Of a stretch of 64,000 bases of DNA, positions 1 to 64,000 are shown piece after piece. Within the stretch, counting starts at the first letter, position 1, and every line of letters begins with the position of its first letter. The DNA lies in assembly GCF_024300645.1 (NCBI RefSeq), contig NZ_CP101291.1:372001-436000 (forward strand), written 5' to 3'. The DNA is from Alteromonas sp. LMIT006. Lineage in GTDB: Bacteria; Pseudomonadota; Gammaproteobacteria; Enterobacterales; Alteromonadaceae. The translations under genes were made by a program, and so were the position numbers. The notes beneath the pieces are model-generated. The model saw only the letters and a list, made by a program, of their open reading frames with translations, searched no databases and was not told the DNA's origin.

Positions 1-763
1 CACCAGGGTGAGTCGAGCCAGCCACAATGACAAAGCGTTTTAGCAAGCTTTTTCCTACTTTTGCAACTTCATCAGAGACAGCGATGTCGGTAACTTGATC
101 AAATTTGATATTCTGCGTTAAGGTCAACCGATCATCACCAAACCCCAATTGTTGGTAGGCTTCAAAATCCCGCTCTCCTTGGGCACATACATGCTGAATA
201 TTGGCAAACACAGGTTCTGATAAAAGCGAAATTTGTGCGTACTTCTGAGCTGAACGTTCCGTCATTCGTGCATTGATCAACATGACCGGAATCTGGCGCT
301 TAGCCAATTTCATAATCATATTAGGCCATAATTCCACTTCGGTAATGAATACGCGTTTGGGTTTTAACGCTTGGATGAATGCGTTGATGAGCCACGGAAG
401 ATCCCATGGCAAATAATGATGTTGCACCATCTCGCCAAAAATATCTCTTACGCGTCCCGCTCCGGTAGGGGTCGTAGTGGTAATGGTGATCTTGCGAGTC
501 GGTTCCTCTTGTAATAATGCTTTGATGACACAGGATGCGGCAACCACTTCGCCAACCGAGACACAATGAAACCAATCATCGGCTTCAACGAGATCCTCTG
601 CAATATCACCATAACGCTGTCCTCGTCGTTGATAGCGTTTATTGGACAAATAAAACTGGCGCCACAGTCCCCATTTGATGGTGACGGGGATATAAATAAG
701 CAGTATTAAAAAATCATACAGTAAAAAAGCCAAATACTGTGGCAAAGTGCGTTGGTGTACCAT
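1..763 (-). CDS. waaA: 3-deoxy-D-manno-octulosonic acid (Kdo) transferase, N-terminal part
   Basis: Inner-membrane enzyme that adds Kdo to lipid A precursor in LPS synthesis. Only the first 254 codons are in the window; the gene runs off the left edge. Translation from the ATG at 763 gives an N-terminal hydrophobic anchor (about residues 10-30), then the family's N-domain motifs SVGEVVA and TTTTPTGA, and TEVELWPN further on. These are characteristic of the WaaA/KdtA N-terminal glycosyltransferase domain (full proteins are about 420 residues). It is the last visible gene of a minus-strand run, about 60 bases after the YdjM-like gene. The assignment is from motif recognition; the C-terminal half cannot be checked here. 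Confidence 0.93.
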   Translation of the reverse strand, partial: MVHQRTLPQYLAFLLYDFLILLIYIPVTIKWGLWRQFYLSNKRYQRRGQRYGDIAEDLVEADDWFHCVSVGEVVAASCVIKALLQEEPTRKITITTTTPTGAGRVRDIFGEMVQHHYLPWDLPWLINAFIQALKPKRVFITEVELWPNMIMKLAKRQIPVMLINARMTERSAQKYAQISLLSEPVFANIQHVCAQGERDFEAYQQLGFGDDRLTLTQNIKFDQVTDIAVSDEVAKVGKSLLKRFVIVAGSTHPG

Positions 764-824
764 GTGGAACGAATGATATCAATATATGTATGCTCGCCAA
801 TATAGCACAACTCCTCCCTATTCG

Positions 825-1838
825 TTAGTCTGTGCTGATTTGTACTGCAGGATCAACTATTCTTTGCAATATCAGAGGAAGTCCGGCAAAGGAAGGACGA
901 TTTTCTATCTGACGCAAATCGCCTAGCACAATATCGCTACCACTTACCTGACCCACAGCAAACGTAAACACATAGGCGTTTTCCACCCCCATGCGCAAAT
1001 CCGTTAAGATGACTTCATTTTCAACTTGTTTGACGCTGTACAAACCCTTGGTAAACCATTGCAAACGCTGTACATGCCATTCATCTGCAATATTTTTCAA
1101 TAATTCCGGTTCTGTTGGATAACGCGTGATGGAAACCTCATCGACGTAATCAAAGATAGATGTGTAGATTTCATAATACGCATCGTCTTCAACCACGACA
1201 CTGCGCCACAATAAAGTCGTCAAAGGCGCTGGTGTACTGACATACACCCTGTCATCAATCCCTTGGGCCGCTAACGCATGCTGGTTAATATAATCAATAT
1301 ATTGCTTCGCTGCGATCGCCCAGAGCATGTAACCAACACTTATCCCAAGTCCCCAAAACGTGAGCTTACGTAATCGCTCAAGCGAAATACGAGGCATCAA
1401 ATAGAACAGAGTTGGAATGAGTAAAGGCAGAGTGTAGAGAGGATCAATGATAAAAAATATCGAATACGCAAAGGGGTATTCGGTGAGCCCCCAGAATACT
1501 TGTGTGCCATAGACAGTCAAGCCGTCGATCAACGAATGAGTCGCTAAAACGGTAAAGGCCATCCCTGCCCAGTGAGCAAAGTGAGTTTTCGTTTGAGGAT
1601 GCAATTTACAAAACAACCAAGCCAATATAGGGCTAATCAGCGCATGCACCAAAAAAGAATGACTGAACCCTCGGTGGTACGTGAAGTTTTCAATATCCCC
1701 TCCGTAAGGGATCAGTACATCCAGATCCGGAAGGGTGCCAAGTACCGCGCCATACAACGCAGCACGTCTACCTACTTTCGAGCCCATAATGGCGTAACCA
1801 ACCGTTGCGCCCAGTGCGATTTGTGTTATTGAATCCAT
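825..1838 (-). CDS. YdjM/DUF457-family membrane-bound metal-dependent hydrolase
   Basis: 337 residues. The first half is a multi-pass membrane region typical of the YdjM (PF04307) family: DSITQIALGATVGYA at the N-terminus, a GTLPDLDVL motif, HRGFSHSFLVH, and THSLIDGLTVYGT, which together supply the conserved His/Asp residues thought to bind metal. The C-terminal ~150 residues are more hydrophilic and probably extracytoplasmic. Its ATG shares one base with the stop of the MFS gene (TAATG), so the two are probably translationally coupled. The substrate of the family is not established; in enterobacteria ydjM is SOS-linked, but I see no LexA box here. Confidence 0.82.
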   Translation of the reverse strand: MDSITQIALGATVGYAIMGSKVGRRAALYGAVLGTLPDLDVLIPYGGDIENFTYHRGFSHSFLVHALISPILAWLFCKLHPQTKTHFAHWAGMAFTVLATHSLIDGLTVYGTQVFWGLTEYPFAYSIFFIIDPLYTLPLLIPTLFYLMPRISLERLRKLTFWGLGISVGYMLWAIAAKQYIDYINQHALAAQGIDDRVYVSTPAPLTTLLWRSVVVEDDAYYEIYTSIFDYVDEVSITRYPTEPELLKNIADEWHVQRLQWFTKGLYSVKQVENEVILTDLRMGVENAYVFTFAVGQVSGSDIVLGDLRQIENRPSFAGLPLILQRIVDPAVQISTD

Positions 1839-3013
1839 TATTTCTCCTTAGGCATTCGCGAAGTTATCCAGGCTCCTACCAACAACATAGCCACACATAT
1901 CAAGATTAGGTGAGTTGACAACACAGAGTAAAGCACCGCATAAAGCGCCCCAAGCCCCAACAATACAAGGCCAACCAAAGTATTTCCAGATGCCACATAC
2001 TGCTGACGTATATCGCTTTCAACGATGTCTAACAAGTAGGTTTTGCGCGCCGTCCGTACTCCAGCATAGCCCAGATTTGCGACCGCAAAACACAACATCA
2101 TCAACCAGATGGAGGTCAGTTCGCAATACCATATGAGGTAAAATCCAAACGCACCCAACAGGGTCATCGCAATGGCTTTTTGCATAGTGTGCCGTGCAGA
2201 ATCATCCGATAAAATACCCCACACTGCTGAGGACAGAAAGCTGGCTATCGCGCCTCCTAACATAAACCAAGGCAAGCTTGAATACACCGCTTGTTCAGAC
2301 GCAACTGCAAGGACCATATAGGGCATGACCAGCGCACCATGTAATACGGCAGAGCGTTGATAAACGATTTTGCGCAAAAGCGGCGTTTGCCGCCAAAATT
2401 GCACCAGCGATCCCTGCCTACTTGATTCGAGCCCTGTTGGCATCGAAAGTGAAATACTCAACCAACATCCTATGGCATAACAAGTAAAACCGCCTATCAA
2501 TAACCCCGTCAGAATTGGGATTTTATGAGCGATATCCTGCAACTGGAGTAAATACACACTAACTACTATGGTCAGTAATCCTGAAATACTTCCTCCCAAT
2601 CCAATGAGCTTGCCGCGCTCACCTTTTGCAATATTGTGCGCTTGAATATCTTTGACGGTAAAGGAACACAAGGCTCGCCCAACACTGAGCAATACGACAC
2701 TGAACAAACCAATGACGCTTCGTCCTGCTATTGGAAGCAGTAAAACCGTAAGTAACAGCCCCAAACTCGCACCTTGCAGAATCATACCCGAACGCCAAAT
2801 GAGCCCCGTTTGATAACGAGAGCGAAGTGCTTGTTTAACCGACCACTGTGGCAATAGGGAACCTGATTCTTTGATAGGAACTAATAAACTGAGCATCCAA
2901 ATTGGGGCGTTTAGGGTCAAAAAAATCCAAGGTAAGATGATCTTAGCAGATACCAGTTCATCGGCGAGTTGAGTGAATGATGATATAGATAGTAGGCGTT
3001 TAAAGCCTTGCAT
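1838..3013 (-). CDS. MFS-family membrane transporter
   Basis: 391 residues, almost entirely hydrophobic with about 12 predicted transmembrane segments and the usual basic cytoplasmic loops; length and pattern fit the major facilitator superfamily. No substrate signature is recognisable. Position is informative: its start overlaps the stop of kynureninase by one base, so it is the third gene of the formamidase-kynU-MFS run. A role in moving kynurenine, anthranilate or tryptophan is a context-based guess only. A drug-efflux role is equally possible. Confidence 0.75.
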   Translation of the reverse strand: MQGFKRLLSISSFTQLADELVSAKIILPWIFLTLNAPIWMLSLLVPIKESGSLLPQWSVKQALRSRYQTGLIWRSGMILQGASLGLLLTVLLLPIAGRSVIGLFSVVLLSVGRALCSFTVKDIQAHNIAKGERGKLIGLGGSISGLLTIVVSVYLLQLQDIAHKIPILTGLLIGGFTCYAIGCWLSISLSMPTGLESSRQGSLVQFWRQTPLLRKIVYQRSAVLHGALVMPYMVLAVASEQAVYSSLPWFMLGGAIASFLSSAVWGILSDDSARHTMQKAIAMTLLGAFGFYLIWYCELTSIWLMMLCFAVANLGYAGVRTARKTYLLDIVESDIRQQYVASGNTLVGLVLLGLGALYAVLYSVLSTHLILICVAMLLVGAWITSRMPKEK

Positions 3014-4281
3014 TAGGTCACCGTATTGCGGGTTTGATATTGCTGCGCTCGATACATTTTACATTGCATAATATGGGCAAGAGAATCCGTTGCTTTGAGC
3101 ACATCAAAATAACTGATATACAATGGTGCGAAACCGATGCGCAAAATATTGGGCTCTCGAAAATCGGCAATGACACCTTGTTCAATCCACGCTTGGCAAA
3201 TCGCATACGCATCAGGGTGAGCGAGGGCGATTTGACTGCCTCTTCGAGCATCGTCCATATCCGTCACTAATTCTAATGGTTGCAATGCAGGATGTTGCTC
3301 AATCACTGAAACCATAAAAGACGATAGCTTGAGTGATTTCTGTCGCACGTCAGACATATCCACGTCGCTAAATATCGTCAAGGCTCCTTTGAGCACCGCC
3401 ATTGACACAATATTTGGGGTGCCACATAACAAGCTATCAATGCCATCGCTTGGCACATAATCTTGCTCAAAAGCAAACGAATTGGCATGTCCCATCCAGC
3501 CGGTAAGTGGTTGTTTGAGTCGATTGTGATGTATGGGATTTACATAAATAAAAGCTGGAGCACCTGGACCACCGTTAAGATACTTATAGCTACACCCCAC
3601 CGCAAAATCGACCTCGTGTTCATCGAGCGACAACTCCAGAGCACCGGCGCTGTGAGCAAGATCCCAAATCACTAAAATGCCCAAGGCGTGAGCGGCTTGC
3701 GTGATCTTTGCCATATCCAACATATAGCCCGTTTTGTAATTGACATGAGTCAACATGAGCACAGCGATCGATTCATCTAATTGCGCAATAATGTCTTGCT
3801 CATCAACATAGATAAGGCTCACTTCAGAGCGATGTGCCATTAAACCTTGCGCGATATAACCATCACTAGGGAAGTTTCCTTGTTGAGTCATAATGACATG
3901 ACGATCTGGCTGCAGATTAAGCGCACTATGCAAGAGTTTATATAAATTGATACTAGTGGAATCGCAAGCGATGACAGAGTCTGCTTGAGCGCCAATAATC
4001 GGTGCAATCTGAGCGCCCACAATGCGCGGTAACCTGATCCAATCGTGTACATTCCAAGAGGTAATCAGATCCGTTTGCCATTGTGCATCTAGCACTGATT
4101 GGCCAGCCATTTGTGCCGCATGTGACGCAGGACCAAGAGAATTACCGTCCAAATAAATCGTGTTATCAGGAATGGAAAACGCTTTGCGTTTTTCCTTTAA
4201 TACATCCTCTGAGTCAAGTTGCTGGGCTTGCGCTAAAATATCCATCCACACATCATTTGGCCAGGTGACTTGTGGGGTCAT
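3013..4281 (-). CDS. kynU: Kynureninase
   Basis: Cytoplasmic PLP enzyme that cleaves L-kynurenine to anthranilate and alanine (or 3-hydroxykynurenine to 3-hydroxyanthranilate). 422 residues, normal for the family. Visible motifs: YLDGNSLGP near residue 45, FPSDGYIAQGL, the WDLAHSAGA segment carrying the Asp that contacts the PLP ring, and SYKYLNGGPGAPAF near residue 230 with the Schiff-base lysine. It overlaps the upstream formamidase-like gene by 4 bases (ATGA), which supports a tryptophan-degradation operon. Tryptophan 2,3-dioxygenase, the first enzyme, is not in the window. Confidence 0.95.
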   Translation of the reverse strand: MTPQVTWPNDVWMDILAQAQQLDSEDVLKEKRKAFSIPDNTIYLDGNSLGPASHAAQMAGQSVLDAQWQTDLITSWNVHDWIRLPRIVGAQIAPIIGAQADSVIACDSTSINLYKLLHSALNLQPDRHVIMTQQGNFPSDGYIAQGLMAHRSEVSLIYVDEQDIIAQLDESIAVLMLTHVNYKTGYMLDMAKITQAAHALGILVIWDLAHSAGALELSLDEHEVDFAVGCSYKYLNGGPGAPAFIYVNPIHHNRLKQPLTGWMGHANSFAFEQDYVPSDGIDSLLCGTPNIVSMAVLKGALTIFSDVDMSDVRQKSLKLSSFMVSVIEQHPALQPLELVTDMDDARRGSQIALAHPDAYAICQAWIEQGVIADFREPNILRIGFAPLYISYFDVLKATDSLAHIMQCKMYRAQQYQTRNTVT

Positions 4282-5096
4282 AACGCGCGCTCCAATAAAT
4301 TTTGTAATAACGACTTATACGCCGTGGTTTGGGTGTGGATCCAAGCAAAGTGCCCTGCATGCTGGGTCGTATTCACTGAGGCATTTGGATAACTGGCCTG
4401 TTTGATAGGTACTATCTTGTCTTCATTGCCATGCCACAATATCACTTCGATATTGGATGGCATCTGATAAGAGCGCGGCGAGGCACTTTTATATATTTCA
4501 GGGATAATTGCAGGGGAGTCGCCCATAAAACGTAATGTAGCTTGTTGGCAAGAATTATCGCCTTGCGCATAAGTAGCAACATCAACAATTGCAGCAAGAC
4601 CATGCACATTGATATTCGAGCTAGGGGCCCACTGCGACGCTTGTGTTGCGGCTAATAAAGCCAAATGCCCACCAGCAGAATGCCCCACAATAGCAATCGG
4701 ACGTTCGGTTGCATAGGTTGTGTCAGTTACCGCTTTTCGTAAACCATTGATAATATCGTCTCTGGCAATCGGCCATCCTGCACGTTCATCAGTAGTGCGA
4801 CGATATTCAAGACCGATAACCGTAAAGCCCGCTTCGTAAAAAGCTGACATCACAGGTTTGGCATGCTCTATATCATAAGCATCCAACCAGCAGCCGCCAT
4901 GAATAAAAATCAGTAATGGCGCATCGTCGGCTTGTTGCCAACGAAGATAAAATTGTTCCGGCGCTGCTCCATAAATATGTCTCTGAGTGGCTGGCACAGA
5001 GGGTTGTGCCAGCACTTCAGAAAAAGTCGCATCCTCTTTAGCCAATGCTTGACTGACCAAAAGGACGCTTATGCATAATGTAATGATGTAATTAAT
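4278..5096 (-). CDS. Arylformamidase-like alpha/beta hydrolase, probably exported; apparent ATT start
   Basis: Alpha/beta hydrolase with an HGGCW oxyanion-hole motif, the nucleophile elbow GHSAGGH, and late GNEDKIVP (Asp) and HAGHF (His) segments. Lying directly ahead of kynU, it probably hydrolyses N-formylkynurenine (KynB-like role). The start is odd. The first ordinary start codon is TTG at 5060, but the frame stays open upstream to a TAG at 5102 and encodes a complete signal peptide, NYIITLCISVLLVSQALA, cut before KED. The only well-placed initiator is ATT at 5096, with GGAG (5103-5106) six bases ahead. I therefore extend the gene to ATT (272 residues); an ATG-to-ATT mutation or a sequence error is the alternative. 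Confidence 0.78.
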   Translation of the reverse strand: MNYIITLCISVLLVSQALAKEDATFSEVLAQPSVPATQRHIYGAAPEQFYLRWQQADDAPLLIFIHGGCWLDAYDIEHAKPVMSAFYEAGFTVIGLEYRRTTDERAGWPIARDDIINGLRKAVTDTTYATERPIAIVGHSAGGHLALLAATQASQWAPSSNINVHGLAAIVDVATYAQGDNSCQQATLRFMGDSPAIIPEIYKSASPRSYQMPSNIEVILWHGNEDKIVPIKQASYPNASVNTTQHAGHFAWIHTQTTAYKSLLQNLLERAL

Positions 5097-5344
5097 ACAC
5101 TACTCCATTGCCGGCGCATCACTGATATTACGCTCAAGAATTTTGTTGGCTCCAATATCGCTTTCAGTAAAACGCAACGGTCTCAGTTGAGGTTACTCAG
5201 AATATAACATGGTTTGATCCAAATAGTGATCATTACCAGCCACATAGGTCATCGAGCACCGCAATCGCGGAATAACTGTGTAAATAACCCCCAATCGGTT
5301 TTGACCTATTCACTGTATTGCCATGCTGACTGCTGCAATTGAAA

Positions 5345-6145
5345 CTAGTTTCTTGCTTGCAACTGCTGAATCATTTGTTTTAATTCAGCGATATCCGCTT
5401 GTAGATCCGCAACTGTAGGTTCATGAGCCGTTTCTTCCTCACGCATCAATTGATGTTCTTTTTCCATGACACCGACGACAATCCCTATCACCATATTAAG
5501 AAATGCAAATGCGGTTAGGAAAATAAACGTAAAATAGAATACCCAAGACATCGGATACACTTCCATGGTTTCGTACATCACATCGGTCCAATCTTCAAAC
5601 GTCATGACGCGGAACAAGGTCAACATGGAGATAGCAATATCGCCCCACAACACAGGGTTAATCGACTCAAAGATATAACTGCCAATCGCTGCATAGATAT
5701 AAAAGATGATAAACATCAGTAATAAGACATAAAACAGCTGAGGCATCGCGCGAAGCAAGGAGTTAATTAACACACGTAACTCAGGAACAACCGAAATCAT
5801 CCGCAACACACGGAAGATTCGGACCAAGCGTGCCAGTAAAGCCATTTCCGAATCATCTATCGGAACCAGACTGACCGCAACGACGAGCGTATCAAAAATA
5901 TTCCAGCCCTTTTTGAAGAAGGATTTTTTGTCCTCGTCTGTGACAAAGCGCAACGTGATTTCAAATAAGAAGAAAATGGTAATAAACCAATCCATGACCT
6001 TCGTAACAGACAGCGCAGAGTCATTCAGAGTAAATGTTTTGGCTCCAATTTCTAGAGCAGAAATGATAATGACCGCAACGACGGACATTTCAAAAATCTT
6101 ATTGTTGCGCAAGCGCGTCAATGGACCCATAATTGCTACTGGCAT
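5345..6145 (-). CDS. BacNav-type voltage-gated cation channel with acidic filter
   Basis: 266 residues, the size of single-domain tetrameric bacterial sodium channels. S1-S4 span roughly residues 18-130; S4 carries Arg at about 106, 109, 112 and 115 with three-residue spacing. The pore region follows (S5 about 136-160, S6 about 200-227). The filter is TFEDWTD (182-188), where known Na+-selective relatives have TLESWSM/TLESWAS. The tail from about residue 243 is a heptad-like coiled coil (LQADIAELKQMIQQLQ), the usual tetramerisation element. It is monocistronic, with AGGAAAG ahead of the ATG. Ion selectivity is inferred and may be Ca2+ or mixed rather than Na+ only. Confidence 0.9.
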   Translation of the reverse strand: MPVAIMGPLTRLRNNKIFEMSVVAVIIISALEIGAKTFTLNDSALSVTKVMDWFITIFFLFEITLRFVTDEDKKSFFKKGWNIFDTLVVAVSLVPIDDSEMALLARLVRIFRVLRMISVVPELRVLINSLLRAMPQLFYVLLLMFIIFYIYAAIGSYIFESINPVLWGDIAISMLTLFRVMTFEDWTDVMYETMEVYPMSWVFYFTFIFLTAFAFLNMVIGIVVGVMEKEHQLMREEETAHEPTVADLQADIAELKQMIQQLQARN

Positions 6146-6302
6146 GGCTAAATCTTTCCTGTAAAACCATCAAAAATCGGCGCTAGCATAATGCAATTAC
6201 CCGTACTTGTCATTAGTGCTTTGGTGCGTTTTTTGTCCTTATGGACAGTGATATGGAAGACAAAAAAGATTATCATTATCAGTGTCAAATTATCGTTGAG
6301 TA

Positions 6303-8273
6303 TTATTTTCCTCGCTGAGAATACCAATGATTTTTATATGCCAAACTTCCCCACAATACATGAGCCAATGCAATCTCTGAAGTATCACGGTTAACATCTA
6401 TTGGTGATAGTATGTTGAGTTGATAATTATATTGAAAATTCAAAGGTGCTTTACTTGGTTGTAGGATGGTCACTTCATCATTAACCATGTAAGCGAAATT
6501 CTCTGCATACTGCATCATTGCTCTGCCAGAAGCAGTTAGATCTGTAAGGTCTTGACCTAACATTGGTGAAAAATTTTCTATACCCATTAACGATAAAAGA
6601 GTTGGGGCTAAATCGATTTGACTGACTATTCTCTTGTCTAAAGTGGGTTCTATACCTGAGTTTAGGATCACACCCGGAATATGGAAATTATTAATCGGAA
6701 CAAGATCTTTACCCATAGCTCTCGCATCATGGTCAGCAACAACGAGGAATATTGTGTTTTCCCAATAGGCTCGCTTCTTTGCTTTTGCAATAAATTGCCC
6801 TAATGCATAGTCAGCATATTGTATAGCTTTATGCCGCAGCAATTCTTTGTCATCATACTGCGTCAATTGTTTATCGCTATACTGGATAGGGGTAACAACA
6901 CCATCAGGAATTTCAAATGGATCATGGTTACTTGACGTAAATATGAAACTAAAAAATGGTTTTCCTTCGTTATGAAGCTTAGTTAATTCAATATCAGCTT
7001 GATTAAACAAATCACCATCACTTGCCCCCCAAGACGCTACAAATTGTGGGTTTTCAATATCATTAAAGTCAACAATGTCAGTAAAGCCGTTTCCTAGAAA
7101 GAAGCTTTTCATGTTGTCGAAATGACTTTCTCCACCGTAAATGAATTGAGTCTCATAACCATTTTCTTTTAGCAGAGATGCAATAGTAAAAAAGTCCTTT
7201 TGCGATTTATCTAACTTAACAACTGCCCTAGAGGGCGTTGGAGTAAAGCCAGTTATAACTGCTTCAATACCTCTAACGGAGCGAGTACCTGTTGCGTACA
7301 ACCGTTTAAATGCCCAGCCTTCTTGATTTAATTTATCAATTTCAGGTGTTAGCGGGATTCCACCAAGAGATGATACATATTGGGCACCTAAGCTTTCTTC
7401 AAGGATTATCACCAAGTTTTTTGGTTTCCCCTTAAAGCTTGGTGAACGTTTACTGAAACTGGGGGAATGATTGTTTCTGAAGTTGTCTAAAGGTTGTTTT
7501 GACTCCTGACGAACGAGCTCAATAACTCGATCATCTTCCATCTTGCCATATAGCTTGGCAGCATTTTTTTCATCACCGAATTGATTAAGCGCATAAGCAA
7601 CACTGTAAGTTGAATTTAACGTAAGGGAATTAACTAATGGGTCAGTTGAAAAGTACACTAAGGCAGGGTTAATTGGTCTATGGCCTAATGTCCCTCGTGC
7701 GGATAAAGAAATCACAACAATCAGCAACAAAAAGGCCACCAGTCTATTTGCTACTGAAGTACCATCTTTGTCTACCTTATTAGAGACTATGCAATCAGAA
7801 AGCTGACATAATTTCCTAACAGGTAATAGTAATAGTGCAAACACTAACAATAAAGTAACCAAGTGACCATTCAAAAGCATTTTTGTCACTTCGTCTGGAT
7901 ACGCTAAATATTCAATAAATAATCTGTTTGGTCTGAAACCATATTCATTGATAAAAGCAGGTGTTACTAATTCAAAAAATAGAATTGCTATAAACCACAC
8001 AAAAAACCAAGTTTTCAGTAAATGTGACCACTGAAAATGAAATCGTGTTCTTGATATCCAAGGATGTAATAATGCGGGCACTGCGCATATATATGCCGCA
8101 CTACTAAGGTCAATACGAACTCCGCTGCCAATAAGGTTTGCAAAATTGCCAACGCCTTCAAATCTATCTACTTGCCATAATGCCAACCCTGTACGGGTCA
8201 GGGTAAGAAAAACTATGATGGAAAGAGTGAATAAAAGAAATGGTCGAATAAGGCTGTAGATTGTCGTATGCAT
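6303..8273 (-). CDS. LTA-synthase-family sulfatase-fold transferase
   Basis: 656 residues: about five N-terminal membrane segments (residues 8-200), then an extracytoplasmic alkaline-phosphatase/sulfatase-fold domain from about 270. Motifs include VIILEESLGAQYV (metal-binding Glu), TGTRSVRGIEA with the likely nucleophilic Thr, GGESHFDN, SSNHDPFEIPD and VVADHDARA. The family transfers phosphoglycerol or phosphoethanolamine from phospholipids to envelope glycans or lipids (LtaS, OpgB and relatives); the acceptor here is unknown. It lies 85 bases after dgkA, with its own PmrA-type repeat in the gap. Diacylglycerol left by the transfer would be recycled by DgkA. It belongs to the AT-rich block shared with eptA. 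Confidence 0.85.
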   Translation of the reverse strand: MHTTIYSLIRPFLLFTLSIIVFLTLTRTGLALWQVDRFEGVGNFANLIGSGVRIDLSSAAYICAVPALLHPWISRTRFHFQWSHLLKTWFFVWFIAILFFELVTPAFINEYGFRPNRLFIEYLAYPDEVTKMLLNGHLVTLLLVFALLLLPVRKLCQLSDCIVSNKVDKDGTSVANRLVAFLLLIVVISLSARGTLGHRPINPALVYFSTDPLVNSLTLNSTYSVAYALNQFGDEKNAAKLYGKMEDDRVIELVRQESKQPLDNFRNNHSPSFSKRSPSFKGKPKNLVIILEESLGAQYVSSLGGIPLTPEIDKLNQEGWAFKRLYATGTRSVRGIEAVITGFTPTPSRAVVKLDKSQKDFFTIASLLKENGYETQFIYGGESHFDNMKSFFLGNGFTDIVDFNDIENPQFVASWGASDGDLFNQADIELTKLHNEGKPFFSFIFTSSNHDPFEIPDGVVTPIQYSDKQLTQYDDKELLRHKAIQYADYALGQFIAKAKKRAYWENTIFLVVADHDARAMGKDLVPINNFHIPGVILNSGIEPTLDKRIVSQIDLAPTLLSLMGIENFSPMLGQDLTDLTASGRAMMQYAENFAYMVNDEVTILQPSKAPLNFQYNYQLNILSPIDVNRDTSEIALAHVLWGSLAYKNHWYSQRGK

Positions 8274-8320
8274 CGCTAATAATTTGAATATTAAAACGAT
8301 GCCTACTTTATGAGACCTAA

Positions 8321-8337
8321 CTTAAGATTTACTGAAG
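8321..8337. promoter_or_regulatory. PmrA-type direct repeat ahead of the LTA-synthase-family gene
   Basis: CTTAAG-attta-CTGAAG on the plus strand; read towards the gene it is CTTCAG-N5-CTTAAG. This fits the PmrA/BasR half-site YTTAAK repeated at 11-bp spacing, with one mismatch. Ten bases further towards the gene is TAAAGT, a possible -10. The TAAATCTTAAGTTA core is shared with the repeat ahead of the Omp85-eptA-dgkA genes. Confidence 0.55.
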
Positions 8338-8358
8338 AAAAACTGAAATAATCTCAAG

Positions 8359-8724
8359 TTAAATAAGTACCGAAAGCCAAACAAAAGTAGCAATTACTAT
8401 ACTAACCAATACTGCGGCAGACCCTAAATCTTTAGCTAAACCTGACAGTGGATGTATTTCTAATCCAACACGGTCAACTACCGCTTCTATTGCGGTATTT
8501 ATTATTTCAGTAAACATAATGAACAGTACTGCAACGATCAGTACGAGCTGTTCTTTCAGTGTAATATTGAACAAGAAAGTTACGGGGATCGACAATACAA
8601 GCAACAGTAACTCTTGTCTGAATGCGGCTTCATTCCTTAGGAGCCACTTGAACGCTCTTGTTGAATTCAATGTTGCGAGATACACTCGTTTAAGACCTTT
8701 TGGTTTGTTTTCGCTATCAAACAC
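8359..8724 (-). CDS. dgkA: Diacylglycerol kinase
   Basis: Small inner-membrane enzyme that phosphorylates diacylglycerol to phosphatidic acid. 121 residues, as in E. coli DgkA, with the hallmark NEAAFRQE and FTEIINTAIEAVVDR motifs and three membrane segments. The start is GTG at 8724, four bases after the eptA stop, with AGGAG about 11 bases ahead, so it is the downstream partner of eptA. The context explains its job: phosphoethanolamine transfer from phosphatidylethanolamine leaves diacylglycerol, which this enzyme returns to the phospholipid pool. Confidence 0.95.
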   Translation of the reverse strand: MFDSENKPKGLKRVYLATLNSTRAFKWLLRNEAAFRQELLLLVLSIPVTFLFNITLKEQLVLIVAVLFIMFTEIINTAIEAVVDRVGLEIHPLSGLAKDLGSAAVLVSIVIATFVWLSVLI

Positions 8725-8727
8725 GGA

Positions 8728-10410
8728 TTAATTTACTCCTTGAGTATTTGTTGGTGGCTTTGCTTTTGCGACTGAAATGTCATTAGTGCACTGGTGAAAA
8801 GGATTATTTTCAGGTTTATAAACTTTTGAATTAACCTGCATTTCAGCTAATAAAATATCGAACACATTGTCATGCGATATAGGCTGTTCACTAATATCCA
8901 TCAAACAATCTAACTTAGCTTGGTGATGCCACTTATCTCCCCAGTAAATCAGTGGCACTTTTGTTTGTTCTTCTGGTGCAAAAGCATAAGGTAAACCATG
9001 TAAATAGACGCCGCTTTCGCCCAAAGATTCACCGTGATCAGAGACATAAATCATTGATGTTTTGATGTTATTATCATTGCTCAATTCATTTAGTTCTGTG
9101 ATGATTTCTGACAATACTAAATCGGTATAAGCAATAGTGTTGTTGTAAGTATTCACCAGCTCCTCTTGACTACAATTTTGGATATCACTACGTTGACAGT
9201 CTGGAGAAAATACTCGTTTATTTTTGGGGTAACGTCGGTAGTAAGTAGGCCCGTGAGAGCCGATCATATGTAATACAATTAACGTATTGTCGCTTTTCAA
9301 CGAATGAAGTTTATTTCTTAATGCTTCAACCAACACCTCATCAAAGCAATATTCGCCATCACATAATGGCTTATTGCGATTTGTTGAAATTTGCTCAGTT
9401 TTGACACGAGCGCAGACACCTTTACAGCTACCATTATTGTTACTAATCCAAAAGACATCGGCACCAGCCAAATGAATTAAATCAATGGCATTCTGTTGAG
9501 CTGTAGCCACTCGTTTTTCATAGTTTTCTTTGTTTAGTCTAGAAAACATACAGGGAACTGATACCGCTGTTGCAGTACCACAGGATGTAACGTCTTTAAA
9601 TGAAACAACGCCTAAGTCTTTGGTTTGGTTATTGGTCGGTTTGTCATAACCATTTAAAGAAAAGTTTCGGGCGCGAGCTGTTTCACCAAGCACCAAAACG
9701 GTAATGCTTTTAGTGTTATTCGGACTAGAAATAGTTGGCGAAGTATCTAGTAAAGTAAACTTTAAAGGCGGATAGAGATAGTTTCTGTTTGCATATTTCA
9801 CTGTAGAATCAATTAACGCATAGGGAGTTAAATAGCCGATCAAATCACGGTTATTTCTTCCAATGGATGCATAGCTAGAATAAAAAACGATTGCAATTAA
9901 AAAAATGGTGGCGAAACTACCGCTGATTAATTTAGCTCTGGAAAGCAACTCTCCCATAAAGGATGAATATGAGAGTTTTACTTTCGCAATCAGTATTGAT
10001 GGCAGAATACCTAAGACAACAAAAAATACACAAGCAGAAAAATTAACATATGAAAGTGCTTCGGCTCTGTCAGTTTCAAATGTGTTTTGTATCATCCCAT
10101 AGTCAAAAACAATGCCGTAGGTCACTGTGCTATAAAAAACAAGGGAAGATGTTAGTACTAATAGTATTAGTAGTGGTTTAGTTATCCAACGAAATGCAAA
10201 GAAGGATTGAAAGATGATCGATAATGACAGGAGGAATATTGGGACAGATAGTAGGAAGAAAATATTATACTCACTAAGTGCCAATATTGCAGAAGACGTT
10301 TTTAAAATAAACGGAGCGTTTAACACCAATGTTACATACCCACAAGTAAACATAACTAACTGATTGGTGGTAAGAGTGAGATTTTTTAGAAAAACTAAAG
10401 CCTTGTTCAT
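8728..10410 (-). CDS. eptA: Lipid A phosphoethanolamine transferase (EptA/MCR family)
   Basis: 560 residues: five N-terminal membrane helices, then a periplasmic sulfatase-fold domain. Motifs: LVLGETARARNFSLNGY (zinc-ligand Glu), SCGTATAVSVPCMFSRL with the Thr nucleophile between cysteines, HMIGSHGPTYYRRYP and VSDHGESLGESGVYLHGLP. These place it in the EptA/MCR family, which adds phosphoethanolamine to lipid A phosphates and lowers binding of cationic peptides such as polymyxin. Its SD (AAGGTG) lies in the 9-base gap after the Omp85-like gene. Probable control is by a PmrA-like regulator through the repeat at 12074-12090. A chromosomal eptA is more likely than a mobile mcr gene, as no mobile elements are nearby. 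Confidence 0.94.
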   Translation of the reverse strand: MNKALVFLKNLTLTTNQLVMFTCGYVTLVLNAPFILKTSSAILALSEYNIFFLLSVPIFLLSLSIIFQSFFAFRWITKPLLILLVLTSSLVFYSTVTYGIVFDYGMIQNTFETDRAEALSYVNFSACVFFVVLGILPSILIAKVKLSYSSFMGELLSRAKLISGSFATIFLIAIVFYSSYASIGRNNRDLIGYLTPYALIDSTVKYANRNYLYPPLKFTLLDTSPTISSPNNTKSITVLVLGETARARNFSLNGYDKPTNNQTKDLGVVSFKDVTSCGTATAVSVPCMFSRLNKENYEKRVATAQQNAIDLIHLAGADVFWISNNNGSCKGVCARVKTEQISTNRNKPLCDGEYCFDEVLVEALRNKLHSLKSDNTLIVLHMIGSHGPTYYRRYPKNKRVFSPDCQRSDIQNCSQEELVNTYNNTIAYTDLVLSEIITELNELSNDNNIKTSMIYVSDHGESLGESGVYLHGLPYAFAPEEQTKVPLIYWGDKWHHQAKLDCLMDISEQPISHDNVFDILLAEMQVNSKVYKPENNPFHQCTNDISVAKAKPPTNTQGVN

Positions 10411-10419
10411 TATTACACC

Positions 10420-12030
10420 TTAAAATGAATGCTTTGTAGTGATACGAAATTCGATACCATTGACGTTTTGAACTGAGGTCATTGGCTTGATGATATCTAC
10501 ATGTATTACGCGAGCTTCGCTGGTTTGCGTCGAATAAAATCGAGCACCAATACCTACGGAAGTCATCCACGAATCTTGGTCGGTGGTATTATCTGAACTA
10601 CCAAAAACTCTGCCTGTATCGACAAAAATAGCCCCGCCTAACTCAAGTAATTTATAGATATTGATGTGAGGATAATAACGAGCTTCAGCAGTAAACTGGG
10701 TGCTGTGGTCGCCATGTCTGTATTGTAATGGGTAACCTCGTAAGCCAGTTTCACCACCTAAGACGATTGGACTGTCTTGAAATTGATTTTCACTAAATTG
10801 ACTGCTGTTTTTTAAATAGGCACCCCAGCTATCATTTATTTTATGAAAGTATTCATTATTGACGCTTAAAACAGTTCTATTTGCATTGTCGGCATCACTG
10901 TAAATTTCCCCATCTAAGGTTGCAGTAATAAACCAAAATGCGTCATCAAATATTTCTATGCCTTTTGTTAAACTTGACCGCCAAAGTAATGTTGGTGAGG
11001 TATCTGTATTCCCGATATCAGTGCCAACCTGAGTTGTTAAATTCCACCCCAGATTGAAGTCTTCTATATGACTTATCAGGTTGAGGTTAGAAAGTTTTCT
11101 GAAGTCTTTTTGCAAATAATCAACACTAAGAAAAGGGTATATAAACTCTCTATTTGAGGGTGCTACAGAAATTAGTTCGGGATTTTGTATCTCATTAATT
11201 ACTGAAAATTCATGCTGTTCATTGGTAAAGCCAATACCAAATCTTAATGTATCTTCTTTGGAGTCATTTTTAAGCCATTGCCAGCTAGCTGTTGAGTAAC
11301 GTTGATTGTGTTCAAATTTGTTGTAAGTTCTGCCAAGTTTGTATTGGGTATCTATTTGCCTAAAGTTGTCAAAGCCAATATTAAATGCATTGTTGGTATC
11401 AAAACTTACAAAGTCTTTCTGTATGAATACAGATTCAGATGTGCCGTCGTCGCTGTTGGTTAGATTAACTTGCGCGTTAATATTATTATTGAGGAATAAT
11501 GGGAAATGAGTTTTAAATTTATATCCACTGCGTTGATCATTGGTAAACGATTCAAGCTCAGCGTCTATACCCAAGCCTAAGAAATTCCTGTCTTTGATGC
11601 CAATAGCGTATTTATTCTTTCCCCCCTTACGGCCAAAATCTACTGTTGGCATTAGTGACCAGTTATCCCATGTTTCAACTGTGATTTTGTCAGAGTTCTC
11701 GTTTCGAGTTACTCGTGCATCTCTTATGTATTTTTTACTTCTGAGGTGGCGTTCCAGTTCTTCAAGATCTTCTTGGCTTACATCACACTTTTTGATGAAA
11801 AATGCTGCTTCATTGTACAGTGTTTTATTTTTGGTTTTGATATGAAAAAAGTTAGCCCAGCGATGGAGAAAAATAGTATCGGAGTCTTCTAGGTTAAAAA
11901 TATCGTTGGTCTTAAATTCTATTTTATCTTTTTGATTACAATTATCGTCAGTTGCATTCGCTGCTTGTGCTCTACAAGTTAATAAAATTATTGATGCTGC
12001 AAGTAGGTTGATAACAAAATGCTTTTTCAT
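10420..12030 (-). CDS. Omp85/BamA-TamA-like outer membrane protein with one POTRA-like domain
   Basis: 536 residues with a signal peptide (MKKHFVINLLAASIILLTC, then RAQA). Residues about 65-120 resemble a single POTRA domain (LEELERHLRSKKYIRDARV is the typical helix-strand pattern). The rest is a beta-barrel rich in alternating strands, with GGETGLRGYPLQYR near residue 432 matching the conserved RGY loop of Omp85 proteins, and a C-terminal Phe. It is shorter than BamA and TamA and is therefore not the housekeeping assembly protein. First gene of the block with eptA and dgkA, behind a PmrA-type repeat. Function unknown: it might insert an envelope factor or handle modified lipid. Confidence 0.8.
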   Translation of the reverse strand: MKKHFVINLLAASIILLTCRAQAANATDDNCNQKDKIEFKTNDIFNLEDSDTIFLHRWANFFHIKTKNKTLYNEAAFFIKKCDVSQEDLEELERHLRSKKYIRDARVTRNENSDKITVETWDNWSLMPTVDFGRKGGKNKYAIGIKDRNFLGLGIDAELESFTNDQRSGYKFKTHFPLFLNNNINAQVNLTNSDDGTSESVFIQKDFVSFDTNNAFNIGFDNFRQIDTQYKLGRTYNKFEHNQRYSTASWQWLKNDSKEDTLRFGIGFTNEQHEFSVINEIQNPELISVAPSNREFIYPFLSVDYLQKDFRKLSNLNLISHIEDFNLGWNLTTQVGTDIGNTDTSPTLLWRSSLTKGIEIFDDAFWFITATLDGEIYSDADNANRTVLSVNNEYFHKINDSWGAYLKNSSQFSENQFQDSPIVLGGETGLRGYPLQYRHGDHSTQFTAEARYYPHINIYKLLELGGAIFVDTGRVFGSSDNTTDQDSWMTSVGIGARFYSTQTSEARVIHVDIIKPMTSVQNVNGIEFRITTKHSF

Positions 12031-12073
12031 AAAGACACCTCTTATGAGTATGGCTTTATGATAATTTTGTTAA

Positions 12074-12090
12074 CTTAAGATTTACTTAAA
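12074..12090. promoter_or_regulatory. PmrA/BasR-type direct repeat
   Basis: CTTAAG-attta-CTTAAA on the plus strand; read towards the Omp85 gene it is TTTAAG-N5-CTTAAG, a perfect match to YTTAAK-N5-YTTAAK. TATCAT lies ten bases further downstream as a possible -10, so the repeat sits at the -35 position as in known PmrA-activated promoters. No pmrAB genes are in the window. Confidence 0.65.
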
Positions 12091-12400
12091 CTGATAACTA
12101 CCAAAGTTTTGCATTTTTTGCTTTAAGCGCGTCGCAGCAAACCATAGTCGCGAATGCGTGCATCAAACTACGAGTTAAAATCAGCGCTATCTAATTGATT
12201 ACGATATACCTACAGAAATACCCGCTTTTTCTGCAGCGACAACTTGGGTGTGCTTTTATCAACGGACGAATATCAGAAACTTATTGGTAATCACTCGACT
12301 TTATTAGAAGATTTGTGCATACCCATTATGTGAGATGACGAGAAACACTAACGATTTTGCACAATTTGAGCACGAAGTCACTCTCATTAACCCATTCTTG

Positions 12401-12434
12401 TAAAAAAGGCCTCACTGTCCCACAGCAAGGCCTT
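12401..12434 (-). terminator. Rho-independent terminator of the TRAP operon
   Basis: Arms 12406-12417 (aaggcctcactg) and 12423-12434 (cagcaaggcctt) pair with ten of twelve bases around a 5-base loop. On the minus strand the stem is followed by a T-run (12401-12407 complement). It lies just after the dctM stop. Confidence 0.85.
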
Positions 12435-12461
12435 GTTCCAACACACTGTTCTTTGATTTCG

Positions 12462-13751
12462 TTAGAACACGATAAACGTATCCGGGAACGCAATGATCAA
12501 GGCTAACACCGCTACCTGCAGACAGATAAACGGTATCGCCCCTTTGTAAATCGTTGTGGTTTTCATCGATTTGGGCGCCACGCCTTTGAGATAGAATAGA
12601 CTAAAACCGAAGGGTGGCGATAAGAACGAGGTCTGTAAGTTCATCGAAATCAAAATGGCAAACCACACCAAATCAATGTCCAAGGCCATCGCGACAGGTG
12701 TAATGATTGGCACCACCAAAAACGCAATCTCAATAAAGTCGATAAAGAAACCCAAGATCAAAATCGCGATCATTACCAAAATAATGAAGGTCCATTTTTC
12801 ACCTGGCAAATCCAAGAAAAACTCTTCAACCAAGTACTCAGCACCAGAGTAACTAAACACCATCGAGAACGCGGTTGCACCAATCAATACCGCAAAGATC
12901 ATGGAAGACACTTTGACGGATTCTTTGGAGACACCGACGATGGTTTTGATATCTAACCCACCATAAAACTGAGCCAGCAATAACGCGCCCACCGCACCAA
13001 TTGCAGAGGATTCAGTCGGCGTCGCAATGCCGCCAAAAATCGAACCTAACACCGCAACAATCAGGATCATCGGAGGCACGATGTCTTTCAATGCTTGCTT
13101 GATGATAGTGGCTTGGTCTTCTTCGACTGGAATTGGTGGACAATAATGGGGTTTCAATTTAGATAACACGACAATGTACAAGACATACGCGCCAATGAGC
13201 ATTACCCCTGGGATCACCGCGGCCTTAAACAAATCGCCAACCGCAATTCCCATCACATCGCCCAAGATAATCAAAATGATCGACGGAGGAATAATCTGCC
13301 CCAGCGTGCCCGACGCACAGATAACACCAGCAGCGGTTGGCTGATGGTAGTTGTTTTTGAGCATCACAGGCAGAGAGATCACGCCCATTGCGACGACTGA
13401 GGCACCGACCACACCAGTCGAAGCTGCAAGCAATGCACCGACCACAATGGTTGAAATGGCGACACCACCTGATACTGAACCAAATAACTTCGCAGAAGAC
13501 TCTAGTAAACGCTCGGCTAAGCCGGTTTTTTGCAGGACAATGCCCATAAAAATGAACATCGGGATCGCCATCAAGGTCGTGTTTTCCATAATCGACATGA
13601 TGCGATACGGCATAAATTCGAACAGATCGATGCCTAAGAATCCCACCCCAACAATGACTGAAATACCCGCGAAGGTGAACGCGACGTAATACCCACCGAA
13701 CAAACAAATCAGTGCGGCAAAAAACAATAAAATACCAATTAACTCTTCCAT
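12462..13751 (-). CDS. dctM: TRAP transporter large permease (DctM)
   Basis: 429 residues with about 12 hydrophobic segments; the large membrane subunit that carries the Na+-coupled substrate pathway of a tripartite ATP-independent periplasmic transporter. Family features: MAIPMFIFMGIVLQKTGLA, GVVGASVVAMGVISLPVML, GTLGQIIPPSIILIILGD and NLQTSFLSPPFGFSLFY. Its ATG directly follows the dctQ stop (TAAATG). It is the last gene of the dctP-dctQ-dctM operon and has a terminator behind it. The substrate cannot be read from this subunit. Confidence 0.95.
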   Translation of the reverse strand: MEELIGILLFFAALICLFGGYYVAFTFAGISVIVGVGFLGIDLFEFMPYRIMSIMENTTLMAIPMFIFMGIVLQKTGLAERLLESSAKLFGSVSGGVAISTIVVGALLAASTGVVGASVVAMGVISLPVMLKNNYHQPTAAGVICASGTLGQIIPPSIILIILGDVMGIAVGDLFKAAVIPGVMLIGAYVLYIVVLSKLKPHYCPPIPVEEDQATIIKQALKDIVPPMILIVAVLGSIFGGIATPTESSAIGAVGALLLAQFYGGLDIKTIVGVSKESVKVSSMIFAVLIGATAFSMVFSYSGAEYLVEEFFLDLPGEKWTFIILVMIAILILGFFIDFIEIAFLVVPIITPVAMALDIDLVWFAILISMNLQTSFLSPPFGFSLFYLKGVAPKSMKTTTIYKGAIPFICLQVAVLALIIAFPDTFIVF

Positions 13752-14285
13752 TTAGACGCCCTCATTATGGATGTGGTCGTGGTGCACATTGGGGCGACCT
13801 AAGACAAGAATATTTTCAAGAATATGATGAAAAATGCACAGGATTAAAAACACATTGGATGCTGGTATGACTGAGCGAATGATCCAACGATAGGGTAAGC
13901 CACCCGGATCAGGCGAGCCTTCCATCATTTCAAATGCATCATAGGCATAACCATAGCCGTAGTAGGCTAGAATACCAGCAATTGGCAATGCAAAGAGCAT
14001 GGCACACACAATATTGAGTTTCGCTTGCGTATGAGGAAGCCACTTTTCATAGAAAATATCTACTCGAACATGCGCATCTTCTTTCAGTGTGTAACCGATA
14101 CCAAACATGAACATCGCAGCAAACAAATGCCATTCTAATTCTTGCATGCCGATACTGACGTTATTGAAAAAATAGCGCATTAACACATCGTAGAAGACGT
14201 TTAATACCATCAATACCATCAATAGGACGCACACATTCCCCATCGCATCGATAAATTTTCCGAGTACTTTATGTAAACCTTTCAT
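13752..14285 (-). CDS. dctQ: TRAP transporter small permease (DctQ)
   Basis: 177 residues, four predicted membrane helices, with the small-subunit patterns VFYDVLMRYFFN and EWHLFAAMFMFGIGYTLKEDAHVRVDIFYE. It pairs with DctM in the membrane. The ATG at 14285 follows a hairpin in the gap after dctP, which suggests it is expressed at a lower level than the binding protein. The C-terminus is His-rich (HHDHIHNEG), which is not a family feature. Confidence 0.93.
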   Translation of the reverse strand: MKGLHKVLGKFIDAMGNVCVLLMVLMVLNVFYDVLMRYFFNNVSIGMQELEWHLFAAMFMFGIGYTLKEDAHVRVDIFYEKWLPHTQAKLNIVCAMLFALPIAGILAYYGYGYAYDAFEMMEGSPDPGGLPYRWIIRSVIPASNVFLILCIFHHILENILVLGRPNVHHDHIHNEGV

Positions 14286-14320
14286 TATATGCCTATTGCT
14301 TGTTGTGACATGAGTGACAT

Positions 14321-14353
14321 AAAAAAGAGGCAGCCACAGGCGGTTGCCTCTTT
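14321..14353 (-). terminator. Intercistronic hairpin between dctP and dctQ
   Basis: Arms 14324-14335 (aaagaggcagcc) and 14342-14353 (ggttgcctcttt) pair fully with one G-T wobble, followed on the minus strand by six T. Placed just after dctP inside the operon, it probably acts as a partial terminator or mRNA stabiliser that raises binding-protein levels over the permeases. Confidence 0.75.
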
Positions 14354-14373
14354 ATATATGTTAACCGGAAAAC

Positions 14374-15444
14374 TTATTGAGAATCAAAGCTCTCTAAGTA
14401 AGCGCGGTCAGAGAAGTTGGTCCAAGCACGTGCTTTTTTGCGATACGCTTCAATCGAATCAAGGATTTTCTTAGATTGTGGATCGGCGTTGGCAAACTCG
14501 ACCAATAATTTGTCGTTTTCTGCTTTAATTGCATTCATCACCTCAGCTGGGAACGAACGAATTTTCACATTTGGGTATTCGGTTTGAATCGTCGCCAAGT
14601 TGACTGCACTTTCGTGAGTAGATTGAGTGTACATGTCATAAGCAGCGAGTTTCATTGCGTTAACTAGGATTTGTTGCAAATCTTTAGGCAATTTATTAAA
14701 TGCGCGCTCATTTACCATGAATTGCAATTCCGTCGCAGGCTCATGCCAACCAGTGTAGTAATAAGGCGCAATTTTGTGGAAGCCCATGCGCAAGTCTAGA
14801 GACGGACCCACCCATTCAAGTGCATCAATCGTATTACGCTCTAGCGCAGTATATAATTCAGCAGATGGAATGTTCGTTGGCTTAGCACCTAATTTTGCCA
14901 ATACTTCACCAGCAAACCCAGGAATACGCATTTTCAGACCCTGTAAGTCTTCTAATGAGTTGATTTCTTTGCGGAACCAGCCACCCATTTGGTTACCTGT
15001 ATTACCACCAGGGAAAGACAAAATACCATACTTATCGTAGGTTTCTTTCATCAATTCCATACCACCGCCGTGGTAGAACCATGCGTACTGTTCGGCAGTT
15101 GTCATACCAAAAGGTAACGTTGTGAAGAATAACGTATGAATGTCTTTACCCTTCCAGTAATAAGACGCAGAGTGACCCATCTCATATTGACCCGATTTAA
15201 CAAAATCGAAAATACCTAGGGCAGATTTGTGCTTATTCGAAGAATCGATGCGGATGATCAAACGACCATTTGACATTTCTTCGACCATTTTGGCCATATT
15301 CTTGGTCGCATCACCAAACACAGGGAAGTTCGGTCCCCACGTTTCAGCAAGTTTCCAACGATACACTTTTTCTTTTGCCATTGCGATAGGGCTTGCTAGC
15401 AAGCTCACTACCAACAATGACTTGGCGAGAGTTTTAAAATTCAT
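14374..15444 (-). CDS. dctP: TRAP transporter substrate-binding protein (DctP family)
   Basis: 356 residues with a clear signal peptide (MNFKTLAKSLLVVSLLASP, then IAMA). The mature protein begins KEKVYRWKLAETWGPNFP and has the DctP-fold pattern with IRIDSSNKHKSALGIFDFVK, a conserved Arg in MRIPGFAGEVL, and ALEWVGPSLDLRMGFHK. It delivers the ligand to DctQM. It looks closest to the TakP-like branch that binds 2-oxo acids and similar carboxylates, a judgement from pattern only. Transcribed away from a Cache-domain histidine kinase, which probably senses the same or a related ligand. Confidence 0.92.
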   Translation of the reverse strand: MNFKTLAKSLLVVSLLASPIAMAKEKVYRWKLAETWGPNFPVFGDATKNMAKMVEEMSNGRLIIRIDSSNKHKSALGIFDFVKSGQYEMGHSASYYWKGKDIHTLFFTTLPFGMTTAEQYAWFYHGGGMELMKETYDKYGILSFPGGNTGNQMGGWFRKEINSLEDLQGLKMRIPGFAGEVLAKLGAKPTNIPSAELYTALERNTIDALEWVGPSLDLRMGFHKIAPYYYTGWHEPATELQFMVNERAFNKLPKDLQQILVNAMKLAAYDMYTQSTHESAVNLATIQTEYPNVKIRSFPAEVMNAIKAENDKLLVEFANADPQSKKILDSIEAYRKKARAWTNFSDRAYLESFDSQ

Positions 15445-15521
15445 GTGTGTGTCCTTTAATTTGTTGTACTATTAAAAACAACATCACTTTAACAAATACA
15501 AGCAAAATACCAATTCGCAAA

Positions 15522-15552
15522 ACTACCTATACCAACTAGGTAGTTCTACCTA
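15522..15552. promoter_or_regulatory. Palindromic operator with a third half-site between dctP and the two-component genes
   Basis: ACTACCTA (15522-15529) and TAGGTAGT (15537-15544) form a perfect 8-bp inverted repeat with a 7-bp spacer, and CTACCTA recurs at 15546-15552. TACCTAT matches the NarL-type heptamer TACYYMT. In the divergent promoter region it is the obvious candidate site for the adjacent NarL/LuxR-type regulator. Confidence 0.65.
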
Positions 15553-15684
15553 TGCTTTTGATTGATGGCCAGAATGTCTCTGCATTTACACTTCGGGTCT
15601 TTATGTTTTTTTACGACTAAGGTCTAGGGCGATAAGGCGGAGAATTTGGCAAAATAACATTGTATTTACAATTCTGTGAGCATT

Positions 15685-17094
15685 ATGTTTTCTTTTCGAT
15701 ATATTTGGTTGATCATCGTCCAGGTCGCGGTCACAGCTGTTTTTACTTATGTTCTGGTAACCCAAGAATATCGCGATCTATCCGAGCAAAATCTTGCATC
15801 ACTTGAAACTTTTCTGATTGAACAAAAGCAACGGGAACTCAAAAATTACACGTCACTCGCCGTCACCGCCATTGATGATGTCTATTATGGCAATGTGTTT
15901 GCAGAACCAGAGGCCAAAGCACACGCAGCCCAAACCTTCACACGGATGTTGTATGACGGCATCGACGGGTATTTTTTTACGTACGATCAGTTTGGCACCA
16001 ACATTGTCCTACCTCATCAACCTGAGCGCATTGGCAAGAACTTTTGGGAGCTAACCGACCCCGATGGCGGTAAGACGATACAGATCTTGATCAATTTGGC
16101 GCAAAACGGCGGTGGGTATCATTTTTATAAATGGTCTCAACCATCTACTGAAGCCATCACCGATAAGCTTAGTTATGCAACCTATCTCGACAAATGGGAC
16201 TGGATGGTGGGAACGGGGGTGTACCTCGACGATGTCTATGCTCAACTGGACAAAATCCAAGGTGAAATTGATGCCCAAGTCCAAAATACCCGCCTAATCA
16301 TACTGGCAGTCGCTATCACTTCCATTATGTTAATATTGTTTGTGGCGGTTGCTATCAGTGTCACTCAGAAACAAGAAAATGAAGCCAAAGTCTCAGCCTT
16401 AGGGCAAAAAATCATTACCTCACAAGAAGACGAACGCCGTTATATTGCGAGAGAATTACACGATGGCATCATTCAAATGCTGGTCTCGATCAAGTATTCC
16501 CTAAGTGCCACCAAAATGATGTTAAAAAAATCTCATACCCCTGAACCGCAAGCGCTCAATGCGGCATCGTCTAGCTTAGATTTGACCATCAATGAAGTCA
16601 GACGTATCTCTCATCACTTACACCCACAAATCTTGGACGAATTAGGATTGTCAGCCGCGATTGAAGCACTCGCCGAAGAATTTAGTAAGCGTACCCAAAT
16701 TGCTGTCACCGTTAATAAACTGAAAGTTAGAAAGCTCTTATCGCCACAACTCAATACCTCTCTGTATCGAACCGTACAAGAATGTCTGACCAATGTAGAG
16801 AAGCACGCCAAGGCGCAACGGGTGGACATAGACTTAGAAATGGCAGAAAATTGGTTGAGTTTAAAAATTCGGGACGACGGCCAAGGGTTTAATCCGGAGG
16901 ATACTGATAAATTTGGGATTGGACTCAATAATCTGCAAGAGCGCGTGGATTATTATCAAGGCAAAATTGCTATAATATCGAATCGACGTGGCACCAAAAT
17001 CGAAATCAAAATACCGCTGAGTAGTTTTGCCAAAAACTTTGCGACGATCGACCAAAATAAAGATCAGCAAAATACCGAGAAGGGAACTGCATGA
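15685..17094 (+). CDS. Cache-domain sensor histidine kinase (NarX/HisKA_3 type)
   Basis: Membrane sensor, 469 residues from this ATG; a GTG at 15676 (472 residues) is possible, but neither has a strong SD. In 472-residue numbering: membrane helix 8-28, periplasmic single-Cache domain about 35-195 (DGIDGYFFTYDQFGTNIVL and WDWMVGTGVYLDDV are typical), second helix 206-229, then a HisKA_3 domain with phospho-acceptor His262 in ARELHDGIIQ, and a HATPase domain with ECLTNVEKHAKA, DDGQGF and GIGLNNLQERV. Cache sensors of this kind bind small carboxylates. It overlaps the regulator by 4 bases (ATGA) and probably controls the divergent TRAP operon. Confidence 0.92.
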   Translation: MFSFRYIWLIIVQVAVTAVFTYVLVTQEYRDLSEQNLASLETFLIEQKQRELKNYTSLAVTAIDDVYYGNVFAEPEAKAHAAQTFTRMLYDGIDGYFFTYDQFGTNIVLPHQPERIGKNFWELTDPDGGKTIQILINLAQNGGGYHFYKWSQPSTEAITDKLSYATYLDKWDWMVGTGVYLDDVYAQLDKIQGEIDAQVQNTRLIILAVAITSIMLILFVAVAISVTQKQENEAKVSALGQKIITSQEDERRYIARELHDGIIQMLVSIKYSLSATKMMLKKSHTPEPQALNAASSSLDLTINEVRRISHHLHPQILDELGLSAAIEALAEEFSKRTQIAVTVNKLKVRKLLSPQLNTSLYRTVQECLTNVEKHAKAQRVDIDLEMAENWLSLKIRDDGQGFNPEDTDKFGIGLNNLQERVDYYQGKIAIISNRRGTKIEIKIPLSSFAKNFATIDQNKDQQNTEKGTA

Positions 17095-17723
17095 GTCCGA
17101 CGATAAAAGTGTTATTAGTGGATGACCATCCAATGGTTCGCGACGGTATTATGAGCTGTTTGGCGTTTTATGATGATGTGGAGGTCATTGGCACAGCGAA
17201 TAACGGTAGCGAGGCGATTACCCAGCTGAGAACATTGACACCGGATGTCATTATGATGGACATTTCGATGCCAGACCTAAATGGCATCGATGCTACAGAA
17301 CAAATCCTAGAAATATCGCCACACTCCAAAATTCTGATTTTCAGTATGCACGATAATGCAGAGTACATTACCAACGCGGTTCAAGCAGGAGCCTCTGGAT
17401 ACATCCTCAAAAATACAGATGCTGACGAAGTGTATCTGGCCATCACTCAGGTGGCTCAAGGACGACGTTATTTTGGTGAAAACATCGCGCAAATTTTGTT
17501 GAGCAAACCCACCCACCCTGAGGCTGCTCGATTAACAACTCGCGAACAAACTGTGTTGTCTTATCTCGCCCAGGGATTGTCCAGTAAACAAATTGCCGAG
17601 CAAACCCATATCAGTGTTCGTACCGTAGATGCTCATCGCCGTAACATCAAGGCTAAACTGCAATTAGATACCGTCGCAGAGATGATTCGCTATGCAGTTG
17701 AGCATGGCCTTGTCAGACGCTAA
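17091..17723 (+). CDS. NarL/LuxR-family response regulator
   Basis: 210 residues. Receiver domain 1-125 with the acidic pair Asp11-Asp12, phospho-acceptor Asp57 in VIMMDISMPDLNG, the conserved Ser/Thr region and Lys in YILKNTDADE. A LuxR-type helix-turn-helix follows at about 145-205 (LTTREQTVLSYLAQGLSSKQ, then IAEQTHISVRTVDAHR). It has a good SD (AAGGGA) and overlaps the kinase stop. Partner of the Cache kinase; the TACCTAT palindrome upstream of dctP is its likely target. Confidence 0.95.
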   Translation: MSPTIKVLLVDDHPMVRDGIMSCLAFYDDVEVIGTANNGSEAITQLRTLTPDVIMMDISMPDLNGIDATEQILEISPHSKILIFSMHDNAEYITNAVQAGASGYILKNTDADEVYLAITQVAQGRRYFGENIAQILLSKPTHPEAARLTTREQTVLSYLAQGLSSKQIAEQTHISVRTVDAHRRNIKAKLQLDTVAEMIRYAVEHGLVRR

Positions 17724-17833
17724 TACCGTTTTTTATACTAAATTATAGTTTTTGATATGAGTCTTGGTTCGCCCCCCTGATTTTCGACTAGGACAAGACT
17801 TTATTCAAAGACAAGTTAGCGAAACCGGTCACC

Positions 17834-17864
17834 CCTTATGTATTAGTTGAAACCATACATAAGG
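17834..17864. repeat. Perfect 10-bp inverted repeat between regulator gene and fadD
   Basis: CCTTATGTAT (17834-17843) and ATACATAAGG (17855-17864) are exact reverse complements separated by 11 bases. There is no T-run on either side, so it is not a standard intrinsic terminator, although it lies between two convergent genes. It could be a protein-binding site or a bidirectional transcript end. Confidence 0.6.
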
Positions 17865-17908
17865 CGTTCACGATACAAGAGCGTTGACAAGCAGGTCGAA
17901 AAAAAAAG

Positions 17909-19477
17909 TTACTCTCTCAACTCACGACGTAGAATTTTGCCCACGGTCGATTTTGGTAACTCATCAATAATATTCACTTCTTTGGGCACCTTGTATCCGG
18001 TCAATGATTCCCGACAATGTGCAACAACCTCTTCTGGGGTAACCTCGCCATTGACACTGATATACGCGACAACCCTTTCTTGAGTTTGGTCATCGGGTTT
18101 GCCAACGACAGCGGCTTCCACGACAGCCGGATGCTTCACCAGTACATCTTCAATTTCATTAGGATACACATTAAAACCTGAGACAATGATCATGTCCTTG
18201 ATGCGATCGACAATTTTGATGGCACCGTCTGGTAGCTTTACACCGACATCGCCAGTTTTAAAATACCCATTAGTCGTCATCACTTTGGCTGTTTCCTCAG
18301 GGCGGTTCCAATAGCCTTGCATAACTTGAGGACCTTTCACGGCTATTTCACCTGATTCACCATCGGCTACTGGTTGGTCTTGATCGTCGAGCATTTGCAC
18401 ATCAGTGTCGATCATTGGGAAACCAACCGTGCCGATTTGTTCTTGCCCAGGGATGTTAAGTGAAACCACAGGAGAAGTTTCAGACAGTCCATATCCTTCC
18501 GCAATCGTACAACCGGTTGTTTTTAACCAAAGTTCTGCAGCAGCGCCAGTCAGAGCAGTTCCACCAGAAGTCGTCACTTTTAAAGCGCTGGTATCAAGCG
18601 CTTTGAACTTGTCATGCATACACAAACCCACAAACAAGGTATTGATGCCAGCGAAGGCTGTAAACTTGAACGGGGCGATTTGGTCGATGAATGCATCCAA
18701 ATCACGTGGATTTGGAATCAGTATCGAGTGACCACCGTTGCCAAAATAACTAACCATTGACACCATTAAGGCGTAAATATGATATAGCGGTAATGGACAC
18801 ACAATCGTTTCCTCACCCGGCACGAAGGCATCGCCCATACGCTCTGCGAACTGATAATTATTACTCAATAAATTGCCATGGGACAGCACAGCCCCTTTTG
18901 ATACACCAGTTGTGCCACCGGTATATTGCAACGCTGCCGTATCATCTAGTCTGGTATTAGGACGTGGTCTCAATTTGTGCTGAGCGCCCTTCACAAATAC
19001 GTCCACATAACAAGGATAGTCAACATCACTGACTGCTTGTCCCGTTAATAGTTGTGGAGCGGACGTCACAATCACATGCTCAATACCAACATCTGCTTTG
19101 ATGGCTTCATATTTTGGTAGTAAATCAGAGAGTATAACGAGTGCCTTTGCACCTGAGTCATTGAACTGATGCTGCATTTCAGGTGGTGTATAAAGTGGAT
19201 TAGTACTTACCACGACAAGCCCTGCGCGCATAGCGCCAAAAAATGCAACTGGGCTTTGAATTAGGTTTGGTAGTTGAATCGCGATTCGGTCGCCTGCTTG
19301 CAACCCAAGTTCATGTTGCAAGTAACAGGCAAATTTGTATGACATCTCGTCCATTTCAGCAAACGTCTTGGTTTGACCTATTGCGGTAAAAGCTTGCTTA
19401 GCTGAATACTTTGTCAGGGTTCGCTCGATGAAGTCACCCAAATTATGGATGCCGTCAGGAATAAGTGTGTGGCTCAT
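17909..19477 (-). CDS. fadD: Long-chain fatty acid-CoA ligase
   Basis: Adenylate-forming enzyme that activates fatty acids to acyl-CoA for beta-oxidation. About 522 residues from the ATG at 19477, which has AAGG eight bases ahead; the ATG at 19483 gives 524 but sits only two bases from that SD. Motifs: YTGGTTGVSKGAVLSHGN (ATP/AMP-binding P-loop), EGYGLSETSPVVS, GYFKTGDVGVKLPDG, DRIKDMIIVSGFNVYPNEIE and the late catalytic Lys in KSTVGKILRRELRE. It stands alone between the two-component genes and the S10 operon. Confidence 0.92.
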   Translation of the reverse strand: MSHTLIPDGIHNLGDFIERTLTKYSAKQAFTAIGQTKTFAEMDEMSYKFACYLQHELGLQAGDRIAIQLPNLIQSPVAFFGAMRAGLVVVSTNPLYTPPEMQHQFNDSGAKALVILSDLLPKYEAIKADVGIEHVIVTSAPQLLTGQAVSDVDYPCYVDVFVKGAQHKLRPRPNTRLDDTAALQYTGGTTGVSKGAVLSHGNLLSNNYQFAERMGDAFVPGEETIVCPLPLYHIYALMVSMVSYFGNGGHSILIPNPRDLDAFIDQIAPFKFTAFAGINTLFVGLCMHDKFKALDTSALKVTTSGGTALTGAAAELWLKTTGCTIAEGYGLSETSPVVSLNIPGQEQIGTVGFPMIDTDVQMLDDQDQPVADGESGEIAVKGPQVMQGYWNRPEETAKVMTTNGYFKTGDVGVKLPDGAIKIVDRIKDMIIVSGFNVYPNEIEDVLVKHPAVVEAAVVGKPDDQTQERVVAYISVNGEVTPEEVVAHCRESLTGYKVPKEVNIIDELPKSTVGKILRRELRE

Positions 19478-19735
19478 AGACATGACCTTAATGTTATTAT
19501 TTTGTAAACACTACTAGTCTGACCTGTAACTGTGATGATTTCAACCCTTTCCAATGAAGAAGAAATGAATGATTTTTTAAATCTGTTGCGCTGTGTTCAC
19601 AAAGCGAATGCTTAATGAACACTTGTTTGACCATGCACATATTAGATAATACTCGAGGCTCTAGAACGCTTTATATTGAATTTAGCGATCTTGACACGCC
19701 AACCAATAAACTAGCCAATATTTATTACGCACAAT

Positions 19736-19761
19736 AAAAAAGCACCCGTAGGTGCTTTTTT
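19736..19761. terminator. Terminator closing the S10 operon
   Basis: AAAAAAGCACC (19736-19746), loop cgta, GGTGCTTTTTT (19751-19761): a symmetrical hairpin with A and T tracts on both sides, working in either direction. It lies about 20 bases after the rpsQ stop, so transcription of the S10 operon ends here instead of continuing into an spc operon. Confidence 0.9.
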
Positions 19762-19782
19762 ACGTTTTTTCATTGATGAAAA

Positions 19783-20037
19783 TTAGTTAGCTTTAGTCAC
19801 TACGTCCACTAACGTCCAGTTCTTAGATTTAGAAATAGGCGCTACCTCACGGATAGTGACTACATCACCTTCATTACACTGGTTGGTTTCATCATGAGCG
19901 TGTAACTTAGTAGTACGCTTAATAAACTTCCCATAGATAGGGTGCTTAACTTTGCGCTCTACTGCAACAGTGATAGTTTTATCACCTTTGTTGCTGACAA
20001 CACGGCCTTGTACTGTACGGATTTTCTGTTCAGTCAT
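19783..20037 (-). CDS. rpsQ: 30S ribosomal protein S17
   Basis: 84 residues; primary 16S rRNA-binding protein. The sequence [20 protein letters not shown] and the following [13 protein letters not shown] are typical of S17, and the length is normal. It is the last gene of the S10 operon, overlapping rpmC by one base (TAATG). In most gammaproteobacteria the spc operon starts next with rplN; here a terminator and fadD follow. Confidence 0.97.
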
Positions 20038-20231
20038 TACTTACCAGCCTTCTTTTGAGTCAAAATAGTTTTAACACGCGCGATGTTACGACGCACTTTC
20101 TTCAATTGGTCAGTTTTTTCAAGCTGGCCAGTTGAATATTGCATACGTAAGTTGAACTGTTCACGCAATAAGTTTAATAACTCTGCATTTAGTTCTTCAA
20201 CGCTTTTCTCTTTTAGTTCAGCTGCATTCAT
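20037..20231 (-). CDS. rpmC: 50S ribosomal protein L29
   Basis: 64 residues, the usual L29 size, with the [20 protein letters not shown] helix pattern and [12 protein letters not shown]. It sits near the nascent-chain exit tunnel. One-base overlaps with rplP upstream and rpsQ downstream indicate translational coupling. Confidence 0.97.
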
Positions 20232-20644
20232 TACATCACCGTCCGAGTTACAAAGGTTGTCTTGAACGGAAGTTTCGCAGCAGCAAGGGCAAACGCTTCA
20301 CGCGCCAATGCTTCTGGAACACCTTCCATTTCGTATAACACACGACCTGGCTGAATTTGGCAAACCCAGTATTCAACGTTACCTTTACCTTTACCTTGAC
20401 GCACTTCTAGAGGCTTCTCAGTAATTGGCTTGTCCGGGAATACGCGGATCCAAATTTTGCCTTGACGCTTGACGTGACGTGTCATAGCACGACGCGCTGC
20501 TTCAATCTGACGCGCAGTCATACGACCTCGACCAACAGATTTAAGACCATAAGTACCGAAGCTGACTTTGCTTCCCGCGATCGCTAAACCACGGTTACGG
20601 CCCTTATGCATCTTACGGAATTTCATACGTTTAGGTTGTAACAT
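20231..20644 (-). CDS. rplP: 50S ribosomal protein L16
   Basis: 137 residues. [19 protein letters not shown] at the N-terminus and the [20 protein letters not shown] block are diagnostic of L16, which shapes the A-site tRNA region of the 50S subunit. Overlaps rpmC by one base; four bases from the rpsC start side. Standard S10 operon order. Confidence 0.98.
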
Positions 20645-20647
20645 ATC

Positions 20648-21355
20648 TTAACCCTCTCGCTTCGCGTTGCGGCCTTTCTTCTTAGGCGCTGCAGCTGGCT
20701 TAGCCGCTTCTGTTTCAAGTGGTAAACCACCTAATACTTCACCTTTGAAGATCCAAACTTTAACACCGATGATACCGTAAGTTGTCAATGCTTCAGATGT
20801 TGCGTAGTCGATGTCTGCACGGAAAGTGTGTAGTGGTACACGACCTTCACGGTACCATTCAGAACGCGCAATCTCAGCACCACCTAAACGACCAGATACT
20901 TCTACCTTGATACCTAGGGCACCAAGACGCATGGCGTTTTGTACTGCGCGCTTCATCGCACGACGGAACATAACACGACGCTCAAGCTGGCTTGAGATGC
21001 TATCGCCTACTAGCTGTGCATCTAATTCAGGCTTACGAACTTCTGCGATGTTGATTTGTGCTGGTACACCAGCAAGCTTAGCAACATGGTTACGAAGTTT
21101 TTCAACGTCTTCACCTTTTTTACCAATCACAACACCTGGACGGGCTGTGTGGATTGTCACTTTGATGCTCTTTGCAGGGCGCTCGATGACAATTTTAGAT
21201 AATGACGCGTTTTTCAATTCTTTCGTCAAGTACTGACGCACTTGATGATCATTGTACAAGTTGTCAGCATATTCCGCAGTATTAGCGTACCAAGTTGAAG
21301 TCCATGGTTTGCTGATACCTAAGCGTATGCCGGTAGGATGAACTTTCTGTCCCAT
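20648..21355 (-). CDS. rpsC: 30S ribosomal protein S3
   Basis: 235 residues. [13 protein letters not shown] at the start, the KH-type motif [16 protein letters not shown], and [20 protein letters not shown] are hallmarks of S3, part of the mRNA entry site. The C-terminal tail is Lys/Ala-rich ([15 protein letters not shown]). Standard S10 operon position between rplV and rplP. Confidence 0.98.
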
Positions 21356-21364
21356 AATCTACTC

Positions 21365-21697
21365 CTAGTTATCCGCTACAACCACAGTGATGTGACTGCT
21401 ACGCTTAAAGATACGATCAGCACGACCTTTGGCACGTGGCTTGATGCGTTTCATCGTTGGACCTTCGTCGACAAATACTTTTGCGACAGTTAACTCGTCG
21501 ATGTCAGCACCTTCGTTGTGCTCGGCGTTTGCAATCGCAGACTCGAGTACTTTCTTAACTAATACAGCTGCTTTTTTGTTGCTGTAAGTTAATACTTCTA
21601 GTGCTTTTTCAACGTGTAGACCGCGAATTTGATCTGCTACCAAACGTGCTTTCTGAGCCGAGGTACGAGCAAAACGGTGTTTAGCTAAAGCTTCCAT
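21365..21697 (-). CDS. rplV: 50S ribosomal protein L22
   Basis: 110 residues with the L22 signatures [20 protein letters not shown] and [20 protein letters not shown]; the beta-hairpin of this protein lines the exit tunnel. Start ATG with a GGAG-type SD after rpsS. Confidence 0.98.
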
Positions 21698-21709
21698 TTA
21701 TTTCTCCTC

Positions 21710-21985
21710 TTAACGCTTAGATTTCTTATCAGCGACATGGCCGCGATAAGTACGCGTTGGCGCAAATTCGCCCAACTTATGGCCGACCATTTCGTCAGTG
21801 ACGAACACAGGTACATGCTGGCGACCGTTATGGACCGCAATGGTCAACCCAATCATATCTGGGATGATCATAGAACGACGTGACCAAGTTTTAATTGGCT
21901 TCTTGTCGCCTTTTTCCACTGCAGCTTCTACCTTCTTCAGCAAGTGTAGGTCAATAAAAGGACCCTTCTTGAGAGAACGTGGCAT
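21710..21985 (-). CDS. rpsS: 30S ribosomal protein S19
   Basis: 91 residues. [40 protein letters not shown] and [14 protein letters not shown] are the conserved S19 blocks; the protein sits in the 30S head near the A-site tRNA. Standard place between rplB and rplV. Confidence 0.98.
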
Positions 21986-22000
21986 GGTGAATCCTCGCTA

Positions 22001-22825
22001 TTATTTATTGCGACGACGAACGATAAGTTTGTCGGTACGCTTATTACTACGGGTTTTCTTACCTTTGGTAGGAATACCCCATGGAGTGACTGGATGACGA
22101 CCGCCCGAAGTACGACCTTCACCACCACCGTGTGGGTGATCAACTGGGTTCATGGCAACACCACGAACAGTTGGGCGCACACCGCGCCAGCGAGATGCAC
22201 CCGCTTTACCCAATGAACGAAGCATGTGCTCTGCGTTGCCAACTTCACCAATAGTAGCGCGGCAATCGGCTAATACTTTGCGCACTTCGCCAGAACGAAG
22301 ACGTAAAGTCACATAAGCTCCATCACGCGCCAAGATTTGCGCGTACTGACCTGCTGAACGTGCAATTTGTGCACCTTTACCAGGCTTCATTTCGATGGCG
22401 TGTACTGTTGAACCAACCGGCACGTTACGCATTGGTAATGCATTACCTGCTTTGATTGGTGCATCAGAACCAGATTGAATTGCATCGCCAGCTTGAACAC
22501 CTTTAGGTGCAAGAATGTAACGACGCTCACCATCTGCATACAATACTAGTGCGATGTTTGCAGAACGGTTTGGATCATATTCTAAACGCTCGACTTTCGC
22601 AGGGATACCGTCTTTATTACGTTTAAAGTCGATAACACGATAGTGATGCTTGTGACCACCACCAATGTGACGAACTGTAATACGACCGTTGTTATTACGA
22701 CCACCAGACTTACTTTTCTTCTCTAAAAGAGGAGCATAAGGTGCGCCTTTGTGTAGATCGGGATTAACGACCTGAACAACGTGACGACGACCGGCAGAAG
22801 TTGGCTTAGCTTTTAATAATGGCAT
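22001..22825 (-). CDS. rplB: 50S ribosomal protein L2
   Basis: 274 residues. [20 protein letters not shown] near residue 40 and the C-terminal [18 protein letters not shown], with the conserved His near the peptidyl transferase centre, identify L2. Standard S10 operon order between rplW and rpsS. Confidence 0.98.
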
Positions 22826-22836
22826 TTCCTAACTCC

Positions 22837-23136
22837 TTACTCACCCGCACCGACGAAGTCGATGTCTTGACCTTCTTTAAGCACTACGTAGGCTTTCTTA
22901 AAGTCATTGCGTTTGCCGAAACGCATGCCAGTCCGCTTGGTTTTACCCTTTTGGTTGACAGTACGTACCGAGTTAACTTCTACTTCGAAAAGCTTCTCAA
23001 CCGCAGCTTTGATTTCCGCTTTGTTCGCGTCTGTCGCAACTTTGAAAACAACTGTGTTGTTGCCTTCTGCAGCCATAGTTGACTTTTCAGAAATATGAGG
23101 TGCTAAAAGCACTTTTAATAAACGTTCTTCGTTCAT
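22837..23136 (-). CDS. rplW: 50S ribosomal protein L23
   Basis: 99 residues, [20 protein letters not shown] start and the [19 protein letters not shown] core typical of L23, the docking site for trigger factor and SRP at the tunnel exit. It overlaps rplD by 4 bases (ATGA). Confidence 0.97.
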
Positions 23137-23738
23137 GCTAATGACTCCTCTAGTTGCTTAATCGCATCCGCAGTGATTAACACGTTTTCAAAAGCGATTA
23201 GGCTTACAGGATCAATACCTTGTACATCACGAACGTCAACTTTGTATAAGTTGCGAGAAGCCAAGAACAAGTTCTCATCGACTTCGCTAGTCACGATTAA
23301 CACATCGTTAAGGTTCAAGCCGTTTAATTTGTTTAAAAGCTCTTTGGTTTTTGGTGCTTCTACACCAAAGCTTTCAACTACGATCAAACGCTCTTGACGT
23401 ACTAATTCAGATAAGATGCTCTTGATCGCGCCACGATACATCTTTTTGTTAACTTTTTGCTCAAAGTTACGAGGCTTAGCAGCGAATGCGCGGCCACCGC
23501 CAACCCAGATTGGGCTACGGATAGTACCAGCACGTGCACGACCTGTACCTTTTTGACGCCATGGCTTCTTACCACCACCGCGTACTTCAGAGCGAGTCTT
23601 TTGAGCTTTAGAGCCCTGACGCGCACCAGCACTGTATGCTACGACTACTTGATGTACTAACGCTTCGTTGAACTCACGTCCAAAGGTAGCTTCTGATACT
23701 TCAAGAGCGCCGTTAGCGTCTTTTAATGTTAATTCCAT
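23133..23738 (-). CDS. rplD: 50S ribosomal protein L4
   Basis: 201 residues. The [20 protein letters not shown] block, [20 protein letters not shown] and the C-terminal [17 protein letters not shown] are L4 hallmarks. In enterobacteria L4 also represses its own operon by acting on the S10 leader at both transcription and translation; the leader here (24726-24937) has a matching attenuator-like hairpin, so the same feedback is likely. Confidence 0.98.
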
Positions 23739-23755
23739 CAGTATACTCCTCGACG

Positions 23756-24394
23756 TTACGCTTTAACTGCTGGACGCACGATAACATCGCCGCCAGTCGC
23801 GCCAGGAACGGCACCTTTAACTAATAAAAGGTTGTTCTCAACATCCACTTTCACCAATTCTAAAGACATGGTAGTCACGCGCTTGTTGCCCATTTGACCA
23901 GCCATTTTTTTGCCTTTAAATACTTTACCTGGTGATTGGTTTTGACCAATTGAACCAGGCGCACGGTGAGAGAGTGAGTTACCGTGAGTCATACGCTGAG
24001 AACTGAAGTTCCAACGTTTGATTGCACCGGCAAAACCTTTACCTTTAGAGGTACCCGCAATATCTACTTTGCTCGTCTCGTTAAATAGTTCAACAGTGAT
24101 TTCACTGCCGACTTCAAGACCTTCGCCTTCACCTTCTGCAAGGCGGAATTCCCACAAGCCACGACCTGCTTCCACGCCAGCTTTAGCAAAGTGACCTGCT
24201 TCAGCTTTGTTGACGCGGTTGGCTTTCTTATCGCCAGCCGTTACTTGTAGTGCACGATAACCGTCAGTCTCATCAGTACGTAACTGAGTGATGCGGTTTG
24301 GGGTCGCTTCGATAACGGTCACCGGAATGGATACGCCATCTTCAGTAAAGATGCGTGTCATACCGACTTTACGACCGACTAGACCAATCGCCAT
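23756..24394 (-). CDS. rplC: 50S ribosomal protein L3
   Basis: 212 residues. [40 protein letters not shown] and [20 protein letters not shown], including the Gln that is methylated by PrmB in E. coli, identify L3. Standard place between rpsJ and rplD. Confidence 0.98.
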
Positions 24395-24413
24395 TGTTAT
24401 AACCCTCTTCTAT

Positions 24414-24887
<474 letters not shown>

Positions 24888-24931
24888 TTAGCTGCCTATT
24901 AACCTTACAGTCAACTGACATGTGGGCGCGA

Positions 24932-24959
24932 ATTATACTCGTGTTTATCATGAATGCAA
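24932..24959 (-). promoter_or_regulatory. Probable sigma-70 promoter of the S10 operon
   Basis: On the minus strand TTGCAT (24959-24954), 16 bases, then a perfect TATAAT (24937-24932), about 207 bases ahead of rpsJ. A GC-rich stretch (tcgcgccc) follows directly, resembling the discriminator of stringently controlled promoters. Confidence 0.75.
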
Positions 24960-25073
24960 GTCTTTGTGCAAAAAACTGACCATTCGGTCTGATTTATGGT
25001 GGTTTTTATGTGTTTTTGTCGTTATGCACTATGTTTAGACTACGTTTTACGTTATTTCTTACATTAGGTGTGC

Positions 25074-27302
25074 ATGACTTGGGTTGCGGGAACACAAGAT
25101 TTTTCTAGCATTCATACTATAATAAAGCAACATGCGTCGCTTGTGGATGGGTTCTCACATTTGCAACCTGTTATTTTGGGTCTGTTTGCCTGTAACCGTG
25201 TAACGATTTATCAGCGCCGGCGGCAACAACAAGATTTGGTTGCCAAATTTAAAAGTGGTAGTCAGACCGTTAAGATTGAAGTACCGATCACTCCACAATC
25301 TATCGCTGGGTATGTTGCTCTCTCCAAGCAATCACTGTTGGTACCGGATCCAAGAGATTCGGACGCCCTAAAACAGATCCATCCTCGGCTTTCTTTTGCT
25401 GAACAATACGATAAGCAAAACCAGTTTGTTACTCACAATATGCTTTGTATTCCTATCGTCCATGCGGATGTTTTACTCGGTGTATTACAATTGATCAACA
25501 AACGCGACACCATGTTTGCCGAAACTGACTTGTTCTTAGGGCAAATGTTAGCTGAGCTTCTGGGTCAACATTTCTGCTATGAACTTGGGGGAACTTTGCG
25601 TCCATGGGATGATTTACTGCATCGAGCACTCATTTCTCGTAAGGCATTGCAAGAGCTGTATTGTGAACCTCGCTATAAAAATAATTCATTGCTAGCGTGC
25701 CAGAAACTGATGAGTGAGCATCGAATAAAGCAATCTGACTTGGGTTCCGCTCTATCATTACATTACCAGGTGCCTTTTATAACGTATAACCCTGATCAAT
25801 ATCATATCTACCACAACGAGCACATGCTCAATTTATCTTATCTTAAACTCAATTTAGTCGTTATTTTGGCTGATGTTCATGCAAAACCTACTATCTTGAT
25901 GGCTGATCCAAATAATGCCAGTCTGATCATGGAAGTAGGTCAAGCATTGAATTTGACTCAGCCCGAAATTGCCGTCGGCTTACCCCAACATATCTTGCAA
26001 TATTTAGGCGAAAATAGCACCACAACTGCCCCCGGTAATATGGATGAAATTTTAGATGAAATATCCACGAGTACTGATGAAGACGACGAACAGATTGATG
26101 AGCTTTCGGATGATGCCCCTGCAATTGTTCGCTTAGTGAGTCGTATTTTACATGATGCGAAACGGTTAAACGCCTCAGATATCCACATTGATCCAGAAAA
26201 AAACGGACCCACTAGAGTTAGAATGCGCGTTGATGGGGTATGTCGTGATTTGAATAACCTCCCTGCCTCGCATCATAATGCCGTCATTGCGCGCATCAAA
26301 ATCATGGCTAATCTTAATATTGCCGAGAAACGCATTCCTCAAGACGGTAAATTAGCGTTCAAATTATCGGGGCGTCTTGTTGAGGTGCGTGTTGCCACAA
26401 TCCCGACAGTAGCAGGTGAAGGAGTGGTTATGCGGATCCTTGCGACTGCTGGCGCAATGCCTTTATCCAAAATGAACATCGTCCCTAGCAATATGCGAAT
26501 GCTACATCAGATGATTTTAAAACCTCATGGTATTTTGTTGGTTGTGGGACCGACAGGCTCAGGTAAAACCACTACTTTGCATGCTATTTTGGGACATCTT
26601 AATACTCCTGATAAAAAAATATGGACCGCAGAAGATCCCGTCGAAATTACCCAACCAGGTTTACAACAGGTACAAATTGCGCCAAAAATTAATTTTACTT
26701 TTGCCACAGCACTCCGAGCGTTTTTGCGCGCCGATCCTGATATTATTTTGATTGGTGAGATGCGTGACAAAGAGACCGCTCATGCAGGTATTGAAGCGTC
26801 ATTAACGGGGCACTTAGTTTTATCGACTTTGCACACCAATTCGGCCCCAGAAACCATCACTCGTTTACTCGATCTCGGCTTAGACCCGGTTAACTTTTCC
26901 GATGCATGTGTTGGTATTTTAGCGCAGCGTTTAATCCGTACCTTATGTCCAGAATGCAAAGAGCATTATACGGCCTCGGAAACTGAACGCGAGTTCATCG
27001 TGCGTCAATACGGGGATAAGTATCTGCAAGAGTTAGATTTGCAGGATGACGTCACTCTTTATCGAGCCAAAGGCTGTGATGCTTGCGGTGATACCGGCTA
27101 CAAAGGTCGCACCGGCGTGCATGAGCTTTTGAGTATGACGCCTGCTCTACGAGCGATGGTCTACCGCAAAGTATCCGCACACGAATTAGCTGAACAAGCT
27201 AGAACTGATGGTATGCGCACTCTCATTCAAGATGCTTTGCGAAAATTGCTCAAAGGCGATACTGATACCAAGCAAGTGCAAGTGTTAGGAGGACTTGATT
27301 GA
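25074..27302 (+). CDS. GspE/PilB-family secretion ATPase with N-terminal GAF domain
   Basis: 742 residues from the ATG at 25074 (AGG five bases ahead); a GTG at 25068 is less well placed. Residues about 10-175 form a GAF-like domain (VPDPRDSDALKQIHP and LCIPIVHADVLLGVLQLINK are typical). A GSPII_E_N/MshEN-like region follows (KLMSEHRIKQSDLGSALSLH), then the ATPase with Walker A GPTGSGKTT near 490, Walker B-like IILIGEMRD, HTNSAPETITRL, and two CxxC pairs (CPEC, CDAC) for zinc. It powers assembly of a type IV pilus or type II-like filament, but no pilin or platform gene adjoins it. GAF fusions to this ATPase are uncommon. Confidence 0.88.
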   Translation: MTWVAGTQDFSSIHTIIKQHASLVDGFSHLQPVILGLFACNRVTIYQRRRQQQDLVAKFKSGSQTVKIEVPITPQSIAGYVALSKQSLLVPDPRDSDALKQIHPRLSFAEQYDKQNQFVTHNMLCIPIVHADVLLGVLQLINKRDTMFAETDLFLGQMLAELLGQHFCYELGGTLRPWDDLLHRALISRKALQELYCEPRYKNNSLLACQKLMSEHRIKQSDLGSALSLHYQVPFITYNPDQYHIYHNEHMLNLSYLKLNLVVILADVHAKPTILMADPNNASLIMEVGQALNLTQPEIAVGLPQHILQYLGENSTTTAPGNMDEILDEISTSTDEDDEQIDELSDDAPAIVRLVSRILHDAKRLNASDIHIDPEKNGPTRVRMRVDGVCRDLNNLPASHHNAVIARIKIMANLNIAEKRIPQDGKLAFKLSGRLVEVRVATIPTVAGEGVVMRILATAGAMPLSKMNIVPSNMRMLHQMILKPHGILLVVGPTGSGKTTTLHAILGHLNTPDKKIWTAEDPVEITQPGLQQVQIAPKINFTFATALRAFLRADPDIILIGEMRDKETAHAGIEASLTGHLVLSTLHTNSAPETITRLLDLGLDPVNFSDACVGILAQRLIRTLCPECKEHYTASETEREFIVRQYGDKYLQELDLQDDVTLYRAKGCDACGDTGYKGRTGVHELLSMTPALRAMVYRKVSAHELAEQARTDGMRTLIQDALRKLLKGDTDTKQVQVLGGLD

Positions 27303-27304
27303 AT

Positions 27305-27883
27305 TTAAAAGGTAAATAACTCTTTATAAATAGTATGATAACACTCAAAATATCGTGCGATTGGATAATCTTCAGTTTGATAGCCAAAAGACCAAGCTTG
27401 CATACCGGCATTGTGTGCCACTTGGATGTCATATAAATAATCTCCAACATACGCAATCTGATTAGGTGCAATATTCCACTGCTTAGCAATATTGAGAAGT
27501 GCGGTGGGATCGGGTTTGGCAGGAGCATCTTCTCGCGTGATTACCGTTTTGATTGGAATCTGGTTACGTTGTAGTTTGACCGCTGTTGCTTCACGGCAAT
27601 TACGCGTCACAATAGCGGTTGGAATGTCTTGCTCATGCAACGCCTCAACAAACGCTTGAGCACCATTGATCCAGTGGGAAGTCTGCGCTTCGACAATTTC
27701 GTGTTGCATAATGATGGCATCGGCCATCTCTGCCACCTCGCTGTCACTTTGGCGTAAGCGCTCCACGTAGCCAAGGATATCTTCGCCTTCAGGGCAATGT
27801 ATGTCTTGACGCATTCGCGCAAAATCTAAGGCCGAGTGCACCAACGTGTCATCTAAATCAAAAATAATACCGAGTGGCAACAA
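27305..27883 (-). CDS. HAD-family phosphatase (phosphoglycolate phosphatase-like)
   Basis: 192 residues. FDLDDTLVHS carries the nucleophilic Asp and its partner, IVTRNCREA is motif II, and KPDPTALL with YVGDYLYDIQVAHNAGM supplies the Lys and the last acidic pair; a small helical cap lies between. No ATG is available: the frame is closed at 27895 and the usable starts are adjacent TTG codons at 27883 and 27880, neither with a clear SD. Its stop lies two bases from that of the convergent ATPase gene. Substrate unknown. Confidence 0.85.
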   Translation of the reverse strand: MLPLGIIFDLDDTLVHSALDFARMRQDIHCPEGEDILGYVERLRQSDSEVAEMADAIIMQHEIVEAQTSHWINGAQAFVEALHEQDIPTAIVTRNCREATAVKLQRNQIPIKTVITREDAPAKPDPTALLNIAKQWNIAPNQIAYVGDYLYDIQVAHNAGMQAWSFGYQTEDYPIARYFECYHTIYKELFTF

Positions 27884-27958
27884 TGTATTGTTCTATTTTA
27901 GTAAGTAATATATTTCTTTACGCATCAGCAACAAAATAGTTTGTAGAGCATATAAAAA

Positions 27959-29224
27959 TTACTGACACTGAATCTTAGGTATATCGGCCCAGTTGGTTGT
28001 GTATTGTGGGGATAAATATTGTCTGCGCATACGCCATTTGGGCACAATTCCTTTGGCCGCCATCCCCAACGTATACTTACCATAACGTTGATTAATCCGA
28101 TCTAAACACGTCATCAACTGTGGGCTGTCTTCTGCTTCATTGAATAGATCTTCTTGGACAAATTCCTGCTGAATCAATTCTGTTGCTCCCAAGCCGGACT
28201 TGTGAAAAATGATCCCTGGACGAAAAATCTGCTCCGCCGCCGCACTAGCCACCCCAACCAACTGCAAGGTGTCAGACGTAGGCACCGCAAACCTGTGCTC
28301 AATCGCTTTTTTATAATATTCGTCACGACTAAATGGGTTGGAATGTGCGAAGATCCTTAACGCTTTGACTGCAGAGCCTTGAGCCCTGACCTTGACCCCT
28401 ACATGCTCGGCATGTAAACACAAAGATTGGCGTAAACTGTTCAAATCCGTCACCTTCTCACCAAACGCTCGGGTTGAAAATATCTGCTGCTTGACGGCTT
28501 TGATCGCATCCCAATGCATGCACACTTCACCGTTGAGTTCCCGCACTGTGCGCTCAACCTCAACTGAAAACTGTTTGCGCATCGCTTTGGGCGAAGCACA
28601 GGCAAGATCCCAAGCAGTCTTGATCCCCATCAGCTCTAACTTAGCGCTGATGCGACGACCTATCCCCCACACATCACCCACCGCCATACGACGCAAAATA
28701 TACTCTCGCTCAACAGGGTTGCTAATGACAGCGATAAAATTACCTTTGAACTTATCTATCTTCTTGCCGGCGTGACTGGCGGCCTTAGCCAATGTAGGTG
28801 TAGATCCAATACCAACCCCCACCGGCAAACGCAAATTGCGCCATACTGTCCAGCGGATCAGTTGCGCGTGGTAGTCCCAACCATACTCTGGCAACATGTC
28901 GGCAAAATGCAAAAAGCATTCGTCAATCGAATATACGTATTGTTGTGGCGCAAACTCAGCAATCACGCCCATCATCTTACGCGACAAGTCATCATATAAT
29001 TCATAATTGGAAGAACGAATGACACAGCCATGTCTTGCCAGAATATCTTTGACCTGATGATATGGCCCAAACTTCTTGACGCCAGTTTGTTTGGCATATT
29101 CGCACATCGCACAGATACACCCGTCATTGTTGGTCAACACCACCACGGGCTTTTGTCGAATACTCGGATCGAATACCTTCTCAGCAGACGCATAGAAGCT
29201 ATTGGCATCAACCAGCGCATACAT
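27959..29224 (-). CDS. umuC: Error-prone DNA polymerase V catalytic subunit UmuC
   Basis: 421 residues, Y-family translesion polymerase. MYALVDANSFYASAEKVFDP carries the first metal Asp and YSIDECFLHFAD the second acidic pair; LPVGVGIGSTPTLAKAASHAGKK and MAVGDVWGIGRR follow, with a UmuC-type C-terminal domain. I place the start at the ATG (29224) overlapping the umuD stop in TGATG; a TTG one codon earlier is also in frame. Coupled to umuD and under the same LexA box, it acts with processed UmuD as Pol V during SOS mutagenesis. Confidence 0.96.
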   Translation of the reverse strand: MYALVDANSFYASAEKVFDPSIRQKPVVVLTNNDGCICAMCEYAKQTGVKKFGPYHQVKDILARHGCVIRSSNYELYDDLSRKMMGVIAEFAPQQYVYSIDECFLHFADMLPEYGWDYHAQLIRWTVWRNLRLPVGVGIGSTPTLAKAASHAGKKIDKFKGNFIAVISNPVEREYILRRMAVGDVWGIGRRISAKLELMGIKTAWDLACASPKAMRKQFSVEVERTVRELNGEVCMHWDAIKAVKQQIFSTRAFGEKVTDLNSLRQSLCLHAEHVGVKVRAQGSAVKALRIFAHSNPFSRDEYYKKAIEHRFAVPTSDTLQLVGVASAAAEQIFRPGIIFHKSGLGATELIQQEFVQEDLFNEAEDSPQLMTCLDRINQRYGKYTLGMAAKGIVPKWRMRRQYLSPQYTTNWADIPKIQCQ

Positions 29225-29646
29225 CAATCTTGTCCCAAATTCATACTGACTTTGCGTGAGGCTCGATGCATGCGCACCGAGCGCACGACAATACCTTCTT
29301 CTTCAAAGGTATCACCGGGGCCAATGACATATGGTTCGTGAAACTCGGCAGCGGACAACAGCACCATCGCCTTGCGATCAAACAGCTTACATACAAAGGC
29401 GCCATTGAGATTGGCCACAATGATATCTAATGAACCTTTGCCCGCGGCACGATCGACAATTAACAGGTCATTATCATAAATCCCATAGCCCACCATGGAA
29501 TCGCCTTTTGCTTGACCAATAAAGGTTGCAGAAGGGTGTTCAATCAAAAGCTCATCTAAATCTAGCCCAAGCTGTTTGTATTCAGCCGCGGGCGATTCAA
29601 AACCGGCAATACCTGCTTGCGCGGCAAGTGGAATAACTTGTAGCAT
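29224..29646 (-). CDS. umuD: SOS mutagenesis protein UmuD (S24 self-cleaving protease)
   Basis: 140 residues, as in E. coli. The self-cleavage site is A-G in IAGFESPAAEY (Cys-Gly in E. coli), the catalytic Ser lies in GDSMVGYGI and the catalytic Lys in AFVCKLF. RecA filaments trigger cleavage to the active form, which joins UmuC. SD GAGG is six bases ahead of the ATG. A near-perfect LexA box lies 16 bases upstream, overlapping a TATACT -10. Confidence 0.96.
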   Translation of the reverse strand: MLQVIPLAAQAGIAGFESPAAEYKQLGLDLDELLIEHPSATFIGQAKGDSMVGYGIYDNDLLIVDRAAGKGSLDIIVANLNGAFVCKLFDRKAMVLLSAAEFHEPYVIGPGDTFEEEGIVVRSVRMHRASRKVSMNLGQD

Positions 29647-29661
29647 AGCTCACCTCACAAA

Positions 29662-29681
29662 TACTGTTTATATATACAGTA
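29662..29681. promoter_or_regulatory. LexA (SOS) box of umuDC
   Basis: TACTGTTTATATATACAGTA differs from the 20-bp gammaproteobacterial consensus at one position and keeps CTG-N10-CAG intact. It overlaps TATACT, a probable -10 for umuD on the minus strand, so bound LexA would block transcription. Confidence 0.93.
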
Positions 29682-29710
29682 TAATATTGGTGAGATTTTG
29701 TAAATATTTA

Positions 29711-29726
29711 CTGTTGATTTATCCAG
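29711..29726. promoter_or_regulatory. LexA (SOS) box of yebG
   Basis: CTGTTGATTTATCCAG keeps CTG-N10-CAG. It covers TTGATT (29714-29719), a likely -35 with TATACT at 29736-29741 after 16 bases, and lies about 47 bases ahead of the yebG ATG. Confidence 0.8.
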
Positions 29727-29772
29727 TGGTTTGCGTATACTTTTATTTATTATTTATCACTGGAGTCAGCCA

Positions 29773-30063
29773 ATGGCCGTCATTACACAATACGTAGTGC
29801 AACACAAAGGGGTGGACAAATTGGTTACAACCGACAAGAAAGCCGCCGATCAATATGACAAGATGCTCAATGTAGCGGATAACTTAGCAGAGTATATCGA
29901 AGCCAAAGGTGTCAAGCTGGCCGATCAAGAGTTAGAGGATCTCAGTATCCTATTAGCGAAACACAAAGACTCGATTCAGAAAATTTTTAAAGGATCAGAG
30001 GCGAGTACGATGCTCGAAGCAGAAAGCGCTGATGTGATAGCCATTGACGAGAGCGCTAGCTAA
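29773..30063 (+). CDS. yebG: SOS-induced protein YebG
   Basis: 96 residues from the ATG at 29773, with GGAG seven bases ahead. The frame is open 14 codons further upstream, but the MAVITQYVVQHKGVDKLVTT start matches YebG. The KKAADQYDKMLNVADNLAEY block and the acidic C-terminal tail are also family features. YebG is a small DNA-damage-inducible protein of unclear biochemical role. It diverges from umuDC and has its own LexA box, consistent with SOS control. Confidence 0.92.
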   Translation: MAVITQYVVQHKGVDKLVTTDKKAADQYDKMLNVADNLAEYIEAKGVKLADQELEDLSILLAKHKDSIQKIFKGSEASTMLEAESADVIAIDESAS

Positions 30064-30212
30064 AAGCAGACCGGATAATTTGGTGTGATACTACATAATG
30101 TATCATTGATCATACCTAATGCTCGCATTTGAGAGTGTATATCCAATGCTTCACTATCAACCAATACTTGTTCGCAATACTGCAAAAAAATACATCACTT
30201 TTTAGGATGGAT

Positions 30213-30232
30213 TACTGTATTTATACACATAA
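30213..30232. promoter_or_regulatory. Candidate LexA (SOS) box ahead of muramidase-holin pair
   Basis: TACTGTATTTATACACATAA matches the LexA consensus at 16 of 20 positions: the left arm is perfect and the right arm reads CAT instead of CAG. TTATAC (30221-30226) and TATAAA (30244-30249), 17 bases apart, could be -35 and -10, so the box would overlap the -35 as it does at yebG. A TTTTGGT...ACCAAAA inverted repeat (30234-30240 and 30257-30263) flanks the -10. Confidence 0.5.
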
Positions 30233-30320
30233 GTTTTGGTGATTATAAAAATAACTACCAAAAATACGATAAACCACAAATCTAAACCATGCTTAAACGA
30301 GTAAAGGACTGGTAGCAAGC

Positions 30321-30869
30321 ATGACATTCAACGATATTTTAGCCCTCACTCTAGATTTTGAAGGTGGTTTCAGTGGTCACAGTGATGACCGTGGTGGCGC
30401 CACCATGTATGGTATTACTTCCAATACTTTGCGGATCATTGCCCAATTAGCACCTGAGCTATCACTTCCAGCGCAAGTGAGTGAATTAACCCAAAAGCAA
30501 GCACACCTGATCTACCAACGCTTCTATTACGAGGCACCTAATATTCACCTTTTGCATCCAGCAGTGCAAGGGGTTGTATTCGATATGGCCGTCAACCATG
30601 GTCCGCAAAAAGCCATCAAGATCCTACAACGTGTGTGTAATTTGTCTGGGATAGTCGCCATTCAAGAAGATGGCATCATAGGACCCATGACGATCCGCAG
30701 CATCGATCGAGTCTATCGAGCCATGGGCAGTCTGCTGGTGAATGCCATCTGTGACGAGAGAGTTTTGTTTTATCAAGCGATCTGTGCCAATGATGCAACG
30801 CAACAGATATTCTTGCATGGCTGGCTCAGGAGAGCTAACGCATTTAAGCGCAAAGGAAACTACACATGA
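30321..30869 (+). CDS. GH108-family muramidase (phage-type endolysin)
   Basis: 182 residues. An N-terminal glycoside hydrolase 108 domain has the catalytic Glu in LDFEGGFSGHSDDRGGATMY, near GITSNTL, and VVFDMAVNHGPQKAIKILQR. The C-terminal part (GIIGPMTIRSIDR to the end) resembles the PG_binding_3 domain. No signal peptide is seen, so export needs a holin, and a holin gene overlaps its stop by 4 bases (ATGA). No phage structural genes adjoin, so this is a free-standing lysis cassette, possibly domesticated. It follows the umuDC/yebG genes and has a LexA-like box about 90 bases ahead. Confidence 0.88.
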   Translation: MTFNDILALTLDFEGGFSGHSDDRGGATMYGITSNTLRIIAQLAPELSLPAQVSELTQKQAHLIYQRFYYEAPNIHLLHPAVQGVVFDMAVNHGPQKAIKILQRVCNLSGIVAIQEDGIIGPMTIRSIDRVYRAMGSLLVNAICDERVLFYQAICANDATQQIFLHGWLRRANAFKRKGNYT

Positions 30870-31558
30870 GTGTATTCAAACGCATTCCTGTGGTCACCAC
30901 ATTACTCGATACGTTGGGCAAACGCATAGATGACTTGTTCACGTCCGATGAAGAACGTGGTGATATTGCCACCCAACAACAAAAAATTGCCTTAAAACAA
31001 CTGGTCACTCAACTCAAAGCGCAACACACTCAACTGCAAATCAATCTACAACAAACTAAGCACCCAAGTTTATTTGTCGCTGGGGCCAGACCCGCCATTA
31101 TTTGGATTGGTGCTGCTGGGTTAGCGTATGAAGCCATCGTTCGCCCTTTAGGGACTTGGTTGATCTTACAAACATTGGATCTCAATGCCATTATGGGACC
31201 ACAAGCTCTACAAAATGCGACACCACAGCAAGTGCAAGCGATATTGGATTTTTATGCATTACCCGGGATGAACACGGAATTGTTTTTGCCCATAATTTTT
31301 GGTGTCTTAGGCATTGGTGGCTTTCGGACATGGGAAAAAATCAACGGCAAAGCCCGTGATAATCTCACTCCACAACACGGTGAATATGAACTCATGGCCA
31401 AAGTTATGCTCGAAAAATACCAAACAGAACTCGACACACCACCCAGCGCATTCATATCAAATCCCAGTATTTCCCAATTTAAAGCTGCTCAGAAAGATGG
31501 TACATTTGTGCCACAATATTACCAATATCAGCCTAACGACAGGGCAAAAGGAAACTAG
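30866..31558 (+). CDS. 3TM-type phage/GTA holin
   Basis: 230 residues. A charged, coiled-coil-prone N-terminal part (about residues 20-65, Gln/Lys-rich) is followed by hydrophobic segments at about 70-100 and 143-157; ARPAIIWIGAAGLAYEAIVR and LPIIFGVLGIGGFRTWEKI are typical of the GTA_holin_3TM (PF11351) family. It would make the membrane hole that releases the overlapping muramidase. The tail is hydrophilic. The glyoxalase gene starts four bases after its stop and may be co-transcribed by read-through. Confidence 0.85.
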   Translation: MSVFKRIPVVTTLLDTLGKRIDDLFTSDEERGDIATQQQKIALKQLVTQLKAQHTQLQINLQQTKHPSLFVAGARPAIIWIGAAGLAYEAIVRPLGTWLILQTLDLNAIMGPQALQNATPQQVQAILDFYALPGMNTELFLPIIFGVLGIGGFRTWEKINGKARDNLTPQHGEYELMAKVMLEKYQTELDTPPSAFISNPSISQFKAAQKDGTFVPQYYQYQPNDRAKGN

Positions 31559-31561
31559 CAC

Positions 31562-32002
31562 ATGCGTTATCTTCATACTATGGTCAGAGTGCGTGACTTA
31601 GAGGCATCATTACACTTTTATTGTGAGTTATTAGGGTTGGTTGAAGTCAATCGCTTTGACCATGAACAAGGGCGTTTTACGCTCGTCTTTTTGGCCGCAC
31701 CTGCCGACGTCGAACGCGCTAAACAAGACAAAGCGCCTTGCGTCGAACTCACCTACAACTGGGACGATGAAGCATACACTGGCGGACGCAACTTTGGCCA
31801 TCTTGCTTATCGCGTAGAAAATATCTATGCGACTTGCCAACGCCTACAGGACGGTGGCGTGACCATTAACCGGCCACCCCGTGATGGACACATGGCGTTC
31901 GTGCGTTCTCCCGATGGGATTAGCATTGAACTGTTACAGGAGGGTGATCACCTTACCCTGCAAGAACCTTGGGCAAGCATGCCAAATACGGGTGAATGGT
32001 AA
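31562..32002 (+). CDS. gloA: Lactoylglutathione lyase (glyoxalase I)
   Basis: 146 residues, VOC fold with two beta-alpha-beta-beta-beta halves. The four metal ligands are visible: His in RYLHTMVRV, Glu in CVELTYNW, His in FGHLAYRV and Glu in SIELLQEG. It converts the methylglyoxal-glutathione hemithioacetal to S-lactoylglutathione. It starts four bases after the holin gene and is followed by ybaK 12 bases later. Confidence 0.93.
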
Positions 32003-32014
32003 TCACGTATCAGC

Positions 32015-32479
32015 ATGACCCCAGCCATTGCTTTGTTACAACAACAGAATATCGCTCATGAAGTTTTATCTTATGAGCATTCCCCCAATGCAACGTCTTA
32101 TGGTTTGGACGCTGCAGACAAGCTCTACTTGAACCCGGCTCAAGTATTCAAAACACTTGTCACAGACTGTTCGGGCACACTGGTTGTTGCTCTAGTGCCC
32201 GTTGCATACTCTCTTAACTTAAAAGCATTAGCCAAAGCAATCGGAACTAAAAAAGCCTGTATGGCCTCTCCTCAAATGGTACAAAGTAAAACAGGATACG
32301 TATTAGGAGGCGTTAGTCCGCTGGGACAAAAAACACGCTTAAAAACCGTCATTGACCAGAGTGCTAGAGAGCTTGACCTGATGTATATTAGTGCCGGCAA
32401 AAGAGGACTAGAAGTCGCTTTGAGACCTACTGATCTTTCTCATCTTTGTTCCGCACAATGGCTAGACATTGCCATATAA
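32015..32479 (+). CDS. ybaK: Cys-tRNA(Pro) deacylase YbaK/EbsC
   Basis: 154 residues. YbaK-type editing enzyme that hydrolyses Cys-tRNA(Pro). HEVLSYEHSPNATSYGLDAA, VFKTLV, the catalytic-Lys region LKALAKAIGTKKACMA and GYVLGGVSPLGQKTRL are family motifs. It lies directly after gloA in the same orientation. Confidence 0.92.
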   Translation: MTPAIALLQQQNIAHEVLSYEHSPNATSYGLDAADKLYLNPAQVFKTLVTDCSGTLVVALVPVAYSLNLKALAKAIGTKKACMASPQMVQSKTGYVLGGVSPLGQKTRLKTVIDQSARELDLMYISAGKRGLEVALRPTDLSHLCSAQWLDIAI

Positions 32480-32540
32480 ATCCGTATCCTAAGAGTTTAA
32501 AAATACAATAATAACAACGACACTTAATAAGCTTTTTCCT

Positions 32541-33569
32541 ATGACACAGCAAAATAACAAGCAAGCGATCTTGAATTACACCCGTTCAATGTACATGGGA
32601 AATTTTGCGCAAGCTCAACTCATGGCTGATGATTTATTTGCGCAAGACAGTACCTTACAACTGTGTTTTCCATTTGAAACATTAGATGATATTACCCACC
32701 TATTCGGAATTTACGATACCCTACTAAACGCTATTCCCGATTTGGAGCGAAGAGATACTATCGTGATCTCCAATGCTACCGATAAAGGCCATGAATGGGT
32801 TGGCTGTTGTGGCTATTACACGGGCGTTATGGTTCGAGATTGGTTAGATATTCCAGCTACAGGGCGGATGGTCTCGATGCGCTTTCATGAATTTTATCGC
32901 TTTGTTGATGGTCGCATAGTCGAAATGCAAGCCATTTGGGATATTCCTGAGCTCATGATACAAGCCAATGCATGGCCTTTAGCTCCGAGTTTAGGTCGTG
33001 AATGGCATGTGCCAGCTCCAGCGACTCAAGATGGCATATCAACTCAGCCTCTTGAGCCAGAGCTCAGCGCAAAAGCAGCGCGCATCGTCACCGATATGTG
33101 TACCGATTTGGGCAATCACGCTACAGGCGGGCCCAAAGCGATGCAACTTCCTAAATATTGGCATGAGCGTTGTAGCTGGTATGGTCCCAGTGGCATTGGT
33201 ACAGCTAGAGGTTTACATGGATTTCGGCACTGGCATCAAATTCCATTTTTGAATGCGCTTCCTGATCGCGATGGCAACCCAGAACACGGGCATATGTTTG
33301 CGGACAACAATTATGTTGGCTATACCGCATGGCCGGGTATGTTTATGACGGTCAGTGATGATGGGTGGCTGGGGATTGTCCCAAATGGCAAACGTATTAG
33401 CATGCGCAGTTTGGATTTTTGGCGGGTCGAAGGTGAAAAAATCCGTGAAAACTGGGTGCTTATTGATTTGCTGTCGGTCTATGACCAACTCGGTTTAGAT
33501 GTGTTTGCACGCCTTAGGGAATTCAACAAAGCGCGAAATTATTTACATCATATGGATTTAGATCTGTAA
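32541..33569 (+). CDS. SnoaL-like (NTF2-fold) protein with two domains
   Basis: 342 residues with two related halves. In each, an aromatic-rich helix region precedes a strand block: GHEWVGCCGYYTGVMVRDWL then GRMVSMRFHEFYRFVDGRIV in the first half (to about 150), and NYVGYTAWPGMFMTVSDDGW then KRISMRSLDFWRVEGEKIRE in the second. This resembles the SnoaL/ester cyclase family with an internal duplication. It overlaps the ABC ATPase start by one base (TAATG), so it belongs to that operon. No enzymatic role can be assigned. Confidence 0.7.
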   Translation: MTQQNNKQAILNYTRSMYMGNFAQAQLMADDLFAQDSTLQLCFPFETLDDITHLFGIYDTLLNAIPDLERRDTIVISNATDKGHEWVGCCGYYTGVMVRDWLDIPATGRMVSMRFHEFYRFVDGRIVEMQAIWDIPELMIQANAWPLAPSLGREWHVPAPATQDGISTQPLEPELSAKAARIVTDMCTDLGNHATGGPKAMQLPKYWHERCSWYGPSGIGTARGLHGFRHWHQIPFLNALPDRDGNPEHGHMFADNNYVGYTAWPGMFMTVSDDGWLGIVPNGKRISMRSLDFWRVEGEKIRENWVLIDLLSVYDQLGLDVFARLREFNKARNYLHHMDLDL

Positions 33570-34267
33570 TGACAAACACCCTACAGGATGTACTCAAGCT
33601 ACACCAAGTTGCGTTTACTCATGCAAACGCAACATCTGAGCACCCGACCCTAGATATAAAACAATGGGTTGTGCGTGACGGAGAGTCTGTATTTTTACAA
33701 GGCAAATCCGGTTCTGGGAAAAGTACCCTGCTTAACCTAATTGCAGGTACCCTTACCCCGCAAAGAGGGAGTATTGAGATAGCAGGTACCGATATAACGC
33801 AACTATCCAATACACAGCGAGATATCTTCCGTGCGCAGTATCTCGGGATTGTGTTTCAGCAATTTAATTTGGTGCCGTATTTAAGCGTTTTAGACAATGT
33901 GCTTATCGCTGGGTATTTTGCCAATAATACGCAAATGGACTTACCAGAAAGAGCACGAGAATTGTTCCGAAGACTGGCAATAAGCGAACACTTACTAACT
34001 CAAGAGGCGAGAAATATTAGTATTGGGCAACAACAGCGTGTGGCTATTGCACGTGCTTTACTCAATCGTCCTCGATTACTACTTGTTGATGAACCCACGT
34101 CAGCGCTTGATGCGGATGCGACACAAAGTTTCATGGATCTTCTCAAACAAGAACAACAGGCCAACAAGTGTGCTATGGTGTTCGTCAGTCATGATCCGAA
34201 CCTAGCTCAATACTGTGATACGCAGATCACAATGTCCCAACTTAATCCCGTCGCAGGAGCAAAATAA
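33569..34267 (+). CDS. ABC transporter ATP-binding protein (LolD/MacB-like)
   Basis: 232 residues. Walker A GKSGSGKSTLLN, Q-loop FQQFNLVPYLSV, an ABC signature in the form NISIGQQQRVAIARAL, Walker B LLLVDEPTSALDAD and switch His in VFVSHDP. The sequence is of the LolD/MacB type, whose partners are FtsX-like permeases; one such gene follows three bases later. Such systems act on envelope substrates, not on simple import. Confidence 0.92.
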   Translation: MTNTLQDVLKLHQVAFTHANATSEHPTLDIKQWVVRDGESVFLQGKSGSGKSTLLNLIAGTLTPQRGSIEIAGTDITQLSNTQRDIFRAQYLGIVFQQFNLVPYLSVLDNVLIAGYFANNTQMDLPERARELFRRLAISEHLLTQEARNISIGQQQRVAIARALLNRPRLLLVDEPTSALDADATQSFMDLLKQEQQANKCAMVFVSHDPNLAQYCDTQITMSQLNPVAGAK

Positions 34268-34270
34268 TTT

Positions 34271-35584
34271 ATGTTATTGCGTCTGGCGATCCGCAGCCTT
34301 AAATTTCGTAAACAATCTGTGTTATTAACATTCATCGCGATGTTTTTGAGCCTCAGCGTATTATTTGCAGTAGAGCATATTCGCGCACAAGTAAAAGAGA
34401 GTTTTACCCGAAGTGTCTCTGGAGTAGACTTAATTATCGGGCCACGCACTGGAGATCTCACTTTGTTATTGTCAAGTGTCTTCCATCGCGGAGTCCCCTC
34501 CACAGCTATGACTCTGGACGACCTCAGTGCTATCAGTAAACATCGAGAAGTTTCTTGGTCGGTGCCTGTCAGTTTGGGCGATACCCATGCTGGGTTCACG
34601 GTTGTAGGTACGAGTACGAATTTTTTTGATTATTTTCAGACCGGTGAGCAGGTGCCGTTGTCATTCGCAAGCGGGCGAGCCTTTGCCGCCAGCAATGAGA
34701 TTGTTATCGGGGCACAGGTGGCTAAATCCTTACATTACCAGGTTGGTCAATCTATCGTACTCGCGCATGGGTTAGGGGAAGTGAGTTTTCACCATCATGA
34801 TGACCACCCTCTATTCATCGTCGGAATCTTAGCTCCCACAGGTACGCCAGTGGATCATGCTTTGTATACCTCTTTGCAAGCGCTTGCACAAGCCCATGAT
34901 AGCCCTCCGAAAAGCCTAAAGCGGCTAGCACGGTATAATCATTCTGACACCCATGCTCATCGCCATGACCATGAGTCAGTGTTGGTAGATGTCTCTCTCC
35001 CTGACCCAAGCAAACCTTTACTTACTATGCCAGAGAACACTGACATCACATCTGCTTTTTTAGGCATAAATAATCCTTTTGCCATACTGAGTTTGCAACG
35101 AATAATTAATCGCGATACCGTTCGACCATTGAGTGCCATTATTCCTGGTGTGACATTAAACCAGCTATGGCAAATTTTGCGTTTTGTAGAAACCACGTTG
35201 CAAGTCATTACTTGGCTAATCGTATTTGCAACTTTACTCGGTTTAGTCACTATGTTGCTGGCCAGTATGCGCGAGAGACAAGCTGAGTTCGCCGTTTTTA
35301 GAGCGCTTGGGGCAAGGCCTGGACAAATATTTTGGCTGATCCAACTCGAAGCCCTTACATTAGCTATTTTGGCGATTTTGGCCAGTATTATGTTATTAAG
35401 CGCTATAATTAACTTAGGTGGCAGTTCACTTTCATTAGCTTTAGGCGTGTCAGTGTCAAGAACGCTGTTGAATAACACGCTGTTGATGAATATTGGTTGG
35501 GTACTTTTCAGTGTGATATTAAGCACCAGCATCCCTGCATGGAAAGCCTATAAAAATAATTTACAAAGCGGTTTACAACGATAA
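34271..35584 (+). CDS. FtsX-type ABC permease with His-rich loops
   Basis: 437 residues: one N-terminal helix (about 15-37), a large periplasmic domain (40-285), and three C-terminal helices, the layout of LolC/MacB/FtsX permeases. The periplasmic domain contains two His/Asp-rich loops, FHHHDDHPLF near residue 178 and NHSDTHAHRHDHES near 225, not normal for LolC/E. They suggest metal (zinc) binding or a metal-related substrate. AGGAG lies 11 bases ahead of the ATG. With the upstream ATPase it forms an exporter-like or mechanotransmission unit; the partner may be the downstream protease or the nearby ZnuD-like receptor. Confidence 0.85.
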   Translation: MLLRLAIRSLKFRKQSVLLTFIAMFLSLSVLFAVEHIRAQVKESFTRSVSGVDLIIGPRTGDLTLLLSSVFHRGVPSTAMTLDDLSAISKHREVSWSVPVSLGDTHAGFTVVGTSTNFFDYFQTGEQVPLSFASGRAFAASNEIVIGAQVAKSLHYQVGQSIVLAHGLGEVSFHHHDDHPLFIVGILAPTGTPVDHALYTSLQALAQAHDSPPKSLKRLARYNHSDTHAHRHDHESVLVDVSLPDPSKPLLTMPENTDITSAFLGINNPFAILSLQRIINRDTVRPLSAIIPGVTLNQLWQILRFVETTLQVITWLIVFATLLGLVTMLLASMRERQAEFAVFRALGARPGQIFWLIQLEALTLAILAILASIMLLSAIINLGGSSLSLALGVSVSRTLLNNTLLMNIGWVLFSVILSTSIPAWKAYKNNLQSGLQR

Positions 35585-35596
35585 AAGGTTAACCTA

Positions 35597-38500
35597 ATGA
35601 CGACAAAAAAAATTGCCATCGTACTGATCTCTATACTGTGCAGTTCCAGCGTATTCGCTGCAGATTATTGGCAACGTTACAGCGCCAAAGAAACTGACCA
35701 GTTTGGTGTTGAGGCCACTTTTTATGGGCTCGAAACAAACGCAATACGTTCTGTTTTACAAAGCGACATGCACATTACCGTACCTGCTGCAGATGGCACT
35801 ATGCATACTTATGCGCTTACTCCTAGTCGAGTGTTACCTGAGGCATTGGCGCGTAAATACCCACAATTACAATCTTATGTCGGTGTGAATGTCGAGCATC
35901 CACAATTGACAGGACGTTTTGACTGGTCACATCGCGGTATGCACGCCATGTTTGATACTCCTTCGCAGGACCGCACTGAGCAGACGTTGCGTACATTTAT
36001 CGACCCTGTCAATGCGAGCAAACACCGTGTTTATCAAGTCAGTGACGAAACCCTACACAATTTTAGGCATCAACATAATAAACTTGCCCCAAAAATCATC
36101 CGTGAGTTATCAGTCAATCAACCAACGGCGACCAAACAACGACGCCTAGTCCAGGCTCGTACATCGAGTAGTATTATCACTTACCGTCTTGCAATCACTG
36201 CCACGGGGGATTATTCGGCATTTATCGGTGCAGAAAACAAAGCAGATGTTATGGCTGAGTTAACGGCAATGACTAATCGGCTCAATGAAGTGTTTTTAGT
36301 CGAGGTCGGTGCACGGTTTGAACTTGTCAGTAACAATGACGATGTGGTTTTTCTAGATGCCGAAACCGACCCTTTTAACAATGACTCAGACGATGGTACT
36401 CTGAATCGAGATGTTCAAGACAATGCGATTGGTGTGTTGAACTATGATATTGGTCATGTTGTGAATTCTGACGGTGGCGGTTTGGCTGTGCTCAACTCAC
36501 TATGTAGTCGAGCCTTCAAAGCCGACGGTCTCTCAGGTATCGCAGCTACAGGCAGTAATGATGCGTTTTGGGTGGATATTGTCGCACATGAGCTCGGTCA
36601 TCAATTTGGCGCAACCCATACTTTTAATAGTGATGCGGGGAGTTGTGATGGGAATGGTTCTGCACAAACTGCTGTGGAGCCGGGTTCCGGCTCAACCATT
36701 ATGTCGTATGCGGGTTTGTGTAGCGATACCAATGTCAGCACCTTCGTGCATGATAATTTTCACGCTATTTCGTTGGCACAGATGCTAGAGCACCGTCAGA
36801 TCGTCGATGAAAATCAATTTGGTTTTTATCTCAACAGCTGTGGCACTGTCAGTGTCAGCGGTAACAATCACCCTGAAGTTGACGCGGGTAATGATTATAC
36901 AATCCCTGCTAATACCTACTTTGAACTCACCGCGACAGCAAGTGATGTCAATCCTGATGATGTCCTCACGTATAGCTGGGAACAAATTGATGCAGCCGGT
37001 TTTGGTGGCGCAAGCAGTTCTGAAGAAGATGTACTAACCGACCAAGGTACAGGGCCGCTCATCCGTGCGCGCACGCCAAGTGTTAGCCCGAGTCGCCATA
37101 TCCCAGATCGCACAGTGCAACGCTCCGGTAACGTCGTGATCGGTGAAGTATTACCGACGACATCAAGAACAATGGACTTCTCCATTACGGTTCGAGATAA
37201 CCAAGGTGGGGTAGCACGTGATGAAATGACCGTGACAGTGGACAATACCGCTGGGCCTCTTGAAATCACGACCGAACTGTCAGGACAGTTTTTTGAGACC
37301 AATCCCATCAGCATAAATTGGAACGTGAATGACACAGACGCTGCGCGTTTTAACTGTGCTACATTGGATGCATTTATCTCTATCAACGGTGGGGTTACCT
37401 ACGACCAACAAGTTGCCAGTAACCTACCAAACAATGGTTCTGCGAGCATCAATTTACCCATCACCAATGGGCGTCAAAACTTCCAAACTTTAATGCTTAA
37501 GTGTTCGGATAATATCTTTTTTGCTTCGCATCGCGGTACGTTTTCGAGTGACATTGAAGGCATTCCATTAACCATTACCGGGCAAAGTATGTTAACCGTG
37601 ACAGAAGATGCGTCAATTACGTTATCTCTGAGCGATTTTAGCACTAACGAAACGGCATCGACGCTGACGGTTTTATCCGGTACTCACTATACGTTTGATG
37701 GCCTCACAGTCACGCCAAGTGCAGATTTTAATGGCAATTTGTCTGTTAACGTACAAGCAAGCGCAGGTGCCAACACCAGTGCATCGTTTGCCGCGCAAGT
37801 CACGGTAACGCCAGTCAATGACCCCCCTACAGCAACCTCATCTACGGCCAGTTTTGTCGCCAACACGACAGACAATGTCATTAATTTGAGTGTTAATGAT
37901 GTGGATGGCGATACGTTGACCATCACCGAAGCCACAACCGATGGTAATGGCACAGTGGTGATTGCTGGAGAGACGTTACAATATACGCCAGAGGCCGACT
38001 TTACCGGTTCCGAGACGATCAGCTATACGGTTTCTGATGGCAGCGAATCGGCTAGCGCAACGGTGACCGTTGATGTGACACCTGAGCCGGTTGTGTTAAC
38101 CGTTTCAGGCTTTACTGAAACAACAACGCAAGAAGATATTCCAGTTCAAATTAGCATCGAAGACTTTACCACGAATATCCAAGCCACGGGCATGGTGATT
38201 TTAAGTGGCGCGAACTACACCGTATCAGATAGCACTATTACCCCTTCGGCGAACTTTAATGGCACCCTTGCTGTTAATGTACAGCTCAGTGCTGGAGATG
38301 TGTTAGCGGACGTGTTTGTTGCGAATATCACAGTTGACCCAGTCAATGATGCGCCTGTGGTCAATGATGAAACTCGCTCAACCACATCAGGAACGGCCAT
38401 TAGTATTAATGTGCTCACCAATGATACGGATGTGGATAACGATACCTTGTCCGTCACCAGCATCGATTATTCGGGTACGGGTAGCGCTACATTAGACAAT

Positions 38501-38737
38501 AACATCATCAGTTATACCTCAGCGGCAAGCTTTACTGGGACAGAAACCATTACTTATGTCGTCACAGATGGTACGGAAGACGTTACTGGGACAATTACTA
38601 TCACGGTTACTGCGCCTCCCGTCTCACCACCATCATCGGGGGGTGGCGGTGGTGGTAGCATGCACTGGCTTCTGCTACTAGGGTTATTTGGCTTAACTCT
38701 ACAACGCCGCTTCTCAATCATTAAGGATATTAAATGA
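35597..38737 (+). CDS. Reprolysin-like secreted metalloprotease with GlyGly-CTERM anchor
   Basis: 1046 residues. Signal peptide MTTKKIAIVLISILCSSSVF (then AADYW), a propeptide-like region to about 190, and a zinc protease domain with VAHELGHQFGATH (HExxH at 331-335, third His 341) and the Met-turn TIMSYAGLC. Downstream are a PKD/cadherin-like region and two copies of a beta-domain (LTVTEDASITLSLSDFS near 670 and TTQEDIPVQISIEDFTTN near 840), alternating with Ig-like repeats (PVNDPPTATSS, PVNDAPVVNDE). The end is GGGGGGS, a hydrophobic helix (LLLLGLFGLTL) and QRR: a GlyGly-CTERM sorting signal, processed by rhombosortase after type II secretion. Likely a surface-attached protease. Confidence 0.9.
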   Translation: MTTKKIAIVLISILCSSSVFAADYWQRYSAKETDQFGVEATFYGLETNAIRSVLQSDMHITVPAADGTMHTYALTPSRVLPEALARKYPQLQSYVGVNVEHPQLTGRFDWSHRGMHAMFDTPSQDRTEQTLRTFIDPVNASKHRVYQVSDETLHNFRHQHNKLAPKIIRELSVNQPTATKQRRLVQARTSSSIITYRLAITATGDYSAFIGAENKADVMAELTAMTNRLNEVFLVEVGARFELVSNNDDVVFLDAETDPFNNDSDDGTLNRDVQDNAIGVLNYDIGHVVNSDGGGLAVLNSLCSRAFKADGLSGIAATGSNDAFWVDIVAHELGHQFGATHTFNSDAGSCDGNGSAQTAVEPGSGSTIMSYAGLCSDTNVSTFVHDNFHAISLAQMLEHRQIVDENQFGFYLNSCGTVSVSGNNHPEVDAGNDYTIPANTYFELTATASDVNPDDVLTYSWEQIDAAGFGGASSSEEDVLTDQGTGPLIRARTPSVSPSRHIPDRTVQRSGNVVIGEVLPTTSRTMDFSITVRDNQGGVARDEMTVTVDNTAGPLEITTELSGQFFETNPISINWNVNDTDAARFNCATLDAFISINGGVTYDQQVASNLPNNGSASINLPITNGRQNFQTLMLKCSDNIFFASHRGTFSSDIEGIPLTITGQSMLTVTEDASITLSLSDFSTNETASTLTVLSGTHYTFDGLTVTPSADFNGNLSVNVQASAGANTSASFAAQVTVTPVNDPPTATSSTASFVANTTDNVINLSVNDVDGDTLTITEATTDGNGTVVIAGETLQYTPEADFTGSETISYTVSDGSESASATVTVDVTPEPVVLTVSGFTETTTQEDIPVQISIEDFTTNIQATGMVILSGANYTVSDSTITPSANFNGTLAVNVQLSAGDVLADVFVANITVDPVNDAPVVNDETRSTTSGTAISINVLTNDTDVDNDTLSVTSIDYSGTGSATLDNNIISYTSAASFTGTETITYVVTDGTEDVTGTITITVTAPPVSPPSSGGGGGGSMHWLLLLGLFGLTLQRRFSIIKDIK

Positions 38738-39306
38738 TTTTATATGGTTCTACGACGTCGCCTTATGTGCGACGTCTGCGTCTACTGTTACAAGACGTAG
38801 ATTACGAGTTTCAAAAGGTTCAGGTTTTTCAAGTGGAATACCGCGAGGATTTTGCCAAGATCAACCCAGTCATGAAAGTACCGGCGCTGGTCGATGGAGA
38901 CATGACACTATTTGATTCGAATGTTATCGCTGAGTACCTTCATGACAAACTAGATAAACCGTTTTTGTCAATTACTCAAAAAAATGTTTTAGCCACTATC
39001 AATGGTGTGCTGGATTCATTAGTCCAAGTGATGATTTTGAGTCGTGAGGGGATATCTGCAGAACAAGCTCCAACGTATGTCGGCTTACAAGAGGAACGTG
39101 CTCAGTTGTGTTTTGCTTATTTGGAACACTTACTGGAAGCAGGCGAGTTTAGTGAATGGGAATTTTTATCTATCAGTCTTTACACAACATTAGATTGGAT
39201 CGCATTTAGACAAATGAGTGATTGGTCGGCCTACCCCAAGTTAAAAGCGTTTTACACACGACATCAAAAGCGTGATGACGTAAAACACACTGATCCTAGG
39301 CTGTAA
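38734..39306 (+). CDS. Glutathione S-transferase family protein
   Basis: 190 residues. N-terminal thioredoxin-like domain with YGSTTSPYVRRLRLLL, the cis-Pro segment MKVPALVDGD and LFDSNVIAEYL, then an all-helical C-terminal domain. Overlaps the protease stop by 4 bases (ATGA) and ends at a bidirectional terminator, so it closes the operon. Substrate unknown. Confidence 0.9.
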   Translation: MILYGSTTSPYVRRLRLLLQDVDYEFQKVQVFQVEYREDFAKINPVMKVPALVDGDMTLFDSNVIAEYLHDKLDKPFLSITQKNVLATINGVLDSLVQVMILSREGISAEQAPTYVGLQEERAQLCFAYLEHLLEAGEFSEWEFLSISLYTTLDWIAFRQMSDWSAYPKLKAFYTRHQKRDDVKHTDPRL

Positions 39307-39311
39307 ACAAA

Positions 39312-39343
39312 AAAACCGTGAGCCTCAACCAACTCACGGTTTT
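39312..39343. terminator. Bidirectional terminator between GST and ZnuD-like genes
   Basis: AAAACCGTGAG (39312-39322) and CTCACGGTTTT (39333-39343) pair perfectly around a 10-base loop, with A and T tracts outside. It serves both convergent genes. Confidence 0.9.
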
Positions 39344-39362
39344 CTTTGATACAACAATTTTA

Positions 39363-41786
39363 TTAAAATTGACCGCGAATACCCACTTTAATATTGCGAC
39401 CCGCAAGCGGCGCTTCGTCTTTTAGGAAAGAAGTATGCACTTGTGCATATTCATCAAAGAGGTTTTTGACTTGGGCGTATAACACTAAGTCGACATTTTG
39501 CACATCCATATAGTAATTAAAATTCGCATTAACCAGTGTATAGGCATCTGTCTGCGACTCTTCTGCAGCAACGTTATCTTGTTCAAAGACATGTTGCAAT
39601 GACAATTGAGCCATATAATCATCAGTTTGATACGTCCCTTTGATTAACGCTCGCTTAGGTGGTGTACGCGGCAAATTACCGTTATCAGAACGCGCACGTA
39701 CATAATCTAACTGTACTAATGAATGTAGTTCTGGCGTGATTTGGTAGTTTACCTGCGCTTCAAATCCAGACAACGTAGCATCTACTTGGGAGTATTGATA
39801 AATAGGCAATTCACCCCCATGCCCATGCTCGTCATATTCACTGTCATGCATTTCATCGAGCTCGTCGAGATCTTCATGCTCACCTTCGTGATGTTCGATC
39901 ATCACCGAGGTAAAACCAGTGTCATTGAGTGCCAGGTAGTTATCCACACGGTTATAAAAAACGTTAAAGACAAAGCCCAGATCACCGCTGAATTTCCGCC
40001 ACGTTAAATCAATGTTTTGCGATGTTTCGATATCCATTTCTATATCATGATTTTCAATATCCAAGTGGCCATCGTGAAATTCCACTTCAAATAATGCACC
40101 GACTTCATATGTCCGTGTCGCGATATGCGGACCGTTTGCAAAAATCTCTGCTGCAGATGGCGCACGCTGCGCATTAGATAATGCAATGCTGTAGTTGTAA
40201 CCCGGTGCGTAATCATGGACCAACCCTGCCGAGAAACTAACCGGTGTGAATGACTCAGACAAAGTGCCATCCTCAAGTTCGGCATCGATATCCACCGATT
40301 CCACTCGTGCACCAAACTGATATAACAAATTACCTTCGTGATATTCGCCTAGCCAAGCTAAACCCAGCATTGAAGTATCGGTATGAGGGGTAAATGCTTC
40401 TTCACCATCAGCGGCAAAATCTTGCGTCTTGTATTGTAAGCTGACCGCATTGCGTGAATGTCCCTTGGGACGTAATTCTAAGTCTACTTTCGCTTCATGG
40501 GTTTCATTGTAAAAACCAGTTCCAACTTCACCGTTTTCAATTTCAACGTGTGCATAATCAATATAAGAATACTTTGCGTTAATCGCATTCAGCCAGCCAT
40601 CATTAAAGGTTAAACGCGATAACACTTGAACGCGGTCTTGTTCCATATCAGCAAACACACTTTCTTCTTCATGGTCGTCATGATCAGCCTCATCATGCTC
40701 CTCGTGTTCATCTTCATGACCATGAGCGTGGCCTGGAATACCATATTCTTTATTCAAACGACCAAATGATACCCCAACAAAACCTTTTTCGAGCAGGTAG
40801 CTTGCACCAACGGCAAAGCCATCACTCGTATATTGCGAATTTTCAACTTTTCTTTCTGTATGTTCTGCATACTCTTCATGTCCATGTGCTTCGTGGTCAT
40901 CATCGTGGTTGGCTGCATCCATGTCATGATCATCATGTTCTTCGTGATGCCCACCGTCAGGAATGTCGTACTCATCGGCATCGCGATAAAAGGCATTTGC
41001 TGTGAGAACGATGTTACCCAAGGCTTGTTTTACATTGAAGCTTCCTGCGGTTTCTTCATTAACGCTCGCTTGACTTAGGTTAAACTGAAATTCATCGTCT
41101 GCATCGGTAGCAATACGTTCATCAACTACATTGACCACTCCGCCAATTGCCCCACTGCCGTAAAATAGCGTAGCAGGACCTCTAAATATCTCTATTTGCT
41201 GTGCAGTCGAAGTGTCCGTAGCTATCACATGGTCTGCGCCAATGCGCGATGCATCCCCAGCATCTAGACCATTTTGCGTAATGAGGACTCGCGGTCCAGC
41301 CAAACCTCGAATAATTGGACTACTAGCGACACCGGCATAAGCAGTGGAGTGCACCCCAATTTCATCAGCTAACGTATCCCCTAAAGTCGCAGTTTGTGCG
41401 TTTCGCAACTCATCTTCAGCCATGACGCTGATAGGCAGTGCCGACTCAACAAGGGAAGCATGCAGCGGCATACCACTGATATCAATGACTTCAATCGAGC
41501 TTTGTAATAGCCCAACTTGGATTGGGTTGCTCAAATCTTGCACAAAAACCGTCTGATGAGCATAATTTTGAGCAGCAACATGCAGCTCCACTTGTTGCGA
41601 TACTTCGGCAGGTAAAACAAACTCACCTTGGGTATTGGTCCGCAATAGAGTATTGCTGCCTTTGATGGTAATTTTGGCGTTAGCAATGGGTTGAGCTGTT
41701 TGCGCGTCAGTAATTACACCGGTATTAGATTGAGCTGTAGCAAAGCAAGATGCGATGGCCAGCGATAAAGCAGAAATTTTTTTCAT
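39363..41786 (-). CDS. ZnuD-like TonB-dependent receptor with His/Asp-rich loops
   Basis: 807 residues. Signal peptide (MKKISALSLAIASCFATAQS), an N-terminal carboxypeptidase-regulatory-like domain (ITDAQTAQPIANAKITIKGS), a plug with VSVMAE/IRGLAGPRVLITQNGL, and a 22-strand barrel ending in GIRGQF. Three extracellular-loop stretches are extremely rich in His, Asp and Glu: residues about 274-313 (HHEEHDDHDMDAANHDDDHE), 350-375 (HAHGHEDEHEEHDEADHDDH) and 627-655. This is the hallmark of ZnuD-type zinc receptors. A Zur-like palindrome lies 31 bases ahead of the ATG. Uptake of another metal such as Ni or Cu cannot be excluded. Confidence 0.9.
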   Translation of the reverse strand: MKKISALSLAIASCFATAQSNTGVITDAQTAQPIANAKITIKGSNTLLRTNTQGEFVLPAEVSQQVELHVAAQNYAHQTVFVQDLSNPIQVGLLQSSIEVIDISGMPLHASLVESALPISVMAEDELRNAQTATLGDTLADEIGVHSTAYAGVASSPIIRGLAGPRVLITQNGLDAGDASRIGADHVIATDTSTAQQIEIFRGPATLFYGSGAIGGVVNVVDERIATDADDEFQFNLSQASVNEETAGSFNVKQALGNIVLTANAFYRDADEYDIPDGGHHEEHDDHDMDAANHDDDHEAHGHEEYAEHTERKVENSQYTSDGFAVGASYLLEKGFVGVSFGRLNKEYGIPGHAHGHEDEHEEHDEADHDDHEEESVFADMEQDRVQVLSRLTFNDGWLNAINAKYSYIDYAHVEIENGEVGTGFYNETHEAKVDLELRPKGHSRNAVSLQYKTQDFAADGEEAFTPHTDTSMLGLAWLGEYHEGNLLYQFGARVESVDIDAELEDGTLSESFTPVSFSAGLVHDYAPGYNYSIALSNAQRAPSAAEIFANGPHIATRTYEVGALFEVEFHDGHLDIENHDIEMDIETSQNIDLTWRKFSGDLGFVFNVFYNRVDNYLALNDTGFTSVMIEHHEGEHEDLDELDEMHDSEYDEHGHGGELPIYQYSQVDATLSGFEAQVNYQITPELHSLVQLDYVRARSDNGNLPRTPPKRALIKGTYQTDDYMAQLSLQHVFEQDNVAAEESQTDAYTLVNANFNYYMDVQNVDLVLYAQVKNLFDEYAQVHTSFLKDEAPLAGRNIKVGIRGQF

Positions 41787-41816
41787 GAACCAAAAGCCCT
41801 CTGAATCATTGTTTAT

Positions 41817-41831
41817 TGTGATATTATCACA
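41817..41831. promoter_or_regulatory. Zur-like palindrome ahead of the ZnuD-like receptor
   Basis: TGTGATATTATCACA is a perfect 15-bp palindrome with an odd centre, 13 of 15 bases identical to the TGTTATA-N-TATAACA core of gammaproteobacterial Zur boxes. A CRP site would need TGTGA-N6-TCACA, but the spacer is five here. Its position about 31 bases ahead of the gene fits promoter occlusion under zinc-replete conditions. Confidence 0.6.
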
Positions 41832-41870
41832 TCACAAAAAATCTTCAATGAAACAGTTGCCTTTTTAATG

Positions 41871-42428
41871 TTAAACTTTTTTGACTATTCGAGCGGGGTT
41901 TCCGACAACTACCACGTTATCGGGTATATTTTTGGTCACAATACTTCCAGCACCAATAGTAACACCATTCCCCACAGTAATCCCTGGTAGAATGATAGCA
42001 CCCGCACCAATCCAGACATCATTACCGATGTGGATGGGTTCTCCCGATTCGGTGTCGCGCCGTTCAATAGGATCAAGAGGATGCGTTGCACCGGTAATGG
42101 TCACGTTGGGCCCACAAAACACATTTTCACCGATATTGACCTCACACACATCTAAAATGGTCAAATTGTGATTAGCATAAAAATTGTTGCCTAAGGTAAT
42201 GTTGTAGCCGTAATCGACCCAGAAATTCGGTTCAATATGTGCGCGGCCTTTGAGATTGACCAGTTCTGCGAGGATCCCATTGCGTTTTTTATAGTGATTA
42301 GGATGACACTGATTAAAGCGATGACATAAGTCTTTAGCGTGTTTACGCTCCTTTAAGATTTCAGGATCCCAACCAATGTAAGGTAAGCCCGCAAGCATCT
42401 TTTGTTTTTCAGTGAGCGCTTCACTCAT
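41871..42428 (-). CDS. maa: Maltose/galactoside O-acetyltransferase family (left-handed beta-helix)
   Basis: 185 residues from the ATG at 42428 with GAGG four bases ahead; an upstream ATG at 42443 lacks an SD. MSEALTEKQKMLAGLPYIGW and the hexapeptide repeats (NITLGNNFYANHNLTILDV, IHIGNDVWIGAGAIILPGIT, NGVTIGAGSIVTKNIPDNVV) identify the Maa/LacA acetyl-CoA-dependent sugar acetyltransferases. The catalytic His lies in GATHPLDP. Physiological substrate unknown. Confidence 0.92.
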   Translation of the reverse strand: MSEALTEKQKMLAGLPYIGWDPEILKERKHAKDLCHRFNQCHPNHYKKRNGILAELVNLKGRAHIEPNFWVDYGYNITLGNNFYANHNLTILDVCEVNIGENVFCGPNVTITGATHPLDPIERRDTESGEPIHIGNDVWIGAGAIILPGITVGNGVTIGAGSIVTKNIPDNVVVVGNPARIVKKV

Positions 42429-42455
42429 GTCGCCTCTATCCATTAACAGCGTTGA

Positions 42456-42626
42456 TTACGCTAATAATATCATAACCACGTTTTCAGGCTCAGCGTTACG
42501 ACACTTTTCAATGTCTGCCTCAGACCAACCACAGTTAATGAGCAGATCATGTGCAATTTGTTTTGCCGCTATTGTGGTTTCTGGGTTGTGAATTGTTTTT
42601 ACCGCCATGACCTGATAATCGTCCAT
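42456..42626 (-). CDS. Small protein of unknown function (56 residues)
   Basis: Starts at the ATG at 42626, which has a strong GGAGG six bases ahead; the open frame runs further upstream but lacks an SD there. The protein (MDDYQVMAVKTIHNPETTIA, then a helix-rich acidic region with one Cys pair, ending VVMILLA) has no signal peptide or membrane helix. The helix pattern KQIAHDLLINCGWSEADIEK looks like a small folded domain. I recognise no family. It precedes the acetyltransferase by about 27 bases and is probably co-transcribed with it. Confidence 0.65.
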   Translation of the reverse strand: MDDYQVMAVKTIHNPETTIAAKQIAHDLLINCGWSEADIEKCRNAEPENVVMILLA

Positions 42627-42761
42627 ATCGTCCCTCCTGACAAAGTGTAAAAACATTGGAAGAACGAAACGGCGTTCCCATAACGCCATTTATCCATGTT
42701 TTACTTGTCATACGAGACTATAGTCTTATTAGATCATGTTTGTATTTATAGTTTTAATATG

Positions 42762-43223
42762 TTATGGCGTTTGGGAGGTGAATTCAGCGATGTATTGACC
42801 GCCGTCTATGGTTGCAACAAATCTGAGTATTTTTTCGCTTCCTGGTTGCGCCAGTTGCTCGGCTAATTCTGTCTTTTGATACCAATAATGCGGACTGTCT
42901 TTCATGCCCATACGATATGTTTCTGACATGCCATTCTCGTCTACGACAAATAGCGTCATCGTATCCAATGCGAATGTAGAATTTGCTGTGGTTAAGCCAT
43001 TTTCTTCATAAATACTGATACGCAAACTATCGACCGCCAAAATACACTCTTTGGTCAAGATATTGCACTGTCCATCTTCGGGTGTCATTTGATAAAAACG
43101 GACTTCAGATGCCTTATGCTCTTCCCACATATCTGCTGCGGCAAAACCGAGGATCAACAAAATAGGCGCGATAAAAATCGCCACTTTGGTGTGTTTATCA
43201 AGTTTAGAAAACGCTTTAATCAT
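42762..43223 (-). CDS. Single-pass membrane protein of unknown function
   Basis: 153 residues. Residues about 13-31 form one N-terminal membrane helix (VAIFIAPILLILGFAAADMW), with a basic cytoplasmic start. The rest is a probable periplasmic beta-rich domain with two Cys (CNILTKEC) that could form a disulfide. No motif points to a function. It is transcribed in the same direction as the flanking genes but with larger gaps. Confidence 0.65.
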   Translation of the reverse strand: MIKAFSKLDKHTKVAIFIAPILLILGFAAADMWEEHKASEVRFYQMTPEDGQCNILTKECILAVDSLRISIYEENGLTTANSTFALDTMTLFVVDENGMSETYRMGMKDSPHYWYQKTELAEQLAQPGSEKILRFVATIDGGQYIAEFTSQTP

Positions 43224-43315
43224 AATGCTGTCTTACAGGTTAAATTGCTTGTGACTGAGACTGTGATAATACCATAAGAGAGTTGATAATACAGGGCGCT
43301 ATTAGTGGTAGACAC

Positions 43316-43345
43316 AAAAAACCCTCAACCTAAGTTGAGGGTTTT
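43316..43345. terminator. Terminator of the acetate-type symporter operon
   Basis: AAAACCCTCAAC (43318-43329), loop ctaa, GTTGAGGGTTTT (43334-43345), with an A-tract on the left that reads as a T-run on the minus strand after the symporter gene. Confidence 0.9.
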
Positions 43346-43378
43346 GAAGTCAATCTAATATAGATTAGAAATCATTTC

Positions 43379-45118
43379 TTAGTGGTCGTGTGCTGCCGCA
43401 ATCTCACCGTGTGGTGAACGGAAGTTATCAACCATATCAGCGATTTCTTTAGGTGCTGGCGCAGTAGATTTCAATACTAGGAAAGCAACAGCGAAGTTCA
43501 CGATTGCACCAACCGCACCGAATGCGTTAGGTGAAATACCTAGGAACCAGTTCGCATCTAAGCCGCCTAAGAATGAAGTACCAGGAATAAACATGATGCC
43601 TTTGTGTTGGAATACGTAAAGCATTGTTACACCTAGACCTGCACACATACCTGCGATGGCGCCTTTGTCATTCATAGTGCGTGAGAAGATACCCATCATT
43701 AGCGCAGGGAAGATAGAGGATGCAGCTAGACCGAAGGCTAGTGCAACCGTACCTGCCGCGAATCCTGGAGGGTTCAGACCTAAGTAACCGGCGAACAGAA
43801 TCGATACTGTCATAACGATACGTCCCCACATTAGCTCAGACTTCTCGCTCATATCTGGCGTTAAGATACCCTTCATCAAATCGTGTGAAATTGATGATGA
43901 GATAGCAAGTAGTAGACCCGCAGCAGTTGATAGTGCCGCAGCTAGACCACCGGCAGCAACCAGTGCGATAACCCAGTTAGGTAAGTTCGCAATTGAAGGG
44001 TTAGCTAGTACCATGATGTCACGGTCAACTTTAACCATTTCGTTAGTTGCTTTATCTGCTGTGTATTGGATTTTGCCATCGCCATTCTTATCTTCGAATG
44101 CCAATAGACCTGTCCGTTCCCAATCTTTGAACCACTGAGGACGTTGCTCATACTCAAGGTTTTGACCTGGAGCAGGTTCAATCGTGTTCATTAGGTTAAA
44201 GCGAGCCATTGCGCCAACAGCAGGAGCTACTGTGTATAGTAACGCGATGAATACTAACGCATAACCTGCAGAAGAACGTGCAGCTTGTACTGAAGGAACC
44301 GTAAAGAAGCGCATGATAACGTGAGGTAGACCTGCAGTACCAATCATTAATGAAAGCGTGTATGCAAACATGTTCAATGAGCTACCAAGCGTCGCAGTTG
44401 TATATTCTTTAAAGCCAAGGTCAGTGACAACCAAATCAAGCTTATCAAGTAGATAAACACCACTTCCGTCCGCTAACGTAGAACCAAGACCTAATTGTGG
44501 AATTGGGTTACCAGTTAACTGGAACGAGATGAAGATAGCTGGAATTGTGTATGCAGTAATCAATACAATGTACTGAGCGATCTGAGTGTAAGTAATCCCT
44601 TTCATACCACCTAATACAGCGTATACGAATACAACCGCCATACCAATGTATAGACCTGTATCGTATTCAACTTCTAGGAAGCGAGAGAACGCAACACCAA
44701 CACCTTTCATCTGACCGATGATGTAAGTAACTGATGCAACAATCAAACATATGATAGTTACGATACGTGCAGTACGTGAGTAGAAACGGTCACCAATGAA
44801 CTCAGGAACCGTAAACTTACCGTGCTTACGCATATAAGGAGCTAGACACATAGCTAGTAGTACATAACCACCTGTCCAACCCATTAGGAATACAGAACCA
44901 CCGTAACCTAAGAAGGCAATTAGACCAGCCATCGAAATAAACGATGCAGCTGACATCCAGTCCGCGCCGATTGCCATACCGTTTTGTAATGGAGTAACAC
45001 CACCACCAGCAGCATAGAAGTCAGCGGTTGATCCCGCACGCGCCCAAATAGCGATTGCGAAATACAAGCCAAACGTGCCGAATACGGCAATGTATGTATA
45101 AATCTTTAACTCATCCAT
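43379..45118 (-). CDS. actP: Sodium:solute symporter, acetate/monocarboxylate type (ActP-like large subunit)
   Basis: 579 residues with about 13-14 membrane helices; SSS-family carrier. FYAAGGGVTPLQNGMAIGAD, WMSAASFISMAGLIAFLGYG and GLAAALSTAAGLLLAISSSI are family motifs. A large hydrophilic loop (residues about 300-360) contains a calcium-site-like stretch, DKNGDGKIQY, seen in the subgroup that has a small DUF4212 subunit. The start overlaps the stop of that small subunit (TAATG). Likely Na+-coupled uptake of acetate, lactate or similar acids; the exact substrate is inferred. Confidence 0.9.
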   Translation of the reverse strand: MDELKIYTYIAVFGTFGLYFAIAIWARAGSTADFYAAGGGVTPLQNGMAIGADWMSAASFISMAGLIAFLGYGGSVFLMGWTGGYVLLAMCLAPYMRKHGKFTVPEFIGDRFYSRTARIVTIICLIVASVTYIIGQMKGVGVAFSRFLEVEYDTGLYIGMAVVFVYAVLGGMKGITYTQIAQYIVLITAYTIPAIFISFQLTGNPIPQLGLGSTLADGSGVYLLDKLDLVVTDLGFKEYTTATLGSSLNMFAYTLSLMIGTAGLPHVIMRFFTVPSVQAARSSAGYALVFIALLYTVAPAVGAMARFNLMNTIEPAPGQNLEYEQRPQWFKDWERTGLLAFEDKNGDGKIQYTADKATNEMVKVDRDIMVLANPSIANLPNWVIALVAAGGLAAALSTAAGLLLAISSSISHDLMKGILTPDMSEKSELMWGRIVMTVSILFAGYLGLNPPGFAAGTVALAFGLAASSIFPALMMGIFSRTMNDKGAIAGMCAGLGVTMLYVFQHKGIMFIPGTSFLGGLDANWFLGISPNAFGAVGAIVNFAVAFLVLKSTAPAPKEIADMVDNFRSPHGEIAAAHDH

Positions 45119-45369
45119 TACGAATTCTCCACGTCATATTTTTTATCTAGATCATTCATTTTCTTGCCATACCAGAAGATAAGGGCTAAGAAGGTATAAA
45201 TTGAACCTTGTTGTGCAAACCAGAAACCTAACTTATAACCACCCAAACGGATTGCATTCAACGGTTCAACTAAAATTAAGCCAAAGCCGAAAGAAACTAC
45301 AAACCAAATGACCAAGCAGATCTTGATTACGCGAAGGTTCTCTTGCCAGTAAGTGCTTTGATTCTCCAC
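45118..45369 (-). CDS. DUF4212 small subunit of the sodium:solute symporter
   Basis: 83 residues from a GTG at 45369, which has GGGAG six bases ahead; the open frame reaches back to an ATG at 45411 without an SD. MENQSTYWQENLRVIKICLV and the FGLILVEPLNAIRLGGYKLG/FWFAQQGSIYTFLALIFWYG blocks are typical of DUF4212 (Na_symport_sm), with two membrane helices. It is always found next to the large symporter subunit and probably stabilises it. Confidence 0.92.
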   Translation of the reverse strand: MENQSTYWQENLRVIKICLVIWFVVSFGFGLILVEPLNAIRLGGYKLGFWFAQQGSIYTFLALIFWYGKKMNDLDKKYDVENS

Positions 45370-45787
45370 AGAGTTCTCCCAAATCGTCATCTGCGGCCAT
45401 AGTGACCACATCGACTATTAAGTTAAATTTGATGGACCTGATGTATAAGCTAAACATTTGTTCAACCATGAACATGACATCCATCGCCAGTTAAAAAGTT
45501 TATAGATTTGTTAATAATTTGATATAAAACCTTAGTCGCAAGCTTAAGGTTTGTTATCGAAAAGGAGGGAAATGTAATGAATTACATTAGCAGTAAAGTA
45601 ATCAAAGCCATACCGGAAAAGTTAATAACACATTGATTTATAATGAATTATTTCAAAGATCGCCTATTATACATCAATTTCCGCTATCTCATTCATGTTA
45701 AAAATGTTAACACTTAAGGCTTATATACATTTAATATTGCTCAATAAAAGAACAAAATAAAGTGAACATTTGTTAACAATCAATTTG
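45370..45787. other. AT-rich intergenic region between lacI-type gene and symporter operon
   Basis: About 420 bases, strongly AT-rich. It must hold the promoter of the minus-strand symporter operon. On the plus strand it carries a 19-codon frame with a near-perfect SD (listed separately). I see no LacI-type TGWAAGCGCTTNCA operator in it. Confidence 0.6.
45577..45636 (+). CDS. Candidate 19-residue small ORF with strong Shine-Dalgarno
   Basis: AAGGAGGG (45562-45569) is followed seven bases later by ATG and 19 codons, MNYISSKVIKAIPEKLITH, then TGA. The peptide is basic with a short amphipathic pattern. An overlapping ATG-TAA-TGA sits at 45572. No downstream plus-strand gene exists for it to act as leader, so it would be a free small protein, or part of a small RNA opposing the symporter promoter region. 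Confidence 0.35.
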   Translation: MNYISSKVIKAIPEKLITH

Positions 45788-46801
45788 TCATTGATGCAGG
45801 ATTGGCTCGCTTAGGGAATCTCTAACCACTATTTTGGTTGCAAACATATTGGTAATTTTTTTGCCGATACGTTGTTTATAAACCGTTTGCAATATCCAAT
45901 CAGCAGCCATTGACCCCATATCTGAAATAGGGTTTTCGACAGACGTTAATGATGGGTAGGTGTAACGTGCAAAAATCAAGTCATCAAATCCGATGACGGA
46001 TAATTGCTGTGGCATATCAATTCCTGCTCGACGCGCGGCAAATATCACCCCGGTAGCCATATCGTCATTACCGCAAACGATCGCAGTGCAAGGCTTATCT
46101 AATGCATGTAAGTACTGAAAACCCGCTTCACCTGAGGAATCATGATAATCCCCACAATATACATAATCGGGATTGAATTCGATGCCAGCCTCTTTGAGTG
46201 CACGTTGATGACCACGCAACCTCAAGCGCGCATCCTCTTTGTAGGTAGGGCCACTGATGTAACCAATTTGCTTGTGGCCTTTATCGATAGCCGACTTGGT
46301 AGCCAAATACCCACCCTGCTCATTATCAACGATAAAACAACGATCGGCAATTTGAGGTATCTGATGATTGATGACAGCAAATTGAACATTACGCTTGGAC
46401 AGTTCAATAAGATAGTCATCAGAAATGGAATCGATACACAGTATTAGTGCATCACAACGACAGCTGATCAGAAACTCAATGGCTTCTTTTTCTTTAGCTT
46501 CATCACTGTGACCGGCGGTTATAATAACATGCTTGCCAGCATCACGAAGGGTTGCCTCAACAGTGGCGAGCATGTTACTAAAAAAAGGACCATCCAACAC
46601 CGAGACCAACACCCCCACCCGATTTGATGTGGAGGAAGCTAGTGACTGCGCAATGGAATTAGGCCGATAACCAAGCTCCTGCATGGCCGCTTCGACACGG
46701 TCTTTGGTGCGCTGTGCAACTTTAGACTTGCCATTTATCACACGCGAAACGGTTGCAAGTGAAACCCCCGCACGTTCTGCAACTTGATAAATATTAGCCA
46801 C
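45788..46801 (-). CDS. LacI-family transcriptional regulator of the beta-glucan locus
   Basis: 337 residues. N-terminal LacI helix-turn-helix, MANIYQVAERAGVSLATVSR plus the hinge helix RPNSIAQSLAS, then a periplasmic-binding-protein-like sugar domain (IGFDDLIFARYTYPSLTSV near the C-terminus is typical). It lies 15 bases after the GH1 gene in one transcript. Its likely targets are the three TGWAAGCGCTTNCA sites at 48261, 60203 and 60251, in front of GH1-lacI/MFS-GH3 and GH16-receptor. The inducer is probably glucose or a beta-glucan oligosaccharide. Confidence 0.93.
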   Translation of the reverse strand: MANIYQVAERAGVSLATVSRVINGKSKVAQRTKDRVEAAMQELGYRPNSIAQSLASSTSNRVGVLVSVLDGPFFSNMLATVEATLRDAGKHVIITAGHSDEAKEKEAIEFLISCRCDALILCIDSISDDYLIELSKRNVQFAVINHQIPQIADRCFIVDNEQGGYLATKSAIDKGHKQIGYISGPTYKEDARLRLRGHQRALKEAGIEFNPDYVYCGDYHDSSGEAGFQYLHALDKPCTAIVCGNDDMATGVIFAARRAGIDMPQQLSVIGFDDLIFARYTYPSLTSVENPISDMGSMAADWILQTVYKQRIGKKITNMFATKIVVRDSLSEPILHQ

Positions 46802-46816
46802 TACTACCTCAACAAC

Positions 46817-48160
46817 TTACTGCGATAAACCTCGTAAATATAACATATCACGATAAGCATTTGCGCTATTCTTTAGTATGCGTGCTTGGCTTTCATAATC
46901 GACGTACACAATACCAAACCGTTTACTGTAACCCAATGCCCATTCAAAATTGTCCATTAAACTCCAGGCAAAGTATCCACGAATATCCACTCCTGCCTCC
47001 ATGGCATCGGCTAGTGCATTAAGATGGGTTTGAAAATAATCAATACGCTGGTCATCTATTACCTGCCCATCTTCTAAGCGGTCGGCCATTGCCGCGCCAT
47101 TTTCGGTAATATAAATTGGCGGCAGTGAATATCGTTGATGCAGCCCAACCAACAGATCCGTAAACGCATATGGGGTAATTTCCCACCCCATCTCTGTTTG
47201 CGGGTAATCATTGCGCTCAACTTCCTCAAACCATCCATTCTCGGTCGCCTTGAAAACCGCGCGGGTGTAATAATTTAAACCTAAGAAATCAATTTTTTCG
47301 CTTATTATGTCCATGTCACCTGACGCAATTTCAGGTTTAATTTCATCGGGTAGACGATTCATTAAAGCCGGGTATTGTGCCGTTAGAACCGGCTCTATGT
47401 ACCAATTAAATAAATAATCACTCGCTATTTGTGCCGCCTTTTGATCAGCTGGCGAATCGCTATCGGGATAGCTCGGATGTATATTTAATACGATCCCAGC
47501 AGGCACTGTTGGAGCATATTCCCGAATTTTTTGCATGGCTAAACCATGTGCCAAAAGTAAATGATGGTTTGCTTGACGTCCGGCTTTTTGGTTTTTGTGT
47601 CCTGGTGCATGGATACCCACTTCATAGCCTAGATAACCTGAACAAAACGGCTCATTTAATGTAATATACGCATCCGCTTTATCGCCCAAGCGCTGAACCA
47701 CATTGGCAACGTAATCGGCAAAAGCATATGCCGTATCACGAGACAACCAACCTCCTTCATTTTCTAAATGTTGGGGTAAGTCCCAATGATACAAGGTGAT
47801 AAATGCTTGCTTACCATGTTGGTTTAACAGATTAAGAATATTTTCATAGAAATCGATACCGATTTCATTAAGGGTGCCATCGACATTGATCACTCGAGGC
47901 CAAGCAATCGAAAAACGGTATGCATCAACGCCCAACTCGATGAGCATCAACACATCTTTTTCCCACAAGGTATAATGATCACACGCAACATCACCGTTGC
48001 TACCATCAGATATCGTGCCTTGCAACTCGCAAAAAGTATCCCAGATACAATCTAGCCGAAGCTCTCTTGCGCCTTCAATTTGAAAGCTCGAAGTCGCAAC
48101 ACCAAATATAAAGTCGTTCCCTTGTGCTTGAATTGCTTGGGGCAGTACCAATTTTTTCAT
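46817..48160 (-). CDS. GH1 beta-glucosidase
   Basis: 447 residues without a signal peptide, thus cytoplasmic. Family 1 features: FIFGVATSSFQIEGA near the start, acid/base Glu in ITLNEPFCSGYLGY (about 167), nucleophile Glu in IYITENGAAM (about 352), and WSLMDNFEWALGYSKRFGIV at the sugar-binding end. It splits beta-linked glucose disaccharides or oligosaccharides that reach the cytoplasm. Divergent from the MFS sugar carrier, with a shared operator between them; lacI follows in the same operon. Confidence 0.95.
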   Translation of the reverse strand: MKKLVLPQAIQAQGNDFIFGVATSSFQIEGARELRLDCIWDTFCELQGTISDGSNGDVACDHYTLWEKDVLMLIELGVDAYRFSIAWPRVINVDGTLNEIGIDFYENILNLLNQHGKQAFITLYHWDLPQHLENEGGWLSRDTAYAFADYVANVVQRLGDKADAYITLNEPFCSGYLGYEVGIHAPGHKNQKAGRQANHHLLLAHGLAMQKIREYAPTVPAGIVLNIHPSYPDSDSPADQKAAQIASDYLFNWYIEPVLTAQYPALMNRLPDEIKPEIASGDMDIISEKIDFLGLNYYTRAVFKATENGWFEEVERNDYPQTEMGWEITPYAFTDLLVGLHQRYSLPPIYITENGAAMADRLEDGQVIDDQRIDYFQTHLNALADAMEAGVDIRGYFAWSLMDNFEWALGYSKRFGIVYVDYESQARILKNSANAYRDMLYLRGLSQ

Positions 48161-48260
48161 TTCGTTTACAATCTTGCTAGTGGATGGGTGCTGTTTTTGT
48201 TATTTATTGCACACATTCATTGAATTTATTTTTAGTTCGTGTAACACTTTGCAGATGCTA

Positions 48261-48274
48261 TGAAAGCGCTTACA
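48261..48274. promoter_or_regulatory. LacI-type operator between GH1 and the sugar carrier
   Basis: TGAAAGCGCTTACA, a 14-bp near-palindrome centred on CG, in the divergent promoter region of GH1-lacI (minus) and MFS-GH3 (plus). The same motif appears twice ahead of the GH16 gene. It is a standard LacI-family operator form. Confidence 0.85.
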
Positions 48275-48325
48275 TTTGTTAATGTAATGTTTACAACGAA
48301 AAAAATCAAGTCTTAGGAGATAAAT

Positions 48326-49570
48326 ATGGCATCTTCAGCGCCAGATGCGTCGGTTACAGCAAGTAGCGGCAATCAAACTTATCGATTCGCATTAATTGCG
48401 TTAACGTCACTATTTTTTATGTGGGGATTCATTACCTGTCTGAATGATATATTGATCCCGGCTCTGAAAGGAGCATTTGAATTGAATTTCACTCAGGCTA
48501 TGCTGATTCAATTTTGTTTCTTTAGTGCTTATTTTTTAGTCTCTTTACCCGCAGGTAAGCTCGTCGGCAAAATCGGCTATCAAAAAGGCATCGTCGTTGG
48601 TCTTTCTGTGGCATGTTTAGGGTGTGTATTGTTCTATCCTGCAGCGGCAATGAGTGTCTATGGTATCTTCTTATTCGCTCTGTTCGTATTGGCCTCAGGG
48701 ATCACCATCTTGCAAGTCTCTGCAAACCCGTATGTAACCGTGTTAGGTCCATCAGAAACGGCATCTTCCCGTTTAACTTTAACGCAAGCATTTAACTCAT
48801 TTGGTACCACTATCGCGCCTTTCTTTGGTGCGTTTTTAATTTTTGGTGCTGGTGGTGAGCATACTGTCACCGATGCCGCTGCGGTCAAACTACCTTATCT
48901 CATCCTTGCTGCTGCTTTGCTTGTTCTTGCGATCATTTTTGCTGTACTCAAACTACCAAAAATCTCAGCTGCTGAAGGAAGTGACTCATCTAATTTAACC
49001 GGTTCTGCCTGGCAATATCGTCACTTGGTATTTGGGGCGATCTGTATCTTCTTATACGTGGGTGCGGAAGTAGCGATTGGGTCATTCCTTGTTAACTACA
49101 TGGCGCAACCAGAGATCGCAGGATTTGATGAAGCAACCGCAGCTAAATACATTGCTTACTATTGGGGTGGCGCAATGGTCGGTCGTTTTATCGGTGCAGC
49201 AGTGATGCAGTATGTTGCGGCAGGTAAAGTCCTCGCATTTAATGCGTGTATGGCTATTTTATTAATTATTGTTTCTGTAAACAGTACCGGTATGGTGGCC
49301 GTTTGGGCGATTTTAGGTGTGGGGTTATTTAACTCAATCATGTTCCCAACTATTTTTTCATTGGCCTTACAAGGCTTAGGTAAACATACAGCACAAGGTT
49401 CTGGCATCTTATGTCTTGCCATTGTGGGTGGCGCAATTGTGCCATTAATGCAGGGGTTCTTAGCAGATACATTTAGCCTACAAATTTCTTTTGTTCTGCC
49501 AATGTTGTGCTATGGGTTCATTGTGTATTACGGCTTTAAAGGTCACAAGCCAGTTGGACAAGAGGGATAA
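48326..49570 (+). CDS. MFS sugar transporter (glucose/galactose FucP-GluP family)
   Basis: 414 residues, 12 membrane helices. [40 protein letters not shown] and [20 protein letters not shown] are hallmarks of the FHS (FucP/GluP) branch of sugar:proton or sugar:sodium symporters. GGTVP-type glucose carriers share these motifs. It overlooks the shared LacI operator and leads into the GH3 gene. Expected role: importing glucose released in the periplasm. Confidence 0.93.
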
Positions 49571-49574
49571 AAAA

Positions 49575-52121
49575 ATGCAATTCAAACACTCATTAATTGC
49601 TATGGCTATGGCGGGTGTATTAAGCGGTTGTGGGACAGCCCAACCGGAAAAAGAGAGTATGACTGAAATGAAAGATTCCACTTCCGGTGCTCATCCGGTA
49701 TGGCCAGTCCTTGATATTAGTGTCAAAAAAGATCCAAAAGTAGAAGCCAAAGTTGAGTCGATTCTGGCTACGATGACCGTTGAACAAAAACTAGCACAGA
49801 TGATTCAGCCAGAGATCCGAGATGTCACTGTTGAAGAAATGCGTCAATACGGTTTTGGCTCATTCTTAAATGGCGGTGGCTCCTACCCTAATGCTAATAA
49901 ACAAGCCACGGTACAAGAGTGGATTGATTTAGCTGAAGCTATGTATCAAGCATCCATTGACGATTCATTGGATGGCTCCACCATTCCAACCATGTGGGGT
50001 ACTGACGCAGTACATGGTCATAACAACGTGATTGGCGCAACATTATTCCCACATAATATCGGTTTAGGCGCTGCCAACGATCCTGAATTGATTGAACGCA
50101 TTGCCAAGGTCACTGCAACCGAAGTGTTAGTAACCGGCATTGATTGGATCTTCGCTCCAACGGTTGCTACCGTGCGCAATGATCGCTGGGGTCGTACATA
50201 CGAGGGTTACTCAGAACATCCAGATATCGTGCGTAGTTATTCAGAAGCCATTGTGAAAGGCTTGCAAGGTCACGCTGAGGACAACTTTATGGGCGAGGGT
50301 ACCGTCATCAGTACCGTCAAACATTTCGTCGGAGACGGTGGTACAACTGATGGCGTAGACCAAGGTAATACCGTTGTAGATGATGAGACGTTATTTAACA
50401 TCCATGCTCAGGGTTATGTAGGTGGTTTGACTGCTGGCTCACAGTCCGTAATGGCATCATTTAACCGCTGGAATGGCAAAAAAATCCACGGCGATCATTA
50501 CCTATTAACCGAAGTCCTCAAAGACCGCATGGGTTTTGATGGGTTTGTGGTCGGTGACTGGAATGGCCATGGTCAGGTCGCAGATTGCTCCAATGAAAGC
50601 TGTCCTCAAGCCATCAATGCCGGTTTAGATATCTTTATGGCACCAACCCAGTCGTGGAAAGCGCTTTGGACCAACACCCTGCAACAAATCAATGATGGCA
50701 TCATTCCGATGTCACGGGTCGATGATGCAGTACGTCGTATATTACGTGTCAAAGTTCGTGCAGGTTTGTTTGAAAAACCAAGTCCTGCCAATCGTCCGCT
50801 TTCTGGCAAAACGGAATTACTAGGCTCTGCTGAACATCGAGCGGTTGCACGAGAGGCAGTGCGCAAGTCATTGGTCATGCTGAAAAATAGCGATAATTTA
50901 TTGCCTTTATCGCCCAAACAAAACATTTTAGTCGCGGGCGATGGTGCGCATAATATCGGTAAACAATCTGGTGGCTGGACCATAACATGGCAAGGTACCA
51001 ACAACGAAAACAGTGATTTCCCTGGTGGTTCATCGATTTTTGATGGCATTGAACGCCAAGTCACTGCTGCTGGTGGACAAGCGACTCTTAGCGTCGATGG
51101 TAGTTTTACTGATAAACCCGACGTGGCCATTGTAGTCTTTGGTGAGGAACCTTATGCAGAAGGTGTGGGGGATATTGCAAATTTAGAATATTCACCTAAT
51201 GACAAAAAAGATTTAGCCCTACTGAAGTCGTTTAAAGACCAAGGCATTCCAACGATTGCATTATTTATAACGGGTCGTCCATTGTGGGTCAATAGCGAAT
51301 TAAACGCATCAGATGCGTTCGTTGCAGTATGGCTCCCTGGCTCAGAAGGTGAAGGGATCGCCGATGTGATTTTGCGAGACGCTGATAACAACGTGCAACA
51401 TGATTTTGTTGGGAAATTATCCTTCTCTTGGCCAAAAGATCCAAATCAAATTGTCAATGTAGGTGATGCGAATTATGACCCATTATTTGCATATGGCTTT
51501 GGCCTAACGTATCAAGACACTGATACCCTTGGCGATAAGCTGCCTGAAACGATTACCACCCAACAGCAAGCAACTGATTTGGTTTTCTATAATCGTTCCA
51601 CACAGGCGCCTTGGACCAAGACCTTGGTATCGGCATTTGATACCGCCCCGATTACCGCTAGCACGCAGTCAATTGGTGTGGTCAGTTATCGTACCCAAGA
51701 CCGTGAAGTACAAGAAGATTCGTTTTCTTTGAGTACACAAGGTGGTGCTTATGCTGGAGTTCGTTTTGCGGGTAACGGCACTGCTCAGGACTATTCGTCG
51801 GCGTTTGCTACCGATAAGATGTTGAGCATGTTAGTCAATGTTACGACTGCGCCGAACGCACCTCTCATGTTGGGCATCAACTGCGGTGCTGTGAGTGATT
51901 GTGGAACCGTAGTGGATATCGCTCCCATATTATCAAAACTTCCGCAAAGTTCATGGCAACGTATTAATGTCTCGGCGCAATGCTGGTCTGATTTAGGTGT
52001 TAACTACGGTAAATTATCGGAAGGATTAAGTATGATCACTGCCGGTGAAATGCAAGTGAGCTTCTCTGATATTGGATTTGTCGATTCCGTAGAGGGTGAG
52101 TTAACTATTAGCTGTAAATAA
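49575..52121 (+). CDS. GH3 family exo-beta-glucosidase lipoprotein
   Basis: 848 residues from the ATG at 49575 (AGAGGG ahead); the frame is open further upstream but the signal peptide fixes this start. Lipobox MAGVLSGC gives a lipid-anchored periplasmic or outer-membrane protein. The GH3 N-domain has IDWIFAPTVATVRNDRWGRT, VKHFVGDGGTTDG and the nucleophile Asp in GFDGFVVGDWNGHGQ (about residue 328); the C-domain has KSLVMLKNSDNLLPL. An extra C-terminal domain of about 180 residues resembles the ExoP-type galactose-binding-like module. It removes glucose from glucan oligomers. Confidence 0.94.
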   Translation: MQFKHSLIAMAMAGVLSGCGTAQPEKESMTEMKDSTSGAHPVWPVLDISVKKDPKVEAKVESILATMTVEQKLAQMIQPEIRDVTVEEMRQYGFGSFLNGGGSYPNANKQATVQEWIDLAEAMYQASIDDSLDGSTIPTMWGTDAVHGHNNVIGATLFPHNIGLGAANDPELIERIAKVTATEVLVTGIDWIFAPTVATVRNDRWGRTYEGYSEHPDIVRSYSEAIVKGLQGHAEDNFMGEGTVISTVKHFVGDGGTTDGVDQGNTVVDDETLFNIHAQGYVGGLTAGSQSVMASFNRWNGKKIHGDHYLLTEVLKDRMGFDGFVVGDWNGHGQVADCSNESCPQAINAGLDIFMAPTQSWKALWTNTLQQINDGIIPMSRVDDAVRRILRVKVRAGLFEKPSPANRPLSGKTELLGSAEHRAVAREAVRKSLVMLKNSDNLLPLSPKQNILVAGDGAHNIGKQSGGWTITWQGTNNENSDFPGGSSIFDGIERQVTAAGGQATLSVDGSFTDKPDVAIVVFGEEPYAEGVGDIANLEYSPNDKKDLALLKSFKDQGIPTIALFITGRPLWVNSELNASDAFVAVWLPGSEGEGIADVILRDADNNVQHDFVGKLSFSWPKDPNQIVNVGDANYDPLFAYGFGLTYQDTDTLGDKLPETITTQQQATDLVFYNRSTQAPWTKTLVSAFDTAPITASTQSIGVVSYRTQDREVQEDSFSLSTQGGAYAGVRFAGNGTAQDYSSAFATDKMLSMLVNVTTAPNAPLMLGINCGAVSDCGTVVDIAPILSKLPQSSWQRINVSAQCWSDLGVNYGKLSEGLSMITAGEMQVSFSDIGFVDSVEGELTISCK

Positions 52122-52158
52122 GCAGCAATATAACTATCAACACAAGTCCCCGTTAAAG

Positions 52159-52191
52159 AACGCATGGTCTCAATTGAGTCATGCGTTTTTT
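52159..52191 (+). terminator. Terminator after the GH3 gene
   Basis: AACGCATG (52159-52166) and CATGCGTT (52180-52187) enclose a second palindrome, CTCAATTGAG, and are followed by a T-run. Confidence 0.88.
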
Positions 52192-52383
52192 GTTGCATTC
52201 ATAACTATATGAAATACGTATAGCAGAATTAATCTCTTTCGATGAAACTAGTTATACTAAGATACATGCCTGAGGTGAAATGGATTGTTCCTGAACGGCC
52301 AGCTTACACAAGGAAGGAATTGCTTCATTGTGCACGGCATAAGAATTTCATTCGCAGATCAAAGAAAAATACCCGGCATACAC

Positions 52384-52417
52384 AAAAAAAAGCCCCTGCT
52401 TTGCAGCAAGGGCTTTT
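52384..52417 (-). terminator. Terminator after the TonB receptor gene
   Basis: AAAAGCCCCTGCT (52388-52400) and AGCAAGGGCTTTT (52405-52417) pair at 12 of 13 positions; the A-tract from 52384 reads as a T-run on the minus strand. Confidence 0.88.
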
Positions 52418-52434
52418 CATAATGCCATTTAATA

Positions 52435-55425
52435 CTATAGGTTGTTGATACGAACACCCACTGCATATCGAGGACCGTATTGACCTGCAAACAAGAACTG
52501 CTCTTCAAAACGACCGAAGTGCTGTTCTGTCTCATTCGTCAAGTTAATCCCTTCAGCAAATACAGTAATGTTTTCTGTAACATCATAGTTAATGCTGATA
52601 TCCCATTGACCATACTCTTTTGCGAATTGAGGCGGAACATCCAAAGTACCTTGAGATTGACCTTGACCAATCAGATACTCCTCACGCCAAGCATAGGTTA
52701 AACGAACCGATAAAACATCGTCTTCATAGAACGCAGTAAAGTTTGCTGAATCACTTAATCCAGGCAGTACTTTTTGAGCTGCTAGAATATAAGGATTATA
52801 CTTCACATCTCCGTCAACAAAGGTCGCATTGGTTGAAATACCAAGACCTGTGTCGCCAAATACGTGTTGTACTGCAATTTCAACACCGTTGGTTTCACGT
52901 TCATCGACGTTCTCAGGTGAGCTTAAACGCCAAGTGATGAGGGGATCGGATGAAGGATCAGGCTCAATTGCTCCACTTGCGTTCGCAAATCCACCGGCAA
53001 CTAGCTCGTTAAAGATAGCTGTATCAGTCGCTTGTTCACCGCGGCCAGTAATCGCAGCCGCCGCATCGTTCCAACGTTGACCTAAATAGATATCATGTAA
53101 ACCATCGATTTGTACGTCTACTGTTGACGTCTCAATCCAATCATCTACTGATTTCCAGAAACCGCCAACCGCTACGTAACTAGCATCGTCGTAATAGTAT
53201 TCTAAAGTCAAATCAATATTGGTAGATTGGAACGGCAACAAGTTTGTGTTACCACGACCACCGGTGCGAGCACCGATTTTTGGGCTACCCGATAAAGATA
53301 AACCGCCTAATAATGAACCTAAAGGCGCTCGAGTAATGGTTTTACCAGCAGAGAAACGACCTACCAAGTCGTCGCTTAGATCCACTTTAATATCTAAATT
53401 AGGAAGTAATAAGTCATAACCACCAGCATTAGATACCTCTTGGATACCAGCAAAATCAGTAATCCACTCAGAGGGTGCAACCCAGTTCACTTGGCGAGCA
53501 ATGTTACTTTGTGATGGACTGATGACATCAGTCTCTTCATAACGCAAGCCAGCATTTAGGACAACGTAATAATCTGATACATCAAACTCCCATGTGGTAT
53601 TGATGTACGCACTGATTGTTTCTTCTTCCACAGATGATGTTGTGTTAGTTGTGTAGTACGGATCAATGACATACTCATTTTCACCCACAAACTCTGCAGT
53701 AATGTTTGCTAATTGACGAGCTAACGCTTCATCATAATCAAATGTCCAGTAATAGTTAGGACTCAATGAAGCACCACCGCCTGCGAATTGATCAAGCAAA
53801 CCAGAGGTTGAGTTGAGTGTAAACATGCTGTCTGGGAAAATTTGCGTATAGCTTGGTAAGAAACCTGGGCCACCGCGCAAACCTGACCAGCCACTTGTGC
53901 CCGTAAGAACCTGTTTAGTATAGCTTGCACCCGCTAAAATCTTAGTTAAAGCAGGGGCAAAATCATACTCAGGTAAATACTCAAAACGCAGCTGAGCTTG
54001 TTCAATTTCAGACTCACCAGGTGAGTGAAGGAACTGACTGAAGTTAGAATCAATTTCTGAAGCCAATAATTGATTCGTACCGTTATTCCACATCACATTG
54101 AATTGTGGAATATCACCAGTTAAGTATGAATACTCTTTATAGTCTAGCGCTGCAGAGCCAAGGATAATCTGGCCTGAACTACGCAAACCTGGGTCAGCAC
54201 CATTATCAATGGTAATATATGAATCGTGGTAATCAAACTCAATGTTCAGTGCATCGGATGCCGCAAAATCAACATTGAAACCGAACGATCGCATCTCAAA
54301 CTCTGTAGTATCACGAGTGGCCGTAAAGGACCCATCGTCTCCAGAGATATTGGCGTATAGAGCCGTACCGTTTTCATCAAGCTGATATGAGTTGATGTTA
54401 GAACCGAAGTTATTCCATATACCCCAACCAATAGAGTTGCGACCTGTGGTGACTTTACTGATGGTGTAATCAGAGGTTAATACAAGGTCATCGGTTGCGG
54501 CAAATTGGAACGTAAATTGAGAGTTTTCGCGATTACGCGAGATATTCTCAATCCCGTAGTTCATATCCTTCGGAAAGAAGTGGGCAGCAGTAGGCTGCAA
54601 CACACCATCCAGATCCGGTGCCATGAAATTCTTAACCAGTTCGCCATTTGCATCAACAGGACGTGCATCAATCGCGTCATTACCGTCTAGGTTAGGTAAT
54701 GACTGATTAGCTTGCCAGCCTTGAATACCCGCTGTTTGTTTTTGAAAATCACGACGCGCACTGGAAAAGGTTGCCGCAAAACCAATGCGATCATCGGCAA
54801 ATGTCTGACTCCATAGCGCAGCAATTTCAGGGATATAATCATCACCTTCCACATTTGAACTGTCATGGTTCATTTTGGCGGTTACCGAATACTGTAATCC
54901 AGGTTGTGACAGCGGTTTCGCTGTCACAATATTAACTGTAGCACCCAGACCACCCGAAGGTAAATCTGCGCGTGCCGTCTTATAAAGCTCAAGTGCACTG
55001 ACACCTTCAGACGCTAAGTTCTCAAAGTTGAACGAACGCGAAAAGCCCGTCGTTGGCATTTGGCGACCATTCAATGTCACAAGGTTAAAATCAGGACCAA
55101 AACCACGTACTGTGATCTGGCTACCTTCACCGTTGGCTCGGCTAACGGATACACCTGTAATACGTTGCAGTGATTCAGCTAAGTTCGTATCGGGGAATTT
55201 ACCCATTTCTTCAGCCACAATCGCGTCAACAACGCCCTGATTGTCACGCTTGATGTCAGCAGAGCGAATCAAGCTTCCCTTGATGCCTTTTACTGAAATG
55301 ACTTCAACGTTGTCATCGCTACTTGCATCTTCTTGCGCCACAACTGGTAGCGCGAGAGACGCGCCCATCAACATTGCAATTGATGCGGCGAGTTTAGTTT
55401 GTGTAAATGTATTATTTTTCATCAT
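52435..55425 (-). CDS. TonB-dependent receptor (oligosaccharide uptake, TonB-Xanth-Caul type)
   Basis: 996 residues. Signal peptide (MMKNNTFTQTKLAASIAMLM...LPVVAQ), a TonB-box-like VEVISVKG, then a plug with GSLIRSADIKRDNQGVVDAI, EEMGKFPDTNLAESLQRITG and ITVRGFGPDFNLVTLNGRQM. These are characteristic of the large carbohydrate-uptake subfamily common in Alteromonadales and Xanthomonadales. The barrel ends YGPRYAVGVRINNL. It lies 23 bases after the GH16 gene in the same operon, so its cargo is probably beta-1,3-glucan oligosaccharides released by that enzyme. Confidence 0.94.
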   Translation of the reverse strand: MMKNNTFTQTKLAASIAMLMGASLALPVVAQEDASSDDNVEVISVKGIKGSLIRSADIKRDNQGVVDAIVAEEMGKFPDTNLAESLQRITGVSVSRANGEGSQITVRGFGPDFNLVTLNGRQMPTTGFSRSFNFENLASEGVSALELYKTARADLPSGGLGATVNIVTAKPLSQPGLQYSVTAKMNHDSSNVEGDDYIPEIAALWSQTFADDRIGFAATFSSARRDFQKQTAGIQGWQANQSLPNLDGNDAIDARPVDANGELVKNFMAPDLDGVLQPTAAHFFPKDMNYGIENISRNRENSQFTFQFAATDDLVLTSDYTISKVTTGRNSIGWGIWNNFGSNINSYQLDENGTALYANISGDDGSFTATRDTTEFEMRSFGFNVDFAASDALNIEFDYHDSYITIDNGADPGLRSSGQIILGSAALDYKEYSYLTGDIPQFNVMWNNGTNQLLASEIDSNFSQFLHSPGESEIEQAQLRFEYLPEYDFAPALTKILAGASYTKQVLTGTSGWSGLRGGPGFLPSYTQIFPDSMFTLNSTSGLLDQFAGGGASLSPNYYWTFDYDEALARQLANITAEFVGENEYVIDPYYTTNTTSSVEEETISAYINTTWEFDVSDYYVVLNAGLRYEETDVISPSQSNIARQVNWVAPSEWITDFAGIQEVSNAGGYDLLLPNLDIKVDLSDDLVGRFSAGKTITRAPLGSLLGGLSLSGSPKIGARTGGRGNTNLLPFQSTNIDLTLEYYYDDASYVAVGGFWKSVDDWIETSTVDVQIDGLHDIYLGQRWNDAAAAITGRGEQATDTAIFNELVAGGFANASGAIEPDPSSDPLITWRLSSPENVDERETNGVEIAVQHVFGDTGLGISTNATFVDGDVKYNPYILAAQKVLPGLSDSANFTAFYEDDVLSVRLTYAWREEYLIGQGQSQGTLDVPPQFAKEYGQWDISINYDVTENITVFAEGINLTNETEQHFGRFEEQFLFAGQYGPRYAVGVRINNL

Positions 55426-55448
55426 TTGTACTCTCTATGCTCCAGTCA

Positions 55449-58400
55449 TTACTCAGAATCAGTAACAACGATATTTTTCACGATCACTGGTGCATCCCGT
55501 GTATCAACGTACATCAGTAATGAGCTGTAATTATTTGCCGCATCTTGTGCTGGCACAGTTATGGTGTAAGTATTTTCATCAACACCACTCACCGTTATAG
55601 TGCCTGCGTCGAATGCAGGGTTTACATCAGGATATGGAGCTTTTTCAAAACGGAAGCGCACGTCAGCAGGAGTGCCATCACCTGGTATGGCTCCAGTAAA
55701 TGTAATTGTGCCACCCGTTGCAAAATTAAATGGATACAAATCCGCGTTATCGTTTGCGAAACCTGCCCATTCTACTGCTGTAGCAGGAACAGTATAAGTG
55801 TCACCATCTTTTACTGCACCTGAATCTGCAAATGGTTGCATTACAGCAGTTGCAACTGCTTCACCAGCCGCAGGGTTCTCTGACACCACAATATTTGTAA
55901 TTATTACAGGCGTATCACGTGTATCTACATACATCAATAATGAGCTGTAGTTTTCTTCTGCAGGACGAGCTTCTATATTAATTGTATAAGTTGTTGCTGT
56001 TGTCGTACTTACCGAAACAGAACCTGCATCGAACGCAGGATTTACATCAGGGTAAGGTGCGTTTTCGAAACGGAAACGCACGTCAGCCTGAGCCCCACCC
56101 TCAGGTAACGCTGCAGTAAACGTAATGGTACCGCCGTTGGCAAAATTAAATGGGTACAGCTCCGCATTGTCATTTGCAAACCCTGCCCACTCTACTGCGC
56201 TAGTAGGGACGGTGTAAGTATCACCGTCCTTAATTGCACCCGAATCTGCAAAGGGTTGCATTACTGCATTTGCTGCTGTGACCGTCGCTTCAGCTTCTGT
56301 TACTACTATATTGGTAATAGTAACTGGAGCATCACGGGTATCCACATACATCAACAATGAACTGTAGTTTTCATCTGCTGGACGAGCTTCTACCGTAATG
56401 GTATACGAGGTCGGAGTTGATGCATCAACAGTCACGCTACCTGCGTTAAACGCTGGATTGACGTCAGGATAGGGTGCGTTTTCGAAACGGAAACGAACAT
56501 CTGCAGTAGCACCACCCTCTGGGATAGAAGCAGTAAATGTAATTGTACCGCCATTTGCGAAATTGAAGGGATACAAATCAGCATTATCGTTTGCAAATCC
56601 AGCCCAGTCCACTGCCGCTGCAGGAACGGTGTAAGTATCACCGTCCTTCACAGCACCTGAATCCGCAAATGGTTGCATCACAGCCGTAGCAACTTCCTCA
56701 CCAGGCATTGGCGTTTCAGTTACCTCAATATTTGTAATAATCACCGGCGTATCGCGCGTGTCAACATACATTAATAGAGAGCTGTAATTTTCTTCTGCTG
56801 GACGAGCTTCGACATTAATTGTGTACGTTGTCGGAGTCGTAGTACTAACAGAAATTGTACCCGCATCAAATGCAGGGTTTACATCTGGGTAAGGTGCATT
56901 TTCAAAACGGAAACGAACGTCAGCCTGTGCTCCACCTTCAGGTAACGCTGCAGTAAACGTAATGGTACCGCCGTTTGCAAAATTAAATGGATATAACGTT
57001 GCATTGTCATTCGCGAAACCAGCCCACTCTACTGCATCATTTGGAACAGTATAAGTATCGCCGTCTTTCACTGCGCCTGAATCAGCAAATGGTTGCATGA
57101 CCGCATATGGTGAGCTTGAACCACCAGTGTCGCCACCAGTATCACCGCCTGTGTCGCCACCAGCGTCACCACCTGTGTTACCACCGGCTGGTAATTCTAG
57201 GTCGCCAATTTGATATTGAGTCACAACAACATTAGATACATTGACTGGCGCATCACGGTCGTTGAGATACATCAAGAAAGAGCTATATGTATTTTCCGCA
57301 TCTTGTGCTGGAATCTCAATGGTATAGGTTGCTTCTGCACCTGATACAAACACTGGACCCACACCAAATGTTGGATTGACGTCTGGATACGGATTAAATT
57401 CAAACACAAAGCGTACATTCGCACCCGAGCTGCCTTCCGGGGCTGAACCAGTGAAGGTAATTTTGCCGCCGTTAGGGAACTGCAACGGATACATAGTATC
57501 AGTCATGTTTGCAAAACCAGCCCAATCTTCTGCCCCAGTTGGGAACACAAAAGTGCCCTCGGTAACTGACGCGTTACCAAATGCCTCAGTAAACGCCGCT
57601 GGGTCAGTTTCTACATCAGCAGCAACTGCACCTGCTTGACCTTTTTGAGTCACAACGACATCGGTAATGGTTACCGGCGCATCTTGAGTATTTAGATACA
57701 TCAAGAATGAGCTATATGTATTACCCGCATCTTGTGCAGGGAATTCAACTGTATAAGTCGTTAATTCAGTGGTATTTACTGTCACCACGTCTGTGCCAAA
57801 GGTTGGATTCACATCTGGATATGGGTTGAATTCAAAGACATAGCGTACATCAACTGCCACACCACCTTCTGGAATCGCCGCACGGAATGTAACTTTACCG
57901 CCGTTCGGGAATTCCATTGGGTAGATGCTATCATTTAAGTTAGCAAAACCAGCCCATGCCTCAGCCCCTGTGGGGAAGAGATAAGTGTTACCATCTGTGA
58001 TAGACGCATTACCAAACGCTTCGGTAAACGCTGCAGGATCGTAATCCACGTCTGGCGTACCCGCCGAGATGCCTTTTTGCGTAACCACGACATTAGTAAT
58101 GTTTACTGGTGCATCTTGGGTATTAAGGTACAGCAAGAATGATGAATACGTATTCTCTGCATCTTGCGCAGGTAATTCAATTGTATAAGTACGAGCTTCC
58201 GAACCGGATACCGTGACTACATCCGAACCAAAGGTTGGATTGACGTCTGGATATGGGTTAAATTCGAATACGAAACGCACATCTACGTCAGGGCTACCTT
58301 CAGGCACAAATGCCGTGAAGCTAATTGAACCACCATTCGGGAATTGCATTGGGTAAATGCTGTCATTTAAGTTAGCAAAACCAGCCCATGCTTCTGCCCC

Positions 58401-60170
58401 TGTTGGGAAAATAAACGTGTTATCAGTGACCGATGCATTACCGAATGCTTCAGTAAACGCTGCTGGTTCATACACAACATCAGGCGTTCCACCCGTTGCT
58501 GCGCCGTCTAAAATGGCAACATTGTCCATACGGAATACCGCACCAGCACCACGCATCCACTCTGGGAATACCATAATGACATCAAGTGAAGTCAAATCAA
58601 CACCAGCTGCTTGAATGTCAGCAAGTGGGATTTGATATGTTGTCCATTGACCCACACTTGGTGCTGGGCCAAAGTTAGACAACGGCTGTTCCCATGCTCC
58701 TGCATTTCCTTCATCTGCTTCTATTTTAAACATCCAACGTGCGTCAGCATCGGTCGGCTGTGACATGACCTTGACGTCAAATGTTACATAACCACTTTCA
58801 GCCATGGCCAGAGCATTATGTGGCGCCGCAGAAATACCTAATGAAGGATCTTGTGGTAAGAACAAAGAACGCGTAATGAAACCAAATACCGTGCCGTTTG
58901 CACCGCCTGATTCAGATACGGTGAACTCGTAAACATTGCCACGAGCCGCGTCGTCAGCGACCAATGCAGGAGTGGTGCCGCCGCAGCAGTCCCAAGCCAC
59001 CCAGCTTAAGTTTGTTTCATCATCAAAAATAGTAATAGGATCCGGTTCGCCGGCAGAAAGTGTTGGAGAAGGTGCTTTACCTGAAACAAGTTTACCACCA
59101 TCTTCTACTGGCACATTATAACCTGGCGCCGTCGTTTCACAGCCACGACCTGTTTGTGGGTCTGCTGCACATTGATACACGCGAACATAATCAATTTCAT
59201 ATGTTTGACCTGCACCAGTAAACATCGTCGGATCAACACCACCTTCATTGACTGATGACGGCCACGAACCACCTACTGCAAGGTTCAAAATCAAGAAGAA
59301 ATCTTGGTCAAAAGGAGCAGAAGAGTAATCTGTCTCTAATTGACCCGTCGCAATATCATAGAGTTCAGCATACCAACCGCGATGACGTAAACCTGTTACC
59401 TCGCCGCTTGAATTAGTTCGCAACTCAGACTGTCTTTGGGTCGCATACAATACGTCATTGAAGTACCAACGAATTTCACCCTCTTGCCATTCAATTGCAT
59501 AGCGATTGAACGAATCAGCTGGGTTACTTGATGGCGTATGAGCCGCACCAGAAAAATCACTGCTTGGTCCAGCGCCATAATGAATCGTGCCATAGATATT
59601 AGTTTCCTCAGAACCATCGGCACGGTCTGCGCCAAGGTTGACTGCTTCGACAATATCGACTTCACCAGACTTCGGCCAGCCGCCGTATACAGAATCTGTC
59701 GGCATCATCCAAAAGGCAGGCCATGTACCTTGACCTTTTGGCAATTTTGCACGCATCTCAATACGACCGTACTTAAAGTCGCCTTTGTATTGAGTATTTA
59801 GTCGGGCTGAGGTGTAATCATCATCACTATCACCTGTGGCACCTTCATTGAGTTTGGCTACAATTTTTAGTGTGCCGTCAGAGACAAACGAGTTCTCTGC
59901 GGAATCAGTGTAGCACTGAAGTTCTTGGTTGCCGCCGCCGTCACAGTTGACTTCGTGGGACCATTTTTCTGCATCGATGGCATTGCCATCAAATTCGTCT
60001 GCCCAAACTAGCTGCCAATCAGTGACAGGTTGTATTGGATTGACAGTTGTAATATCAGTAACTGTCGCTGAATCACTGGCACTGCCACCACAACCGACAA
60101 GGGTTGCTGCGGCTAAAATCGCTGCGATTCTTGATTTATTCAAGAGTGTTTTCTTCATTGTCATGCCCAT
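55449..60170 (-). CDS. GH16 beta-glucanase (laminarinase-type) lipoprotein with seven tandem C-terminal repeats
   Basis: 1573 residues. Lipobox LVGC (Cys27) marks an outer-membrane-anchored enzyme; ATGs at 60170, 60164 and 60158 are all possible. The GH16 domain spans about 50-340 with GEVDIVE (nucleophile Glu170, acid/base Glu175) and WPAFWMMP, as in endo-beta-1,3-glucanases. Residues about 365-560 form another beta-rich module (AWDCCGGTTPALVADD). Then come seven repeats of about 140 residues: three of type A (AAFTEAFGNASVT) and four of type B (VMQPFADSGAVKDGDTYTVP), separated by a GGDTGGDTGG linker. All share WAGFAN, FNGG-like and PYPDVNP motifs. They are probably carbohydrate-binding modules of a family I do not recognise. 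Confidence 0.92.
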   Translation of the reverse strand: MGMTMKKTLLNKSRIAAILAAATLVGCGGSASDSATVTDITTVNPIQPVTDWQLVWADEFDGNAIDAEKWSHEVNCDGGGNQELQCYTDSAENSFVSDGTLKIVAKLNEGATGDSDDDYTSARLNTQYKGDFKYGRIEMRAKLPKGQGTWPAFWMMPTDSVYGGWPKSGEVDIVEAVNLGADRADGSEETNIYGTIHYGAGPSSDFSGAAHTPSSNPADSFNRYAIEWQEGEIRWYFNDVLYATQRQSELRTNSSGEVTGLRHRGWYAELYDIATGQLETDYSSAPFDQDFFLILNLAVGGSWPSSVNEGGVDPTMFTGAGQTYEIDYVRVYQCAADPQTGRGCETTAPGYNVPVEDGGKLVSGKAPSPTLSAGEPDPITIFDDETNLSWVAWDCCGGTTPALVADDAARGNVYEFTVSESGGANGTVFGFITRSLFLPQDPSLGISAAPHNALAMAESGYVTFDVKVMSQPTDADARWMFKIEADEGNAGAWEQPLSNFGPAPSVGQWTTYQIPLADIQAAGVDLTSLDVIMVFPEWMRGAGAVFRMDNVAILDGAATGGTPDVVYEPAAFTEAFGNASVTDNTFIFPTGAEAWAGFANLNDSIYPMQFPNGGSISFTAFVPEGSPDVDVRFVFEFNPYPDVNPTFGSDVVTVSGSEARTYTIELPAQDAENTYSSFLLYLNTQDAPVNITNVVVTQKGISAGTPDVDYDPAAFTEAFGNASITDGNTYLFPTGAEAWAGFANLNDSIYPMEFPNGGKVTFRAAIPEGGVAVDVRYVFEFNPYPDVNPTFGTDVVTVNTTELTTYTVEFPAQDAGNTYSSFLMYLNTQDAPVTITDVVVTQKGQAGAVAADVETDPAAFTEAFGNASVTEGTFVFPTGAEDWAGFANMTDTMYPLQFPNGGKITFTGSAPEGSSGANVRFVFEFNPYPDVNPTFGVGPVFVSGAEATYTIEIPAQDAENTYSSFLMYLNDRDAPVNVSNVVVTQYQIGDLELPAGGNTGGDAGGDTGGDTGGDTGGSSSPYAVMQPFADSGAVKDGDTYTVPNDAVEWAGFANDNATLYPFNFANGGTITFTAALPEGGAQADVRFRFENAPYPDVNPAFDAGTISVSTTTPTTYTINVEARPAEENYSSLLMYVDTRDTPVIITNIEVTETPMPGEEVATAVMQPFADSGAVKDGDTYTVPAAAVDWAGFANDNADLYPFNFANGGTITFTASIPEGGATADVRFRFENAPYPDVNPAFNAGSVTVDASTPTSYTITVEARPADENYSSLLMYVDTRDAPVTITNIVVTEAEATVTAANAVMQPFADSGAIKDGDTYTVPTSAVEWAGFANDNAELYPFNFANGGTITFTAALPEGGAQADVRFRFENAPYPDVNPAFDAGSVSVSTTTATTYTINIEARPAEENYSSLLMYVDTRDTPVIITNIVVSENPAAGEAVATAVMQPFADSGAVKDGDTYTVPATAVEWAGFANDNADLYPFNFATGGTITFTGAIPGDGTPADVRFRFEKAPYPDVNPAFDAGTITVSGVDENTYTITVPAQDAANNYSSLLMYVDTRDAPVIVKNIVVTDSE
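55452..58478 (-). repeat. Seven tandem ~420-bp coding repeats in the GH16 gene
   Basis: Type B units lie at about 55452-55855, 55856-56275, 56276-56695 and 56696-57112; a Gly/Asp-Thr linker at 57113-57190; type A units at about 57191-57615, 57616-58050 and 58051-58478. Boundaries are approximate. Within a type, long runs of DNA are near-identical, for example around the PYPDVNPAF codons, which indicates recent duplication or gene conversion. Confidence 0.9.
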
Positions 60171-60202
60171 TACAAACAGTGGTTGTTTTTGTGCTTCGAA
60201 AT

Positions 60203-60216
60203 TGTAAGCGCTTTCA
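60203..60216. promoter_or_regulatory. LacI-type operator 1 ahead of GH16
   Basis: TGTAAGCGCTTTCA, 33 bases ahead of the GH16 start codon. Same 14-bp form as the site at 48261. Confidence 0.85.
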
Positions 60217-60250
60217 TTAATTATGCAAAAAATAAGCGAATAATCAAAAA

Positions 60251-60264
60251 TGTAAGCGCTTCCA
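60251..60264. promoter_or_regulatory. LacI-type operator 2 ahead of GH16
   Basis: TGTAAGCGCTTCCA, 48 bases (centre to centre) from operator 1, upstream of the GH16-receptor operon. Paired sites would allow cooperative or looped repression. Confidence 0.82.
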
Positions 60265-60441
60265 CCCTCGGATTATAACCTTGTGAGTGTAAAGGTCAAG
60301 GTGCAATGTTAAAAAAAAGTAACAACATTATGACGAAAAAGTGTGCGCACTCTAATCATTAACAAGCTCTTAACCCCTTCTCTTGTCATTTGTAAGGCCT
60401 TCCTTCATACTGAATAAAATTATGTATGAACAAGCTATCAC

Positions 60442-60681
60442 GTGACACAACAACAACCCAACAACCCTCTTCATGGCATAAAGCTGGAACAAATAGTGAC
60501 TGAACTACAGGCCCATTACGGCTGGTCTCCTCTGTATGCCCGAATCCGCATCAACTGTTTTAGCAAAGACCCTTCGATCAAATCGTCACTGAAGTTTTTG
60601 CGACGCACTCCTTGGGCGAGGGATAAAGTGGAAGCCTTGTATCTCGAGACATTCTTTGGTGACAAAAAAGGGAGCGTTTAG
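60442..60681 (+). CDS. VF530-family (DUF2132) small DNA-binding protein
   Basis: 79 residues, starting at GTG (60442) without a clear [22 protein letters not shown] and [20 protein letters not shown] are the conserved core of the VF530 family (PF09905), whose Vibrio fischeri structure suggested DNA binding. Its stop codon lies in the loop of the terminator shared with gnd. Physiological role unknown. Confidence 0.88.
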
Positions 60682-60690
60682 CTCCCTTTT
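60666..60690. terminator. Shared bidirectional terminator overlapping the VF530 stop
   Basis: AAAAGGGAGC (60666-60675), loop gttta, GCTCCCTTTT (60681-60690). The loop contains the VF530 stop TAG, and the gnd stop lies only four bases beyond the stem, so one hairpin ends both convergent genes. Confidence 0.9.
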
Positions 60691-60693
60691 GTT

Positions 60694-62166
60694 TTACACA
60701 TCGTAAGTCGTTGAGGCAGTATCGCCACCGCGTCCTGTCCAATTGGTATGGTGGAATTCACCACGAGGACCATCTAAACGCTCATAGGTGTGCGCACCAA
60801 AATAATCGCGTTGTGCTTGTAATAGGTTAGCAGGCAGTCGAGCTGTGCGATACGAATCAAAATAATTCAATGCCGCTGATAAACAAGGCGTCGGAATGCC
60901 TACACTAATCGATTGACCTAACACCTGGCGCAGACCGCTTTGTGCATTCTGCACTGTCTCACTAAAGTAGGGATCAAGCAACAAGTTAGACAATTCGGGA
61001 TTGTTATCATAGGCAACTTTGATGTTGTCTAAGAAGGCCGAGCGAATAATACAACCGCCACGCCACATTAATGCGATGCCACCATAGTTAAGGTGCCAGC
61101 CAAACTCTTTGGCCGCTTCAGTCATCAAATCATAGCCTTGGGCGTATGAAATCATTTTCGCCATCAGCAATGCCTGACGTAAACTTTCTAAAAAGGATTG
61201 TTTGTCGCCAGTAAATTTAGCTTTTGACGGACCAGATAACACCGATGAAGCCGCTACACGTGCATCTTTTTGTGCACTGATACAACGCGCAAATACCGAT
61301 TCAGCGATTAAAGTAAGAGGGATCCCTAACTCCAGCGCCGTCACCCCGGTCCATTTCCCGGTACCTTTTTGGCCAGCCGTGTCGAGGATTTTTTCAACCA
61401 ATGGTGAGCCATCTGTATCTTTATAACGACAAATATCAATACTGATATCAATTAAGTAAGAATCGAGCTCAGTCTTCGACCACTCTTCTAGTACATCAGC
61501 GATTTCGTCTGAATTCAAACCGACCACGTCATGCATAATATGATATGCCTCACAAATCAGCTGCATATCACCATATTCGATTCCGTTGTGCACCATTTTG
61601 ACAAAGTGGCCAGCGCCGTCTTCACCGACCCAGTCACAACATGGCGCTTGCTCCCCCGTTGCAGTATCGGTTACTTTGGCTGAGATATTTTGGAAAATGT
61701 CTTTGACGCTGTGCCACGCCTCTGGGGCACCGCCTGGCATGATTGAAGGACCGGTTAACGCACCTTCTTCACCACCTGAAACGCCAGTACCAATAAAGTG
61801 TAAGCCTTTTTCACGTAAATACTGAGTGCGTCGATTAGTATCTGGATAATGCGTGTTGCCGCCATCAATGATGATGTCACCGGGTTCTAAATGTGGGATG
61901 AGCTTTTCGATAAAATCATCGACTGGTTGGCCAGCTTTGACCATTAGCATGACCTTACGGGGTTTTTCTAACGACGCAACAAACTCAGGTATGTCCTTTG
62001 CACCGCGAATGGTTTTACCTTGAGCTCGACCATTTAGAAACTTTTCCACTTTGTCATAAGAACGGTTAAAGGCGGTGACTGTATAGCCTTTGGATGCCAT
62101 ATTCAGAATGAGATTTTCCCCCATTACAGCCAAACCCACTAAACCAATATCCGACAATGCTTTCAT
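60694..62166 (-). CDS. gnd: 6-phosphogluconate dehydrogenase (decarboxylating)
   Basis: 490 residues from the ATG at 62166 (GGAG seven bases ahead); the frame is open further upstream but family alignment starts at MKALSDIGLVGLAVMGENLI. Other motifs: GTGVSGGEEGALTGPSIMPG, VKMVHNGIEYGDMQLICEAY with the catalytic Lys, and the C-terminal HTNWTGRGGDTASTTYDV. Converts 6-phosphogluconate to ribulose 5-phosphate with NADPH. Same strand as and about 105 bases after the fructokinase gene, so it may share its transcript. Confidence 0.96.
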   Translation of the reverse strand: MKALSDIGLVGLAVMGENLILNMASKGYTVTAFNRSYDKVEKFLNGRAQGKTIRGAKDIPEFVASLEKPRKVMLMVKAGQPVDDFIEKLIPHLEPGDIIIDGGNTHYPDTNRRTQYLREKGLHFIGTGVSGGEEGALTGPSIMPGGAPEAWHSVKDIFQNISAKVTDTATGEQAPCCDWVGEDGAGHFVKMVHNGIEYGDMQLICEAYHIMHDVVGLNSDEIADVLEEWSKTELDSYLIDISIDICRYKDTDGSPLVEKILDTAGQKGTGKWTGVTALELGIPLTLIAESVFARCISAQKDARVAASSVLSGPSKAKFTGDKQSFLESLRQALLMAKMISYAQGYDLMTEAAKEFGWHLNYGGIALMWRGGCIIRSAFLDNIKVAYDNNPELSNLLLDPYFSETVQNAQSGLRQVLGQSISVGIPTPCLSAALNYFDSYRTARLPANLLQAQRDYFGAHTYERLDGPRGEFHHTNWTGRGGDTASTTYDV

Positions 62167-62270
62167 GCATGTGCTCCAAACAAATGAAAAAGGAATAAAA
62201 AGATGCGTAATTATGACGTAATCACGCACCTAACACAAACAAATCGAATACTGGGTATAGGTTCTCTGAA

Positions 62271-63245
62271 TCAGCTGGCTGTTTTTTCAACAAATACAGT
62301 TGAATTCACTTGTTCGAGAGTCGGAAGTGCGGTCATGGCACCAAGTTTGGAGCACACAAGACCACCTACTTTTGACGCAAATTGCACATAACTGGTTAAA
62401 TGTTCCTTATCGGTATGCCACCCCTGTACCGCAACTTGATACAGTATCGCGCCAATGAAAGCGTCTCCGGCACCTGTCGTATCTTGAACATCAATCTGAT
62501 ATGGCGGGATAATAAAATGCTCTTCATGAGTAGCGACATAACATCCTTTCGCGCCTAATGTTACAAATATCACCTCCGGACCTTTGTCTAATAGTTGCTG
62601 AGCACCCTGTTCAATATCCTTTTGACCGGTGAGCAACTCAAGCTCCTCATCACTGACTTTAACCACATTGGCTTTTTCAATGAACGGTTGGCAGTGCGCA
62701 ACAAATTCTTTTTCATGTCCAGCCCAAAACGCATCCCGATAGTTCGGATCAAAACTAATAAAATTCCCTTTATCTTTGACGCTGTCTAATACAATGCGAT
62801 AGGTTTCTTTGAGTGCACCTGGTAAAAAACAAGTCGCCGCCCCAAAGTGATACAAACCACCGCGATTGATCATATCCAGCAACTCATCGTTAAGTTGCAG
62901 ATCAGCATCAGCACCTCGATTGAACACAAAATCGCGTTCGCCGTCTTCAGCTAAGGCAACAAATGCGAGCGTTGTCGGTCGGTCTGAACGTTGCAACAAA
63001 TCAGTATCTACCCCGAATTGAGTAATGTAATCAGCCAAAAAATTGCCAAAAGGGTCCGTTCCCACAGCTCCGACAAAATGCGCATTACCACCGAGACGCG
63101 CTGCCGCTGCAGCAACGTTAGCAGGGGCTCCGCCTGGTTTTTTTAAAAAATTCTCACCTATGGATAAGTCTGTCCCTTTGTCGGTACACACAAAATCAAT
63201 CAGTAACTCGCCAATACAGTAAATTGCTTTCACTTTTTTATTCAC
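62271..63245 (-). CDS. Fructokinase-type PfkB sugar kinase
   Basis: 324 residues. PfkB signatures: KKPGGAPANVAAAAARLGGN near residue 35 and DTTGAGDAFIGAILYQ with the catalytic Asp near residue 240, plus GADADLQLNDELL and the VKVSDEELELLTG segment. It phosphorylates fructose or a related hexose. A perfect 18-bp palindrome lies 55 bases upstream. No transporter or hydrolase for sucrose or fructose is adjacent in the window. Confidence 0.88.
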   Translation of the reverse strand: MNKKVKAIYCIGELLIDFVCTDKGTDLSIGENFLKKPGGAPANVAAAAARLGGNAHFVGAVGTDPFGNFLADYITQFGVDTDLLQRSDRPTTLAFVALAEDGERDFVFNRGADADLQLNDELLDMINRGGLYHFGAATCFLPGALKETYRIVLDSVKDKGNFISFDPNYRDAFWAGHEKEFVAHCQPFIEKANVVKVSDEELELLTGQKDIEQGAQQLLDKGPEVIFVTLGAKGCYVATHEEHFIIPPYQIDVQDTTGAGDAFIGAILYQVAVQGWHTDKEHLTSYVQFASKVGGLVCSKLGAMTALPTLEQVNSTVFVEKTAS

Positions 63246-63300
63246 TCAAAATTGAACACACGATGTTAAACTAACAATTATTTTACACAGTTACAAGCAA

Positions 63301-63318
63301 AACTTAATCGATTAAGTT
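63301..63318. promoter_or_regulatory. Perfect 18-bp palindrome between fructokinase and AlkC-like genes
   Basis: AACTTAATCGATTAAGTT is a perfect inverted repeat with a central CG, the usual form of LacI-family operators. It differs from the TGWAAGCGCTTNCA sites, so another regulator is implied. It lies 55 bases ahead of the fructokinase start and 17 bases ahead of the divergent gene. Confidence 0.65.
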
Positions 63319-63334
63319 ACTTTGAGAATTTACT

Positions 63335-64000
63335 ATGCCAAAGTCTTTCAAACAACACTATAACCATCAATCCATTACGGCTCTTGGCAAAACAATAACC
63401 GCGAATTATCCTGATTTCCCACTTGAAAATTTTGTCCATGAAGCAAGTCATAACATCGAATCCTTGGAGTTTAAGGCGCGTTCACAACAAATTACTCAAG
63501 CCTTAGTCAACCATTTACCGCACGATTTTGCTGATGCTATTGCGACCTTAATGGCCTCACTGGCGCCCGATTTTGACGCGTTAAGAGTGGATGCAGCGCA
63601 AGCAGGCTGGACTATCCAAGATTTTGCTCCGGAAGGCATTTCTGGTTGGATGATTATGCCATGTGCGGATTTTGTTGCACTCAGAGGAGTAACGGATGCA
63701 CATTTTGCGTTGAGTATGACGGCGCTTGAAGCCATGACCAGCCGATTCAGTGCTGAGTTTGCTATACGGCCTTTTTTACGAGACTTTCCCAAGCGCACTC
63801 TCGCACAATGTTTGCACTGGACTAAGCACTCGAATCAGCATGTTCGACGCCTTGCTTCGGAAGGCACCAGACCGGTTCTACCTTGGGGGATGAAGCTCCC
63901 AGAACTTGGTGCCGATCCAAAGTTAAGCTTACCAATATTGGATGCATTAAAAGACGACCCTAGTGATTATGTACGAAAATCCGTTGCTAACCATCTAAAC
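63335..64000 (+). CDS. DNA alkylation repair protein, AlkC-like (partial, runs off right edge)
   Basis: 222 codons visible and still open. The sequence is helical throughout with HEAT-like repeats (DDPSDYVRKSVANHLN), and HVRRLASEGTRPVLPWG is typical of AlkC/AlkD-type 3-methyladenine DNA glycosylases; I favour AlkC. Start ATG at 63335 has only a weak GAG ahead. It would excise alkylated purines. The C-terminus cannot be assessed. Confidence 0.82.
   Translation, partial: MPKSFKQHYNHQSITALGKTITANYPDFPLENFVHEASHNIESLEFKARSQQITQALVNHLPHDFADAIATLMASLAPDFDALRVDAAQAGWTIQDFAPEGISGWMIMPCADFVALRGVTDAHFALSMTALEAMTSRFSAEFAIRPFLRDFPKRTLAQCLHWTKHSNQHVRRLASEGTRPVLPWGMKLPELGADPKLSLPILDALKDDPSDYVRKSVANHLN

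Follow-up and report, generated by a model that had tools for sequence, protein, structure and literature searches.

Results

In the window, by which we mean the whole 64-kb stretch of DNA analysed here, taken from a genome of 2,533,120 bases in one contig, two genes of phage-type families lie directly after yebG and on the same strand (Table 1). The first encodes a muramidase of 182 aa that matches Pfam Glyco_hydro_108 (1.3e-21) and PG_binding_3 (5.6e-13) as well as the PHROG endolysin class (2e-40), and the second encodes a holin of 230 aa that matches Pfam GTA_holin_3TM (2.2e-10) and the PHROG holin class (1.6e-24); the two ORFs overlap by 4 bases. The first-pass annotation, made from the sequence alone, had described a GH108 muramidase and an overlapping 3TM holin directly after two SOS loci, with no phage genes around. 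This description is borne out: Pfam and PHROGs identify both ORFs as real members of these families, Pfam recognizes umuD, umuC and yebG, and the ten neighbours (25068-38734) match no PHROG of a structural, packaging, integration or lysis class. Several of these neighbours do match PHROGs (unknown function, DNA polymerase, UmuD-like, repressor, HAD and ABC-transporter), and host genes often match such families. Among the seven proteins scanned with Pfam, UmuD is the sole S24 protein. A search of literature titles and abstract openings found no description of this locus, and the main text of the Opacimonas paper (PMC12844025), which in part calls the 2.53-Mb genome of O. immobilis LMIT016 the smallest of its family, does not bring up prophage, holin, lysis or the SOS response.

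Table 1. Genes, LexA-like sites and intergenic gap at the locus (positions in the window)
Feature	Position	Strand	Basis
umuC	27959..29227	-	Pfam IMS and DUF4113
umuD	29224..29646	-	Pfam Peptidase_S24; PHROG UmuD-like
LexA-like box of umuD, near-perfect palindrome	29662..29681	+	1 mismatch, both strands; 10/10 genomes
LexA-like box of yebG, overlapping -35 TTGATT (29714)	29709..29728	+	10/10 genomes; promoter scan
yebG, SOS gene directly upstream of GH108	29773..30063	+	Pfam YebG 8.1e-29
yebG-GH108 gap, weak terminator candidates only	30064..30320	+	Consensus and lenient scans
Third LexA-like box, in one genome only among ten	30213..30232	+	15.0 bits here, 2.5 bits in sister species
GH108 muramidase (endolysin-like) with PG_binding_3 domain	30321..30869	+	Pfam, PHROG, Glu14, fold matches
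PF11351 (GTA_holin_3TM) holin, long form	30866..31558	+	Pfam, PHROG; same site in 10/10 genus genomes
Glyoxalase-family gene, 3 bases 3' of holin	31562..32002	+	Pfam Glyoxalase 9.4e-20; after holin in 10/10

The muramidase has both the GH108 profile match and the Glu of the E-G-G motif, from which its activity is predicted; this residue, Glu14, which we take to be the catalytic Glu, is unchanged in 9 of 9 aligned GH108 rows. No signal peptide is visible by eye. The structure model is good overall (pLDDT 85.9, pTM 0.83), with residues 16-22, adjoining the E-G-G motif, below pLDDT 50. It matched 13 chains of solved GH108 structures at E values of 3.5e-6 to 1.3e-4 (SagA, NMB1012, Sen1395 and TtsA), of which SagA and NMB1012 score above TtsA and Sen1395, and a sequence search of structures matched 6 distinct chains. 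PF05838 has a single match across the 2.53-Mb genome. In the relatives L018 and L019 the motif reads E-G-V, the second G being replaced by V, yet dN/dS between them is low (see below). The holin scores 41.5 bits against the curated PF11351 cut-off of 24.8, and all ten genomes of the genus lie above that cut-off; its C-terminus comprises 40-50 residues that have no counterpart in two species. An AlphaFold2 model of the holin was discarded (pLDDT 47.6, pTM 0.26).

Ten genomes of the genus, the Opacimonas / Glaciecola HTCC2999 group of the Alteromonadaceae, were compared. The holin is at the same place in all ten and the muramidase in eight, and the gene order rplC, rpsJ, T2SE-like ATPase, HAD, umuC, umuD, yebG, (GH108), holin, glyoxalase, ybaK is common to all ten as far as the contigs reach, those of L014 and L074 ending within the ribosomal genes. 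Downstream of ybaK the gene content differs among genus genomes. A search of genome contigs returned 9 loci, every one named Glaciecola or Opacimonas, and the locus is a trait of the genus. Two pairs of genomes have unsaturated dS, and for these dN/dS, given without a significance test, is 0.25 (window-L014) and 0.09 (L018-L019) for the muramidase and 0.22 and 0.03, respectively, for the holin; in the remaining pairs that have both genes it ranges from 0.03 to 0.10, at dS 0.8 to 2.0. The comparison shows two genes that appear to be kept by selection in the genus. The tree built from seven neighbouring genes was not rejected by the holin alignment (p-AU 0.34, though the program flagged too few replicates); vertical descent would give this result.

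Two further features of the surroundings emerged from these comparisons. HAD and yebG directly adjoin in two other genera (L236, L241) and umuDC lies between them in the window genus (27305-30063), which points to a probable insertion of umuDC, as of the pair, at this place. When the window is compared with L014, dS exceeds 2 for the ABC-transporter and ftsX-like genes at 33569-35584 and is 0.02 to 0.29 for the other genes compared, a pattern that likely reflects local replacement by recombination.

The LexA-like boxes of umuD and yebG are present in all ten genomes and hardly shift in position: relative to the start of yebG they begin at -109 to -120 and -62 to -73, respectively. At yebG the box covers part of the -35 of TTGATT-16-TATACT, one of 2 promoter-like sites in 29600-32100, where shuffling leads one to expect 6.0. 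Between yebG and the muramidase a consensus scan of the window gap (30064-30320) found no terminator-like site, and a lenient scan found two weak hairpins of -7.4 and -5.2 kcal/mol. Under the lenient scan each of the ten genus gaps, which are 80 to 257 bases long by the gene starts used, has at least one weak hairpin (-4.0 to -13.1 kcal/mol) with a poor T run, the strongest being that of L016 at -13.1 kcal/mol with 4 T among the next 9 bases. The gaps of L017-L020 have ATCATCTATACT in common, by eye a possible -10, and the gap may hold a promoter of its own. Among other genera of the family, a LexA-like box precedes yebG in 8 of 8 loci examined out of 27, and neither the pair nor umuDC is found within 9-11 kb of yebG at those 8 loci.

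A third LexA-like site, TACTGTATTTATACACATAA, lies within the gap of the window genome. It agrees with the LexA consensus, taken here as TACTGTATATATATACAGTA, at 16 of 20 positions and is 88 bases from the muramidase start. Allowing up to 3 mismatches, the pattern TACTGTATATNNATACAGTA occurs at 2 places in the 64-kb window (3 strand matches), where 0.04 are expected. With a matrix built from 20 boxes of the window genome and the genus, the site at 30213 reaches 15.0 bits and ranks third in the window, behind umuD (30.0) and yebG (21.4); because the boxes of umuD and yebG were part of the training set, their scores are circular and their conservation rests on the sequences. Sites scoring like the box at 30213 occur at 0.05 per 64 kb (20 simulated windows), and the chance of one in such a gap is P = 0.0015 (2000 simulated 257-bp gaps). 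The score is at the low end of the 20-box set, whose leave-one-out range of 11.9 to 29.7 bits is flattered by the likeness of boxes from related species. Looser patterns do not help: the bare core CTGT-N8-ACAG with one mismatch was found 19 times against 23 expected, no better than chance, and TACTGT-N8-ACAGTA is uninformative genome-wide (960 matches per strand against 1662 in the control). Across the whole genome the LexA pattern gave 13 strand matches at 9 places, compared to 4 strand matches for the reversed control. Six of the 9 places precede umuD, recA (2 boxes), recN and a sulA-like ORF (2 boxes), with genes named by eye, 2 are inside ORFs and 1 is the box at 30213. The sulA-like ORF (L242) is 123 aa long and SulA-like by eye, has its two boxes at 1753899-1753950 of the genome, and matches no Pfam family at E 0.01.

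The first-pass annotation had proposed that LexA acts through the box at 30213, which was said to overlap a possible -35. Its 16 matching positions and its 88-base spacing stand and the match is better than chance; the -35 is only a weak candidate, part of a promoter-like site at 9/12, and the promoter scan of 29600-32100 did not report a promoter there. In L014, the nearest species (muramidase 95% identical), 4 of the 20 aligned bases are different and the score is 2.5 bits, and in the other nine genus genomes no site exceeds 9 bits from the yebG start to the holin end. Between the window and L014 there are 4 changes in the 20 box bases and 18 in the remaining 237 gap bases, numbers that are small and give no sign of protection of the box from change. 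The annotation had itself named a box not conserved in relatives that keep the gene pair as evidence against its proposal. This is the pattern observed, since the box is in one genome of ten, degraded in L014 and absent from eight others, and each of these nine has kept the pair or at least the holin. We rejected the box as a conserved switch on the ten-genome comparison, and direct membership of the pair in the LexA regulon through this box lacks conservation at the sequence level (1/10 genomes); the box is at most a local addition of the window species.

Both genomes that have no muramidase, L073 (Glaciecola sp. HTCC2999) and L074, have holins without the C-terminal tail, of 177 and 181 aa compared to 221-230 aa in the other genus members. 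These genomes are 82-83% complete and the locus itself is unbroken. Holin dN/dS between them is 0.038, at saturated dS. On a three-gene tree of the genus, rooted with another genus, they nest among muramidase-bearing species, in a clade with L017-L020 supported at 100 with an inner node at 49 (the position of L016 has 48), so that one loss of both muramidase and tail is the simplest account; the rooted tree puts GH108 at the genus ancestor. These two genomes, which represent one event, suggest that tail and muramidase may work together and that the holin may do something alone.

Searches were extended to 395 genomes of the family. The holin profile matched 32, the ten of the genus at >340 bits and the remaining 22 at <60 bits, their open frames being 134-185 aa long. 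The GH108 profile matched 49 of 395; outside the genus, context was read fully for the matches above 190 bits, those of g23 and g24, and L022-L025 were searched for the window genes alone. A second type of GH108 and long-holin pair was found in four g24 genomes (five copies, L278-L282; G390 has two) and in G031 of g23 (L021), PF11351 being confirmed by Pfam for L021 only. The g23/g24 GH108s form a separate clade (100) and the holins are hardly alignable with those of the window genus, on which grounds we rejected a common origin. Such pairs were thus captured at least 2 times in the family, once beside SOS genes. By eye, four of the five g24 copies are near rpsF and a MOSC-like gene, three of them also near a readable rplI, and no SOS gene was recognized alongside any of the six g23/g24 pairs. 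No LexA-like site above 11 bits is within 3 kb of these pairs; such sites lie farther off in L021 (3.4 kb) and L278 (5.3 kb), and a consensus scan of the L021 locus found no strong LexA-like box. The position of the g23/g24 pairs away from SOS genes counts against a fixed or general SOS role. A pentapeptide-repeat protein follows the g23 pair (L021:7929-9610).

Viral contigs yielded 59 GH108 and 120 holin relatives, and 139 viral loci were compared, 59 brought in by GH108 and the best 80 of the 120 holin relatives. Both genes occur in 15 of the 139, several of which are near-copies of each other, with GH108 first and on the same strand. The GH108 tree drew on hits in 80 loci, among them 58 of the 59 GH108 viral loci, and on the 9 aligned GH108 rows, with hits below 140 residues or with a stop removed; this left 84 sequences, 75 of them distinct, and the tree was midpoint-rooted. 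The GH108s of the genus are one clade (support 100) among viral GH108s, with the viral contig L289 as sister (98). Besides GH108, L289 has a holin and an ORF that by eye resembles a tail fibre, and its holin matched the g23/g24 type and not that of the window genus. Given this holin in the viral contig nearest to the muramidase, muramidase and holin may not have arrived together. The GH108 of L289 (2989-4179) is longer by a C-terminal part of some 200 residues, which by eye may be a second wall hydrolase. Among named phages there were 627 GH108 records, with 34-37% identity among the top rows, and 30 holin records, with 27-33% among the top rows.

Particle genes were sought with four Pfam families. 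The ten genus genomes have no match to PF05065 (capsid) or PF04860 (portal), PF04984 (sheath) was absent from nine of ten, and PF03237 (terminase) had no match in the window genome. Three terminase hits and one sheath hit are in G004, one terminase hit is just above the cut-off in G008 and one is below it in G006, none of which is the window genome.

Discussion

The locus can be read in the following way. A phage-type muramidase and holin came to adjoin yebG downstream in the ancestor of the genus, were kept by selection, and are transcribed from the yebG promoter by read-through; DNA damage would thereby increase their expression and lead to lysis or leakage, and we give this reading a probability of roughly 0.45. 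In it, the pair would be the distal part of the yebG transcription unit and damage would act through that unit, as the neighbourhood and the protein families suggest. The holin would open the inner membrane, the signal-less muramidase could then cross and cut the wall, and some of the damaged cells might lyse or leak. The presence of the pair in a genome as small as 2,533,120 bases also speaks for this reading. The first-pass proposal is supported in part: the pair is kept in the genus, without phage genes of the classes named above among its ten neighbours in the window, and the box is in 1/10 genomes. SOS coupling itself is not refuted and is plausible by a route other than the box at 30213, since the pair lies downstream of yebG and on its strand, the gap has weak terminator candidates only and the yebG and umuD boxes are in 10/10 genomes. 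With the box at 30213 unshared, the same boxes conserved and the terminators of the gap weak, the yebG promoter is the conserved way for damage to reach the pair, and we infer read-through from it as the preferred reading. The glyoxalase gene and ybaK follow in the same direction, and the pair could ride in an ordinary transcript.

Should LexA instead bind the box at 30213, repress a promoter of the pair's own and on damage release it, part of the population would lyse; the 16/20 match, its 15.0 bits, its low chance in such a gap and the possible weak promoter that it overlaps fit this, but the score at the low end of the box set and the degraded site in the sister species and its absence from eight others make it a decidedly improbable account. 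We consider it unlikely that the pair is a secretion device of the type 10 kind, working constitutively or on another signal, by which cargo leaves the cell across the wall. Parts of PMC10847048 and PMC9527704 give the name T10SS to holin/endolysin/spanin clusters outside phages, and TtsA and Sen1395 share their fold with the muramidase, whose matches to SagA and NMB1012 are nonetheless stronger; on the other side, the stretch from yebG to glyoxalase holds neither a separate spanin gene nor an obvious cargo gene in any of the ten genomes. The holin might also be the functional core, a membrane-depolarising stress protein for which TisB is the comparison, with the muramidase an accessory lost with the tail in two species. 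The holin in ten genomes against GH108 in eight, the single loss in L073 and L074 and the low dN/dS between their holins (at saturated dS) speak for this, and it is nonetheless doubtful, as GH108 dN/dS is also below 0.3 where the gene is present and the contrast comes from two genomes and one event, both genomes 82-83% complete. Equally doubtful is a bolder combination, that a yebG DNA-damage operon took over a phage lysis pair as a death or leakage arm without phage, particle or toxin, and that one branch cut it down to a tail-less holin, leaving SOS-triggered depolarisation without wall cutting.

The idea that gene-transfer particles are released, raised in the first-pass annotation, found no support, as PF05065 and PF04860 are absent from 10/10 genomes and PF03237 from the window genome. 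That the pair is the lysis module of a GTA or tailocin encoded elsewhere in the genome is thus extremely improbable, and was rejected for the four families searched, none of which supplies a structural gene in the window genome (PF04984 being absent from 9/10). Pfam does describe PF11351 as serving gene-transfer release. The RcGTA cluster itself lacks a clear lytic enzyme, and the lysozyme rcc00555 and holin rcc00556 are proposed for this agent in part of PMC3423380. A functionless leftover of a decayed prophage would account for two proteins of phage families whose GH108 is placed among viral sequences; it is disfavoured, and in our estimate very improbable, by intact frames, low dN/dS throughout the genus and ten neighbours without a structural, packaging or integration family. 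The genes look like a domesticated phage lysis pair rather than a prophage remnant.

Several known systems resemble the pair. Like the T10SS of Serratia (ChiWXYZ), Yersinia entomophaga (YenLC) and Salmonella (TtsA), it is a host-kept phage-type holin with a signal-less wall hydrolase outside phages, by Pfam and PHROGs, and the modelled muramidase has a TtsA-like fold. It differs in standing behind yebG/umuDC, in its PF11351 holin and in having no separate spanin gene or linked cargo between yebG and glyoxalase, for which reason we did not file it under T10SS. We did not file it under GTA either, because no structural gene of the searched families was found; the RcGTA genes are likewise a lysozyme and a holin apart from the structural cluster, but the window genome has no GTA structural genes of these families. 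The alpBCDE genes of Pseudomonas aeruginosa are chromosomal lysis genes tied to DNA damage and include a putative holin, according to part of PMC7969949. They share with the pair the chromosomal site and the holin, the tie to damage being theirs and for the pair conjectural, and they differ in having their own repressor AlpR and antiterminator AlpA, with no GH108 named in that part of the article. The pyocin endolysin Lys is also of phage type, and RecA dependence and explosive lysis of a subpopulation are features described for it in part of PMC4834629; Lys lies within the pyocin cluster, in contrast to the pair, which has no particle genes among the families searched. Similar too are the g23/g24 pairs (L021, L278-L282), chromosomal muramidase and long holin with no recognized phage neighbours, which differ in clade, holin, site and the lack of recognized SOS genes. 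Judged by its parts, the pair may work like the lysis genes of T10SS, alp, Lys and RcGTA. Chromosomal lysis cassettes taken over from phages are known; what is new is the unusual and fixed SOS neighbourhood of this pair.

The comparison of ten genomes, in two of which the muramidase and the holin tail are naturally missing together, opens the question to direct tests. Should the pair respond to DNA damage, its marine genus, one species of which is associated with diatoms and has a very small genome, would possess a switch for death or leakage connected to its repair genes and could release DNA and organic matter without any phage.
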